A stretch of 45,930 bases of DNA from Zoogloea sp. (GTDB lineage: Bacteria > Pseudomonadota > Gammaproteobacteria > Burkholderiales > Rhodocyclaceae), in NCBI RefSeq assembly GCF_030157465.1, contig NZ_JAOAUU010000103.1:1-45930 (forward strand), read 5' to 3'. Each line of letters begins with the position of its first letter. Position 1 is the first letter of the stretch. The notes under the pieces were generated by a model. The model did no database searches and was not told the DNA's origin. It saw only the letters and a program-made list of their open reading frames with translations. Below are positions 1-45,930 of this stretch, piece by piece. The translations under genes were made by a program, and so were the position numbers.

Positions 1-26
1 ATAAAGTCGTGATTCGATTGAGCCAT
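1..26 (-). CDS. ccoO: Start of cbb3 oxidase subunit II (ccoO), cut by window edge
   Basis: Only the first eight codons and part of a ninth lie in the window; they read MAQSNHDF. The ATG occupies 24-26 and a GGGAGG ribosome-binding site lies at 37-42, inside the 18-nt gap after the ccoN stop. The position directly after ccoN matches the universal ccoNO order, so I infer the membrane-anchored c-type cytochrome subunit of cbb3 oxidase. The fragment alone is too short to prove it by sequence. Confidence 0.75.
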
Positions 27-44
27 GATTATTTTTCCTCCCGA

Positions 45-1466
45 TCAGGCGTGAGCGCCAGCAGGTGCCAGCACCGGAGCGTCATAAGCCTTCTGACCGG
101 CGATCGTTTTCACCATGTTGTAGAACATGATCAGCATGCCAGCCAGGAACAGCACACCGCCCACAACACGGATGGTCCAGAACGGGTAGCTAGCCTTTAC
201 GGATTCGACGAAGGAGTAAGTCAGGGTGCCATCCGGGTTGGTGGCACGCCACATCAGTCCCTGCATAACGCCCGAGATCCACAGTGCGGCGATATAAAGC
301 ACAACGCCGGTAGTCGCAACCCAGAAGTGGGTCGTGATCAGCTTGGTGGAATACATCTCGGTCTTGCCGTACATCCGCGGGATCAGGTAGTACATCGCGC
401 CGATTGAGACCATCGCAACCCAGCCAAGAGCACCGGAGTGCACGTGACCAACGGTCCAGTCGGTGTAGTGGGACAGGGCATTAACCGTCTTGATGGACAT
501 CATCGGACCTTCGAAGGTCGACATGCCATAGAAAGACAGGGAGGTGATCAGGAACTTCAGGATCGGGTCGGTGCGCAGCTTATGCCAGGCGCCGGACAGG
601 GTCATGATGCCGTTGATCATGCCGCCCCAGGACGGAGCCAACAGGATCAGGGAGAAGACCATACCCACGGACTGGGTCCAGTCGGGAAGCGCGGTGTAAT
701 GCAGGTGGTGCGGACCAGCCCACATGTAGGTGAAAATCAGCGCCCAGAAGTGCACCACCGACAGGCGATAGGAATACACCGGACGGCCAGCCTGCTTGGG
801 CACGAAGTAATACATCATGCCGAGGAAGCCCGCGGTCAGGAAGAAACCCACCGCATTATGGCCGTACCACCACTGGATCATTGCATCCTGAACACCAGCG
901 TAGGCTGAATAGGACTTGGTCAGGGTAACGGGGATCTCGGCGCTATTGACCAGGTGCAGCAATGCCACCGTAATGATGAAAGCGCCGTAAAACCAGTTAG
1001 CCACATAAATGTGGGAGGTTTTGCGGGTCCCGATCGTACCGAAGAACACAATCGCGTAGGAAACCCAGACGACGGTAATCAGGATGTCGATCGGCCACTC
1101 CAGCTCGGCGTACTCCTTGCCGGACGTGTAGCCCAGAGGGAGCGTGATCGCAGCGAGAAGGATCACCAGTTGCCAGCCCCAGAAAGTAAAGGCAGCAAGG
1201 CCTGGGGCAAAGAGACGGGTGTGGCAGGTACGCTGGACGCAGTAGTAGGACGTCGCAAAAAGGGCACAGCCACCAAACGCAAAAATCACGGCGTTGGTGT
1301 GGAGCGGGCGAAGCCGTCCAAAGTGGAACCATTCGGCAAAGTTCAATTCGGGCCATACCAGCTGTGCTGCGGCGATAACGCCAACCAGCATGCCTACAAT
1401 GCCCCAAACCACCGTCATGATGGCGAACTGCCGCACGACTTTATAGTTGTAAGTCTGCGATTGCAT
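45..1466 (-). CDS. ccoN: Cytochrome c oxidase cbb3-type, catalytic subunit I (CcoN)
   Basis: This is the catalytic heme-copper subunit of the high-affinity cbb3 terminal oxidase, which reduces oxygen at the cytoplasmic membrane under micro-oxic conditions. The 473-residue protein is almost entirely hydrophobic helices, as usual for the family (about 470-480). Conserved histidine clusters are visible, including RPLHTN near residue 54, [19 protein letters not shown] and [10 protein letters not shown], which hold the hemes and CuB. The frame stays open upstream to 1646, but I chose the ATG at 1466 because GAGG precedes it and family members start MQSQ-like. ccoO follows after 18 nt. The upstream region carries an FNR-type site and a matching -10. 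Confidence 0.97.
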
Positions 1467-1481
1467 GTGAGTCACCTCAAG

Positions 1482-1502
1482 AAAAAAAAAACAAACCCCC
1501 CC
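1482..1502 (-). other. Homopolymer tracts in the ccoN leader
   Basis: On the plus strand there are ten consecutive A (1482-1491) and seven consecutive C (1496-1502), so the predicted ccoN leader reads G7, then a short spacer, then U10, ending about 15 nt before the start codon. The ribosome-binding site lies between the U tract and the ATG. The role is unknown: length variation, RNA-binding protein contact or a partial terminator are all possible. Confidence 0.7.
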
Positions 1503-1541
1503 GCCTACACAACGAACAAACCGCTGGCAGGCTTCCGCGGA

Positions 1542-1547
1542 AGGATA
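1542..1547 (-). promoter_or_regulatory. Putative -10 element of the ccoN promoter
   Basis: TATCCT on the minus strand. Its distance from the FNR-type site centre (1575.5) is what a class II FNR-activated promoter needs, in which the activator sits near -41.5. That places the transcription start near 1534. Confidence 0.5.
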
Positions 1548-1568
1548 CCCCGCGAATAGGGGGACATT

Positions 1569-1582
1569 TTGACACAGATCAA
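1569..1582 (-). promoter_or_regulatory. FNR/ANR-type binding site upstream of ccoN
   Basis: On the minus strand the site reads TTGATCTGTGTCAA. It matches nine of the ten defined bases of the FNR consensus TTGAT-N4-ATCAA; only the inner position of the right half differs. It lies 103 nt upstream of the ccoN start. FNR-type control of cbb3 oxidases under low oxygen is well established, so oxygen-responsive activation is the likely role. Confidence 0.8.
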
Positions 1583-1821
1583 CTTTATTGCAGCGCAGGA
1601 AAACCGGAGCACGTTGCGGCGCATGGCTTTCCGCGGAATTTGCCATATTTTCAAAATCAAGGTTTTAGAAGAATATTGTCAACCGGGCTCCATGTGCCGA
1701 CTGCTGCACACAACACACTTGCAGCGCCTTCCGGCGCACCCGGCGAGGATCCGGCAGGCGCCGACATTCAGTTTTTCCCGAAACAAAAGCATAAACAATT
1801 CTGATTTTATTAATATTCACA

Positions 1822-1836
1822 ACAAGCTAAGCTTGT
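1822..1836. promoter_or_regulatory. Operator-like inverted repeat before the Tim44-like gene
   Basis: ACAAGCT and AGCTTGT flank a single A and form a perfect 15-bp dyad, starting 46 nt upstream of the start codon and just downstream of an AT-rich stretch containing TAATAT (1811-1816). The position fits an operator or a small leader hairpin. No regulator can be named. Confidence 0.35.
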
Positions 1837-1867
1837 AGGGTTATTTGCTTACCAACAGGAGACACGC

Positions 1868-2788
1868 ATGAAATCCTTTGCCCTGCTCACCGCCACACTG
1901 GCGCTGGGCCTCACGCTGGCTGCGGGCGATGCCGATGCGGCCAAACGCTTTGGTGGCGGCAAGTCGTCAGGCATGCAGCGCCAGGAAATGAGTCAGCCCA
2001 AGTCCGCAAACGCCACGCCGGCCTCGCCGGCCCAGGCTCCGGGAGCTGCTGCAGCTCCGACCCGCGCCCAGCAGGCTGGCGCAGCAGCAGCTCCGCAAGC
2101 CCAGCCGAAGCGGTCGTGGATGGGACCGCTCGCCGGTCTCGCCGCCGGTATCGGCCTGGCAGCGCTGGCCTCCCACTTCGGTTTTGGTGAGGAACTGGCC
2201 TCGATGATGATGATGGGCCTGGTCGCCGTCGCAGTGATGCTGCTGATCGGCTTCTTTATGCGTCGCCGGGCAGCAGCTCAACGGCCGGCGCTCGCTGGCG
2301 CAGGTGGCATGCAATACGCCGGTCAGACAGCGACGCCCTACGCCGCACCTCAGCCGGACCAAGTCTACGGCAGCAGCGCACCGATCGCCGATACGGCCGC
2401 ACCGGTCGGAAACATCCCCGCCGACTTCGATGCAGAAGCCTTCGTTCGCAACGCCAAGCTGAACTTCATCCGCCTGCAGGCCGCCAACGATACGCGCAAC
2501 CTTGACGACATCCGTGAATACACCACCCCGGAACTGTTCGCGGAGATCAAGATGAACTGGATGGACCAGGTCAGCGGCAGCCAGAAGACCGACGTTGTCT
2601 CACTGAACGCAGAAGTCCTTGATGTCGCCGAGGAAGCGGCCCGCTACATTGTCAGCGTGCGCTTCACCGGCCTGCTGCGCGAAGAGGCCAATGCAGCGCC
2701 TGAAGCCATCGACGAGATCTGGCACCTTACCAAGCCGCGCAGTGGCAACGCAGGCTGGGCCGTCGCCGGAATCCAGCAGAACGCCTGA
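1868..2788 (+). CDS. Tim44-like domain membrane protein
   Basis: A 306-residue envelope protein. It has a signal peptide (about residues 1-24), a Gly/Ser/Ala/Pro-rich spacer to residue 80, two hydrophobic segments (about 86-101 and 112-130, the second followed by MRRR), and a C-terminal domain from about 175 with the EAFVRNAKLNFIRLQ and DDIREYTTPELFAEI features of the bacterial Tim44/MRPL45 family. The bacterial role of this domain is poorly defined; in mitochondria Tim44 tethers the import motor to the membrane. The start has an AGGAG-type site at about 1857. The gene stands alone and ends in a strong terminator shared with the convergent regulator gene. Confidence 0.85.
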   Translation: MKSFALLTATLALGLTLAAGDADAAKRFGGGKSSGMQRQEMSQPKSANATPASPAQAPGAAAAPTRAQQAGAAAAPQAQPKRSWMGPLAGLAAGIGLAALASHFGFGEELASMMMMGLVAVAVMLLIGFFMRRRAAAQRPALAGAGGMQYAGQTATPYAAPQPDQVYGSSAPIADTAAPVGNIPADFDAEAFVRNAKLNFIRLQAANDTRNLDDIREYTTPELFAEIKMNWMDQVSGSQKTDVVSLNAEVLDVAEEAARYIVSVRFTGLLREEANAAPEAIDEIWHLTKPRSGNAGWAVAGIQQNA

Positions 2789-2819
2789 CGCTCCGGCAGA
2801 TACGAAATCACATGCCCCC

Positions 2820-2862
2820 GCCCCTGCCCGAGCCACCGGCTCCAGCAGGGGCGTTTTGTTTT
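2820..2862 (+). terminator. Rho-independent terminator after the Tim44-like gene
   Basis: The perfect 8-bp stem GCCCCTGC (2820-2827) / GCAGGGGC (2845-2852) is followed by GTTTTGTTTT up to 2862. The T tract touches the stop codon of the convergent regulator gene. Confidence 0.9.
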
Positions 2863-3788
2863 CAGGGCGCCAGCGGCAGGCCGTCCTCTCCGCTCTCGAG
2901 CAATTCAAAGCCCGTCTTCGCCGCCTCGGAAATCGCCAGCACGCAGGGATGGGTCAGACGCCGCTCGACCGAAATCGCAAAATACTCGATCCGCACCTCC
3001 TCGGCCCGCCCGAGCAGGACCAGCTCACCTCCCGCCAGCGTCTCCTGCTCAATCGCGGTTGGCACGGCGAATACCCCCACCCCTGCCCGCCCAAAGGCAG
3101 TCATCAGGGCCGTGTCATCAAACTCTCCGGCGATGCGGGGACGCAGGTGCTTGCGATCCAGCCAGTCCACCAGCTTGCGCCGGATGGCCGAATCCTCGCC
3201 GGGAAGCAAAGCCGGCATATCGCCGATGCATTCAGGGAAAGGCTTGCTCATGCTGCCAACCAGCGCATGGGCCGCAAAGAAACTGAGTCCCGAGTCCCCA
3301 AGGCGGTGGTTGTAGGCACGCACATCCACGGACGGAGGAATCGGCGAATCGGCGATCACCAGATCAAGCCGATGAATCGCCAGTTCGGCGAGCAGCCGGT
3401 CGAGCCGCCATTCCCGACAAATGATGCGAACCGGATCGGCCGGGTCCACTGCTGGCCTCATCAGACGATAAGCCAACGATTTGGGCACAGCGTCTGACAC
3501 ACCAACCCGAAACTCCACCGGCCGCCCCTTCGGGTAATGCCGAAGAGCCTGCTCGAGTTCGGCACTGATAGAGAACATCTCGTCGGCGTACTCCATCGCC
3601 AGCCGCCCTGCCGGTGTCAGCTCCAGAGCCCGGCCGTCACGGGCGAACAGCTGGGTATCAAGGCTCTCCTCGAGAAGCCGGATCTGCCCGCTTATGGTTT
3701 GAGGCGTGATGTGCAGTGCCTCACCAGCCTTGACGACACCGCCACTGCGTGCAGTTTTCCAGAAATAAAAGAGATGTTTCAGGTTCAT
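2862..3788 (-). CDS. nhaR: LysR-family regulator, NhaR-like
   Basis: A 308-residue LysR-type regulator with an N-terminal winged helix-turn-helix (about residues 1-60) and an effector-binding domain. The N-terminus, with LFYFWKTARSGGVVKAGEAL, then TPQTISGQI and RLLEESL, closely resembles NhaR, which activates the sodium/proton antiporter gene nhaA in enterobacteria. No nhaA is visible in the window, so the target is probably elsewhere or different. The gene is transcribed away from the HPF-like gene and ends against the terminator of the Tim44-like gene. The 130-nt divergent gap to 3918 is AT-rich and probably holds both promoters, but I cannot assign hexamers. Confidence 0.85.
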   Translation of the reverse strand: MNLKHLFYFWKTARSGGVVKAGEALHITPQTISGQIRLLEESLDTQLFARDGRALELTPAGRLAMEYADEMFSISAELEQALRHYPKGRPVEFRVGVSDAVPKSLAYRLMRPAVDPADPVRIICREWRLDRLLAELAIHRLDLVIADSPIPPSVDVRAYNHRLGDSGLSFFAAHALVGSMSKPFPECIGDMPALLPGEDSAIRRKLVDWLDRKHLRPRIAGEFDDTALMTAFGRAGVGVFAVPTAIEQETLAGGELVLLGRAEEVRIEYFAISVERRLTHPCVLAISEAAKTGFELLESGEDGLPLAP

Positions 3789-3918
3789 GCAGATTTCCGG
3801 CGCAGATCCGCCCAGGTTCGTTATTTTCGAAGTGTACGATCATATATTGCGACTTTATATTCATGCCAGCTCAATCTAGAGTAACTGGAAGCTTGGCAAC
3901 GCAAGGAGAGATCGCATC

Positions 3919-4299
3919 ATGGAAATCCAGATCAAGACCAGCGGACTACCCGCAGCCAAGAAGCTGCGTGCCCACGCAAGCGCTCGCATCGGAGCCACCC
4001 TTGGCCGTTTCGGCCACATGGTTCAGTCGGTCAGCGTGCGGCTCAGCGATATCAACGGGCCGCGCGGCGGGGCAGACAAGCTGTGCCGAATCGTGATCCA
4101 GATGAAAACCCGCTCACTGGTACTGGAGGAACTCGGAGCCGACATGCGCCGGGTCATCGACCGCCTGGCCGACCGGGTCCAGCACAACGTGTGCCGCCAA
4201 CTGGAACAACTTGCGCGCCTGGATCTGCAGCTTTCAGGCGCACGACTGCCCGTTCCCATAACTCGCCAGAGCCCTCCCCGCACCCGGAATTCCGGATAA
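3919..4299 (+). CDS. HPF/RaiA-like ribosome-associated protein
   Basis: A 126-residue basic protein resembling the ribosome hibernation factor / ribosome-associated inhibitor family, small alpha/beta proteins that bind the 30S subunit in stationary phase or stress. The first 95 residues fit the fold: an N-terminal beta strand MEIQIKTSGL, a helix of the LRAHASARIGATLGRF type, then paired strands. The tail, from about residue 105, is a basic proline-rich extension of no clear function. AAGGAG lies 10 nt before the start. It is not next to rpoN, where the classical hpf copy often sits, so this may be an additional paralogue. Confidence 0.75.
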   Translation: MEIQIKTSGLPAAKKLRAHASARIGATLGRFGHMVQSVSVRLSDINGPRGGADKLCRIVIQMKTRSLVLEELGADMRRVIDRLADRVQHNVCRQLEQLARLDLQLSGARLPVPITRQSPPRTRNSG

Positions 4300-4302
4300 A
4301 AT
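4297..4302 (+). promoter_or_regulatory. Putative -10 (TAAAAT) for the FAD dehydrogenase gene
   Basis: GATAAAAT overlaps the stop codon of the HPF-like gene and lies 48 nt before the next start. The same GATAAAATNGC pattern occurs upstream of the TPR gene at 10252. No convincing -35 is seen. Confidence 0.45.
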
Positions 4303-4321
4303 CGCAGCCCGAACGCCATCT

Positions 4322-4340
4322 GCGGGGAAAAAATCCCCGC
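4322..4340 (+). promoter_or_regulatory. Perfect hairpin in the FAD dehydrogenase leader
   Basis: GCGGGGA (4322-4328) and TCCCCGC (4334-4340) form a 7-bp stem around AAAAA. It ends 9 nt before the chosen start at 4350. No T tract follows, so it is not a terminator. No Shine-Dalgarno lies between it and the ATG; the only purine-rich match, GGGGA, is inside the left arm. Confidence 0.6.
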
Positions 4341-4349
4341 CATGCACTC

Positions 4350-5957
4350 ATGCTGCGACTCTCCGAACTCCGCCTCCCCCTCGATCACTCCGCGGATGCC
4401 TTGCCTGACGCCATCGCCAGGCGCCTGAACATCCCGAAGGAGGACGTGCTCAGCTTCACCGTCTTCAAGCGCAGCTACGACGCGCGCAAGAGCCATTCCT
4501 TGTCCCTCATCTACATCGTGGACATCGAGGTGAAGAACGAAACGGTACTACTGAAGAAATTCAGCGGGGATCTACACCTCAAGCCAACCCCGGACATGGA
4601 ATACCATTTCGTGGGCAAGGCTCCGCCGGATGTCGCCAACCGTCCGGTGGTGATCGGCTTTGGCCCCTGCGGCATCTTCGCCGCGCTGATTCTCGCCCAG
4701 ATGGGCTTCAAACCCATCGTGCTCGAGCGCGGCAAAGCAGTGCGCGAGCGGACCCAGGACACCTGGGGCCTGTGGCGCAAGAACACCCTCAACCCGGAAT
4801 CCAACGTGCAGTTTGGCGAAGGCGGTGCGGGCACCTTCTCTGACGGCAAACTCTACAGCCAGATCAAGGATCCGAAACACTACGGCCGCAAGGTGATCAG
4901 CGAGTTCGTCAAGGCTGGTGCACCGGAAGAAATCCTCTACGTTTCCAAGCCTCACATCGGCACGTTCCGGCTGGTTGGCATGGTTGAAACCATGCGTGCC
5001 GAAATCATTGAACTGGGCGGCGAGATCCGCTTCCAGCAACGCGTTACCGATATCGTCATCGAAGACGGCCAGGTGCGCGGCGTGAAAACGGCCAGCGGTG
5101 ACGAGATCCGCAGCGACCACGTCGTGCTGGCCCTCGGCCACAGCGCCCGCGACACCTTCGAGATGCTCCACGCACGGGGCGTCTTCATGGAAGCCAAGCC
5201 CTTCTCGGTGGGCTTTCGCATCGAGCACCCGCAATCGCTGATCGACAAGGCCCGCCTCGGCCCCCACGCCGGCCACCCGCTGCTCGGCGCGGCCGACTAC
5301 AAGCTGGTGCACCACGCCTCCAACGGCCGGGCGGTGTATAGCTTCTGCATGTGCCCGGGTGGCACGGTGGTGGCTGCAACCTCCGAACCGAACCGGGTCG
5401 TGACCAACGGCATGAGCCAGTACTCGCGCAACGAGCGCAACGCCAACGCCGGCATCGTTGTCGGGATCACGCCGGAAGACTTCCCCGGTGAAGGGCCGCT
5501 GGCAGGCATCGAACTCCAGCGCCAGCTCGAGAGCCGCGCCTTCGAACTGGGTGGCGGCACTTATGAGGCACCGGGCCAGCTGGTGGGTGATTTCCTGCAG
5601 GGCAAGCCCTCCACACAACTGGGCAGCGTCGAACCGTCCTACAAGCCCGGGGTGCATCTCACCGACCTCTCCAGCGCCCTGCCCGACTATGCGATCGCCG
5701 CCATGCGCGAGGCGATTCCGGCCTTCGACCGCCAGATCAAGGGCTTCAACCTCTACGACGCCGTCCTCACTGGCGTCGAGACACGCACCTCGTCTCCGCT
5801 GCGCATCACCCGCGGCGAAAACTGCCAGAGCCTCAACGTAAAAGGCCTTTACCCGGCCGGCGAAGGCGCCGGCTACGCGGGGGGAATCCTGTCGGCGGGG
5901 GTTGATGGCATTCGTGTTGCGGAAGCACTGGCAATCGACATGCTGAAGCAGGCCTGA
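4350..5957 (+). CDS. FAD-dependent dehydrogenase (COG2509 type)
   Basis: A 535-residue flavoprotein of the uncharacterised FAD-dependent dehydrogenase family. An N-terminal ~90-residue domain with many charged residues precedes a Rossmann motif PVVIGFGPCGIFAALILAQMG at about residues 97-117. Further on are FGEGGAGTFSDGKLYSQIKD, a CMCPGG motif and the C-terminal FAD-binding AGEGAGYAGGILSAGVDG. Substrate and partner are unknown. The frame is open upstream into the HPF-like gene to 4083, but that part is proline/arginine-rich shadow sequence; the ATG at 4350 begins the recognisable domain. Transcription probably starts from the TAAAAT at 4297. Confidence 0.88.
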   Translation: MLRLSELRLPLDHSADALPDAIARRLNIPKEDVLSFTVFKRSYDARKSHSLSLIYIVDIEVKNETVLLKKFSGDLHLKPTPDMEYHFVGKAPPDVANRPVVIGFGPCGIFAALILAQMGFKPIVLERGKAVRERTQDTWGLWRKNTLNPESNVQFGEGGAGTFSDGKLYSQIKDPKHYGRKVISEFVKAGAPEEILYVSKPHIGTFRLVGMVETMRAEIIELGGEIRFQQRVTDIVIEDGQVRGVKTASGDEIRSDHVVLALGHSARDTFEMLHARGVFMEAKPFSVGFRIEHPQSLIDKARLGPHAGHPLLGAADYKLVHHASNGRAVYSFCMCPGGTVVAATSEPNRVVTNGMSQYSRNERNANAGIVVGITPEDFPGEGPLAGIELQRQLESRAFELGGGTYEAPGQLVGDFLQGKPSTQLGSVEPSYKPGVHLTDLSSALPDYAIAAMREAIPAFDRQIKGFNLYDAVLTGVETRTSSPLRITRGENCQSLNVKGLYPAGEGAGYAGGILSAGVDGIRVAEALAIDMLKQA

Positions 5958-5976
5958 GCCCTGGCAGCTACGGCCG

Positions 5977-6969
5977 TCAGCGCGTCACAAAGGAACGAAA
6001 ACGGTTTTCCCGCCCGAGCATCAACCGGCCAAACTCGTCGAGCATGGCCGCACCGATGGACTCGGGCGACAGCGTACAGGACGCGTACCCCAGGCGTTCG
6101 AGGTTGCGAGACTCCATCACGATGACGTGGTTATCGAAATCCACCCGCCAAACCACCAGCACGCTGATTTCATCGGCCACAGTGAATGCGCCGTGCTCCA
6201 GCTCCCGCTGGCGGTTGCGCCGCTCCCGGCATTCAAACTTGAGCCCGAGATCAAAAAGCAACTGGCGCAGCCTCTCAACCCCGCTGCCGAGGCGTTCGAG
6301 ATTCCGCGCGCCTGGCCCCTTGAGCGTGTAGCCGAGGGTTACCCGCTCGATATGCCCGCCCTCCCGCTCGGCCTGGGTACGAAAATCGGAGAAACCCTCC
6401 AGCCACGCCAGGTTGCGGAAGGCATCGTCGGAATCAAGGAAAAAATAGCTGCGGGCAACTGCCGGCTTGAGGTAATTGAGCTGGGTCGTCAGATCATGAA
6501 AATACTCGAACAACCCGCGTAGCCGCCGGTCGAGATCCTCCCTTTCCGCATCGACCTGCCGCGAAGCGTCGCTCGCTTCCTGCTGCCGGCTGACAACCTC
6601 GCCCTTCAACTGGTCGAGAAGTCCCCCTTGAGCACGAAGCGGAGCGGCCTGCGGGCCGGGCTGTGGGGCTGACGGCGCCTCGGCCACGCGAACCGGTGGA
6701 AATGCCGCGTCCGCAGGCACATCGGGAAACAGGGTGGAAGACACACGCAGACCTGAATGACGGGCATCCAATGCCTGCACGCGCTGACGTGCCGACTCGA
6801 TATCGAAGGCTGCGATATCGGCCATCAGCGCAGCCGCGTCGGCATCCAGGCCGGTGGAATCAGCAGCGGAACAATCGGACGAAAGAGCGCTGAGCGCGGA
6901 AGGTTTTGGGAGCACGGCGGTCGGCAAGCCACATAGGCGGCAAGGTCGGCATGGCAAAAGGGATGCCAT
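5977..6969 (-). CDS. Unrecognised protein with N-terminal CxxCxxC and a central coiled coil
   Basis: I do not recognise this 330-residue protein. It begins MASLLPCRPCRLCG, so Cys7, Cys10 and Cys13 form CxxCxxC, followed by an Ala/Pro-rich segment to about 113, a probable coiled coil at about 115-160 (charged, repeats of E/R/D), and a better-structured C-terminal half containing YFFLDSDDAFRNLAWLEGF. No signal peptide or membrane segment is apparent. The frame extends to 7020; the ATG at 6969 was chosen because a GAGAG-like site precedes it and the upstream codons look random. It is convergent with the FAD dehydrogenase and divergent from the PepSY gene. The Cys cluster could bind metal, but only the sequence pattern supports that. 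Confidence 0.75.
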   Translation of the reverse strand: MASLLPCRPCRLCGLPTAVLPKPSALSALSSDCSAADSTGLDADAAALMADIAAFDIESARQRVQALDARHSGLRVSSTLFPDVPADAAFPPVRVAEAPSAPQPGPQAAPLRAQGGLLDQLKGEVVSRQQEASDASRQVDAEREDLDRRLRGLFEYFHDLTTQLNYLKPAVARSYFFLDSDDAFRNLAWLEGFSDFRTQAEREGGHIERVTLGYTLKGPGARNLERLGSGVERLRQLLFDLGLKFECRERRNRQRELEHGAFTVADEISVLVVWRVDFDNHVIVMESRNLERLGYASCTLSPESIGAAMLDEFGRLMLGRENRFRSFVTR

Positions 6970-7149
6970 TATCGTTCTCTCGCTCACCGGCCGGCAAGAT
7001 GCAATAAATCTGCAGGGCACATGACAACGAACTGCGTCGGCGCAGCCTCGTCCTCATCCGCCGCCGGCAACAGATGGATCGGCAGATGACGGATGGAGGT
7101 GTGCGTCTTTCCCCCGCCCCCCGGCCGCCGATGGCACAATCCCGCGCCC

Positions 7150-8604
7150 ATGAAAGCTCTCGTCTCACGCACCCTCTACCTCATCCACCGCTGGCTCGGC
7201 ATTGCCACCTGCCTGCCGGTCCTGATGTGGTTCGTCTCCGGGCTGGTGATGCTCTACGTCCCCTTCCCTAAACTCACCGCGGAGGAACGCCTGCCCCACC
7301 TGGCACCGATTGCGGCCGAAGCCTTACGGTTCAGCCCGGCAGCGGCGCTAGCGGCCTGTCCGGGCAAGTTCCGCGGCGTTCGACTGGCGATGTCCGGCGC
7401 ACGTCCTGCCTACCATTTCATGCTCGACAGTGGCGCATGCAGCGTATGGGCCGATACGGGCGAGCCCCTGGGACCGGTGTCGCCGGAGGCTGCACGAGCA
7501 CAGGCCCGGGATTTTCTGGGCACCACCGATGTCGGCCCCGCCGAAGTCATCGAACGCGACCAATGGACGGTCTACGCCAGCTATAACGCCCACCGCCCCC
7601 TGTACAGGATCGCCGCGAACGATGCCGCCGACAGTGTGATTTACGTCTCCCCCCGCAGCGGCGAAGTGCTGCTCGACACCACCCGATTCGAACGCGGCTG
7701 GAACTGGATTGGCACCGTACTGCACTGGATCTACTTCACGCCACTGCGCAGCGGAGGCGATTCAGACACCTGGCGCTGGATCGTGATGGGGCTGTCCTTC
7801 CCGGCACTGCTGGCCGCCAGCAGCGGGCTGTGGCTGGGACTGACACGACTGCGTATCGTCAAACGCTACCCCCGCGGGCAAGTCACACCCTACCGGGGCA
7901 CGAAACGGTGGCACCACCTGCTCGGCCTCACTGCCGGTCTGTTCGCATTTACGTGGCTGCTCTCCGGCTGGCTGTCGGTTCACCCCTTCGGCCTGCTCAA
8001 ACTGAACGGCCTGCCGCCCGGGGCTGCGCGACAACTGGCTGGTGGGGCATTGCGCGCATCAGACGACCTGCCCCTGCTCAAACGCCAGCTCGCCCGAGCC
8101 CCGGAGGCGCGCGAAGCCGAGTGGTTCCGCTTCGGCGGCAGGGACTACCTGGAGATCGGTACGGACACCGTCAAACTGCGTTTCGACGACCAGGCTGCCG
8201 CCGCGGCGCCCATCCCTCCCGAAACCTTCGCGGCCGCCATTCAGTCAATAGAAAAGGCAGCCATCGCCAGCGCCGAACTGATCCACGCCGAAGACCTGTA
8301 TTACTACAGCCGCAGCACGCCGCGCGCCCTGCCGGTCGTGCGCATCCGCCTCGCCGATCCGGAAGAAACCACCTGGTATCTCGACCCAGCCACTGGCCGC
8401 ATCCTGCTGCGGGTGGACAACGCCAGCCGCGCCCATCGCTGGATCTTCAACGCGCTTCACCGCCTGGACTTCCCGCCCCTCGGCTACAGCTCCGCCTGGA
8501 CCACAGTGATCACGACGCTCTGCCTGCTGGGTGCGCTGCTGGCCGCCAGCGCCTGTGTTATCGGCTGGCGCCGCATCAAGCAGAAAAGAACTTCGCGCAG
8601 CTGA
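7150..8604 (+). CDS. PepSY-associated transmembrane protein
   Basis: A 484-residue inner-membrane protein of the PepSY_TM family, members of which are often linked to ferric-siderophore reduction and iron uptake. The sequence shows four hydrophobic segments: about 15-37 after the conserved LIHRWLG, about 215-236, about 258-280 after KRWHHLLGL, and about 455-475. A large periplasmic part lies between segments 1 and 2 and another between 3 and 4. I chose the ATG at 7150: CACAAT (7135-7140) lies just 9 nt upstream and no ribosome-binding site is visible, so the message may be leaderless. No TonB receptor or siderophore gene is nearby, so the substrate is open. Confidence 0.85.
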   Translation: MKALVSRTLYLIHRWLGIATCLPVLMWFVSGLVMLYVPFPKLTAEERLPHLAPIAAEALRFSPAAALAACPGKFRGVRLAMSGARPAYHFMLDSGACSVWADTGEPLGPVSPEAARAQARDFLGTTDVGPAEVIERDQWTVYASYNAHRPLYRIAANDAADSVIYVSPRSGEVLLDTTRFERGWNWIGTVLHWIYFTPLRSGGDSDTWRWIVMGLSFPALLAASSGLWLGLTRLRIVKRYPRGQVTPYRGTKRWHHLLGLTAGLFAFTWLLSGWLSVHPFGLLKLNGLPPGAARQLAGGALRASDDLPLLKRQLARAPEAREAEWFRFGGRDYLEIGTDTVKLRFDDQAAAAAPIPPETFAAAIQSIEKAAIASAELIHAEDLYYYSRSTPRALPVVRIRLADPEETTWYLDPATGRILLRVDNASRAHRWIFNALHRLDFPPLGYSSAWTTVITTLCLLGALLAASACVIGWRRIKQKRTSRS

Positions 8605-8728
8605 GCGATACGTCAAGGACGTGGATGCAGAGCCGATCGAAATGTGCGGCTCAAACAGCGAAGCGGGATTTAAAGAACGGGAAGCTGGAAATCGTCCCGG
8701 CTCAACGCCTTGACGTCCCCGCCAGGCC

Positions 8729-10114
8729 TCAGGCCCGGCGCCAGATCGTTCCCTGCGGCGTATCTTCGAGAGCGATGCCGTCGGCCAGCAACTCGGCGCG
8801 CAGACGGTCGGCCTCGGCAAAATTACGGGCTCTCTTGGCTTCGATACGCGCGGCGATCCTTGCTTCGATGCTGGCCGTTTCTTCGTCGCCACCGGCTTCA
8901 ACGCCCCCTTGCAGGAAAGCCTGCGGATCCTGCTCAAGCAAGCCCAGCACCTGGCCAAGCGCCTTGAGCTGGGCCGCAGCCTGAGCCGACTGATCGCGGT
9001 TCACTTCGTTGGCCAGATCGAACAACACCGCAACGGCCTCGGCCGTATTGAAGTCGTCGTCCATCGCCAGCTTGAAACGGGCCGCCATCGGCGCGGACCA
9101 ATCCACGTCGGCGGCGCCCACCGGCGGCACGTTGCGCAGGGCGGTGTATAGACGCGACAGCGCATGGCGGGCATCCACCAGATGGGCGTCGGAATAATTC
9201 AGCGGGCTGCGGTAATGGGCACGCAGAATGAAGAAACGCACCACCTCGGGCGCGTACTCCTTGAGCACGTCACGAATGGTGAAGAAGTTGCCGAGACTCT
9301 TCGACATCTTCTCGTCATCCACGCGCACGAAACCGTTGTGCATCCAGTAATTGACGAAGGAACATTGATGGGCCCCTTCGCTCTGGGCGATCTCGTTCTC
9401 GTGATGCGGAAACTGCAGATCTGCCCCGCCACCGTGAATGTCGAAGTGATCGCCAAGCAGCTCGGAACTCATCGCCGAGCACTCGATGTGCCAGCCCGGG
9501 CGGCCAGCCCCCCAGGGAGACGCCCATTTCACTTCGTCGGGCTCTTCCGGACGGGCGTGCTTCCACAACACAAAATCCAGCGGATCGTGCTTGCCACCCG
9601 CCACCTCGACACGCTCGCCGGCACGCAGCTCGTCCACGGATTTGCCTGACAGCTTGCCGTAGCCCTCGAACTTGCGTACCGCGTAACACATGTCTTCATT
9701 GGCGGCCTTGTAGGCCAGGCCGTTGTCCACCAGATTACCGATCAGCTTCTGCATCGATTCGACAAACTCGGTAGCCCTCGGCTCATGATCCGGCCGCAGC
9801 ACTCCCAGCGCATCGGCGTCTTCGTGCATCGCAGCAATGAAGCGGTCGGTCAGCGCGCGGATGCTTTCGCCGTTCTCACCGGCACGCTTGATGATTTTGT
9901 CGTCGATGTCGGTGATGTTCCGCACATAAGTGACGTTATAGCTGCTGGCCCGCAACCAGCGCGCAACCATGTCAAAAACCACCATCACCCGCGCGTGGCC
10001 CAGGTGACAGTAATCATAAACGGTCATCCCGCAAACATACATGCGCACCTTGCCGGGCTCGATGGGGGTGAACTGCTCCTTTTTTCGCGAAAGGGAGTTA
10101 TGAATTTTCAACAT
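8729..10114 (-). CDS. cysS: Cysteinyl-tRNA synthetase
   Basis: CysS charges tRNA-Cys in the cytoplasm. The 461-residue length is standard. Zinc ligands Cys28, Cys212 and the FPHHENE histidine (237/238) are present, as are the class I signatures HLGH (37-40, the HIGH motif) and KMSKS (269-273). The start [18 protein letters not shown] is the typical N-terminus. The gene is divergent from the TPR gene across a 211-nt gap. The 124-nt gap at its 3' side (8605-8728), facing the PepSY gene, holds nothing I can assign. Confidence 0.98.
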
Positions 10115-10251
10115 GAGAAAGACCGCAATGAAACCGAATGGGAAGAGGGGAATTCACGGAAAACTGCCGGAGGAGAACCCTGACTGGCTCGCGGACGCCG
10201 CCGCCGACAGAGAATCGGGGAACGCACATGGCCGGCAGCGGAGCTTCTTGA

Positions 10252-10257
10252 TAAAAT
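10252..10257 (+). promoter_or_regulatory. Putative -10 (TAAAAT) of the TPR gene
   Basis: GATAAAATGGC lies 69 nt before the TPR start in the cysS-TPR divergent gap. It is the same pattern as at 4295-4302. Confidence 0.45.
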
Positions 10258-10325
10258 GGCTCTCTTGTCATCAACCCATCCCCACGAGACCCCGCGTGCC
10301 TGCGTACGCCGGCGAATCATATCAC

Positions 10326-11504
10326 ATGTCAAAACGTGCCCTGGCCGTATCCCTGCTACTCGCAAGCCTGCTCTGCAGCCCCGTCCGGGCTGACTCCCTC
10401 CAGGATCTGCAATCCCTTGTAAAACAGGGGCAGCTGACACAGGCCCTCGAAAAAGCCGACCAGCTTCTCGCCGCCAAGCCGCGGGATGCCCAGGTGCGCT
10501 TTCTGAAGGGCGTCGTACTGTCTGAGCTCAACCGGGGCAGCGAAGCAGTCGCGGTTTTCCAGAAGCTCACCGAGGACTACCCCGAACTGCCCGAGCCTTA
10601 CAACAACCTGGCCGTGCTCTACGCCCAGCAACGTCAGTACGACAAGGCACGTAGCGCACTCGAAATGGCGATCCGCACCCATCCGAGCTACGCCACCGCC
10701 CACGAAAACCTCGGCGACATCTACGCCCGTCTGGCCAGCCAGGCCTACGACAAGGCCCTGGCCCTGGACTCGTCCAATGCGGCAGCCCAGAACAAGCTGG
10801 CGATGATCCGCGAAATGATGAGCGTCACCGGCAAGACGGTTCGCCCGGCTGCAGTGGCCAGCGCCGCACCCGCCGCCCGGACGCAGCCTCCCGCTGCACC
10901 CGCCCCCGCCGCAGCTCCGGCCGTGATCGCAGCAGCCAAGCCCGTTGCGCCGCCGCCAGTAGCTGCCGCACCGGCGCCGAAGCCGGCAATCCCGCCAGTC
11001 GCAATGGCCCCGGTTGCGGCTGCACCTGCAGCAGCCAAACCCGCAGCACCTGCTGCGCCTTCTGCCAAGCCGGTTACCGCGCCGCCGGCGCCCGCTGCAG
11101 CCGCACCGGCAGAGCTCAAGCCCACCGCCAAACGTCCCGAGCCGAAAGACGAGACGCCACAACAGGCAGCCGCCATCGCCAAAGCGGTCCAGAGCTGGGC
11201 CGGCGCGTGGTCGAAGAAAGACGTGAAATCCTACCTGGGCCACTACGCCAAGGATTTTGAGCCGCCCAAGGGCCTGAACCGCAAAACCTGGGAAGAGGAG
11301 CGCAGTGCCCGCCTGACCAAGCCCGGCAACATCGAAGTTGATCTCGAAAACGTCAAGGTCGTCAGCGTATCGGGCGATCGCGCCACCGTGAAACTCCGGC
11401 AGCACTATCGCTCTGCCAACTTGTCCACCTCATCGAACAAGACACTCGGTCTTGTCCTGCAGGATGGCAAATGGGTGATTCAACAGGAGCGGGTTGGCGG
11501 TTGA
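10326..11504 (+). CDS. Exported TPR protein with NTF2-like C-terminal domain
   Basis: A 392-residue periplasmic or envelope protein. A signal peptide (1-22, cut after PVRA) is followed by tetratricopeptide repeats at about 25-165, where YNNLAVLYAQQRQYDKARSA is a clear TPR, then about 90 residues rich in Ala and Pro (173-265) and a C-terminal NTF2/SnoaL-like domain from about 270 (WAGAWSKKDVKSYLGHYAKDF onward). The following L,D-transpeptidase gene has the same C-terminal domain and starts within this gene's stop codon (TGATG), so the two are almost certainly cotranslated and work together at the cell wall. I chose the ATG at 10326 because the signal peptide starts there. Confidence 0.85.
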   Translation: MSKRALAVSLLLASLLCSPVRADSLQDLQSLVKQGQLTQALEKADQLLAAKPRDAQVRFLKGVVLSELNRGSEAVAVFQKLTEDYPELPEPYNNLAVLYAQQRQYDKARSALEMAIRTHPSYATAHENLGDIYARLASQAYDKALALDSSNAAAQNKLAMIREMMSVTGKTVRPAAVASAAPAARTQPPAAPAPAAAPAVIAAAKPVAPPPVAAAPAPKPAIPPVAMAPVAAAPAAAKPAAPAAPSAKPVTAPPAPAAAAPAELKPTAKRPEPKDETPQQAAAIAKAVQSWAGAWSKKDVKSYLGHYAKDFEPPKGLNRKTWEEERSARLTKPGNIEVDLENVKVVSVSGDRATVKLRQHYRSANLSTSSNKTLGLVLQDGKWVIQQERVGG

Positions 11505-12700
11505 TGTATCAATTGCTGCGTGCATTGCTCGGAGGGCTTGCGCTGCTGCTGGCGTGCGGCCCTCTCATGGCTCTCGATGCCGAGGTTTCTCGTGTGCCGG
11601 GTGGCGACGCGGACGCCGCCCTCGGCGCCGTCTTCAAGGACATCGAACAAAGCCGGCTCGGCAGCGCGCTCGAGAAAGTCGACGCGCTGCTCGTCGGCTA
11701 TCCGAATTTCCGCCTCGCCCACCTGATTCGCGGCGACCTGTTGCTCGCCCGCACGCGCCCCCTCGTTTCTTTCGGAAACCCGCAGGATGCTCCGGCCGAC
11801 AAGCTTGCCGACCTGAGGGAAGAGGCCGTCGCCCGGCTCAAGGCGTACCGCAACCGGCCGCCCAGCAACTACGTGCCCCGCTACCTGCTCCAGATGGAGC
11901 CAGAGCAAAAATACGCGATCGTCGTCGACACCCAGCGCTCACGACTCTACATCTACCAGAACGACAACGGCCGGCCGCGCTTCGTAGCCGACTACTACAT
12001 CACCCACGGCAAGCTCGGCGCCGAAAAGGCCCGCGAAGGCGACAAGCGCACCCCTGTCGGCGTCTATCATGTCACCGCCAATCTGCCCCGGCAGAAACTC
12101 TCCGACTTCTACGGCAGCGGCGCCTTTCCGATCAGCTATCCCAACGAATGGGATCGCCAGCAGGGGCGAGATGGCCATGGAATCTGGCTGCATGGCACGC
12201 CCAGCGACACCTACTCCCGCCCGCCCCGCGCCTCGGATGGATGCGTGGTTCTGACCAACCGGGATCTGGATGCCCTTTCCAGTTATCTGCAGATCGGCCT
12301 CACCCCGGTCATCATCAGCAACACCATCGAATGGCTCAGCGTTGACGACTGGGCCAGCGAGCGCAAATCACTCAACCGCCAGATCGAAGACTGGCGCAAG
12401 GACTGGGAGAGCCGCGACGTTGATCGCTACCTCGCCCACTACTCCAAAAACTTCCGCAACAGCGAAGGCGGCTACGAACAGTGGGCCCGGCAGAAGCGCC
12501 TTGTTACCGCCAGCAAGAACTGGGTCAAGGTCGACCTCGGCAAGCTCAGCGTCTTCCGCAGCCCCGGCAAACAGGATCTGATCGTCGTTACCTTCGAGCA
12601 GGACTATCGAAGCAACAATCTTTCCAATGTCCTCAAGAAGCGCCAATACTGGCTCAAGGAAGGCGGCCGCTGGAAAATCGTTTACGAGGGCTTCGCCTGA
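11504..12700 (+). CDS. L,D-transpeptidase (YkuD) with NTF2-like C-terminal domain
   Basis: A 398-residue exported enzyme. A signal peptide (about 1-23) and a TPR-like helical region (to about 120) lead to a YkuD catalytic domain at about 136-262 with HGTP (His230) and SDGCVVL, whose Cys247 is the nucleophile. From about 275 a domain like the C-terminus of the preceding protein follows: WRKDWESRDVDRYLAHYSKNF aligns with WAGAWSKKDVKSYLGHYAKDF. The family makes 3-3 crosslinks in peptidoglycan or attaches or removes proteins; the arrangement with an NTF2-like domain resembles Cds6-type proteins. The exact reaction is not readable from sequence. The ATG shares one base with the upstream stop. Confidence 0.9.
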   Translation: MYQLLRALLGGLALLLACGPLMALDAEVSRVPGGDADAALGAVFKDIEQSRLGSALEKVDALLVGYPNFRLAHLIRGDLLLARTRPLVSFGNPQDAPADKLADLREEAVARLKAYRNRPPSNYVPRYLLQMEPEQKYAIVVDTQRSRLYIYQNDNGRPRFVADYYITHGKLGAEKAREGDKRTPVGVYHVTANLPRQKLSDFYGSGAFPISYPNEWDRQQGRDGHGIWLHGTPSDTYSRPPRASDGCVVLTNRDLDALSSYLQIGLTPVIISNTIEWLSVDDWASERKSLNRQIEDWRKDWESRDVDRYLAHYSKNFRNSEGGYEQWARQKRLVTASKNWVKVDLGKLSVFRSPGKQDLIVVTFEQDYRSNNLSNVLKKRQYWLKEGGRWKIVYEGFA

Positions 12701-12747
12701 CAAAGCCTCGCCCCCGATGCACCCTCAAACCCGCACCAGGACATCCC

Positions 12748-13317
12748 ATGAAGAAGATCCTTCTTGCCCTCACCCTTGCCGGCCAGGCATTGATCGCCGC
12801 CGCCGCCAATCCCCAGGTTGAACTGAACACAAGCGCCGGTACCATCGTGCTCGAGCTTTACCCGGAAAAGGCCCCGAAAACCGTAGCCAACTTCCTCGAG
12901 TACGTAAAAAGCGGCTTCTATGACGGGCTGGTTTTCCATCGTGTGATCGACGGCTTCATGATCCAGGGTGGCGGCATGAACGCCAAGCTGGAAGAGAAAC
13001 AAACCCGGCCCCCCATCGAGAACGAAGCAAAGAACGGCCTCAAGAACGATGCTGGCACCATTGCCATGGCCCGCACCCAGAACCCCCATTCGGCCTCGGC
13101 CCAGTTCTTCATCAACCTCGAGGACAACCGCTCGCTCAACTACCCGTCACCTGACGGCTGGGGCTATGCAGTCTTCGGCAAGGTCACCGGCGGCATGGAT
13201 GTCGTCCGCAAGATCGGCAAGGAGCCGACCACCACCCGCGGTTACCAGCGCGACGTTCCGGCAACCCCGATCCTGATCCAGTCGGCACGCCAGCTGCCCG
13301 AAAAATCCGCCAAATAA
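12748..13317 (+). CDS. ppiA: Periplasmic peptidyl-prolyl isomerase (cyclophilin A)
   Basis: A 189-residue cyclophilin with a signal peptide ([20 protein letters not shown], about 1-20) that sends it to the periplasm, where it catalyses proline cis-trans isomerisation during folding. Catalytic-core motifs [34 protein letters not shown] and WGYAVFGKV are intact. AGGA lies before the ATG. It is followed 29 nt later by a signal-less paralogue of very similar sequence, which suggests a tandem duplication that supplied both compartments. Confidence 0.95.
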
Positions 13318-13346
13318 AACCCACCCACATCCCACAGGAGAACACC

Positions 13347-13841
13347 ATGGCAGTCAAACTCATCACCAATCACGGCGACATCGTCATCGAACTGGATGCC
13401 GAAAAAGCGCCCGAATCCGCCAAGAACTTCATCTCCTACGTTGAAGCCGGCCACTACAACAACACGGTTTTCCACCGCGTGATCAACGGCTTCATGATCC
13501 AGGGCGGCGGTTTCGAGCCCGGCATGAAACAAAAGCCCACCGGCGCCCCGATCAAGAACGAAGCCGACAACGGCCTCAAGAACGAAGCGGGCACCATCGC
13601 CATGGCGCGCACCCAGGATCCCAACTCAGCCACCGCCCAGTTCTTCATCAACGTGGCCGACAACGACTTCCTCAACTACCGCTCCCCCGACGTGCAAGGC
13701 TGGGGCTACTGCGTCTTCGGCCGCGTCAGCGAAGGCATGGACGTTGTGAACAAGATCAAGAGCGTCAAGACCGGCACCAGCGGCTTCCACCAGGACGTGC
13801 CGAAGGAAGACGTGATCATCCAGCGCGCTGAAGTCATCTAA
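13347..13841 (+). CDS. ppiB: Cytoplasmic peptidyl-prolyl isomerase (cyclophilin B)
   Basis: A 164-residue cyclophilin without signal peptide, the cytoplasmic counterpart of the preceding gene. It has [34 protein letters not shown] and WGYCVFGRV, all needed for isomerase activity. CAGGAG lies 8 nt before the start. lpxH follows 28 nt downstream and is probably in the same transcript. Confidence 0.96.
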
Positions 13842-13869
13842 GCAGCACGCAAAAAGGGGCGACCGGCGC

Positions 13870-14607
13870 ATGCAAATCCACTTCATTTCCGATCTGCATC
13901 TGTGTGCCGATCGCCCGGCACTTACCGCGGTTTTCGAGCGCTACCTCGCCGGCCCCGCCCGGGCGGCCAAGCGCCTCTACATCCTAGGCGACCTCTTCGA
14001 ATACTGGGCCGGAGACGACGACGTCGACGACCCGCTCGCGGCCCTTGTCGCCAGCCGGATCAAAGCCCTTGCCGAAGCCGGCTGCAACGTCTTTTTCATG
14101 CCCGGCAACCGCGACTTCCTGCTCGGCACCGACTTTGCCGGGCGCGCCAGTCTCGAAATCCTGCCCGAGCCCACGCTGATCATGCTGGATGAGCAGCCCG
14201 CCGTGCTGTGTCACGGCGACAGCCTGTGCACCGACGACATCGCCTACCAGGCCTTCCGCAACCAGGTTCGCAATCCGGCCTGGCAAGCCCAGTTCCTCAC
14301 CCAGCCGCTCGCCGTGCGCAAGCAGATCATTGCGGGCGTACGCATGAAGAGCGAAGAAGCAAAGTCGGAAAAAGCCGCGGCCATCATGGACGTGAACACC
14401 ACCGCCGTCACCGCCCTGCTCCGCGAGAACGGTTTTCCCCGTCTGATCCACGGCCATACCCACCGACCAGCCGAGCATTCTCTGAACGTGGAAGGTCACG
14501 TCTGCGAGCGTTGGGTGCTCGCCGACTGGCGTGAAGAAAACGGGGAAGCGAAAGGAGAGGTGCTGGTGTGGGCTGACGGAAAACTCTCCCGCCAGCCCCT
14601 TTACTGA
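13870..14607 (+). CDS. lpxH: UDP-2,3-diacylglucosamine diphosphatase
   Basis: LpxH hydrolyses UDP-2,3-diacylglucosamine to lipid X at the cytoplasmic face of the inner membrane, the fourth step of lipid A synthesis. The 245-residue metallophosphoesterase has the ISDLHL (Asp8, His10), LGDLFEYWAGDD, MPGNRDF and HGHTHRP metal-binding motifs. Location after ppiB is common in proteobacteria. A weak hairpin with a short T run (14607-14624) separates it from the convergent metZ. Confidence 0.96.
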   Translation: MQIHFISDLHLCADRPALTAVFERYLAGPARAAKRLYILGDLFEYWAGDDDVDDPLAALVASRIKALAEAGCNVFFMPGNRDFLLGTDFAGRASLEILPEPTLIMLDEQPAVLCHGDSLCTDDIAYQAFRNQVRNPAWQAQFLTQPLAVRKQIIAGVRMKSEEAKSEKAAAIMDVNTTAVTALLRENGFPRLIHGHTHRPAEHSLNVEGHVCERWVLADWREENGEAKGEVLVWADGKLSRQPLY

Positions 14608-14624
14608 ACCCGCCGAGGCGGTTT
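14607..14624. terminator. Weak hairpin between convergent lpxH and metZ
   Basis: AACCcGC and GCGGTT can pair around CGAG, followed by TT and AAA. The stem is short and has a bulge, so terminator function is only possible. Confidence 0.3.
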
Positions 14625-15810
14625 AAAGCATCGCTAGACCGCGGGCCAGATCGACCTTCAGGTCTTCGATCGACTCCAGGCCTACCGCAACGCGCAGCAG
14701 GCTCTCGCGGATTCCTGCTGCTTCGCGAGCTTCGGGCGAAATCCGGCCGTGGGTGGTGGAAGCCGGATGCGTCAGCGTCGTCTTGGTATCGCCGAGGTTG
14801 GCGGTGATCGACACGACGCGGGTCGCATCCACCACTTTCCAGGCTTCCTCACGGCCGCCCGTCACTTCAAAACTGACAATCGCCCCGCCGCTGCTCTGCT
14901 GGCGAAGCGCCAGTTCGTACTGCGGATGGGAAGGCAGCCCCGGGTAATGAACCCGTGCCACCTGCGGCTGGGCCTCCAGCCAGGTGGCAAGTTCAAGGGC
15001 GCCGGCCGACTGGGCGGCCATGCGGATCTTCAAGGTTTCAAGACCCTTCAGGATGATCCACGCATTAAACGGCGAAATGCACGGCCCGGCAGTGCGCAAG
15101 AACTTCAGCACTTCGTCTACCAGCACCTTGCTGCCACACACCGCGCCGCCAAGCACCCGCCCCTGACCGTCGAGATACTTGGTGGCCGAGTGGATTACCA
15201 GATCGGCACCAAACTTGAGCGGTTGCTGCAGAGCGGGCGAGCAGAAGCAGTTATCGACCGCCAGCAGCGCCTTCGCCTCGTGGGCGATGGCGGCCACTGC
15301 GGCGATATCCACCAGCTCGGTCAGCGGATTCGAAGGCGACTCGACGAAGAACAACTTGGTGTTCGGCGTAACGGCCGCCCGGTATGCATCCAGGTCAGTG
15401 GCCGCCACAAAGGTGGTGACGATGCCGAAACGCGACAGGATGTTGCCGAACAACTGCTGGGTTGCGCCAAAAAGCCCGCGAGAGGCAATCACGTGATCAC
15501 CGGCACTCAGTAGCGCCATCACCGTGGACAGAATCGCGGCCATGCCGGAAGCCGTCGCCACGCAGGCTTCGGCACCTTCAAGCGCCGCGAGGCGCTGCTG
15601 CATGGCGGTGACGGTCGGGTTCGTGAAGCGGGCGTAAACATTGCCCTCCTGCTCACCCGAGAAACGCGCGGCCGCCTCGGCCGCACTACCAAACACGAAA
15701 CTCGACGTGAGGTAGAGCGCCTCGGAGTGCTCGTTGAACTGGCTGCGCTCGATCCCCGCCCGTACTGCCAGCGTGTCCATGCTCAGACCGCTGATGGGAT
15801 TGGTACTCAA
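14623..15810 (-). CDS. metZ: O-succinylhomoserine sulfhydrylase
   Basis: A 395-residue PLP enzyme of the Cys/Met metabolism family that makes homocysteine directly from O-succinylhomoserine and sulfide. The PLP lysine is Lys211 in [11 protein letters not shown], and the cofactor-binding SGMAAI is at about 88-93. Methionine supply by direct sulfhydrylation with MetZ next to purF is typical of beta- and gammaproteobacteria. The start is probably TTG at 15810: GGAG lies 7 nt before it and family members need about ten residues ahead of MDTLAVRAG, although an ATG exists at 15780. The TTG overlaps the purF stop (TTGA), implying coupling. Confidence 0.95.
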
Positions 15811-17336
15811 CTTTCGCTCCGTGAAATGAGGTTCAGATCAAGCTGGCCCGGCGCCTCTTCCGACTCCGACTTGCTGGCTGCGTCGTTACGCTGGTTTTCG
15901 ACGCCGGAAAGGTACTCCGGGGTCACGTCACCCGTGACATAGAAGCCGTCGAAACACGAGGTTTCGAAAACCGTGATGGCCGGGTTGATCGCCTGCACCG
16001 CCGCCTTGAGGTCGTCCAGATCCTGGTAGATCAGCGCGTCGGCACCGATCTCGCGGCAGATCTCCTCTTCGTTGCGGGTGCCAGCAATAAGCTCGTTCTT
16101 GGTCGGCATGTCGATGCCGTAGACGTTGGCATAGCGCACCGGGGGCGCAGCCGATGCCATGTACACCTTGGTTGCTCCAGCATCGCGGGCCATTTGCACG
16201 ATCTCCCGGCTGGTCGTACCACGCACGATGGAATCATCCACCAGCAATACGGCCTTGCCCTTGAACTCCTGATGGATCGTGTTGAGTTTCTGGCGCACGG
16301 ATTTCTTGCGGATCGCCTGGCCCGGCATGATGAAGGTGCGACCGATGTAGCGGTTCTTGACGAAGCCTTCGCGATAAGGTGCGTTCAGGTGATGGGCCAT
16401 TTCCATCGCCGACGGACGGCTCGAATCGGGAATCGGAATCACCACGTCGATCTTCAGGTGCGGCATGGTTGCGCGCAGCTTGCGGGCGAGGAACTCGCCC
16501 ATCTTGATGCGCGCGTCGTACACCGAGATGCCGTCGATCAGTGAATCCGGACGAGCCAGGTAAACGAATTCGAACATGCACGGCGCGTGCACCGTGTGGG
16601 TTGCACACTGGCGGCTGTGGAAGCGGCCTTCGGTATCGATCAGGATTGCCTCACCTGGGGCCACATCGCGCACCAGCTTGAAACCCATCACGTCAAGGGC
16701 GACGCTCTCGGAAGCCACCAGCCACTCGGTGCCGTTCGGCGTGTCGTGGCGACCGATGACCAGCGGACGGATGCCGTACGGGTCGCGGAAGGCCACGAGG
16801 CCGGTTCCGGAGATCATGGCCACGGCGGCATAGGCTCCACGGCAGCGGCGATGCACACCGGCGACTGCGGTAAAGACCGTTTCTTCATCAAGGCGGAAGC
16901 TCTTGGCTGCAGCCTGAAGCTCATGGGCCAGTACGTTGAGCAGCACTTCGGAGTCGGAATTGGTGTTGATGTGCCGAAGATCGGACAAGAACATCTCCCG
17001 CTTCAGCTCTTCCGAATTCGTCAGATTGCCGTTGTGGGCAAGCATCAGCCCGAACGGAGAGTTCACATAAAAAGGCTGCGCTTCGGCCGCCGCGGACGCC
17101 GAGCCGGCCGTCGGGTAGCGCACGTGGGCAATGCCCCAGTTGCCGGGCAGATCGCGCATGTTGCGAGTGCGGAACACATCGCGCACGAGCCCTGAGCCCT
17201 TGTGCATGTGGAAACGCCCACTTTCCGCCGTCGCAATACCCGCTGCGTCCTGCCCCCGGTGCTGAAGCACCTGCAGGCCGTCATAAAGAAGCTGATTGAC
17301 GGGTGTCGTCGCTACTACGCCCAGAATCCCACACAT
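15807..17336 (-). CDS. purF: Amidophosphoribosyltransferase
   Basis: PurF catalyses the first committed step of purine synthesis, transferring glutamine amide nitrogen to PRPP. The 509-residue protein has the catalytic Cys2 exposed after Met removal (MCGILGVV), the class II glutaminase motifs [10 protein letters not shown] and AHNGNLTN, and the PRPP loop [14 protein letters not shown]. It ends within the metZ start and begins 10 nt after cvpA, the classical cvpA-purF order. Confidence 0.98.
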
Positions 17337-17346
17337 TTCAAACCAC

Positions 17347-17838
17347 CTATCGGTATCGAAGTCTTTTTGCCAACGGCTCGGGAAGCCAAGGTCTGGAGGC
17401 CGTCACTGCGGTTTCGAGCGGTGCGGACAGGCTCGCCTCTTGCCACCAGACCTCCTTCGCGAACCCACTCATGCCGACGAGCAACGCCAATGCAAATACG
17501 ATCAAGCCGCCCCTGACGGCGCCAAAGCAGGCACCGAGAAAACGGTCAACAACCCCAAGCCCGGCCGCGCGAATGAGTTCGCCCAAAGCCCGGCGCAGGA
17601 TCGCCACCAGAATGAGAACAGCAACAAAAATGATCAGAAATGACGCCGGCCCCTGCAGCAAAGGCTCGGAAACCCATGTCGCAGCCAGAGGCTGAACCTG
17701 CGGCATGAATGATTTTGCTGCCACAAACGCCAGCAACCAGGCTCCCAGCGCCAGCACCTCGGACAACAGCCCGCGCCAGAATCCAAGCGCGGCAGACAGA
17801 CCGACGAGGGCGAGGAGCGCGTAATCGAATCCGCTCAA
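17347..17838 (-). CDS. cvpA: CvpA family membrane protein
   Basis: A 163-residue inner-membrane protein with four hydrophobic helices, related to E. coli CvpA (colicin V production protein), which is linked to envelope stress tolerance and lies upstream of purF. The frame extends to 17949, but homologous sequence begins [22 protein letters not shown]. The only fitting start is TTG at 17838, 13 nt after the SPOR stop, with AGG ahead of it. The stop is TAG, 10 nt before purF. Confidence 0.9.
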
Positions 17839-17851
17839 AAGCCTGCGCTTC

Positions 17852-18631
17852 TCACTGTTTGGCGGCCACTGACGCCTGTACGCCCAGAATCTTCTGAATA
17901 CGTACAGCGGCCTTGTCGGCCGCCGCCTTGTTCGGGAAGGGGCCAGCACGAACCCTCACCTTGTCGCCTACGGTTTCCGTGTAGGAAGAATAGCCTTCAG
18001 CCTTCAGCTTTGCGCGCAGAATCGCCACGTTGCCGGCTTCGCGGTAGGCACCGAGGGAAACGAGGTGCGCCTTGCCGGGAGCCTCGTCCTTCGGGCTGGC
18101 ACCGGCCAGCAAGGCCTTGGCGCGATCAGCCTCTGCGTGGGCTTTCTCACGCGCCTTGTCCTTTTCCTTTTCCTTCTCGCGCTCCCGCTCCTTCTGCTTT
18201 GCATCGGGCTTGGGTGCATCCGGCTTGGATTCGGCTTTCCTGGCTTCGGGTCTGACCGGCTCGGACTTGGGCACCTCGGCCTTTTTAGGCGGAGGAATAA
18301 GCTCTTCACCGGGCTTGAAAACCGGACTTGCCGTGTCCGGATCAGGCCTGCGCCTGGCTGCGTCGTCCACGATCGGAGGCGCGCTTTCTTCCGCCATCAC
18401 ACCAGCCACGGGCTGACTGGGTGCGGGCCCCTTGCCAGTAATCACGCGGGACGTGAAGTTGCTGCCTTCCTGACTGGGAATACGGATCTGGACGTCCTGC
18501 GACGGTGGACGTGGCTCATGGTCCATCACCATCGGCAATACGATGGCCGCGGCCAGAGCCAGTGCTGCAGAGCCGACGAGGCGTCTGCGGGCGCGTTTTT
18601 TCAGGTCGATCTGGGTGTCGTTGTCGGCCAT
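17852..18631 (-). CDS. SPOR domain cell-division-type protein (DedD-like)
   Basis: A 259-residue bitopic membrane protein. A short cytoplasmic basic segment KKRARRR, one membrane helix (about 18-36), a long Pro/Lys/Glu-rich periplasmic spacer (60-185; several KEKEKDK runs) and a C-terminal SPOR domain (about 186-259, AHLVSLGAYREAGNVAILRAKL) are visible. SPOR domains bind denuded peptidoglycan at the septum. Its place between folC and cvpA is that of DedD in E. coli, so that role is likely. Confidence 0.92.
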   Translation of the reverse strand: MADNDTQIDLKKRARRRLVGSAALALAAAIVLPMVMDHEPRPPSQDVQIRIPSQEGSNFTSRVITGKGPAPSQPVAGVMAEESAPPIVDDAARRRPDPDTASPVFKPGEELIPPPKKAEVPKSEPVRPEARKAESKPDAPKPDAKQKEREREKEKEKDKAREKAHAEADRAKALLAGASPKDEAPGKAHLVSLGAYREAGNVAILRAKLKAEGYSSYTETVGDKVRVRAGPFPNKAAADKAAVRIQKILGVQASVAAKQ

Positions 18632-18645
18632 TCTTGCTGCAATAC

Positions 18646-19920
18646 CTATTGCGGCGCATTCCGGGCGGCCATGACTTCAGCCACGGTCAGGAAAGAGCCA
18701 AAGACTACAATTCTATCACCCTCGGCCGCCCGACCGACTGCGACCTCGTACGCACCACCCGGCGAAACGTATTCGGCAATATCGCCGGAGACGCCGACTT
18801 CCCGCAGGATCGCAGCCAGCTTCTCCGCGCTGAGTCCGCGCGGCCCCGGCAGGCTTGCCACCAGCCAGTGATCGACGCGGTCACGCAGCAGGCGAACCAC
18901 GCCGGCCACATCCTTGTCTGCCAGCATCCCGATCACAGCCCAGGTTTCCGGGAAAAAGCCCATGCTGGCCAGGTTCTCGTTGAGCACCCCGGCCGCCTGC
19001 GGGTTGTGGGCGACATCCAGCACGATGCTCGGGCGCCCCGGCAAGACCTGGAAGCGCCCCGGAAGCTCGACGAGCATGAAACCCTGCCGGATCGCCTGCA
19101 TCGGCACAGGCAGGATGTCGCGCACGGACTCACAGGCCGCCATGACGGCAGCCGCGTTGAGCAGCTGGTTCATGCCTCGCAGCGACGGATAGGCCAGCCC
19201 GCCCCGCCGGCTTCCGCCTGCAGTCCAGAAGGCCCACTGGTTCTGGTCACCGGAAAAACCAAAGTCGCGGCCACTGACCCACAGCCTGGCACCAATCGCC
19301 TCGGCATGCGCAAGCAGCGAAGCGGGCGGCTGCGGATCACTGCAGATCGCTGGACGACCGGCACGAAAAATTCCGGCCTTCTCGAATCCGATGGCCTCGC
19401 GGTTGTCGCCAAGATAGTCCATGTGATCCATCGCTACGCTGGTAACGATGGCGCAATCAGGCTCGAAGACATTCACGGCGTCCAGGCGGCCGCCCAGACC
19501 CACTTCAAGGATGATTGCTTCAAGCCCGGCACGGCAAAAGGCAACCCAGGCGGCCAGCGTGCCGTGCTCGAAGTAAGTGAGAGGAATGTCGCCGCGGGCA
19601 CGCTCGACCTCGGCAAAGGCGTCGACGAGGACCGCGTCTTCGACATCCCGGCCGTCGATGCGCACGCGCTCGTTGTACCGGAGCAGGTGCGGGGACGTAT
19701 ACAGCCCGACGCGGTAACCTGCCGCCAACAACACAGCCTCGAGCAGGGCGCAGGTCGAGCCCTTGCCGTTGGTGCCACCTACGGTAAAGACCGGGCAGGT
19801 CTGGGGAAGATCAAGGGCGTCGCGAACCGCGCGCACCCGGTCGAGGCCGAGCTGGATGGACTGACCATGGCGTGCTTCCAGCAGGCCCAGCCAGCCGTCA
19901 AGAGTTTCAGGCAACTGCAT
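18646..19920 (-). CDS. folC: Bifunctional folylpolyglutamate / dihydrofolate synthase
   Basis: FolC adds glutamate to dihydropteroate and to folates in the cytoplasm, using ATP. The 424-residue Mur-ligase-fold protein has the ATP loop GGTNGKGSTCALLEA (about 48-62), TSPHLLRYNERVRIDG and the C-terminal VLDVAHNPQAAGVL. It starts 1 nt after accD ends, so translation is probably coupled. Confidence 0.97.
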   Translation of the reverse strand: MQLPETLDGWLGLLEARHGQSIQLGLDRVRAVRDALDLPQTCPVFTVGGTNGKGSTCALLEAVLLAAGYRVGLYTSPHLLRYNERVRIDGRDVEDAVLVDAFAEVERARGDIPLTYFEHGTLAAWVAFCRAGLEAIILEVGLGGRLDAVNVFEPDCAIVTSVAMDHMDYLGDNREAIGFEKAGIFRAGRPAICSDPQPPASLLAHAEAIGARLWVSGRDFGFSGDQNQWAFWTAGGSRRGGLAYPSLRGMNQLLNAAAVMAACESVRDILPVPMQAIRQGFMLVELPGRFQVLPGRPSIVLDVAHNPQAAGVLNENLASMGFFPETWAVIGMLADKDVAGVVRLLRDRVDHWLVASLPGPRGLSAEKLAAILREVGVSGDIAEYVSPGGAYEVAVGRAAEGDRIVVFGSFLTVAEVMAARNAPQ

Positions 19921-19921
19921 A

Positions 19922-20797
19922 TCAGGAGGCGGAGCGAACGGAGGACTGGCGAGTCAGAAGGGTAAGCAGTTCGGCAAGACGGTCACGCAATTCACGGCGA
20001 TCCACGATCATGTCGATGGCGCCCTTCTCGAGCAGGAACTCGGAGCGCTGGAAGCCCGGCGGCAGGGTTTCACGCACGGTCTGCTCGATCACGCGGGGGC
20101 CGGCAAAGCCGATCAGCGCGCCAGGCTCGGCAATCACCAGATCGCCCATGAAGGCGAAACTGGCCGACACGCCACCCATCGTCGGATCGGTAAGGAGGGT
20201 AATGAAGGGCAGCTTGCGATCAGCCAGACGGGTAATGCCGGCGGTGGTCTTGGCCATCTGCATCAGCGAGAACAGGCCTTCCTGCATCCGCGCACCGCCC
20301 GAAGCGGTGACGCAGACAAACGGCAGACGCTGTTCGACGGCAGCCCGAACGCCACGCATGAAGCGCTCGCCGACAACCGACCCCATCGATCCGCCCATGA
20401 ACTCGAACTCGAAACAGGCAATCACCACAGGCACGGTCTTGATCGCACCCTGCACGACAACCATCGCGTCGGTCTCCTCGGAGTCCTCGCTGGCTGCCAC
20501 GAGGCGGTCGGGATAGCGCTTGGAATCCTTGAACTTCAGCGGATCGATCGGCACCACTTCAGAGCCGATCTCGAACTGGCCTTCCGGATCGAGAAGATAC
20601 TCGATGCGCTGACGGGCCCGGATGCGCTGGTGATGCCCGCACTTGGGACACACGTTGAGATTGCTTTCGAGATCCGAGCGATACAACACCGCCTCGCAGG
20701 CCGGACACTTGCTCCACAAGCCCTCGGGGATCGCCTTGCGACCAGACGGCGCATCGCGCTTGATCTTCGGTGGCAGCAGTTTTTTCAACCAGCTCAT
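19922..20797 (-). CDS. accD: Acetyl-CoA carboxylase carboxyltransferase subunit beta
   Basis: AccD is the beta half of the carboxyltransferase that makes malonyl-CoA for fatty acid synthesis. The 291-residue protein carries its four-cysteine zinc finger (Cys31, Cys34, Cys50, Cys53) and the crotonase-fold core with [12 protein letters not shown] and [13 protein letters not shown]. The ATG shares its A with the trpA stop codon (TAATG). The trpFBA-accD-folC-dedD-cvpA-purF order is a widely conserved string in beta- and gammaproteobacteria. Confidence 0.98.
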
Positions 20798-21606
20798 TAG
20801 CGCTCTCCCGCGTTGTCGATGGCAGTGCGGATGCTGCGCAGGAAGGTGGTGACCTTCGCCGGCGCCTCTTCACGGCTGCTTTGTTCGATTTCCTCGATGA
20901 TCCGGCTGCCGATCACCACGGCATCTGCCAGGGTCGCGATGCTCGCCGCGGTGGCGGCATCACGGATCCCGAAGCCGACACCGACCGGCATGCCGACTTT
21001 TTCGCGAATCACCGGGATACGCCGGGCGACTTCGTCCAGATCCAGGCTTGCCGAACCCGTCACACCTTTGAGGGAAACATAATAAATGTAGCCACTGCCG
21101 ACAGCCGCCACATCGGCAAAACGCTGTTCGGTGGACGTGGGGGCCAGCAGGAAGACCGGATCAAGGCCCGCAGCGCGGCAGGTTTGCGCGAAAGCAATGC
21201 ACTCTTCAGGCGGGTAATCAACCACCAGCACGCCGTCTACACCCGCATCGGCGGCCGCGCGGGCAAAGGCTTCAGCCCCCATCGCCTCGATCGGGTTGGC
21301 GTAGCCCATCAGCACGATGGGGGTTGCATCGCCAGTGGCACGGAAAGCGCGAACGATATCAAGCACCTTGCGCGTGCTCATGCCCGCGGCCAGGGCCCGC
21401 TCGGAAGCACGCTGGATCGTCGGGCCATCGGCCATCGGATCCGAGAACGGAACACCGAGTTCAATGATGTCAGCCCCCCCCGCAACCAGTGCCTGCATCA
21501 GCGGCAAGGTCATTTCGGGAGCGGGATCGCCGGCGGTGATGAACGGAATGAGCGCCTTGCGCCCTTCGTTAGCCAGCCGCTTGAAAGTTTGTTGGATTGT
21601 GGACAT
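20797..21606 (-). CDS. trpA: Tryptophan synthase alpha chain
   Basis: TrpA releases indole from indole-3-glycerol phosphate and passes it to TrpB. The 269-residue TIM barrel has [17 protein letters not shown] with the catalytic acids, and GFGIRD near the phosphate site. The frame is open to 21861, inside trpB, but [11 protein letters not shown] at 21606 is the family start. No clear ribosome-binding site precedes it, and a strong hairpin fills the 55-nt gap after trpB. Confidence 0.97.
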
Positions 21607-21621
21607 GGACGGGTATGAATG

Positions 21622-21656
21622 GTCGGCGGCCCCGCCGGAAAAGCCGACGGGGCCGC
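21622..21656 (-). promoter_or_regulatory. Strong hairpin in the trpB-trpA gap with an alternative fold
   Basis: GCGGCCCCG (21626-21634) and CGGGGCCGC (21648-21656) form a perfect 9-bp stem. A second stem, GTCGGC (21622-21627) / GCCGAC (21643-21648), uses some of the same bases and so excludes it. No T run follows in the direction of transcription, so a stability or translation-control element is more likely than a terminator. Confidence 0.5.
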
Positions 21657-21661
21657 GAAGA

Positions 21662-22873
21662 TCAGAACTGGATGCCGGATTTCTCGGCGACGGTGTGCAT
21701 ATCCTTGTCGCCGCGACCGGAAAGATTGACCAGCAGCACCTTGTCCTTCGGCAGGGTCGGCGCCAGCTTGGCTGCATAGGCCAGGGCGTGGGACGACTCC
21801 AGCGCCGGAATGATGCCTTCGAAACGGCACAGGTCATGGAAGGCCTGCAGCGCTTCGGCATCCGTTATCCCGACGTATTCAGCGCGCAGGCTATCCTTCA
21901 GCCACGCATGCTCGGGGCCCACGCCGGGGTAATCGAGGCCCGCCGAAATGGAATGCGTTTCGATGATTTGCCCGTCTTCGTTCTGCAGCAGATAGGTACG
22001 GTTGCCGTGCAGCACGCCGGGACGACCCGCCGACAACGACGCCGCATGCTGACCGGTCTCGATGCCGCTGCCAGCCGCCTCGACACCGATGAGACGGACC
22101 TTGTCGTGGCCGATATACGGATGGAAGATCCCCATCGCGTTCGAGCCGCCACCCACACAGGCGATCACGTAATCTGGCTGGCGGCCGGCCATCTCGGGCA
22201 TCTGGTCGATGCACTCCTTGCCAATGACCGCCTGAAAGTCACGCACCATCATCGGATAGGGGTGCGGCCCCGCGACCGTGCCGATGATGTAGAAGGTATT
22301 GCCGATGTTGGTGACCCAGTCGCGCATCGCTTCGTTGAGCGCATCCTTGAGGGTCTTGGAGCCGCTCTCCACCGGCACGACCGTGGCGCCGAGAAGCTTC
22401 ATGCGGTAGACGTTGGCGGCCTGACGGCGCACGTCTTCCGAGCCCATGTAAACCACGCACTCCATGCCGTAGCGGGCGGCAACCGTCGCCGTCGCAACTC
22501 CGTGCTGGCCAGCCCCCGTTTCGGCGATAACCCGCGGCTTGCCCATGCGCCGGGCCAGCATGGCCTGACCGATGCAGTTATTGATCTTGTGCGCGCCGGT
22601 ATGGTTGAGATCTTCCCGCTTGAGATAGATCTGCGCGCCGCCGAGAAGGTCTGACATGCGCTTGGCGTGGTAGATCGGGCTCGGACGGCCGACGTAGTGC
22701 TTGAGCTCGTACTCGAACTCGGCAACGAACGCGGGATCTTGCTGGGCCACTTCGTAGGCCTGCCGCAGTTCGGTCAGCGCCGGGATCAGGGTCTCAGCGA
22801 CAAACACACCGCCATAGGGACCGAAATGGCCGCGCGCGTCGGGTAGATCGTAAGGGGCATCAGCCATGTGCAT
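21662..22873 (-). CDS. trpB: Tryptophan synthase beta chain
   Basis: TrpB condenses indole with serine using PLP. The 403-residue protein has the PLP lysine in [10 protein letters not shown] and the phosphate-binding [10 protein letters not shown]. Two in-frame ATGs lie at 22873 and 22867; I chose 22873 because GGAG sits 6 nt upstream of it. The frame is open further to 22939, but that part lies inside trpF. The start overlaps the trpF stop by 14 nt. Confidence 0.97.
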
Positions 22874-23483
22874 TTTGGACTCCGGCAACAAATTCGGTGA
22901 TTCGGTCAGCATCCTTGATTCCCTTCGCCGCTTCGACACCGCTCGACACGTCCACAGCCCACGGCTGAACGCATCTCACAGCCTCGGCCACATTCCCGGC
23001 ATGCAGGCCACCGGAAAGAATCAGGGGCAAAGGCAGCCCGGAAGGAATGAGCGACCAGTCGAAAGCTTCTCCACCACCACCATAGCCTTCAACAAAGGCA
23101 TCCAGAAGCAAACCCTGGGCGCAAGGGAAGGAAGCTGCGTATTTTAACAGATCGAGCCCCGGCCGCATCCGCCCTGCCTTGATGTACGGCAGGCCATAGC
23201 CGACGCAATCGGCCTCGGTCTCATCGCCATGAAACTGCAAGACCTGTAGCGGCACGGCTTCCAGCGCGTTTTCGACATAGTCACGCCCGGCGTTCACGAA
23301 CAATCCGACTGTTGTGACGAAAGGCGGAATCAGACGGGCAAGCTCTGCCGCCCTCTCGAAACTTACGAAGCGGGGACTGGGCGGGTAGAAAACGAAACCG
23401 ATCGCGTCGGCGCCGGCACTGACCGCGGCGCGAACGTCTTCTTCGCGGGTCAGGCCGCAGATCTTGATACGGGTGCGATGCAC
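22860..23483 (-). CDS. trpF: Phosphoribosylanthranilate isomerase
   Basis: TrpF performs the third step of tryptophan synthesis, isomerising phosphoribosylanthranilate. The 207-residue TIM barrel has [13 protein letters not shown] at the start with the catalytic Cys, and VLQFHGDE. The chosen GTG at 23483 gives the normal length and lies 5 nt after the truA stop; the frame runs on to 23570 within truA. No obvious ribosome-binding site is present, so coupling to truA is likely. Confidence 0.96.
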
Positions 23484-23488
23484 GGAAG

Positions 23489-24283
23489 TCAGGGAAGCAG
23501 CAGTTGGGGAGCACCGATGATACGCCCCCCGCCCGGCAGCGGCCAACGCGCAGGGTATTCGACACCGCACAGGTAAAGCCCGTCGGGAGCGAAGGTGGGC
23601 GCAGCAAGCGTCCGGTTTCGCACTGCCAACAGTTCAGCCATCCACTCGGCCGGCTTGCGCCCCTTGCCGACGAAAACCAGCGACCCGACAAGATTGCGGA
23701 TCATGTGATGCAAGAAAGCATTGGCGTGAAAATCAAACAGCACGATGTCACCCTGACGCCGGACCTCGACCGAATGCATGAAGCGCACCGGGGACTTGGC
23801 CTGGCACTCGGCCGCCCTGAACGACGTGAAATCGTGCTCGCCGACGAGACAGGCTGCCGCCGAGCGCATGGCCTCTTCGTCCAGTGGGCCATGCGTCCAG
23901 CCCACTCGCCCGCCAAGCAAACCTGGCCGGATCCGCCGGTTGAGAAGCACGTAGCGGTATCGCCGCGACTCTGCACTGAAGCGGGCATGAAAATCGTCAT
24001 CCACTTCCACAGCCCACAAAACGCAGACGCTGGCTGGCAAATGACTATTCACGCCCCGCACCCAAGCCTCGAGCGGACGTTTAGCCACGGTGTCGAAATG
24101 AGCTACCTGCATGCTCGCGTGCACACCTGTATCAGTCCGGCCGGCACAGACGAGTTTCACGGGCACCTGGGCAATCTGCGCAAGGGCATGCTCGACCGCG
24201 TTCTGAACCGTCCGGCCATGGGGCTGAATCTGCCAGCCCTCGAAAGCATTGCCATCATATTCGACGCCTATTGCAACCCTCAT
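23489..24283 (-). CDS. truA: tRNA pseudouridine(38-40) synthase
   Basis: TruA modifies uridines 38-40 in the anticodon arm of many tRNAs. The 264-residue protein has the catalytic Asp51 in [10 protein letters not shown], and RRYRYVLLN and [13 protein letters not shown]. Its ATG overlaps the stop of the EcfT-like gene by 4 nt (ATGA). Placement between fimV and trpF is common in betaproteobacteria. Confidence 0.97.
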
Positions 24284-24876
24284 TTGCTCACCAACCAGAC
24301 CATCAGCACCAACAGGCCCCCAATCGCAAACCGGTCAGGCCAGCGCAGGGGCGCGAACACTACCGTCAAGCTATCCAACTCAGCACGATCGGGATTTTCT
24401 GCCATCAACGCTCGCCATCCGCCCGAAGGTGGCGATTCCACGTAGCCAAATGCAAGCAGCACTCGAACAGCCAGCCGTTCAATCGACAGACCGGCAAAGC
24501 TCAGCGGACGGGCGAGTGCCATCAGGCCGGACACGAGCGTTCTTTCATCGGTTTTTTCCAGAAGAATCGAGACAAGCATGACGACGACGAGCAGCCGACC
24601 ACCATGAACGAGAGCCATATCAAGCCCCTCAATGGTCGGCCCGGCACGTCCCGGGAACGACAGAAGCGCTTCTCCGGGAGTAAAAAAGGCAAACAGCAGA
24701 AACAAAACCACGAGCAGAACGCGGACGCGCCGCAAAAGGCGCAGGGTTCGATGCCTCGCGAACAGGACGGAGATGACCATAACAACAAACCCGAAGCCCC
24801 ATAACATGGAGCCTCGGGCTATTTGAAAAAATACGACCACTGCCGCCCAGGCGACAAGTCGCGTCGCCGGGTGCAT
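24280..24876 (-). CDS. EcfT/CbiQ-like membrane protein
   Basis: A 198-residue integral membrane protein with about five hydrophobic segments. The stretch TIEGLDMALVHGGRLLVVVM and the following SILLEKTDERTLVSGLMALARPL match the pattern of the T component of energy-coupling-factor vitamin/metal transporters. No ATPase or substrate-binding partner is visible here. ATG at 24876 was chosen; a GTG at 24888, 13 nt after a GGAG, is also possible. The stop overlaps the truA start (ATGA). Confidence 0.65.
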   Translation of the reverse strand: MHPATRLVAWAAVVVFFQIARGSMLWGFGFVVMVISVLFARHRTLRLLRRVRVLLVVLFLLFAFFTPGEALLSFPGRAGPTIEGLDMALVHGGRLLVVVMLVSILLEKTDERTLVSGLMALARPLSFAGLSIERLAVRVLLAFGYVESPPSGGWRALMAENPDRAELDSLTVVFAPLRWPDRFAIGGLLVLMVWLVSK

Positions 24877-24923
24877 CGCAATTGTCACTGCGTCAAAAAC
24901 GCTCCGGACTGCAAGCCGCCCGA

Positions 24924-27851
24924 TCAGGAAAGGCGAGCGAGAATCGCGCGCGCCTCATCCTGCTGGAGCCCCGAACCTTCGCGCAAGACCTCTTCAACGA
25001 GCTCCCTCGCGCCATCCTTGTCACCCATTTCCTCGTAGGCGCGAGCCAACTCGAGCTTGGTGGCCACCTCCTGCTGAAGATCGAGATCCAAGGGTGGCTC
25101 GGTGGGCGGTCCTGCATCCGGCAATTCGATTGCAGACGCGACGACAGGTCGCTTGAGTTCGAGATCGAGAGCCTTCAGGTCAGCCCCGGGCGCAAACGCC
25201 GCCTTTACGGGAGCCTTCGTCTCAACTTTATCGTCCAGTTCGAAGTCGAAATCCAGCAAGCTACTGTCAAAACTCGTCCGCTCCAGATCGACGGTGGCAG
25301 CATCCACAGGCTCGCGGATGCTGTCTTCGGCCAGCGTGGCCGTCAGATCCACATCGACGGTTTGATCAGACGGTACCCCTGAGCGGTGCTCGCCAAACTC
25401 GGAGCTTATCTCGAAGTCGAGATCGCTGGCGTCGGGCAGGCTAAAGTCTGCCGCCAAACGCTGGGGCCGCGTCGAGGTAGCCTCCAGATTGGGCATGACA
25501 TCCCCGGCCACAAGTGTGGCCCCCATTTCGGGCTGAGACACCTGATCAAAACCGAGATCGAAGTCCAGGCCGTTGCTGGCAGTCGGGGAGCCGCTTCCCA
25601 GCGCAACGGTTCTCGCACTGCTCGAATCGTCTTCAACATTCAGATCGAGATCGAAATCGAGAATCCCTGCAGCGGGGAAGCTGGCTGCGGGCTGAGCAGG
25701 ATGCGACTCTGCAGAAACCACCCGTTCGATATCTTCCATGCTCGCATACTGATTGAGATCTCCGGGCAAAGCCCAGGTGTCTTTCAGCTGCGATGGAGAC
25801 TCCAGTGGATCGTCGCTGCCAAGCTGCGACGGCTCACTCGCCATGAAGGCCGGCTCGGCAACCGGGACTCGCGCAGTGCCTGCCTGCACAAAGCCGGTAG
25901 CTGCCGCAGCGCCTCCGGCAATCGTCTGGGGACCGGGAGTCGAAGCCGCCGCCGACACGGCCATCGTCGGGCCCGACGGAGTGCCCGGCGCCGGGATGCG
26001 GTACAACGGGCTGTCCGGATCAACTTTACGCCCGAGAGCCGCCGCCTTTTCCCAATCCTGACCGTTGCCGCCAGTCAGCGAGTAGAGCTCGGTAGCAGTA
26101 GTCTCGAACTGCTTGAGATTCTTGCGCTGTGCATAAATCTCGAGGAGCTTTAGATGGACCCCAGTCCGCCCTGGATCGGTCTTGAGGGCATCCAGAAGGA
26201 TTTCCTCGGCCTGGGCATCACGCCCATAGGCCATATACACATCGGCTTCCGCTACAGGGTCGACCCCTTCATCGGTATCGATCGACGAAAGCCCGGACTG
26301 GCTGAAATCGGTCTGGATCTGGCTGCTGCTGCCTGTATCAACACTTTGCCCCACTGCGCTGCCAAAAACAGAACTCGATCCGTCACCGAATTCGGAGAGC
26401 GCGGGCGTCGTGGTGGGAGCGCCCTGACCATTACGGCGCTGGTACAGCTTGTAGCCGCCCCATCCGAGCAATAGCGCGAGAATGCCGCCCCCGCCAATCA
26501 ACAGCGAGGTGTCATCCGCGGGAGACTGGACTTCCGGGGGCTTGACCGGCGCAGGCTCCGGAACGGGTGGCGGAGGCGGCGGAACCGGCCTCGGCTCGGG
26601 AACAGGCTCCGGCTCCTTCGGAAGCTCGGGCTTTTCAGGCTCGGCAGTGGCAGGCGCAGCAACAGGCTCGACAGGAGCCTTTGCGACGGGAGGCGGCGGC
26701 GCAGCTTCCGACTGCATCTGCGCCATGCCCTGGCTCTTCAGTTCGACCAGGCGCTGAAGTTCCTTGATGCTTTTTTCGAGTTCAGCCAAGCGGGTATTGG
26801 CCTCGCTCAGAGCCTTGTCCCGAGAAACCAGATCTTCTTCGAGCGCCTGCAGGCGAGCAACGGACTTCTCTCCGCCAGCACCACCTGCACGCACACCTTC
26901 TTCGCTCTTTGAAACCTTGAGCCTATCGCTTGAGCCCGCAGCAGGCTGAGCCCGATCTTCGACCTTGGCCCCGATCTTGCCGCCACTGCCCTGCTGCGTT
27001 GGCGCCTCCTTGGCCGGCCCGGCGGCAGCCTGCTCTGCAAGCTTCCGGCTGTAGCGCCCGAAATCTGACGACTGGCCGACCAGTTGTTGACGTCCGCCTT
27101 CACCAGCAACCTGACGCACACCTTCAGCATCGGGAATACGCAGGATCTTGCCGGCTTGCAGGCGATTCATGTCATCGCCTTCAAAAGCCGAGCGATTACC
27201 CTGGAAGAGAGCCATCAGCATTTGCTCCATGGAAACGCCTTCCGGCCGGTTTTCCATGGCGATGCGATTCAGCGTATCGCCGGACTGCACCATGTAGGCG
27301 CGCCCGCCCACTGGCGAAGCCGCAGCGGGCCGCGCGATGCGCGCAGCAGCAGGACGACGCACGGCAGGAGATCCGGCGCGCACGCCAGACTGGCCATAAC
27401 GCATTTCCGGCGAAGCCACCGCAACAGGTGCCCGAGCGGTCCCTGTATCGGGAGGATCCAGCAAGAAGGTATATTCTCGAATGAGGCGCCCGGCCGACCA
27501 GTTCAGCTCGACCAGCATATCGACGAAGGGCTCGTTGATCGGTCTGTCACTGCTGACCCTCACGACGGCACCGCTCCCTCGACGCTCAACAGACATGCGC
27601 AATCCGCTGACGGAGGAAGAGTAATCGATCCCGGCCTGCCGGAAGGCGTCTGCAGATGCGAGACGCGCCGTCATGTTCTGGATTTCTTCGGGCGCGGCAG
27701 CGATTTCCACCTCTGCACGCAGAGGCTGACCGAGTCCGCTCAGGACTGTAATTCGCCCAAGCCCCGCTGCGGTGGCACTGAAGGACAGCGCACTGATTGC
27801 GGCAGCGAGCAGGGTGCGTTTTAGCCGACTATTCACGAGGTTCTTATGCAC
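24924..27851 (-). CDS. fimV: FimV/HubP-family polar landmark protein
   Basis: A 975-residue inner-membrane protein of the FimV/HubP/TspA family, which organises cell poles and supports type IV pili and motility. It has a signal peptide (about 1-28), a conserved periplasmic N-domain (to about 125), a LysM domain at about 185-240 (MVQSGDTLNRIAMENRP), a coiled-coil spacer, a Pro/Glu-rich stretch, one membrane helix (LLIGGGGILALLLGWGGYKLY), a TPR-containing cytoplasmic part, several acidic LDFDL motifs, and the C-terminal FimV domain ending ELVEEVLREGSGLQQDEARAILARL. The start seems to be GTG at 27851; a second GTG at 27836 is possible and neither has a good ribosome-binding site. Confidence 0.95.
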   Translation of the reverse strand: MHKNLVNSRLKRTLLAAAISALSFSATAAGLGRITVLSGLGQPLRAEVEIAAAPEEIQNMTARLASADAFRQAGIDYSSSVSGLRMSVERRGSGAVVRVSSDRPINEPFVDMLVELNWSAGRLIREYTFLLDPPDTGTARAPVAVASPEMRYGQSGVRAGSPAVRRPAAARIARPAAASPVGGRAYMVQSGDTLNRIAMENRPEGVSMEQMLMALFQGNRSAFEGDDMNRLQAGKILRIPDAEGVRQVAGEGGRQQLVGQSSDFGRYSRKLAEQAAAGPAKEAPTQQGSGGKIGAKVEDRAQPAAGSSDRLKVSKSEEGVRAGGAGGEKSVARLQALEEDLVSRDKALSEANTRLAELEKSIKELQRLVELKSQGMAQMQSEAAPPPPVAKAPVEPVAAPATAEPEKPELPKEPEPVPEPRPVPPPPPPVPEPAPVKPPEVQSPADDTSLLIGGGGILALLLGWGGYKLYQRRNGQGAPTTTPALSEFGDGSSSVFGSAVGQSVDTGSSSQIQTDFSQSGLSSIDTDEGVDPVAEADVYMAYGRDAQAEEILLDALKTDPGRTGVHLKLLEIYAQRKNLKQFETTATELYSLTGGNGQDWEKAAALGRKVDPDSPLYRIPAPGTPSGPTMAVSAAASTPGPQTIAGGAAAATGFVQAGTARVPVAEPAFMASEPSQLGSDDPLESPSQLKDTWALPGDLNQYASMEDIERVVSAESHPAQPAASFPAAGILDFDLDLNVEDDSSSARTVALGSGSPTASNGLDFDLGFDQVSQPEMGATLVAGDVMPNLEATSTRPQRLAADFSLPDASDLDFEISSEFGEHRSGVPSDQTVDVDLTATLAEDSIREPVDAATVDLERTSFDSSLLDFDFELDDKVETKAPVKAAFAPGADLKALDLELKRPVVASAIELPDAGPPTEPPLDLDLQQEVATKLELARAYEEMGDKDGARELVEEVLREGSGLQQDEARAILARLS

Positions 27852-27899
27852 GAAGGCTGATCATCGAAATCGAGTTATCGATGAACATAACATCATGGG

Positions 27900-27944
27900 T
27901 TTGGTGAGGCAAGTTCAAGCACTATTTGAACTCACCTCACCAAA
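27900..27944. promoter_or_regulatory. Two-part hairpin in the fimV upstream region
   Basis: The outer arms TTTGGTGAGG (27900-27909) and CCTCACCAAA (27935-27944) pair perfectly. After a 3x3 internal loop, GTTCAA (27913-27918) pairs with TTGAAC (27926-27931) around 7 nt. It starts 49 nt upstream of the fimV start. It may be an operator dyad or an RNA structure. Confidence 0.5.
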
Positions 27945-27959
27945 GTGAGCAGCCAATTG

Positions 27960-27985
27960 AAAAAGGCGGCTTTCGCCGCCTTTTT
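27960..27985. terminator. Bidirectional terminator after asd
   Basis: The dyad AAAAAGGCGGC / GCCGCCTTTTT has a 4-nt loop. It lies 5 nt after the asd stop codon and reads as a strong terminator on either strand. It should end leu-asd transcription and separate it from fimV. Confidence 0.92.
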
Positions 27986-27990
27986 CAATT

Positions 27991-29115
27991 TCAGTCTTCC
28001 AGCAGAACCCGCAACATGCGTCGCAGCGGCTCGGCGGCGCCCCACAAAAGCTGGTCGCCGACGGTGAAGGCCGAAATGTACTCGCCGCCCATGGCCAGTT
28101 TCCGGATGCGGCCAACGGGAACAGTCAGCGTGCCGGTCACCGCGGTCGGGGTCAGGTCTTTCATCGACGCCTCGCGCTGGTTCGGAACAACCTTGACCCA
28201 GTCATTGGCCGTGGCCAGCATGCTCTCGATCTCGTCGACCGGGATATCCTTGCGCAGCTTCAGGGTAAGCGCCTGGCTATGGCAACGCATCGCGCCGATA
28301 CGCACACAGAGGCCATCGATGGGCACCACCGGAGCACTGAAGCCTTCGCCGCGACCGAGGATCTTGTTGGTTTCGACACCCCCCTTCCACTCTTCCTTGG
28401 ACTGGCCGTTTCCGAGATCCTTGTCGATCCACGGAATCAGCGAGCCTGCCAGCGGCACGCCGAAGTTGGAGGACGGGAAGGCCTCGTCGCGCATGGTGCC
28501 AGCTACTTCGCGGTCGATATCGAGGATTGCCGAGGCAGGATCGTCGAGCAGTTCTTTGACCGAGCGGTTCAGTTCGCCCATCTGGGACAGCAACTCGCGC
28601 ATGTTCTGCGCACCGGCACCGGATGCTGCCTGGTAGGTCATGGACGTAGCCCACTCGACCAGATCACGCTGGAACAGGCCGCCGAGAGCCATCAGCATCA
28701 GCGACACGGTGCAGTTGCCACCGATCCAGTCGCGACCGCCCTTGACGAGAGAATCCTTGATCACGTTCATATTGACCGGATCGAGAATGATGACTGCCTT
28801 GGGGTCCATGCGCAGCGTGGAAGCTGCATCGATCCAGTGACCGCTCCAGCCCGCTGCGCGCAGCTTCGGGTACACGTCGCTGGTGTAGTCACCGCCCTGA
28901 CAGGTAATGACGATGTCCATCGTCTTCAGTTCGTCGATGTTCCGGGCGTCCTTCAGCGCGGGGGCTTCCTTGCCGAAATTCGGCGCCTTGCCGCCCGGAT
29001 TGGAAGTGGTGAAGAACACCGGCTCGATCAGTGCAAAATCATTCTCTTCGCGCATGCGCTGCATGAGCACGGAACCAACCATTCCGCGCCAGCCAACCAG
29101 ACCCACTCTTTTCAT
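27991..29115 (-). CDS. asd: Aspartate-semialdehyde dehydrogenase
   Basis: Asd makes aspartate semialdehyde from aspartyl phosphate with NADPH, feeding lysine/diaminopimelate, threonine and methionine. The 374-residue protein is the Gram-negative type: NADP loop [13 protein letters not shown], catalytic Cys in [13 protein letters not shown], and [13 protein letters not shown]. It sits 38 nt after leuB and is followed by the strong terminator at 27960, so it likely ends the leu transcript. Confidence 0.98.
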
Positions 29116-29153
29116 TTCGATCCCCGATCAGACTTGATTATTTTTTCGATTGT

Positions 29154-30215
29154 TTACAGCGCAGCGATGACCGCGTCACCCATTTCCCTGGTGCCTACAC
29201 GACGGGTGCCCGGCTCGTAGATGTCGCCGGTGCGATAGCCGGCGGCGAGTACTTTCTTCACCGCGGTCTCAATGCGCGCGGCCTGGGCCTCCATGTTGAA
29301 GCTGTAACGCAGCATCATGGCTGCCGACAACATGGTGGCCAACGGGTTGGCCAGGTCCTTGCCGGCAATATCGGGGGCGGAGCCATGGCTCGGCTCGTAC
29401 ATGCCCTTGCCCTGGGCATTGAGGGAAGCGGACGGCAGCATGCCGATGGAGCCGGTGAGCATGGAGGCTTCGTCGGAGAGAATGTCGCCGAACATGTTGC
29501 CGGTCACCATCACGTCGAACTGCTTTGGCGCGCGCACGAGTTGCATCGCGGCGTTGTCGACGAGCATGTGGGTGAGCTCCACGTCCGGGTAGTCGGCGGA
29601 CAGCTCGATCATCACGTCGCGCCACAGCTGGGTGGTTTCGAGGACGTTCATCTTGTCCACGGAACACAGCCTCTTATCGCGCTTGCGGGCGGCTTCGAAA
29701 GCCACCTTGCCGATGCGGCGGATTTCGGATTCCGAGTAGATCATCGTATTGAAACCGACGCGCTCACCGTTTTCAACGCGGATGCCGCGGGGCTGGCCGA
29801 AATAGATGTCACCCGTGAGCTCGCGCACGATGAGGATATCCAGCCCGGCAACGATCTCGGGCTTGAGCGACGAGGCATTGGCGAGTTCGGGGTAAAGAAT
29901 CGCCGGACGCAGGTTGGCGAAAAGCTCGAGCTGCCGACGAATGCCGAGCAGGCCGAGTTCGGGACGCTGCTCCCGCGGAAAGCTATCCCACTTCGGCCCC
30001 CCCACCGCGCCGAGCAGCAGCGCATCGGCTTCATCGGCAAGGCGAACGGTTTCTTCCGGCAAGGGCTTGCCGGTGGCGTCAACGGCGGCGCCGCCCACGA
30101 GAGCCGTTTCGGCTTCGAACTTCACACCGTCATCACGCATGGCATCGAGCATGCGCAGAGTCTGACCGATGATTTCAGGGCCGATGCCGTCACCCGGCAG
30201 AACACAGATTTTCAT
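29154..30215 (-). CDS. leuB: 3-isopropylmalate dehydrogenase
   Basis: LeuB oxidises and decarboxylates 3-isopropylmalate with NAD in leucine synthesis. The 353-residue protein has [10 protein letters not shown] at the N-terminus, the catalytic [13 protein letters not shown] and [18 protein letters not shown], with the NAD signature [12 protein letters not shown] near the C-terminus. It follows leuD after a 66-nt gap and has GGAAAA before the ATG. Confidence 0.98.
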
Positions 30216-30281
30216 TGTAGTTTTCCGTTTTTTTCGTTGGTCGATGCCGGCGACAGGGTTGCCGCCGGACGATCGCAGTAA

Positions 30282-30920
30282 TCAGGCGAACAGCCAAGGC
30301 TGCTCGACGCGGCGACGGGCTTCGTAGTCACGGATGATGTCGGCACGACGCAGGGTCAGGCCGATGTCGTCCCAGCCATTGAGCAGGCATTCGCGGCGGA
30401 ACGGATCCACGTTGAAGGGAATCACCTTGCCGTCGGCGCGGGTAATGGTCTGAGCCTGGAGATCCACCGTCAGCCGATAGCCGTCGGCCCCAAGGCACTG
30501 GGCAAACAGTTCTTCGACTTCAGCGGCATCCAGCTTGATAGGCAGGAGACCATTCTTGAAGCAGTTGTTGAAGAAGATGTCGGCAAAGCTGGGGCCGATG
30601 ATCACACGGAAGCCGTAATCCTCCAGCGCCCACGGGGCATGCTCGCGCGAGCTGCCACAACCGAAGTTGTCGCGGGTCAGCAGGATTTGCGCGCCTTGGT
30701 AGCGGGGCTGGTTAAGCACAAAATCCGGGTTCTCCGGACGCCCGGAATTGTCCTGACCGGGCTGGCCGACATCCAGGTAGCGCCACTCGTCGAACAGGTT
30801 GGGGCCGAAGCCGCTGCGCTTGATCGACTTGAGAAACTGCTTGGGAATGATTGCATCGGTATCGACGTTGGCGCGATCCATCGGCGCCACGAGACCGTCG
30901 AGTTTCTGGAATGGCTTCAT
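30282..30920 (-). CDS. leuD: 3-isopropylmalate dehydratase small subunit
   Basis: LeuD is the swivelling small subunit that, with LeuC, interconverts 2- and 3-isopropylmalate. The 212-residue protein has [15 protein letters not shown] and [11 protein letters not shown]. Its ATG shares one base with the stop codon of the small lipoprotein gene (TAATG), so the two are translationally coupled. Confidence 0.98.
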
Positions 30921-31045
30921 TACTTGGCTACCTTCTGGATGGCCTCGCCACCCTTTTCAAGATCCTTGCCGAACCCCTGCACGGTGTTGCAACCGGCGAG
31001 GAGCACGACGGCAAATACACCGATCAGCGCGATGAATTTACGCAT
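30920..31045 (-). CDS. Entericidin-like small lipoprotein inside the leu operon
   Basis: A 41-residue protein consisting of a lipoprotein signal ([19 protein letters not shown]; lipobox LAGC with Cys19) and a 22-residue mature tail [20 protein letters not shown] ending AK. This is the size and pattern of the entericidin A/B family, small membrane lipoproteins with poorly known function outside enterobacteria. GGAGAAA lies before the ATG. It sits 20 nt after leuC and overlaps the leuD start by one base. Confidence 0.88.
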
Positions 31046-31065
31046 GACTGATTTTCTCCGCGACT

Positions 31066-32475
31066 TCAGGCGAACTCGCGCACATCGGCAAAATGACCGG
31101 CGATTGCAGCCGCGGCGGCCATTGCCGGGCTGACGAGATGCGTTCTGCCACCCGCGCCCTGACGACCTTCGAAGTTGCGGTTGGACGTGGAGGCACAACG
31201 CTCGCCCGGCTCAAGGCGATCGGCGTTCATCGCCAGACACATGGAGCAGCCCGGCTCGCGCCATTCAAAACCGGCGGCAACGAAGATCTTGTCGAGGCCT
31301 TCGGCTTCGGCCTGGCGCTTGACGAGGCCGGAGCCCGGCACAACCAGCACCAGCTTGACGTTGTCGGCCTTGCGGCGGCCCTGCGCCACTGCGGCCGCTG
31401 CACGCAGATCCTCGATGCGCGAGTTGGTGCATGAACCGATAAAGACCTTGTCGATCGCAATGTCCTTGATCGGCGTACGTGGCGTGAGCCCCATGTACTG
31501 AAGCGCGCGCTCCATGCCTTCGCGCTTTACCGGGTCTTTCTCGAGGGCCGGATCCGGCACGCTGGCGTCGACAGAAGCCACCATTTCAGGCGACGTACCC
31601 CAGGTGACCTGAGGCTCGATCTGCGCGGCATCAAGCTCCACCACGGCATCGAAGACGGCGTCGTCATCCGAATGCAGGGTCTTCCAGTATTCGACCGCGC
31701 GATCCCACAGTGCGCCTTTTGGCGAAAAAGGCCGGTCTTTGAGGTAGGCGACGGTTTGATCGTCAACGGCAACGAGGCCCGCGCGGGCACCCGCTTCGAT
31801 GGCCATGTTGCAAATGGTCATACGGCCTTCGACCGACAGGCCACGAATGGCGCTGCCTCCGAACTCCATCGCGTAACCGGTTCCGCCCGCCGTGCCGATG
31901 CGGCCGATGATCGCCAGCACGACATCCTTGGCAGTTACACCGGCGCCGAGCTGGCCATCCACGCGGATCAGCATGGTTTTGGACTTTTTCTGGAGCAGGC
32001 ACTGGGTGGCCATCACGTGCTCGACTTCCGAGGTGCCGATGCCGTGAGCCAGGCACGCAAAGGCGCCATGAGTGGACGTGTGGGAGTCCCCGCAGACGAC
32101 GGTCATGCCCGGCAGGATTGCGCCGTTTTCCGGCCCGATGACGTGCACGATGCCCTGGCGCGCGTCCTTGAACGGGAAATAGGCCAGCGCTCCAACTTCA
32201 CGGATGTTGCTGTCGAGGGTTTCCACCTGCTGACGGGAAACCGGGTCGAGAATGCCCTGCTCCCAGTGATCGGTGGGCGTGTTGTGGTCGGCCGTTGCAA
32301 CGATCGAATCCACGCGCCAGGGCTTGCGCCCGGCCAGCTTGAGGCCTTCGAAGGCTTGGGGGCTGGTGACTTCGTGAACGAGGTGACGGTCGATGTAGAT
32401 CAGCGCAGTGCCGTCGTCTTCGACGTGGACCACGTGGCTCGACCACAATTTTTCGTAAAGCGTTTGCGCTTGCAT
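31066..32475 (-). CDS. leuC: 3-isopropylmalate dehydratase large subunit
   Basis: LeuC is the iron-sulfur subunit of isopropylmalate isomerase. The 469-residue aconitase-family protein has the cluster cysteines in [12 protein letters not shown] and [13 protein letters not shown], and [14 protein letters not shown]. It begins 37 nt after the M48 peptidase gene; an AT-rich TAATAA in that gap could be a promoter -10, but the gap is too short for an attenuator. Confidence 0.98.
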
Positions 32476-32512
32476 GGGCGGGAAGTCAGAGCTGAAGGGC
32501 GGAAAACTTTTA

Positions 32513-33355
32513 TTATTTCACAGGCCTTGCGCGCTGAGTAGCTTGCTCGTACAGGGGCATGACCCGCGCGGCGTATTGTTGCAGATCCTGCTGCCGAGTC
32601 TCGTTGGACGGGTGGGTCGACAACCACTGGGGCGGAGCACCGCTGGAAGCCTTGGCCATCTTCTGCCAGAGGCTGATTGCGGCACGGGGATCGTAGCCGC
32701 CAAGGGCAGCAAGTTCGACGCCGATACGGTCGGCCTCAGTCTCGTGTTCACGGCTGTTGGGCAGCTCGAAACTCACCTTGGCCACCGTACCGATGAGGTC
32801 GGTTCCCGCTCGGCCAACGCCAAGCACGGCACCGACAACCGCTACGCCGACGTTCGTCACCATCGACTGCGACGCCCGTTCCCGAGCGTGCTCGCGCAGC
32901 GCATGGGCAATCTCGTGGCCCATGATGGCGGCGATCTCGTCGTCGGTCAGGGCCAGCTTTTCGATGATTCCGGAGTAGAACGCGATCTTTCCTCCCGCCA
33001 TGCACCAGGCGTTGAGATCGTTCGAAGTCAGCACATTCACTTCCCACTGCCAGGCCGGCGCGTCGGGCCGGAAGGCCCCGGTTGCCGGGATCAGGCGACG
33101 GGCCACCGCACGCACGCGTTCAACCTGGACCTTGTCCCGGTTGAGGGCATTCTTCTGTCCCGCCTGCTGGAGGATCTGGTGATAGCTCTGGGACGATGCC
33201 TGCTCCATCTCCTTGGACGAGACCATCATCATCTGCCGACGCTCGATACCCACTGCCCCGCCCTGGGTCGTTTGCACCGTCTGGCAGGCGGTCACGACGC
33301 CCGCGGCGATCATCACGGGCAAAAAGCCCTGCAGCCATCCAAAATGTCTATTCAT
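32513..33355 (-). CDS. M48-family metallopeptidase lipoprotein
   Basis: A 280-residue lipoprotein peptidase. The signal ends in a VTAC lipobox (Cys24), and the zinc motif is [11 protein letters not shown] (His147, Glu148, His151) with downstream ETEADRIG. It resembles outer-membrane-associated LoiP/YcaL-type proteases of the Oma1 group that degrade misfolded envelope proteins. The start is ATG at 33355; a TTG at 33367 is in frame but less likely. It lies between an MFS transporter and leuC. Confidence 0.93.
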
Positions 33356-33377
33356 GCTTTGACTCAAATCTGTTCAT

Positions 33378-34535
33378 TTAAATGTCTGCCCGCCCTGAAC
33401 TGCCCCGCTCCTGCCAGCCGCCGACGAGCACCAGCAAGCCGAGAAGCGCAAACAGAGATCCGAGCGAATAGGTCCAGGCCGGCCCGATGCTTTCCCAAGT
33501 GTAGCCGCTAATCAGGCCGCCGATCATTCCCCCGGCGCCAAACGAAATACTGCCGTACAAGGCCTGACCACGCGCCTGGTGACGGGTTCCGAACCAGCCA
33601 TTCACGGCAGCCACAGCAGCCGCGTGATAGGCGCCAAAGGTTGCACCATGAAGCACCTGGGCGAACAGCAGCAGCACCAGCGACTCCGCGCCCCAGCCTA
33701 TCAACAAAAACCGCAGCACGGCCGCCGCGAGACTGAAGATCAGGATTCCACGCAGGGAAGAGACGCGAAGCAGCTGCGGCATCCCCATGAAAACAACGAT
33801 TTCGGCAACAACGCCAAGGGTCCACATCCAGCCCACCAGCGACTTGCTGTACCCATGGGCAACCAGGTGCAAGGAGTAGAAAACATACAGCGCTCCGTGC
33901 GCGGCAGACATGAAAAAACACGCAGCCAGCAGCGCCCTTACGTGGGGCCGTCGCAGAATTTCGGTGAGCGCGACATGCACGTCGGGCACCGACGAGGCAT
34001 GCGCTTCCGGAATCGTCAGCGCGCAAAACAGGATTCCCCCCAGCAGTGCCAACGAAATCCACAGGAGCGCAGCCACAGGCAGATCGTCGAGGAGATAACC
34101 CAGGCCCAGCACCGCCACGATAAAGCCCACCGAGCCCCACACGCGGATATTGCCGTAGCGGCCGGCCTGCCCCTGCAAATGCGCAAAGGTCAGCGTTTCG
34201 ACCAGCGGTAGTGCCGCACTCCAGAAAAATGCCAGAAAAGCCATGCTGGCAAACAGCGCGCCATAGGCATCGCTCACCAGAAACCCTGCAAAACCAATCA
34301 GCGACAAAAGTGCAGACAGGCGCAGGATGGTCGTGCGGGCCCCGAGCCGGTCGGCCAGCCAGCCCCAAAGTGCCGGCGCCAGCATGCGCATGACGGACAT
34401 CAGCGACATCAGCACGGCAATTTGCGTTGCCGTGTTGCCGATGGATTGCAGGTAAAGGCTGAAGTAGGGAGAAAAGGCGCCGATGAAAGCGAAATAGAAG
34501 AAGTAATAGCCGGACAGGCGCCAGTAGGGAATCAT
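33378..34535 (-). CDS. MFS transporter, 3-phenylpropionate permease-like
   Basis: A 385-residue protein with about 12 membrane helices and the MFS_1-like pattern LADRLGARTTILRLSALLSL after helix 2. The N-terminus MIPYWRLSGYYFFYFAFIGAF resembles HcaT-type permeases and nucleoside-transporter-like members; the substrate is unknown. I chose ATG 34535 because homology starts there. TACACT (plus positions 34543-34548) ends 7 nt before it with no ribosome-binding site, so the transcript may be leaderless. The frame is open to 34592. Confidence 0.85.
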   Translation of the reverse strand: MIPYWRLSGYYFFYFAFIGAFSPYFSLYLQSIGNTATQIAVLMSLMSVMRMLAPALWGWLADRLGARTTILRLSALLSLIGFAGFLVSDAYGALFASMAFLAFFWSAALPLVETLTFAHLQGQAGRYGNIRVWGSVGFIVAVLGLGYLLDDLPVAALLWISLALLGGILFCALTIPEAHASSVPDVHVALTEILRRPHVRALLAACFFMSAAHGALYVFYSLHLVAHGYSKSLVGWMWTLGVVAEIVVFMGMPQLLRVSSLRGILIFSLAAAVLRFLLIGWGAESLVLLLFAQVLHGATFGAYHAAAVAAVNGWFGTRHQARGQALYGSISFGAGGMIGGLISGYTWESIGPAWTYSLGSLFALLGLLVLVGGWQERGSSGRADI

Positions 34536-34542
34536 CGACGGG

Positions 34543-34548
34543 AGTGTA
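34543..34548 (-). promoter_or_regulatory. Putative -10 (TACACT) of the MFS gene
   Basis: TACACT on the minus strand, with 7 nt between it and the ATG. No -35 can be assigned. Such spacing would start the message at or next to the ATG. Confidence 0.4.
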
Positions 34549-34602
34549 GCTTGCACGAAACCCCGCGGAATCCACGGGGCGGGCTTGAGCATGCCGGGAT
34601 TG

Positions 34603-34634
34603 AAAAAATCAAAGCCCCCGACGAGCGGAGGCTT
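34603..34634 (-). terminator. Rho-independent terminator after ydcH
   Basis: On the minus strand AAGCCTCC (34627-34634) pairs with GGGGGCTT (34612-34619), with one G-T pair and a 7-nt loop, and is followed by a T tract at 34603-34608. It ends ydcH transcription before the MFS gene. Confidence 0.8.
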
Positions 34635-34653
34635 GGAGGTTTGTCCGCAGTAT

Positions 34654-34676
34654 GAGCGCTCTCAAGCGCTCTTTTT
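34654..34676 (+). terminator. Plus-oriented terminator without a visible gene
   Basis: GAGCGCT (34654-34660) and AGCGCTC (34665-34671) form a perfect 7-bp stem with loop CTCA, followed by TTTTT (34672-34676). No plus-strand gene lies upstream for thousands of bases. It may stop antisense transcription toward ydcH and aroC. Confidence 0.65.
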
Positions 34677-34692
34677 CCTGCAGAACAGTCAA

Positions 34693-34708
34693 CCGGTCAA
34701 TTGACCGG
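34693..34708. repeat. 16-bp perfect palindrome over the ydcH stop codon
   Basis: CCGGTCAATTGACCGG. The ydcH stop codon (34697-34699) lies within it. It could be an RNA hairpin limiting 3' decay or a protein site. Confidence 0.5.
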
Positions 34709-34939
34709 AGAACTCTTCAACATGCCATGGAGTTCGTCTTTCAGTTTCAGGCGGCGCTTCTTGAGGTCTTCGAGCTCGAAGTCCGTTGCGATTTCGGCCT
34801 GGACTTCAACACGCACCACGTTGCGGTTTACGTCGTGGTATTCATCAAAAAGCCTTGCGAAGTGTCCGTTGGACATCTTAAGTGCATGAATCTGCTCGCG
34901 GTATTCGGGGAATTCGTGGTTCAGATCGTGTTGCTCCAT
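34697..34939 (-). CDS. YdcH-family (DUF465) small protein
   Basis: An 80-residue charged, helical protein with the DUF465/YdcH pattern: EFPEYREQIHALKMSNGHFARLFDEYHDVN, then an acidic/basic coiled region ending in KKRRLKLKDELHGML. The function of the family is unknown. GGAGG lies before the start. It has its own terminator and stands between aroC and the MFS gene. Confidence 0.92.
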   Translation of the reverse strand: MEQHDLNHEFPEYREQIHALKMSNGHFARLFDEYHDVNRNVVRVEVQAEIATDFELEDLKKRRLKLKDELHGMLKSSPVN

Positions 34940-35023
34940 GCATTACCTCCCGGCTCGTATTGAAGACTGAAATATCGTACGAGCTACTTTACGCCGCAGA
35001 AACCGGCCGAAAGTTGACCACGG

Positions 35024-36163
35024 TCAATCCCGTGAAGCAGGCGACGGCACCGACTGCACACCAGCCGGCGCCAGCCCCGCGACCTGCGGAGTCGGACAGA
35101 CGACGTCGCCGTTCTGGGCGCGATGACGCAGGGCATGGTCAACCAGCACAATGGCCAGCATGGCTTCGGCAATCGGCGTGGCACGAATGCCGACGCAGGG
35201 ATCATGGCGGCCGTGGGTATTGACGACGACCGGATTGCCGGCCTTGTCGATGGTGTGGCGATCAAGGCGCGTGCTCGCGGTGGGCTTGATCGCCATGCTG
35301 ACAGTGATGTCCTGACCCGTGGAAATGCCACCGAGCACGCCACCCGCATTGTTGGACAGAAAGCCTTCCGGCGACATTTCGTCGGAATGTTCGGTTCCAA
35401 GCTGGGAGACGCTGGCGAAACCTGCGCCGATCTCAACGCCTTTCACCGCGTTGATGCTCATCATGGCATAGGCGATATCAGCGTCGAGGCGGTCGTATAC
35501 CGGTTCACCCCAGCCCACCGGCACGCCGGTGGCCATCACGTTAATGCGCGCGCCAACCGAATCACCGGACTTCCGCAGCTCGTCCATGTAACTTTCGAGC
35601 TTCGGCACGATGGCCTGGTTGGGTGCGAAAAAGCTGTTGCTATCAACGTCATCCCATGCGGCAAAGGGAATCTCGATCGGCCCGAGCTGGGCCATGTAGC
35701 CGCGGATCACGATACCGAAACGCTCGAGCAGCCACTTGCGGGCGATCGCTCCGGCGGCCACGCGCACGGCGGTTTCACGGGCAGAAGAGCGGCCACCACC
35801 ACGGTAGTCGCGGATGCCGTATTTCTGCCAGTAGGCGTAGTCGGCGTGTCCGGGCCGGAAGCTTTCGGCGATGTTGCCGTAGTCTTTGGAGCGCTGGTCC
35901 TGGTTGCGGATCAGCAAGGAAATCGGTGTTCCGGTCGTCACGCCCTCGAAGACACCGGAGAGGATCTCGACGGTGTCCGGCTCGCGACGCTGGGTGACGT
36001 GGCGAGAGGTGCCGGGCTTGCGCCGGTCAAGTTCTGCCTGGATGTCGGCCTCGCTGATTGCCAAGCCCGGCGGGCAGCCGTCCACCACGCAGCCGATGGC
36101 GGGACCGTGGGATTCGCCGAAGGAGGTGACGCAAAAAAGCGTGCCGAGCGTATTACCTGACAT
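35024..36163 (-). CDS. aroC: Chorismate synthase
   Basis: AroC converts EPSP to chorismate using reduced FMN, the last shared step of aromatic amino acid synthesis. The 379-residue protein has the signatures [39 protein letters not shown] and the C-terminal [11 protein letters not shown]. Its promoter may be the TAGACT at 36216-36221 (minus). Tail residues after about 360 are less conserved. It supplies chorismate for the trp branch encoded in the same window. Confidence 0.98.
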
Positions 36164-36215
36164 GGGGAACTCGCGAAGACGTGGATGGGGAATTGGACTG
36201 CCAGACAGGCCGGGG

Positions 36216-36221
36216 AGTCTA
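36216..36221 (-). promoter_or_regulatory. Putative -10 (TAGACT) of aroC
   Basis: TAGACT on the minus strand, 52 nt before the aroC ATG, in the 99-nt ilvN-aroC gap. No clear -35; the hairpin after ilvN lies just upstream. Confidence 0.4.
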
Positions 36222-36224
36222 GCA

Positions 36225-36249
36225 CGCCACCGGCACGGGGCCGGCGGCG
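36225..36249 (-). terminator. Hairpin after ilvN
   Basis: CGCCACCGGC (36225-36234) and GCCGGCGGCG (36240-36249) pair over 10 positions with one G-T pair in RNA and a 5-nt loop. It begins 13 nt after the ilvN stop. There is no U run, so it may be a Rho-assisted end or a 3' stabiliser. Confidence 0.4.
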
Positions 36250-36262
36250 CAGGTATTGCGAC

Positions 36263-36610
36263 TTACTGGAAGAACTCGTCGAGACGACCGAAGACCGGAT
36301 GCTCGCCAGCGTGCTTATTCACGTAGAGGACATCCTCAAGCTTCTCAACTTGCTTGATCATCTTCTCGAGGCGCTGGTCTTCGAAGACCAGCAGCCAGAT
36401 CCGGCTGGTGCTGCCCGTGCCAACCGGCATGCACAGGATGCCTTCGACGTTGAAGGCGCGCCGGGCAAACAGACCGCAGATGTGGCTCATCACACCCGGG
36501 TGGTTGGCAACGCCGAGTTCCAGCACAACCTTGTGGAAACCGTTGTGCTCGGGCACCTCGGGGATGAACTCGGACAGGGGCTTGGTGGCAGAAGTGTTCT
36601 GTTCGGACAT
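36263..36610 (-). CDS. ilvN: Acetolactate synthase small (regulatory) subunit, IlvN type
   Basis: A 115-residue ACT-domain protein, close to the short IlvN type (E. coli IlvN is 96) rather than the ~160-residue Ilv[29 protein letters not shown] is the ACT domain that binds valine for feedback control. GAGGAG precedes the start, which lies 18 nt after the ilvB stop, so the two subunits are cotranscribed. Confidence 0.93.
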
Positions 36611-36628
36611 CGTGTTGTCTCCTCGGGC

Positions 36629-38293
36629 TCAGCCGATCATCTCGGAATTGGCGGCGCCCGGCGGCACCATCGGGTAGACGAATTCGTTCGGATCGATCGT
36701 CGCATGGATCAGGCAGGGGCCCGGCGTATTGAGGGCCTCGGCCAGGGTTGCCCGCGGGTTCGGAACCGGATCGAGATCCACTGCACGCATGCCGAAGCCT
36801 TCAGCGATCTTCAGGAAATCGGTGGGCCGCTCGTAGCGGGACGCCATGATGCGCTTGCCGTAGAACATGCTCTGCTGTTGATGCACCAAGCCAAGGGACT
36901 GGTTGTTGAAGAGGATGATCTTGACGTTGACGTTTTCCTGGGCGGCGGTGGCCATTTCCTGGATGTTCATCTTGAGGCTGCCGTCACCCGAGAAGCACAC
37001 CACGGTGCGATCCGGTGCAGCCAGCGCGGCACCAATGGCAGCCGGAAAGCCGAATCCCATCGTGCCGAGACCGCCCGAGTTGAGCCACTGGCGGGAGCGG
37101 CGGAACGGATAGGCCTGCGCCACCCACATCTGGTGCTGACCGACATCGCTGGTGATGATCGCACTGTCGTCGAGACAGTTGGCCACTGCGTGGATGAGGC
37201 CGTAGGGCGAGCGGGGATTGTCAACGCCCGGCATGGCCAGCGGGAAGCGGCCCTTCAGGCTTTCGACGTGGGACAGCCAGCGCTTGCGCAGCTGGGGCTT
37301 GACCCGCGGCAGCAGCTCGGAGAGCACCTGCCCCACATCGCCGGCGATGGCAACGTGGGCATCCTTCACCTTGTGCAGCTCGGACCGATCGATGTCGATG
37401 TGGATGATCTTGGCGTTCGGACAGAACTCGGCCGTCTTGCCGATGGCACGATCGTCGAAACGGGCGCCGACGCAAATCAGCAGGTCGGCCTCTTCAAGCA
37501 CATAGTTGGTGTAGCGCGCGCCGTGCATGCCCAGCATGCCGAGGGACAGCGGGTGATCCATCGGCATTGCGCCAAGGGCCATCAGCGTCATGGTGGTGGG
37601 CAGCGAAGCCTGCTCGGCAAGCGTGACCGCCATGTGCGCGGCACCGGAGTGGATCACGCCGCCGCCCAGGTAAAGCACCGGACGCTCGGCGGCCTCGATC
37701 ATCTTCGCCGCTTCCTCAACCGCAGCGATGTCGAAACTCGGAGCGGCATCGGGCACCACGACGTCGGGGTAGTCCTCGAAGCTGACCATCTGGTTCTGGA
37801 CGTCCTTCGGCACGTCGATGAGCACCGGGCCGGGCCGGTCGGACATGGCAATGCGAAAGGCCGCCGGAACAACGTCAAGCAGATCCTTGGCCGAGCGGAC
37901 CAAAAAATTGTGCTTGGTGATCGGAATCGTCAGGCCGTAGGTGTCGACCTCCTGGAAGGCGTCGGTACCGATCATCGACAGCGGAACCTGGCCAGTCAGG
38001 GCGATCATCGGTATCGAATCGAGCTTGGCGTCAGCGATGGCCGTCACCAGGTTGGTCGCGCCGGGGCCACTGGAGGCCAGACAGACTTCGGGCCGGCCGG
38101 ACACCCGGGCCATGCCCTGGGCGATGAAGCCGGCGCCCTGCTCATGACGACACAGGACGTGGTGGATCTGCTCGCTCTTGGACAGGGCGTCATACATCGG
38201 CAGGGCCGCACCGCCGGGAACACCGGCGATAGTGCGTATTCCTTGCCGTTCGAGCAGCTTCACAATCAGGTCTGCTCCAGTCATTTGCATCAT
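36629..38293 (-). CDS. ilvB: Acetolactate synthase large subunit, IlvB type
   Basis: IlvB makes acetolactate or acetohydroxybutyrate with ThDP, the first common step of valine/leucine/isoleucine synthesis. The 554-residue protein has the catalytic Glu51 (CRHEQGAGF), QVPLSMIGTDAFQEVD and the ThDP motif GDGSLKMNIQEMATAAQENV to FNN. The ATG at 38293 follows AGGAG by a normal distance; the longer frame to 38356 runs into the attenuator. With the short IlvN and the valine leader peptide this is the enterobacterial ilvBN arrangement. No ilvC is in the window. Confidence 0.97.
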   Translation of the reverse strand: MMQMTGADLIVKLLERQGIRTIAGVPGGAALPMYDALSKSEQIHHVLCRHEQGAGFIAQGMARVSGRPEVCLASSGPGATNLVTAIADAKLDSIPMIALTGQVPLSMIGTDAFQEVDTYGLTIPITKHNFLVRSAKDLLDVVPAAFRIAMSDRPGPVLIDVPKDVQNQMVSFEDYPDVVVPDAAPSFDIAAVEEAAKMIEAAERPVLYLGGGVIHSGAAHMAVTLAEQASLPTTMTLMALGAMPMDHPLSLGMLGMHGARYTNYVLEEADLLICVGARFDDRAIGKTAEFCPNAKIIHIDIDRSELHKVKDAHVAIAGDVGQVLSELLPRVKPQLRKRWLSHVESLKGRFPLAMPGVDNPRSPYGLIHAVANCLDDSAIITSDVGQHQMWVAQAYPFRRSRQWLNSGGLGTMGFGFPAAIGAALAAPDRTVVCFSGDGSLKMNIQEMATAAQENVNVKIILFNNQSLGLVHQQQSMFYGKRIMASRYERPTDFLKIAEGFGMRAVDLDPVPNPRATLAEALNTPGPCLIHATIDPNEFVYPMVPPGAANSEMIG

Positions 38294-38347
38294 CGAATTT
38301 CTCCTAGGGGCTGGGGAGCCGCACTGCAGTCCGGGCCGGGGCGCAAC

Positions 38348-38385
38348 AAAAGACAAAACCCCCGCCGGTTGCGCGCCGGCGGGGG
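38348..38385 (-). terminator. ilvB attenuator terminator
   Basis: CCCCCGCCGG (38359-38368) and CCGGCGGGGG (38376-38385) form a perfect 10-bp stem with a 7-nt loop. On the minus strand it is followed by TTTTGTCTTTT. It lies between the leader peptide stop and ilvB, so it can abort transcription before the structural genes. Confidence 0.95.
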
Positions 38386-38415
38386 TCTGAATTCTTTAAC
38401 GACTACCTGGGACCC
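38383..38415 (-). promoter_or_regulatory. Candidate antiterminator of the ilvB attenuator
   Basis: On the minus strand GGGTC, immediately after the leader stop codon (38411-38415), can pair with GACCC (38383-38387). That uses three bases of the terminator arm, so the two structures exclude each other. The stem is short by eye and may extend with imperfect pairs. Confidence 0.55.
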
Positions 38416-38493
38416 TTACGACGCGCGCTTACCTACGCTTACTACGCGTACTACTACGACGTCGACAGGCAGGAAGCTCGCAATTCGGGTCAT
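38416..38493 (-). CDS. ivbL: Valine-rich ilvB leader peptide
   Basis: A 25-codon open frame starting ATG at 38493 and ending TAA at 38416-38418. It begins MTRIASFLP and then reads VDVVVVRVVSV, so eight of residues 10-20 are valine; six of the eight use GTA. It resembles the E. coli IvbL leader, which also contains VVVVRVV. A ribosome stalling here when charged Val-tRNA is scarce would free the antiterminator. No strong ribosome-binding site is visible. The gene symbol is by analogy. Confidence 0.9.
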   Translation of the reverse strand: MTRIASFLPVDVVVVRVVSVGKRAS

Positions 38494-38527
38494 GGGGTCG
38501 CTAAGTCATATACAGGACTACCTGCGA

Positions 38528-38556
38528 ATTATTCTCACAAAGCCCCGAAAACACAA
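38528..38556 (-). promoter_or_regulatory. Promoter of the ilv leader-ilvBN transcript
   Basis: On the minus strand TTGTGT (38551-38556) and AATAAT (38528-38533) are separated by 17 nt, with -10 matching the consensus at five of six positions. Transcription would start near 38521, 28 nt before the leader peptide. Confidence 0.6.
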
Positions 38557-38595
38557 GTGATTTTTGCACCGCACCAGCCGGTTCCGCACAAAACC

Positions 38596-40272
38596 TCAAG
38601 CATTACCCGGAGCGTCACGCAGCACACGGCGCAGAATTTTGCCCACATTGCTCTTGGGCAATTCATCCCTGAACTCGACAAACCTCGGCACCTTGTAGCC
38701 GGTCAGTCCGGCCCTGCAATGTGCAACCAGCGCCTCGGCGGTCAGTTTCGGATCCTTCCGGACGACAAATATTTTCACCGCCTCGCCGGAATGCTCGTCC
38801 GGAACGCCTACCGCAGCCACCTCCATCACGCCCGGATGAGCAGCCACAACGCCTTCCACCTCGTTCGGATAAACGTTGAAGCCGGACACCAGGATCATGT
38901 CCTTCTTGCGGTCGACAATGCGCACAAAGCCGTCCGCATCGATGGTCGCCACATCCCCGGTACGCAGGTAGCCGTCGTGGGTGAAGGCCCGCACCGTGTC
39001 CTCAGGTCGCCTGTAGTAGCCCTTCATCACCTGGGGACCACGTACGCAAAGCTCGCCGGACATGCCCTGGGCAACTTCATAGCCATCATCGTCGCGCAAA
39101 CTGATGTCGGTGGACGAGATCGGCAAGCCGATGGAGTGGTTGAACTCGGGGAGATCCAGCGGATTGATGCATACCGCAGGAGAGGTTTCGGTGAGCCCGT
39201 AGGCTTCCGAAAGGGGCTTCCCGCTGACTTTTTTCCAGCGCTCGGCAACCACCTGCTGCACCGCCATACCGCCACCGAGAGCAACCTTCAGGGTCGAAAA
39301 ATCGAGCTTCGCAAAATCAGGGTTGTTGAGCAGCGCATTGAAAAGCGTGTTGACACCGGTAATGACCGTAAAAGGGTACTTGCCCAATTCGGCAACGAAG
39401 CCGGGGATGTCCCGCGGATTGGTGATCAGCACGTTGGTCGCGCCGATCTTGAAGAAGGTCAGGCAGTTCGCTGTCAGCGAGAAAATATGATACAGCGGTA
39501 GAGCGGTAATAATGACCTCCACGCCTTCCCGCACGTAGGGGCTGATCCAGGCATGGGCCTGCTGCAGGTTCGCCACGATGTTGCCGTGGGTCAGCATCGC
39601 CCCCTTGGCCACGCCAGTTGTTCCGCCGGTGTATTGCAGATAGGCCAGATCGTCATGGGTGATGACCACAGGCTTGAGCGGATGCGCAGCACCGAGACGA
39701 AGCGCTTCGCGAAACGCCACGGAACCGGGAATACTCCAGGCCGGCACCATTTTTTTTACGTGCCGGACGACAAAATTGACCAGCAATGACTTGGGAAAAC
39801 CAAGCATGTCACCCAGCCCGGTAACCACCACGTGCTTCAGCGAGGACGTGTTGGCAATCACTTCCTGCAATGTGTGGGCGAAGTTCTCGACGATAACAAT
39901 CGCCTCACAGCCTGCATCAGAGAGCTGGTGCTCAAGCTCACGGGCGGTATAAAGGGGGTTAACGTTGACCACCGTACAGCCAACCCGCAGGATTCCGAAC
40001 ATCGCGACCGGATATTGCAGGCAGTTGGGCATCATCAAGGCAACCCGCACACCTTTCGCAAGCCCGAGCTCACCTTGCAGGTAACCGGCAAACTGGCGCG
40101 AAAACTCTTCAAGCTCGCCATAAGTAATGGATTTACCCATGCAGACATAAGCCGTCTGCCCGGCGAACTTGCGGACGCCCTTGTCAAAGAGATCAGCCAG
40201 CGAGGAAAACTCGCCGGTGTCGATCTCGGCAGGCACGCCAGGGGGATAGCTTTTCAGCCAAATTTTGTCCAT
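38596..40272 (-). CDS. fadD: Long-chain-fatty-acid--CoA ligase
   Basis: A 558-residue AMP-forming ligase that activates fatty acids to acyl-CoA for degradation or lipid use. The ATP loop [14 protein letters not shown], the YGLTETSP motif and the C-terminal [19 protein letters not shown] with the catalytic lysine in [12 protein letters not shown] are intact. AAGGAG lies before the ATG at 40272. The 228-nt upstream gap holds two hairpins but no gene. The ilv promoter lies right after its stop. Confidence 0.95.
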
Positions 40273-40316
40273 GTTGTCTCCTTTGTAGTTGGTGTACAGG
40301 CCCAACCGGATTTTCG

Positions 40317-40335
40317 AGTGCTGCCACGCAGCACT
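40317..40335. promoter_or_regulatory. Hairpin-forming dyad upstream of fadD
   Basis: AGTGCTGC (40317-40324) and GCAGCACT (40328-40335) pair perfectly around 3 nt, 44 nt upstream of the fadD start. It could be an operator or leader hairpin. Confidence 0.4.
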
Positions 40336-40430
40336 GTCCGGCCAGAACCCTGCCCTCCCCAGGCAGACCGGCGCCCTGATGCACCGCCTTCCAACGTACT
40401 TTTCGACTGGCGTTTCATACGCCTTGTTAT

Positions 40431-40463
40431 CGGGCTGCGCCGCCCCCTGCGCAGCGCAGCCCG
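40431..40463. terminator. Hairpin after the CBS gene
   Basis: CGGGCTGCGC (40431-40440) and GCGCAGCCCG (40454-40463) form a perfect 10-bp stem with a 13-nt loop, 38 nt after the CBS stop. There is no T tract, so intrinsic termination is uncertain. Confidence 0.4.
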
Positions 40464-40500
40464 CTACAGCTTCAATGCATTTACGTCACACCTGTAAGGG

Positions 40501-40950
40501 TCAGGCCTTGCCTTCCTCGGCCGGCCAGTTACGGATGTAGTTTTTCAACATGCGGTTTTCGAAGCTCTGCTCTTCGAGCACCGCCTTTGCCACATCATGA
40601 AAAGACACAACGCCCATCAGCGTCGTGCCATCCATTACAGGAAGGTAGCGCTGGTGATGATCAACCATCAGCCGGCGCAGTTCGTCCATCTCCATATTCA
40701 GCGCGGCAGCCACCGGATTCTTGAGCATGGCCTCCCCGACCGGCATCGCCTGCCATTCTGCTCCCGCCTTCTGGGTTGCCAGAAGCACCTCCCGGAAAGT
40801 CATCATGCCCACCATGCTTCCCTTGTCAAAAACAACCAGCGAGCCGACGTCCTGCTCGGTCATCACAGCAACGGCTTCGGCAAGGGTCTTGGTAGACGAA
40901 ACCGTAAAGAGAACCTTGCCCTTGATCGCCAGAATTTCACTAACCAGCAT
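40501..40950 (-). CDS. CBS-domain protein
   Basis: A 149-residue soluble protein made of two CBS domains (about 7-65 and 70-130) and a short tail. The pair FTVSSTKTLAEAVAVMTEQDVGSLVVF and NPVAAALNMEMDELRRLMVDHHQRYLPVM shows the repeat. Such Bateman modules bind adenosyl ligands such as AMP, ATP or SAM and act as energy sensors. No effector domain is attached, so the partner is unknown. AAAGGA precedes the ATG. Confidence 0.92.
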   Translation of the reverse strand: MLVSEILAIKGKVLFTVSSTKTLAEAVAVMTEQDVGSLVVFDKGSMVGMMTFREVLLATQKAGAEWQAMPVGEAMLKNPVAAALNMEMDELRRLMVDHHQRYLPVMDGTTLMGVVSFHDVAKAVLEEQSFENRMLKNYIRNWPAEEGKA

Positions 40951-41137
40951 TTTTTTTCCTTTGGATGGCGTCTGATCGCCCGATTCAACTCAGCTTTTGA
41001 TGGTATTCGATTGCCCACTCGGCGAGAAGCCTTCGGGCATAAGGGCTTACCCGAGCTTACTCCAGGCTTCGACACCCTCCCCTGGCGAGTGGGGATGGAT
41101 CATCATGCCCTTGTGCCGGCCAGTTGTAAGCGGCCAG

Positions 41138-41461
41138 TCAGCGCTCGAGCAACTTGAGCTTGTCTTTTACGCCACGCCAGTCATCGGCATCAGCTGGCGG
41201 CTCCTTGCGTTCGACGATGGGCGTCCACTTCACTGCCAGCTCAGCGTTCAGCGCAATGAAGGCTTGCTGGTCAGACGGCACATCGTCCTCGGCAAAAATA
41301 GCCTCGGCCGGGCATTCCGCAACGCACAGGGTGCAGTCGATGCACTCATCCGGGTCGATCACCAGAAAGTTGGGGCCTTCGCGGAAACAATCGACCGGGC
41401 ATACATCGACGCAGTCGGTGTACTTGCAGCGGATGCAATTCTCGGTGACGACATAGGTCAT
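41138..41461 (-). CDS. fdxA: Seven-iron ferredoxin FdxA
   Basis: A 107-residue ferredoxin with one 3Fe-4S and one 4Fe-4S cluster. Cysteines at 9, 17, 21, 40, 43, 46 and 50 give the expected pattern (Cys12 and Cys25 are extra). [20 protein letters not shown] is the standard start, and CAGGAG lies 9 nt before the ATG. It probably transfers electrons in central or anaerobic metabolism. A TATATT at 41545-41550 (minus) may be its -10. Confidence 0.96.
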
Positions 41462-41812
41462 GGGGACAACTCCTGTTCTTTGTGCTGACGGCCGCCCGCG
41501 GGCGCGTGTATCCACAGCGGACTGAAAAAATTTCGTACCCCTGAAATATACCCCATCCACCCCAAGCCATGCCCCGCCCAAAACAGCCCCTGCGCCAACG
41601 TCGGGCAGAGGCCCTGGGAGCCGCTTCCATCTGTAACATCGCTACCACAAATTGAATTCGTTGGCGAGAAAAGCACTTTTCTTGCGGGAGAATATTCGCT
41701 AGGATCTTGGTACCAGCATCTGATTGCACGGACTTTGCAGCTCTGGCCACTCTGGAGCTGTCCTTCCCTTCCCGGCAATACCCACAAATCTCCCCTGAAT
41801 CTGCGAGGAACC
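41462..41812. promoter_or_regulatory. Divergent fdxA-trxA promoter region
   Basis: This 351-nt gap holds no gene that I can see. It contains a TATATT -10 candidate for fdxA (minus, 41545-41550), a TAGGAT -10 candidate for trxA (41700-41705), and a dyad AGAAAAG CA CTTTTCT (41667-41682) that overlaps where the trxA -35 would be. Confidence 0.4.
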
Positions 41813-42139
41813 ATGAGCGAACATATCCATTACGTCACCGATGCAAACTTCGAAGCAGAAGTTCTGCAATCCACTAGCCCTGTACTGGTCGACTACTGGG
41901 CTGAGTGGTGCGGTCCTTGCAAAATGATTGCCCCGATCCTCGATGACGTAGCGAAGGAATACAACGGAAAACTCAAGGTCGCCAAGCTGAACATCGACGA
42001 AAACCAGGAAACTCCTGCCAAATACGGAATTCGTGGCATCCCCACCCTGATGCTGTTCAAGGGCGGCAACATCGAGGCGACCAAGGTTGGCGCCCTCTCC
42101 AAGTCCCAGTTGGCCGCCTTCATTGACAGCCACCTGTGA
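41813..42139 (+). CDS. trxA: Thioredoxin
   Basis: A 108-residue thioredoxin that reduces disulfides in the cytoplasm. The active site is WCGPC (Cys33, Cys36), and the cis-proline IPTLMLF is present. GAGGAA precedes the start. It lies 166 nt upstream of rho on the same strand, the usual trxA-rho arrangement of proteobacteria. Confidence 0.98.
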
Positions 42140-42305
42140 GCAGGTTAGATTGAGCAAAGTTAGTCATTAGCAACGCCGAGGTCATCCATCCGATAACCTT
42201 GGCACTGCTTGTACAGTCCGAGCACTTTTGCTGCTGTACTCGCTGTAGCGAATCCGCCGCAGCCCACTCCTCTCCTTTTTCCCCTCTCCCCCACCGCTGC
42301 CTGCC

Positions 42306-43565
42306 ATGCAACTCTCGGAGCTCAAGTCTCTCCACGTCGGCCAATTGCTCGAAATGGCCATCGCCAACGAAATCGAAGGCGCCAACCGCCTGCGCAAACA
42401 GGAACTGGTCTTCGCGCTGCTGAAGAACCGCGCAAAGAAGGGCGAACCCATCTACGGCGACGGCGTCATGGAAATACTTCCGGACGGTTTCGGCTTCCTG
42501 CGCTCGCCCGACACCTCCTATCTGGCAGGCACTGACGATATCTACGTCTCGCCCAGTCAGATCCGGCGTTTCAACCTTCACACCGGCGACACCGTCGAGG
42601 GCGAAATTCGCACACCAAAGGAAGGCGAGCGCTACTTCGCGCTGGTAAAGGTGGATAAGGTCAATCTGGAACCTCCGGAAGCCGCCAAGCACAAGATTCT
42701 GTTTGAAAACCTCACCCCGCTTCACCCGAACCAGTGCCTCAAGCTGGAACGGGACATACGCGGCGAGGAAAACATCACCTCGCGGGTCATCGACATGATC
42801 GCCCCCATCGGCAAGGGTCAGCGCGGACTGCTGGTGGCTCCGCCGAAGAGCGGCAAGACGGTGATGCTCCAGCACATCGCCCACTCGATCACCTCCAACC
42901 ATCCGGACGTGGTCGTGATCGTATTGCTGATCGACGAACGCCCCGAAGAAGTCACCGAAATGCAACGTTCGGTAAAGGGTGAAGTCGTTGCCTCAACCTT
43001 CGACGAACCGGCCATCCGCCACGTACAGGTTGCCGAGATGGTCATCGAGAAAGCCAAGCGCCTCGTTGAGCACAAAAAAGATGTTGTCATTCTGCTCGAC
43101 TCCCTGACCCGCCTGGCCCGCGCCTACAACACGGTAGTCCCGGCCTCCGGCAAGGTTCTGACTGGCGGCGTGGACGCTAACGCCCTGCAAAAGCCCAAGC
43201 GTTTCTTCGGTGCAGCCCGAAATATCGAGGAAGGCGGCTCACTGACCATAATCGCCACGGCCCTCATCGATACAGGCAGCCGGATGGATGACGTGATCTA
43301 CGAGGAGTTCAAAGGCACCGGCAACATGGAGATCCACCTCGATCGCCGAATGGCGGAAAAGCGTGTCTACCCAGCCATCAACGTCAATCGCTCAGGCACC
43401 CGCCGCGAAGAACTCCTCCTCAAGTCCGACATCCTCCAGAAGGTCTGGGTGTTGCGTAAACTTCTTTACGGCATGGATGACATCGATGCGATGGAATTCC
43501 TTCTCGACAAGATCAAGGCCACCAAGAACAACGGAGAATTCTACGACGCCATGCGTCGCGGTTGA
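42306..43565 (+). CDS. rho: Transcription termination factor Rho
   Basis: Rho is the hexameric RNA helicase that ends many transcripts. The 419-residue length matches E. coli. It has an N-terminal helix bundle, a cold-shock-like RNA-binding domain ([20 protein letters not shown] at about 61-80), the P-loop APPKSGKT (178-185), and the [12 protein letters not shown] and Q/R-loop regions. The 166-nt leader from trxA has no strong structure that I can see. Confidence 0.98.
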
Positions 43566-43633
43566 ACTTCGCACTCTTATTGGCAAAGCGCGGTTCATTG
43601 GCCAGGCGGAGCTCTGTGAACCTGACCGCAAGG

Positions 43634-43664
43634 GCCGGCCTGAAGCGTACCGCCTCAGGCCGGC
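43634..43664 (+). terminator. Probable terminator hairpin after rho
   Basis: GCCGGCCTGA (43634-43643) and TCAGGCCGGC (43655-43664) form a perfect 10-bp stem with an 11-nt loop, followed by TTGTCACTT, a poor U run. The rest of the rho-epd gap (43566-43904) shows no gene or clear motif. Confidence 0.6.
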
Positions 43665-43904
43665 TTGTCACTTCAAGCAAGAACTCGTTGCAAATAGCCA
43701 ACCGCACTGCCTTCATTCATTCCTGCTCCAAATAGGGAGCAGTCAAGTAGCTCCAACGAGGGTTATCCCGGCAAGACGTGATCGAGGCACCCGAAAAGCC
43801 CTCATTTGAAAGCCAAGCGACGCTTCCGACCTACAACCATCGGTCAGACGAGAGAGCTGCCAGGCATTTCGGAACAGGCTATTGGCTACCTGCCTCGCCT
43901 GCAA

Positions 43905-44930
43905 TCAGTGCATCCGTTCGCCCCAAAAGGCCGCGACATCCAGCATCCGGTTCGCAAACCCCCACTCATTATCAAACCAGATCAACAGGTTGAGCAAATG
44001 CCCACCGCTCATCCGGGTCTGCCCCGCATCAACAATTGCCGAGTGCACGCTGTGATTAAAGTCGATAGACGCGTGGGGCGCAGCCGTATATGACATTCGT
44101 CCCGAATCTTGACCATCGGCGGCGGCACGCAACAAGGCGTTTACCTCCTCCACGGTCGTCTGCCGACGCAGCGTAACAACGAGGTCGATAGCCGATACGT
44201 TGACGACGGGCACACGAATCGCCTTGGCTTCGATGCGGCCGGCCAGCTCCGGCAACAAGCGCACGACTCCACGCGCCAATCCGGTCGACACCGGAATCAT
44301 CGACTGCATCGCAGAACGGGTGCGGTGGAGGTCCGAGTGATGATAACCATCGATAAGCGGCTGGTCGTTCATCACAGAATGCAGCGTTGTCAGCAAGGCA
44401 TGATCAAGACCGTAAGCCTCATCCAGCATCGCCAGCACGGGCACGATCGCATTCGTTGTGCAGGACGCAGCCGAGACGATCCGCTCATCGCCGTTAAGCA
44501 GATGATGGTTCATGCCGAAGACGATCGTCTGATCGACGTCCGCAGCACTCAGGCCGGGATGGGAGAGCAACACACGGCGACAACCGGCAGCGAGAAATGC
44601 CTCGAGTTCATGGCGACAACTGTATTGCCCCGAGGCCTCGATCAAGAGATCCACCCCCAGCGACGCCCAGTCGACGCCGCCCGGCGTACTCACATGGAAA
44701 ACAGGAATGTCCGCTCCATCGATACGCAGGCAGCCGTCGCCAACCTCAACCACTCCCGGAAAACAACCATGGGTCGAATCGAAACGGGTCAGATAAGCCA
44801 TGCTCTCCAGATCGGCCGGTTCATTGATCGCCACCACCGTGAACTTGCTCCGCAACGGAGACACCATCAAGGCACGCAGAAAGCAGCGTCCGATTCGCCC
44901 ATAACCGTTTATCGCTATTCGCAATGCCAT
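43905..44930 (-). CDS. epd: D-erythrose-4-phosphate dehydrogenase (GAPDH family)
   Basis: A 341-residue protein of the glyceraldehyde-3-phosphate dehydrogenase fold. The Rossmann start is INGYGRIGRCFLRALM, and the catalytic Cys157 lies in SAASCTTNAIVP. VVAINEPADLESMAYLTRFDSTHG and the end IVDAGQTRMSGGHLLNLLIW with NEWGFANRMLD match Epd more closely than GapA. Epd oxidises erythrose-4-phosphate in pyridoxal phosphate synthesis. AGGAACAGGG leads to ATG 44930. A glycolytic or Calvin GAPDH role cannot be excluded. Confidence 0.82.
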   Translation of the reverse strand: MALRIAINGYGRIGRCFLRALMVSPLRSKFTVVAINEPADLESMAYLTRFDSTHGCFPGVVEVGDGCLRIDGADIPVFHVSTPGGVDWASLGVDLLIEASGQYSCRHELEAFLAAGCRRVLLSHPGLSAADVDQTIVFGMNHHLLNGDERIVSAASCTTNAIVPVLAMLDEAYGLDHALLTTLHSVMNDQPLIDGYHHSDLHRTRSAMQSMIPVSTGLARGVVRLLPELAGRIEAKAIRVPVVNVSAIDLVVTLRRQTTVEEVNALLRAAADGQDSGRMSYTAAPHASIDFNHSVHSAIVDAGQTRMSGGHLLNLLIWFDNEWGFANRMLDVAAFWGERMH

Positions 44931-44979
44931 ACCCTGTTCCTCAACATAAACGCGCGGGGTCCGCGAGCCATATTCGGCT

Positions 44980-45405
44980 TTATGAACGTACAAAACGGCG
45001 CCTGTCCGAGCCGCCGAAGCAATTACCAATCAGCATTCCGACACCCATTGTCAGAACGTAGACCAAAGCCTCGCCACTTCCCGCGCTTGCTGAAACCAGC
45101 GCAGGCCCGGGGCAGAAACCTGACAAACCCCAGCCAACCCCGAACAAAACACTCCCGATAACCAACCGCTTATCGATAGGCCCGTTCATCGGCGGTGCCT
45201 TGCGTCGGCGCTGTACCCACTGAAAGACTGGCAATGTCACCGCAATTGCCCCGCCCATCACAAGACCAAGGGACGGATCCCACAGACCACCAAGATCGAG
45301 AAAACCCTGAACCTTTGCAGGATGCGTCATACCGGAAACAATCAACCCAACCCCAAAAAGCAAACCGGAAAGAAGGGGAATCAGAAAATCGAGCAGGTGT
45401 CTCAT
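44980..45405 (-). CDS. YeeE/YedE-family half-transporter (PmpB/DUF6691-like)
   Basis: A 141-residue membrane protein with about four helices. It has SGLLFGVGLIVSGMTHPAKVQGFLD and WGLSGFCPGPALVSASAG, the pattern of the second half of YeeE/YedE sulfur-compound transporters. The cysteine in GFCPGPA is in the place of the conserved cysteine of the family. Its ATG overlaps the stop of the preceding half by 4 nt (ATGA). Confidence 0.88.
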   Translation of the reverse strand: MRHLLDFLIPLLSGLLFGVGLIVSGMTHPAKVQGFLDLGGLWDPSLGLVMGGAIAVTLPVFQWVQRRRKAPPMNGPIDKRLVIGSVLFGVGWGLSGFCPGPALVSASAGSGEALVYVLTMGVGMLIGNCFGGSDRRRFVRS

Positions 45406-45851
45406 AAAACCCTCTCCAACAATATCCGCAGTACCGTAACAGTGAACATTCCTGAAGCCATAAATGACAGAACTGCAACCAGCGATCGCGACGACAAGCG
45501 GGAGAGCCCACAGACCCCGTGACCGCTTGTACATCCACGAGCTATTCGGGTGCCATAGCCTGTCAGCAATCCTGCCAATAAAAGCACCAAGAGCGACACA
45601 TCGAAACGCGCTCCCGTCCCCACGGCACCCACTCCTCCTGCAACCCAAGGGGCAAGCAGTAGCCCCCCAAGAAATGCCAGCCGCCAGGCCCGCCCTTCAC
45701 CGGCAAGACCTTGCAAGCATTCTCCAAGAATTCCGCTTATTCCAGCTACACGCCCGCGCCCCAAAAACAAAAGAACAGCAGCAAGACCGATCATGGCCCC
45801 GCCTACAAGCGAGGATAAAGGGGTGAAACTTCCCCAATCAACGGCAATCAA
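45402..45851 (-). CDS. YeeE/YedE-family half-transporter (PmpA-like)
   Basis: A 149-residue membrane protein with about four helices. GRVAGISGILGECLQG and ARGCTSGHGVCGLSRLS contain the conserved cysteines of thiosulfate/sulfur transporters of the YeeE/YedE family. With the following gene it makes the two-gene form seen as PmpAB. The start is uncertain: TTG at 45851 follows GGAG by 8 nt; the frame remains open to a TTG at 45896. The promoter lies close to the window edge. Confidence 0.82.
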   Translation of the reverse strand: MIAVDWGSFTPLSSLVGGAMIGLAAVLLFLGRGRVAGISGILGECLQGLAGEGRAWRLAFLGGLLLAPWVAGGVGAVGTGARFDVSLLVLLLAGLLTGYGTRIARGCTSGHGVCGLSRLSSRSLVAVLSFMASGMFTVTVLRILLERVL

Positions 45852-45893
45852 GCTCTCATCTCCGAATATCCTTATATGTTGTGAGTAGACGAG

Positions 45894-45926
45894 CAAAGCC
45901 CCGCAGAGATTTTCTGCGGGGCTTTG
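45894..45926. terminator. Strong bidirectional terminator at the window edge
   Basis: CAAAGCCCCGCAGA (45894-45907) and TCTGCGGGGCTTTG (45913-45926) pair over 14 bp with a 5-nt loop, with T/A flanks on both strands. It probably ends a minus-strand gene beyond the window and isolates the YeeE/YedE pair. Confidence 0.8.
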
Positions 45927-45930
45927 AGTA

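Follow-up and report, generated by a model that had tools for sequence, protein, structure and literature searches.

Which device controls ilvBN in Zoogloea, and how is it related to the ivbL leader of Escherichia coli? Zoogloea is a floc-forming water bacterium. For the 45,930-nucleotide (nt) stretch of Zoogloea sp. DNA analysed here (the window), a preliminary description had proposed a complete valine attenuator upstream of ilvBN in a host that looked betaproteobacterial, and the NCBI taxonomy places Zoogloea in the Betaproteobacteria, Rhodocyclales. The parts of the proposed device were located in the window and, judged by sequence comparison, the same layout recurs in all 20 Zoogloea loci aligned and in each of the 63 AHAS I loci read outside the genus. 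The locus is very probably a ribosome-mediated transcription attenuator of ilvBN of the ivbL type; its parts, their conservation and the folds were computed, and we infer the promoter, the transcript ends, synthesis of the leader peptide and a response to valine. The device is of the E. coli ivbL kind in a new place, with an ordinary mechanism rather than a new one, and its interest lies in its descent and in the switch of its regulatory codons.

Layout and conservation of the ilvBN leader region

Along the minus strand, the elements follow in the order −35-like hexamer, −10-like hexamer, mini-ORF, leader ORF, GGGTC, spacer, terminator, T-rich tract, AGGAG and ilvB (Table 1). The genes directly 3′ of the leader encode a large subunit (ilvB, 36629..38293, minus strand; 1025.1 bits against NF006016, cut-off 870) and a small subunit (ilvN, 36263..36610, minus strand; 154.7 bits against NF006036, cut-off 128) of the AHAS I type. 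An IlvB that is 96% identical is encoded on a Zoogloea dura contig. Because the window genome encodes an IlvH-type small subunit elsewhere, and no leader enriched in branched-chain residues was found by script within 600 nt upstream of its ilvI, AHAS I would be a second, separately controlled enzyme. Upstream of the hairpin, on the same strand, lies an acyl-CoA ligase gene; at loci L010 and L011 the apparent end of this gene is further upstream of the promoter, with extra sequence in between. A 791-codon open frame on the plus strand (36185-38560), antisense to ilvB and the leader, most likely reflects no more than the composition of the coding strand.

Table 1. Elements of the ilvBN leader region in the window, in minus-strand order
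Element	Positions	Strand	Basis
−35-like hexamer TTGTGT, weak consensus match	38551..38556	-	sequence; TTGTGT or TTGTCT in 20/20 Zoogloea loci
−10-like hexamer AATAAT	38528..38533	-	sequence; found in 20/20 Zoogloea loci
Mini-ORF ATG ACT TAG, just 5′ of the leader ORF	38501..38509	-	ATGAC-starting mini-ORF here in 20/20 Zoogloea loci
Valine leader peptide ORF, 25 codons and stop, IvbL-like, MTRIASFLPVDVVVVRVVSVGKRAS	38416..38493	-	sequence; comparison
Regulatory valine codon run, 8 Val (6 GTA, 2 GTC)	38434..38466	-	sequence; Zoogloea alignment
Antiterminator 5′ strand: GCGCGTCG (38419-38426), stop TAA, GGGTC (38411-38415)	38411..38426	-	pairing, comparison
Antiterminator 3′ strand: GACCC ... 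CGGCGCGC, common to terminator 5′ arm and loop	38371..38387	-	pairing, comparison
Intrinsic terminator hairpin, 10 G-C pairs, loop CGCGCAA	38359..38385	-	sequence; 27-nt core identical in 20 Zoogloea loci
Terminator U-rich tract TTTTGTCTTTTGTT	38345..38358	-	sequence
Shine–Dalgarno-like AGGAG of ilvB	38301-38305	-	sequence; ilvB start 38293

The promoter spacing of 17 nt given in the preliminary description holds for the window, and across the 20 Zoogloea loci the hexamers are 17 nt apart in 16 and 18 nt apart in 4. A generic promoter scan listed no promoter and missed the weak −35 element; transcription would start near position 38521. The mini-ORF comprises two to six codons and begins 17–19 nt past the −10 hexamer in all 20 loci. 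Its stop overlaps the leader start (as ATGA or GTGA) in 17 of them and lies 7 nt upstream of that start in three (L001, L002 and L003); the sister locus L142 lacks the ATG of the mini-ORF. Because the leader ORF of the window has no clear Shine–Dalgarno sequence upstream, translation coupled to the mini-ORF is conceivable.

The leader of 25 codons, with its eight valines within residues 10–20, had been read correctly at the outset, and valine leaders are present in 20/20 Zoogloea loci. E. coli ivbL senses leucine together with valine, and the Zoogloea leader might likewise respond to branched-chain amino acids more widely than to valine alone. One to three leucines precede the valine run in all 20 Zoogloea leaders, a leucine being kept in each just before the proline or leucine that precedes the run; the Tepidiphilus-like leaders L040 and L144 carry VLLLVRV, and L135 has several leucines. 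The window leader, however, contains a single leucine (residue 8) against eight valines, and the codons within the run that are invariant to the letter are GTA. Joint sensing of valine and leucine is thus conceivable though somewhat doubtful, and we treat the leader in what follows as a valine sensor.

Between the leader and ilvB lies the intrinsic terminator, whose perfect 10-bp G/C stem and U tract were found as first described; the stem can be extended to 13 pairs, and a terminator scan found one terminator with 1.0 expected. A search for the leader DNA in 40 genomes, the window's own included, matched 21, all in the genus, and left two of 23 genus members unmatched (G002, 77% complete, and G008, in 900 contigs). 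Twenty Zoogloea loci were aligned, one matching genome (G016) having yielded no locus. Invariant columns make up 31/33 of the terminator, 14/16 of the antiterminator 5′ strand, 35/45 of the ribosome site and start of ilvB, 26/40 of the valine part of the leader, 16/33 of the promoter, 16/44 of the stretch from terminator to ilvB, 7/26 of the first part of the leader and 5/22 of the leader–terminator spacer. The spacer drifts, while the leader, its GTA codons, the antiterminator strand and the terminator are kept in 20/20 aligned loci; valine codons and terminator are the two features whose loss in relatives had been named beforehand as evidence against an attenuator, and this check therefore came out in favour of one. 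The terminator portion of the query also has partial matches elsewhere in two Zoogloea genomes (G003:C86:279461-279508 and G012:C3:113695-113750).

Predicted pairing of the leader end with the terminator

An antiterminator stem of GGGTC and GACCC had been proposed, with the leader stop directly adjoining its arm. GGGTC does follow the ORF end at 38416 and stands opposite GACCC (38383-38387), but these five pairs form only the lower part of the predicted structure, and an upper helix joins the terminator loop to the final codons of the leader. In Zoogloea, GCGCGUCG-UAA-GGGUC pairs with GACCC-CCGC-CGGCGCGC (13 pairs in all, with the stop codon in an internal loop), so the last leader codons and the stop would pair with the 5′ arm and loop of the terminator.

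Judged by sequence, this candidate antiterminator is kept in relatives through changes on both of its sides. Across 83 loci, the energy of pairing between leader end and terminator 5′ arm plus loop ranges from -14.4 to -30.7 kcal/mol; the set includes L002, L003, L019 and L046, which the terminator pattern had missed and which were added afterwards. A loop of CGGCAC comes with the leader end GUGCCG in both loci that have it (L044 and L046), and CUCCGG with CCGGAG in 5/5. Where the loop is CGGUGC, GCACCG lies within 30 nt of the stop in five of eight loci and further upstream in L153; L041 and L156 carry ACACCG instead. The 64 loci with loop CGGCGC comprise 24 with GCGCCG, 35 of the CGCGUCG type (Zoogloea included), 2 with CGCCG and 3 others (L124, L125 and L134). 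No locus of these four classes carries the exact complement of another class, and four loci fall outside the classes, among them L133, in which GCGCCG stands opposite CGGCGU with one G-U pair. For 35 distinct terminators, and with kinship ignored, native pairings average -22.98 kcal/mol against a permutation mean of -20.96 kcal/mol (sd 0.35), and none of 10000 permutations was as good; shuffled leader ends gave -17.2 kcal/mol against the same native value. The 5′ strand lies wholly within the leader ORF in some relatives, including L041, L047 and L156. Because the strand ends 7–14 nt before the leader stop in eight loci (L041, L047, L136, L147, L148, L149, L150 and L156), a ribosome released at the stop would occlude it in a different way in those eight.

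Folding of the window leader with and without a ribosome had been suggested as a check, and was carried out with the ribosome taken to cover -17 to +12 around the A-site codon and with RNA made up to the terminator loop. With the upstream RNA held unpaired, an A site at any of codons 4–24 yields the antiterminator, which drops at the stop. With the upstream RNA free, the 13-pair structure forms at codons 4–13 and 18–19 and is absent from codon 20 to the stop, but at codons 14–16 the 5′ RNA takes the strand, and codon 17 is mixed. Except at these codons 14–16 when the upstream RNA is free, an antiterminator that excludes the terminator is reachable in the computed folds when the ribosome stalls at valine.

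Over the whole set, 81 of the 83 leaders were folded in this way with upstream RNA held unpaired (for L136 and L153 the script found no start). All 81 form the antiterminator with the A site at some valine codon, so stalling permits it in every tested leader. When the ribosome stands at the stop, 54/81 leaders have fewer than 3 expected antiterminator pairs left, so release there clearly removes the structure in two thirds. The folding model always favours the terminator once the RNA is complete, and the antiterminator must therefore form first. For the window leader, the folds predict a protector that would allow termination in the absence of translation. As a general part of the device, a protector stem was rejected, since without a ribosome the antiterminator falls below 3 expected pairs in just 17/81 leaders, again with upstream RNA held unpaired.

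In the mechanism that we propose, transcription would begin near 38521 and the leader would be translated while the RNA is being made. With ample Val-tRNA, the ribosome would reach the stop and cover GCGCGUCG-UAA-GGGUC, the terminator would form and the transcript would end near 38345-38358. With scarce Val-tRNA, above all the GUA-reading tRNA, the ribosome would stall in the valine run, and the leader end could base-pair with the 5′ arm and loop of the terminator ahead of synthesis of the 3′ arm; once this antiterminator had formed, RNA polymerase would continue into ilvBN. At most ribosome positions, the footprint folds agree with these two outcomes.

Distribution and descent

IlvN matches at E <= 1e-12 were found in four of 250 genomes of the order, the window's own included. 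In the betaproteobacterial family f1, 47/101 sampled genomes exceeded the NF006036 cut-off, in 29/68 genera. Among 398 genomes of the phylum there were 45 with a match at E <= 1e-15, 10 of them above the cut-off: the window genome and nine genomes of family f58, which we take to be Enterobacteriaceae. A valine leader and a terminator precede ilvB in 53/53 non-enteric AHAS I loci outside Zoogloea (49 found by script, 4 by eye; L157, at a contig end and without an ilvB start, is excluded from a total of 54) and in 10/10 enteric loci, E. coli K-12 among them (8 found by script and 2 by eye). The non-enteric loci recognized by eye (L040, L135, L141 and L144) have valine leaders of lower valine density, and for the enteric ones (L163 and L166) the script had picked another hairpin. 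The set of 53 includes L046, from a Binatota MAG, and L037, from family f51. Of 70 AHAS loci that are more distant, 3 had both elements according to the script.

At L048 (Fusibacter paucivorans), one of these 70 and with an ilvB 53% identical to that of the window, no valine leader occurs in the 500 nt upstream. What lies upstream of that ilvB is a long leader that contains GGTACCGCG, together with a hairpin that looks like a terminator, and we take it to resemble a T-box. Three more distant loci of family f53 (L171, L172 and L173; IlvB 40–41% identical) have valine-rich leaders, for example MFTKSALNVVLVVVVIVKSLRGCLC, and terminators of different sequence.

A literature search, which covered titles and the openings of abstracts and reached few subscription journals, returned no report of this leader in Zoogloea or its kin. 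A survey of proteobacterial attenuators was reportedly made in 2004 by Vitreschak and others. A 2017 account of 70 genomes, in its accessible part, confines AHAS I to gammaproteobacteria except for Desulfovibrio and one Firmicute, and has it born in gammaproteobacteria by duplication (PMC5727371). Our sampling does not fit that account as there stated.

We compared IlvB proteins in three trees. The largest, of 82 rows, holds 6 of the 20 Zoogloea loci, the 53 non-enteric and 10 enteric loci, and 13 others (10 of the 70 more distant loci and the three weak matches L171-L173). A tree of 61 rows, under a mixture model, leaves out 10 near-duplicates and most outgroups, and one of 46 rows, with bootstraps, leaves out the enterobacterial row L163. 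In all three, the enteric proteins form one clade inside family f1. In the 46-row tree they join L126 and L143 (99/89), then L123 and L138 (100/99), then L133 and L146 (99/95) and finally the Zoogloea group (100/99). A topology that keeps f1 and L037 together was rejected at AU p = 0.0165 (61 rows) and 0.034 (46 rows), a moderate result for a group chosen after the tree had been seen. The leaders, which were not used in the trees, point the same way: those of L123, L126, L138 and L143 end in VVGNAP or VGGNAP with AACGCGCCGTAACGGGG and are mostly GTA, and the E. coli leader ends in VVGNAP with AATGCGCCGTAGGGA and has GTG or GTC as its valine codons. Because the trees nest enteric AHAS I beside loci whose leaders also end in ...GNAP, the attenuated leader and the operon probably moved together into enterics.

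The likeness of the valine run to E. coli IvbL, remarked on from the start, thus looks like homology. The E. coli K-12 attenuator (NC_000913 3852890-3852988) shares with Zoogloea the VVVVRVV core, a terminator with CCCCGCCGGCGC and a downstream AHAS I ilvBN, and its antiterminator follows the same plan: GCGCCG-UA-GGG, from leader end and stop, pairs with CCC and CGGCGC in the terminator 5′ arm and loop. It differs in using GTG and GTC where Zoogloea uses mostly GTA. The Zoogloea leader, in turn, is shorter (25 against 32 residues), lacks a clear Shine–Dalgarno sequence, has a mini-ORF upstream and forms a longer upper helix (GCGCGUCG/CGGCGCGC). Convergence of the leaders, with the nested position of enterobacterial IlvB as a tree artefact, could draw on the moderate AU tests, on the choice of the tested group after the tree was seen and on outgroups that are long branches. 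We nevertheless judge it unlikely, given the 100/99 support for enterobacteria with L123, L126, L138 and L143, the ...GNAP ending common to those four loci and E. coli, a trait outside the tree data, and the terminator core CCCCGCCGGCGC common to E. coli and many betaproteobacterial loci. We retain the reading that this leader and operon share their descent with those of E. coli: IlvB and leader are clearly alike, with moderate AU support for the nesting. By its description in the accessible part of PMC11857589, the ilvBNC attenuator of Corynebacterium glutamicum likewise controls a branched-chain amino acid operon by a leader and hairpin; the two are likened by description alone, and it belongs to another phylum and another operon (ilvBNC).

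That the RNA is a ligand-binding riboswitch rather than an attenuator read by a ribosome is very improbable. The 181-nt leader RNA does fold far better than shuffles (z -5.75); for its last 74 nt, a GC-rich stretch, shuffling makes no such difference (z -0.99). An Rfam scan of the window gave no match at or above a family's gathering score, however, and a scan of the leader alone at a lax threshold gave ten weak matches, all far below their gathering scores; one was RF00514 His_leader, at 16.3 bits with a gathering score of 49. Amino-acid operon leaders such as RF00514 have the attenuator logic in common with this locus, and the features conserved here are a valine-coding run and a stop codon inside the antiterminator strand. 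Still less credible is a hairpin that merely terminates the acyl-CoA ligase gene and a valine-rich frame that arose by chance: the hairpin does lie downstream of that gene on the same strand, but we rejected this reading given that valine frame, GTA codons and pairing with the hairpin loop are kept in 20/20 Zoogloea loci, a conserved promoter-like pair separates the gene from the hairpin, and the layout recurs in the 63 other AHAS I loci.

Valine codon choice and tRNA genes

The proposed attenuator of Zoogloea uses mostly a valine codon that is rare in the genes examined. The preliminary description had taken GTA to be uncommon in this GC-rich context, which would sharpen sensing, and seven window genes bear the rarity out: GTA is 8/222 of their valine codons and 6/8 of those in the leader (Fisher p = 4e-7, kinship ignored). 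Across the 20 Zoogloea loci, it makes up 115/162 valine codons within the last 17 leader codons against 8/744 in the covered parts of ilvB (Fisher p = 5e-96, kinship ignored), and it occupies positions -11, -9 and -6 from the leader stop in all 20. The 53 other non-enteric loci have 259/455 GTA in leaders against 61/2257 in ilvB, the leader being higher in 53/53; for the 10 enteric loci the figures are 0/93 against 34/333.

The window genome has tRNA-Val genes with the anticodons UAC (one), GAC (two) and CAC (one) among 46 tRNA matches. With its CAC gene as query, matches were found in 16/16 betaproteobacterial genomes, in each of which ARAGORN confirmed a CAC gene, and in 0/9 enteric genomes, where a very different CAC gene would escape the search. 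Strong matches to the UAC gene (E below 1e-15) number one in 13 of the 16 betaproteobacterial genomes, two in two and none in G673, and two to five in the nine enteric genomes, the enterobacterial count resting on DNA similarity to two Zoogloea tRNA genes. Anticodons were read for 24 of the 30 loci from the UAC search; 23 were UAC, and the weak match L271 was a tRNA-Phe. If enterics have no CAC tRNA, their UAC tRNA would have to read both GUG and GUA, and the tRNA set alone therefore does not account for the avoidance of GUA in enteric leaders. That codon choice goes with the tRNA set is a correlation seen over a single transfer.

On balance we favour, with some reserve, an origin of the E. 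coli ivbL-ilvBN cassette in Zoogloea-side betaproteobacteria and its movement to an enterobacterial ancestor, in which GTA would have given way to GTG and GTC in accordance with the host's tRNA-Val set while the RNA switch stayed unchanged. The present analysis supplies an antiterminator structure, backed by changes on both sides, and brings much of one betaproteobacterial family (f1) within the range of a control device that is classical in enterobacteria. According to the theory, as given in the accessible part of PMC1183508, the codon used by an attenuator is the one whose tRNA is the first to become uncharged. One switch with two codon choices in two hosts would be a natural experiment on that theory, provided that both the transfer and the change of codons hold.
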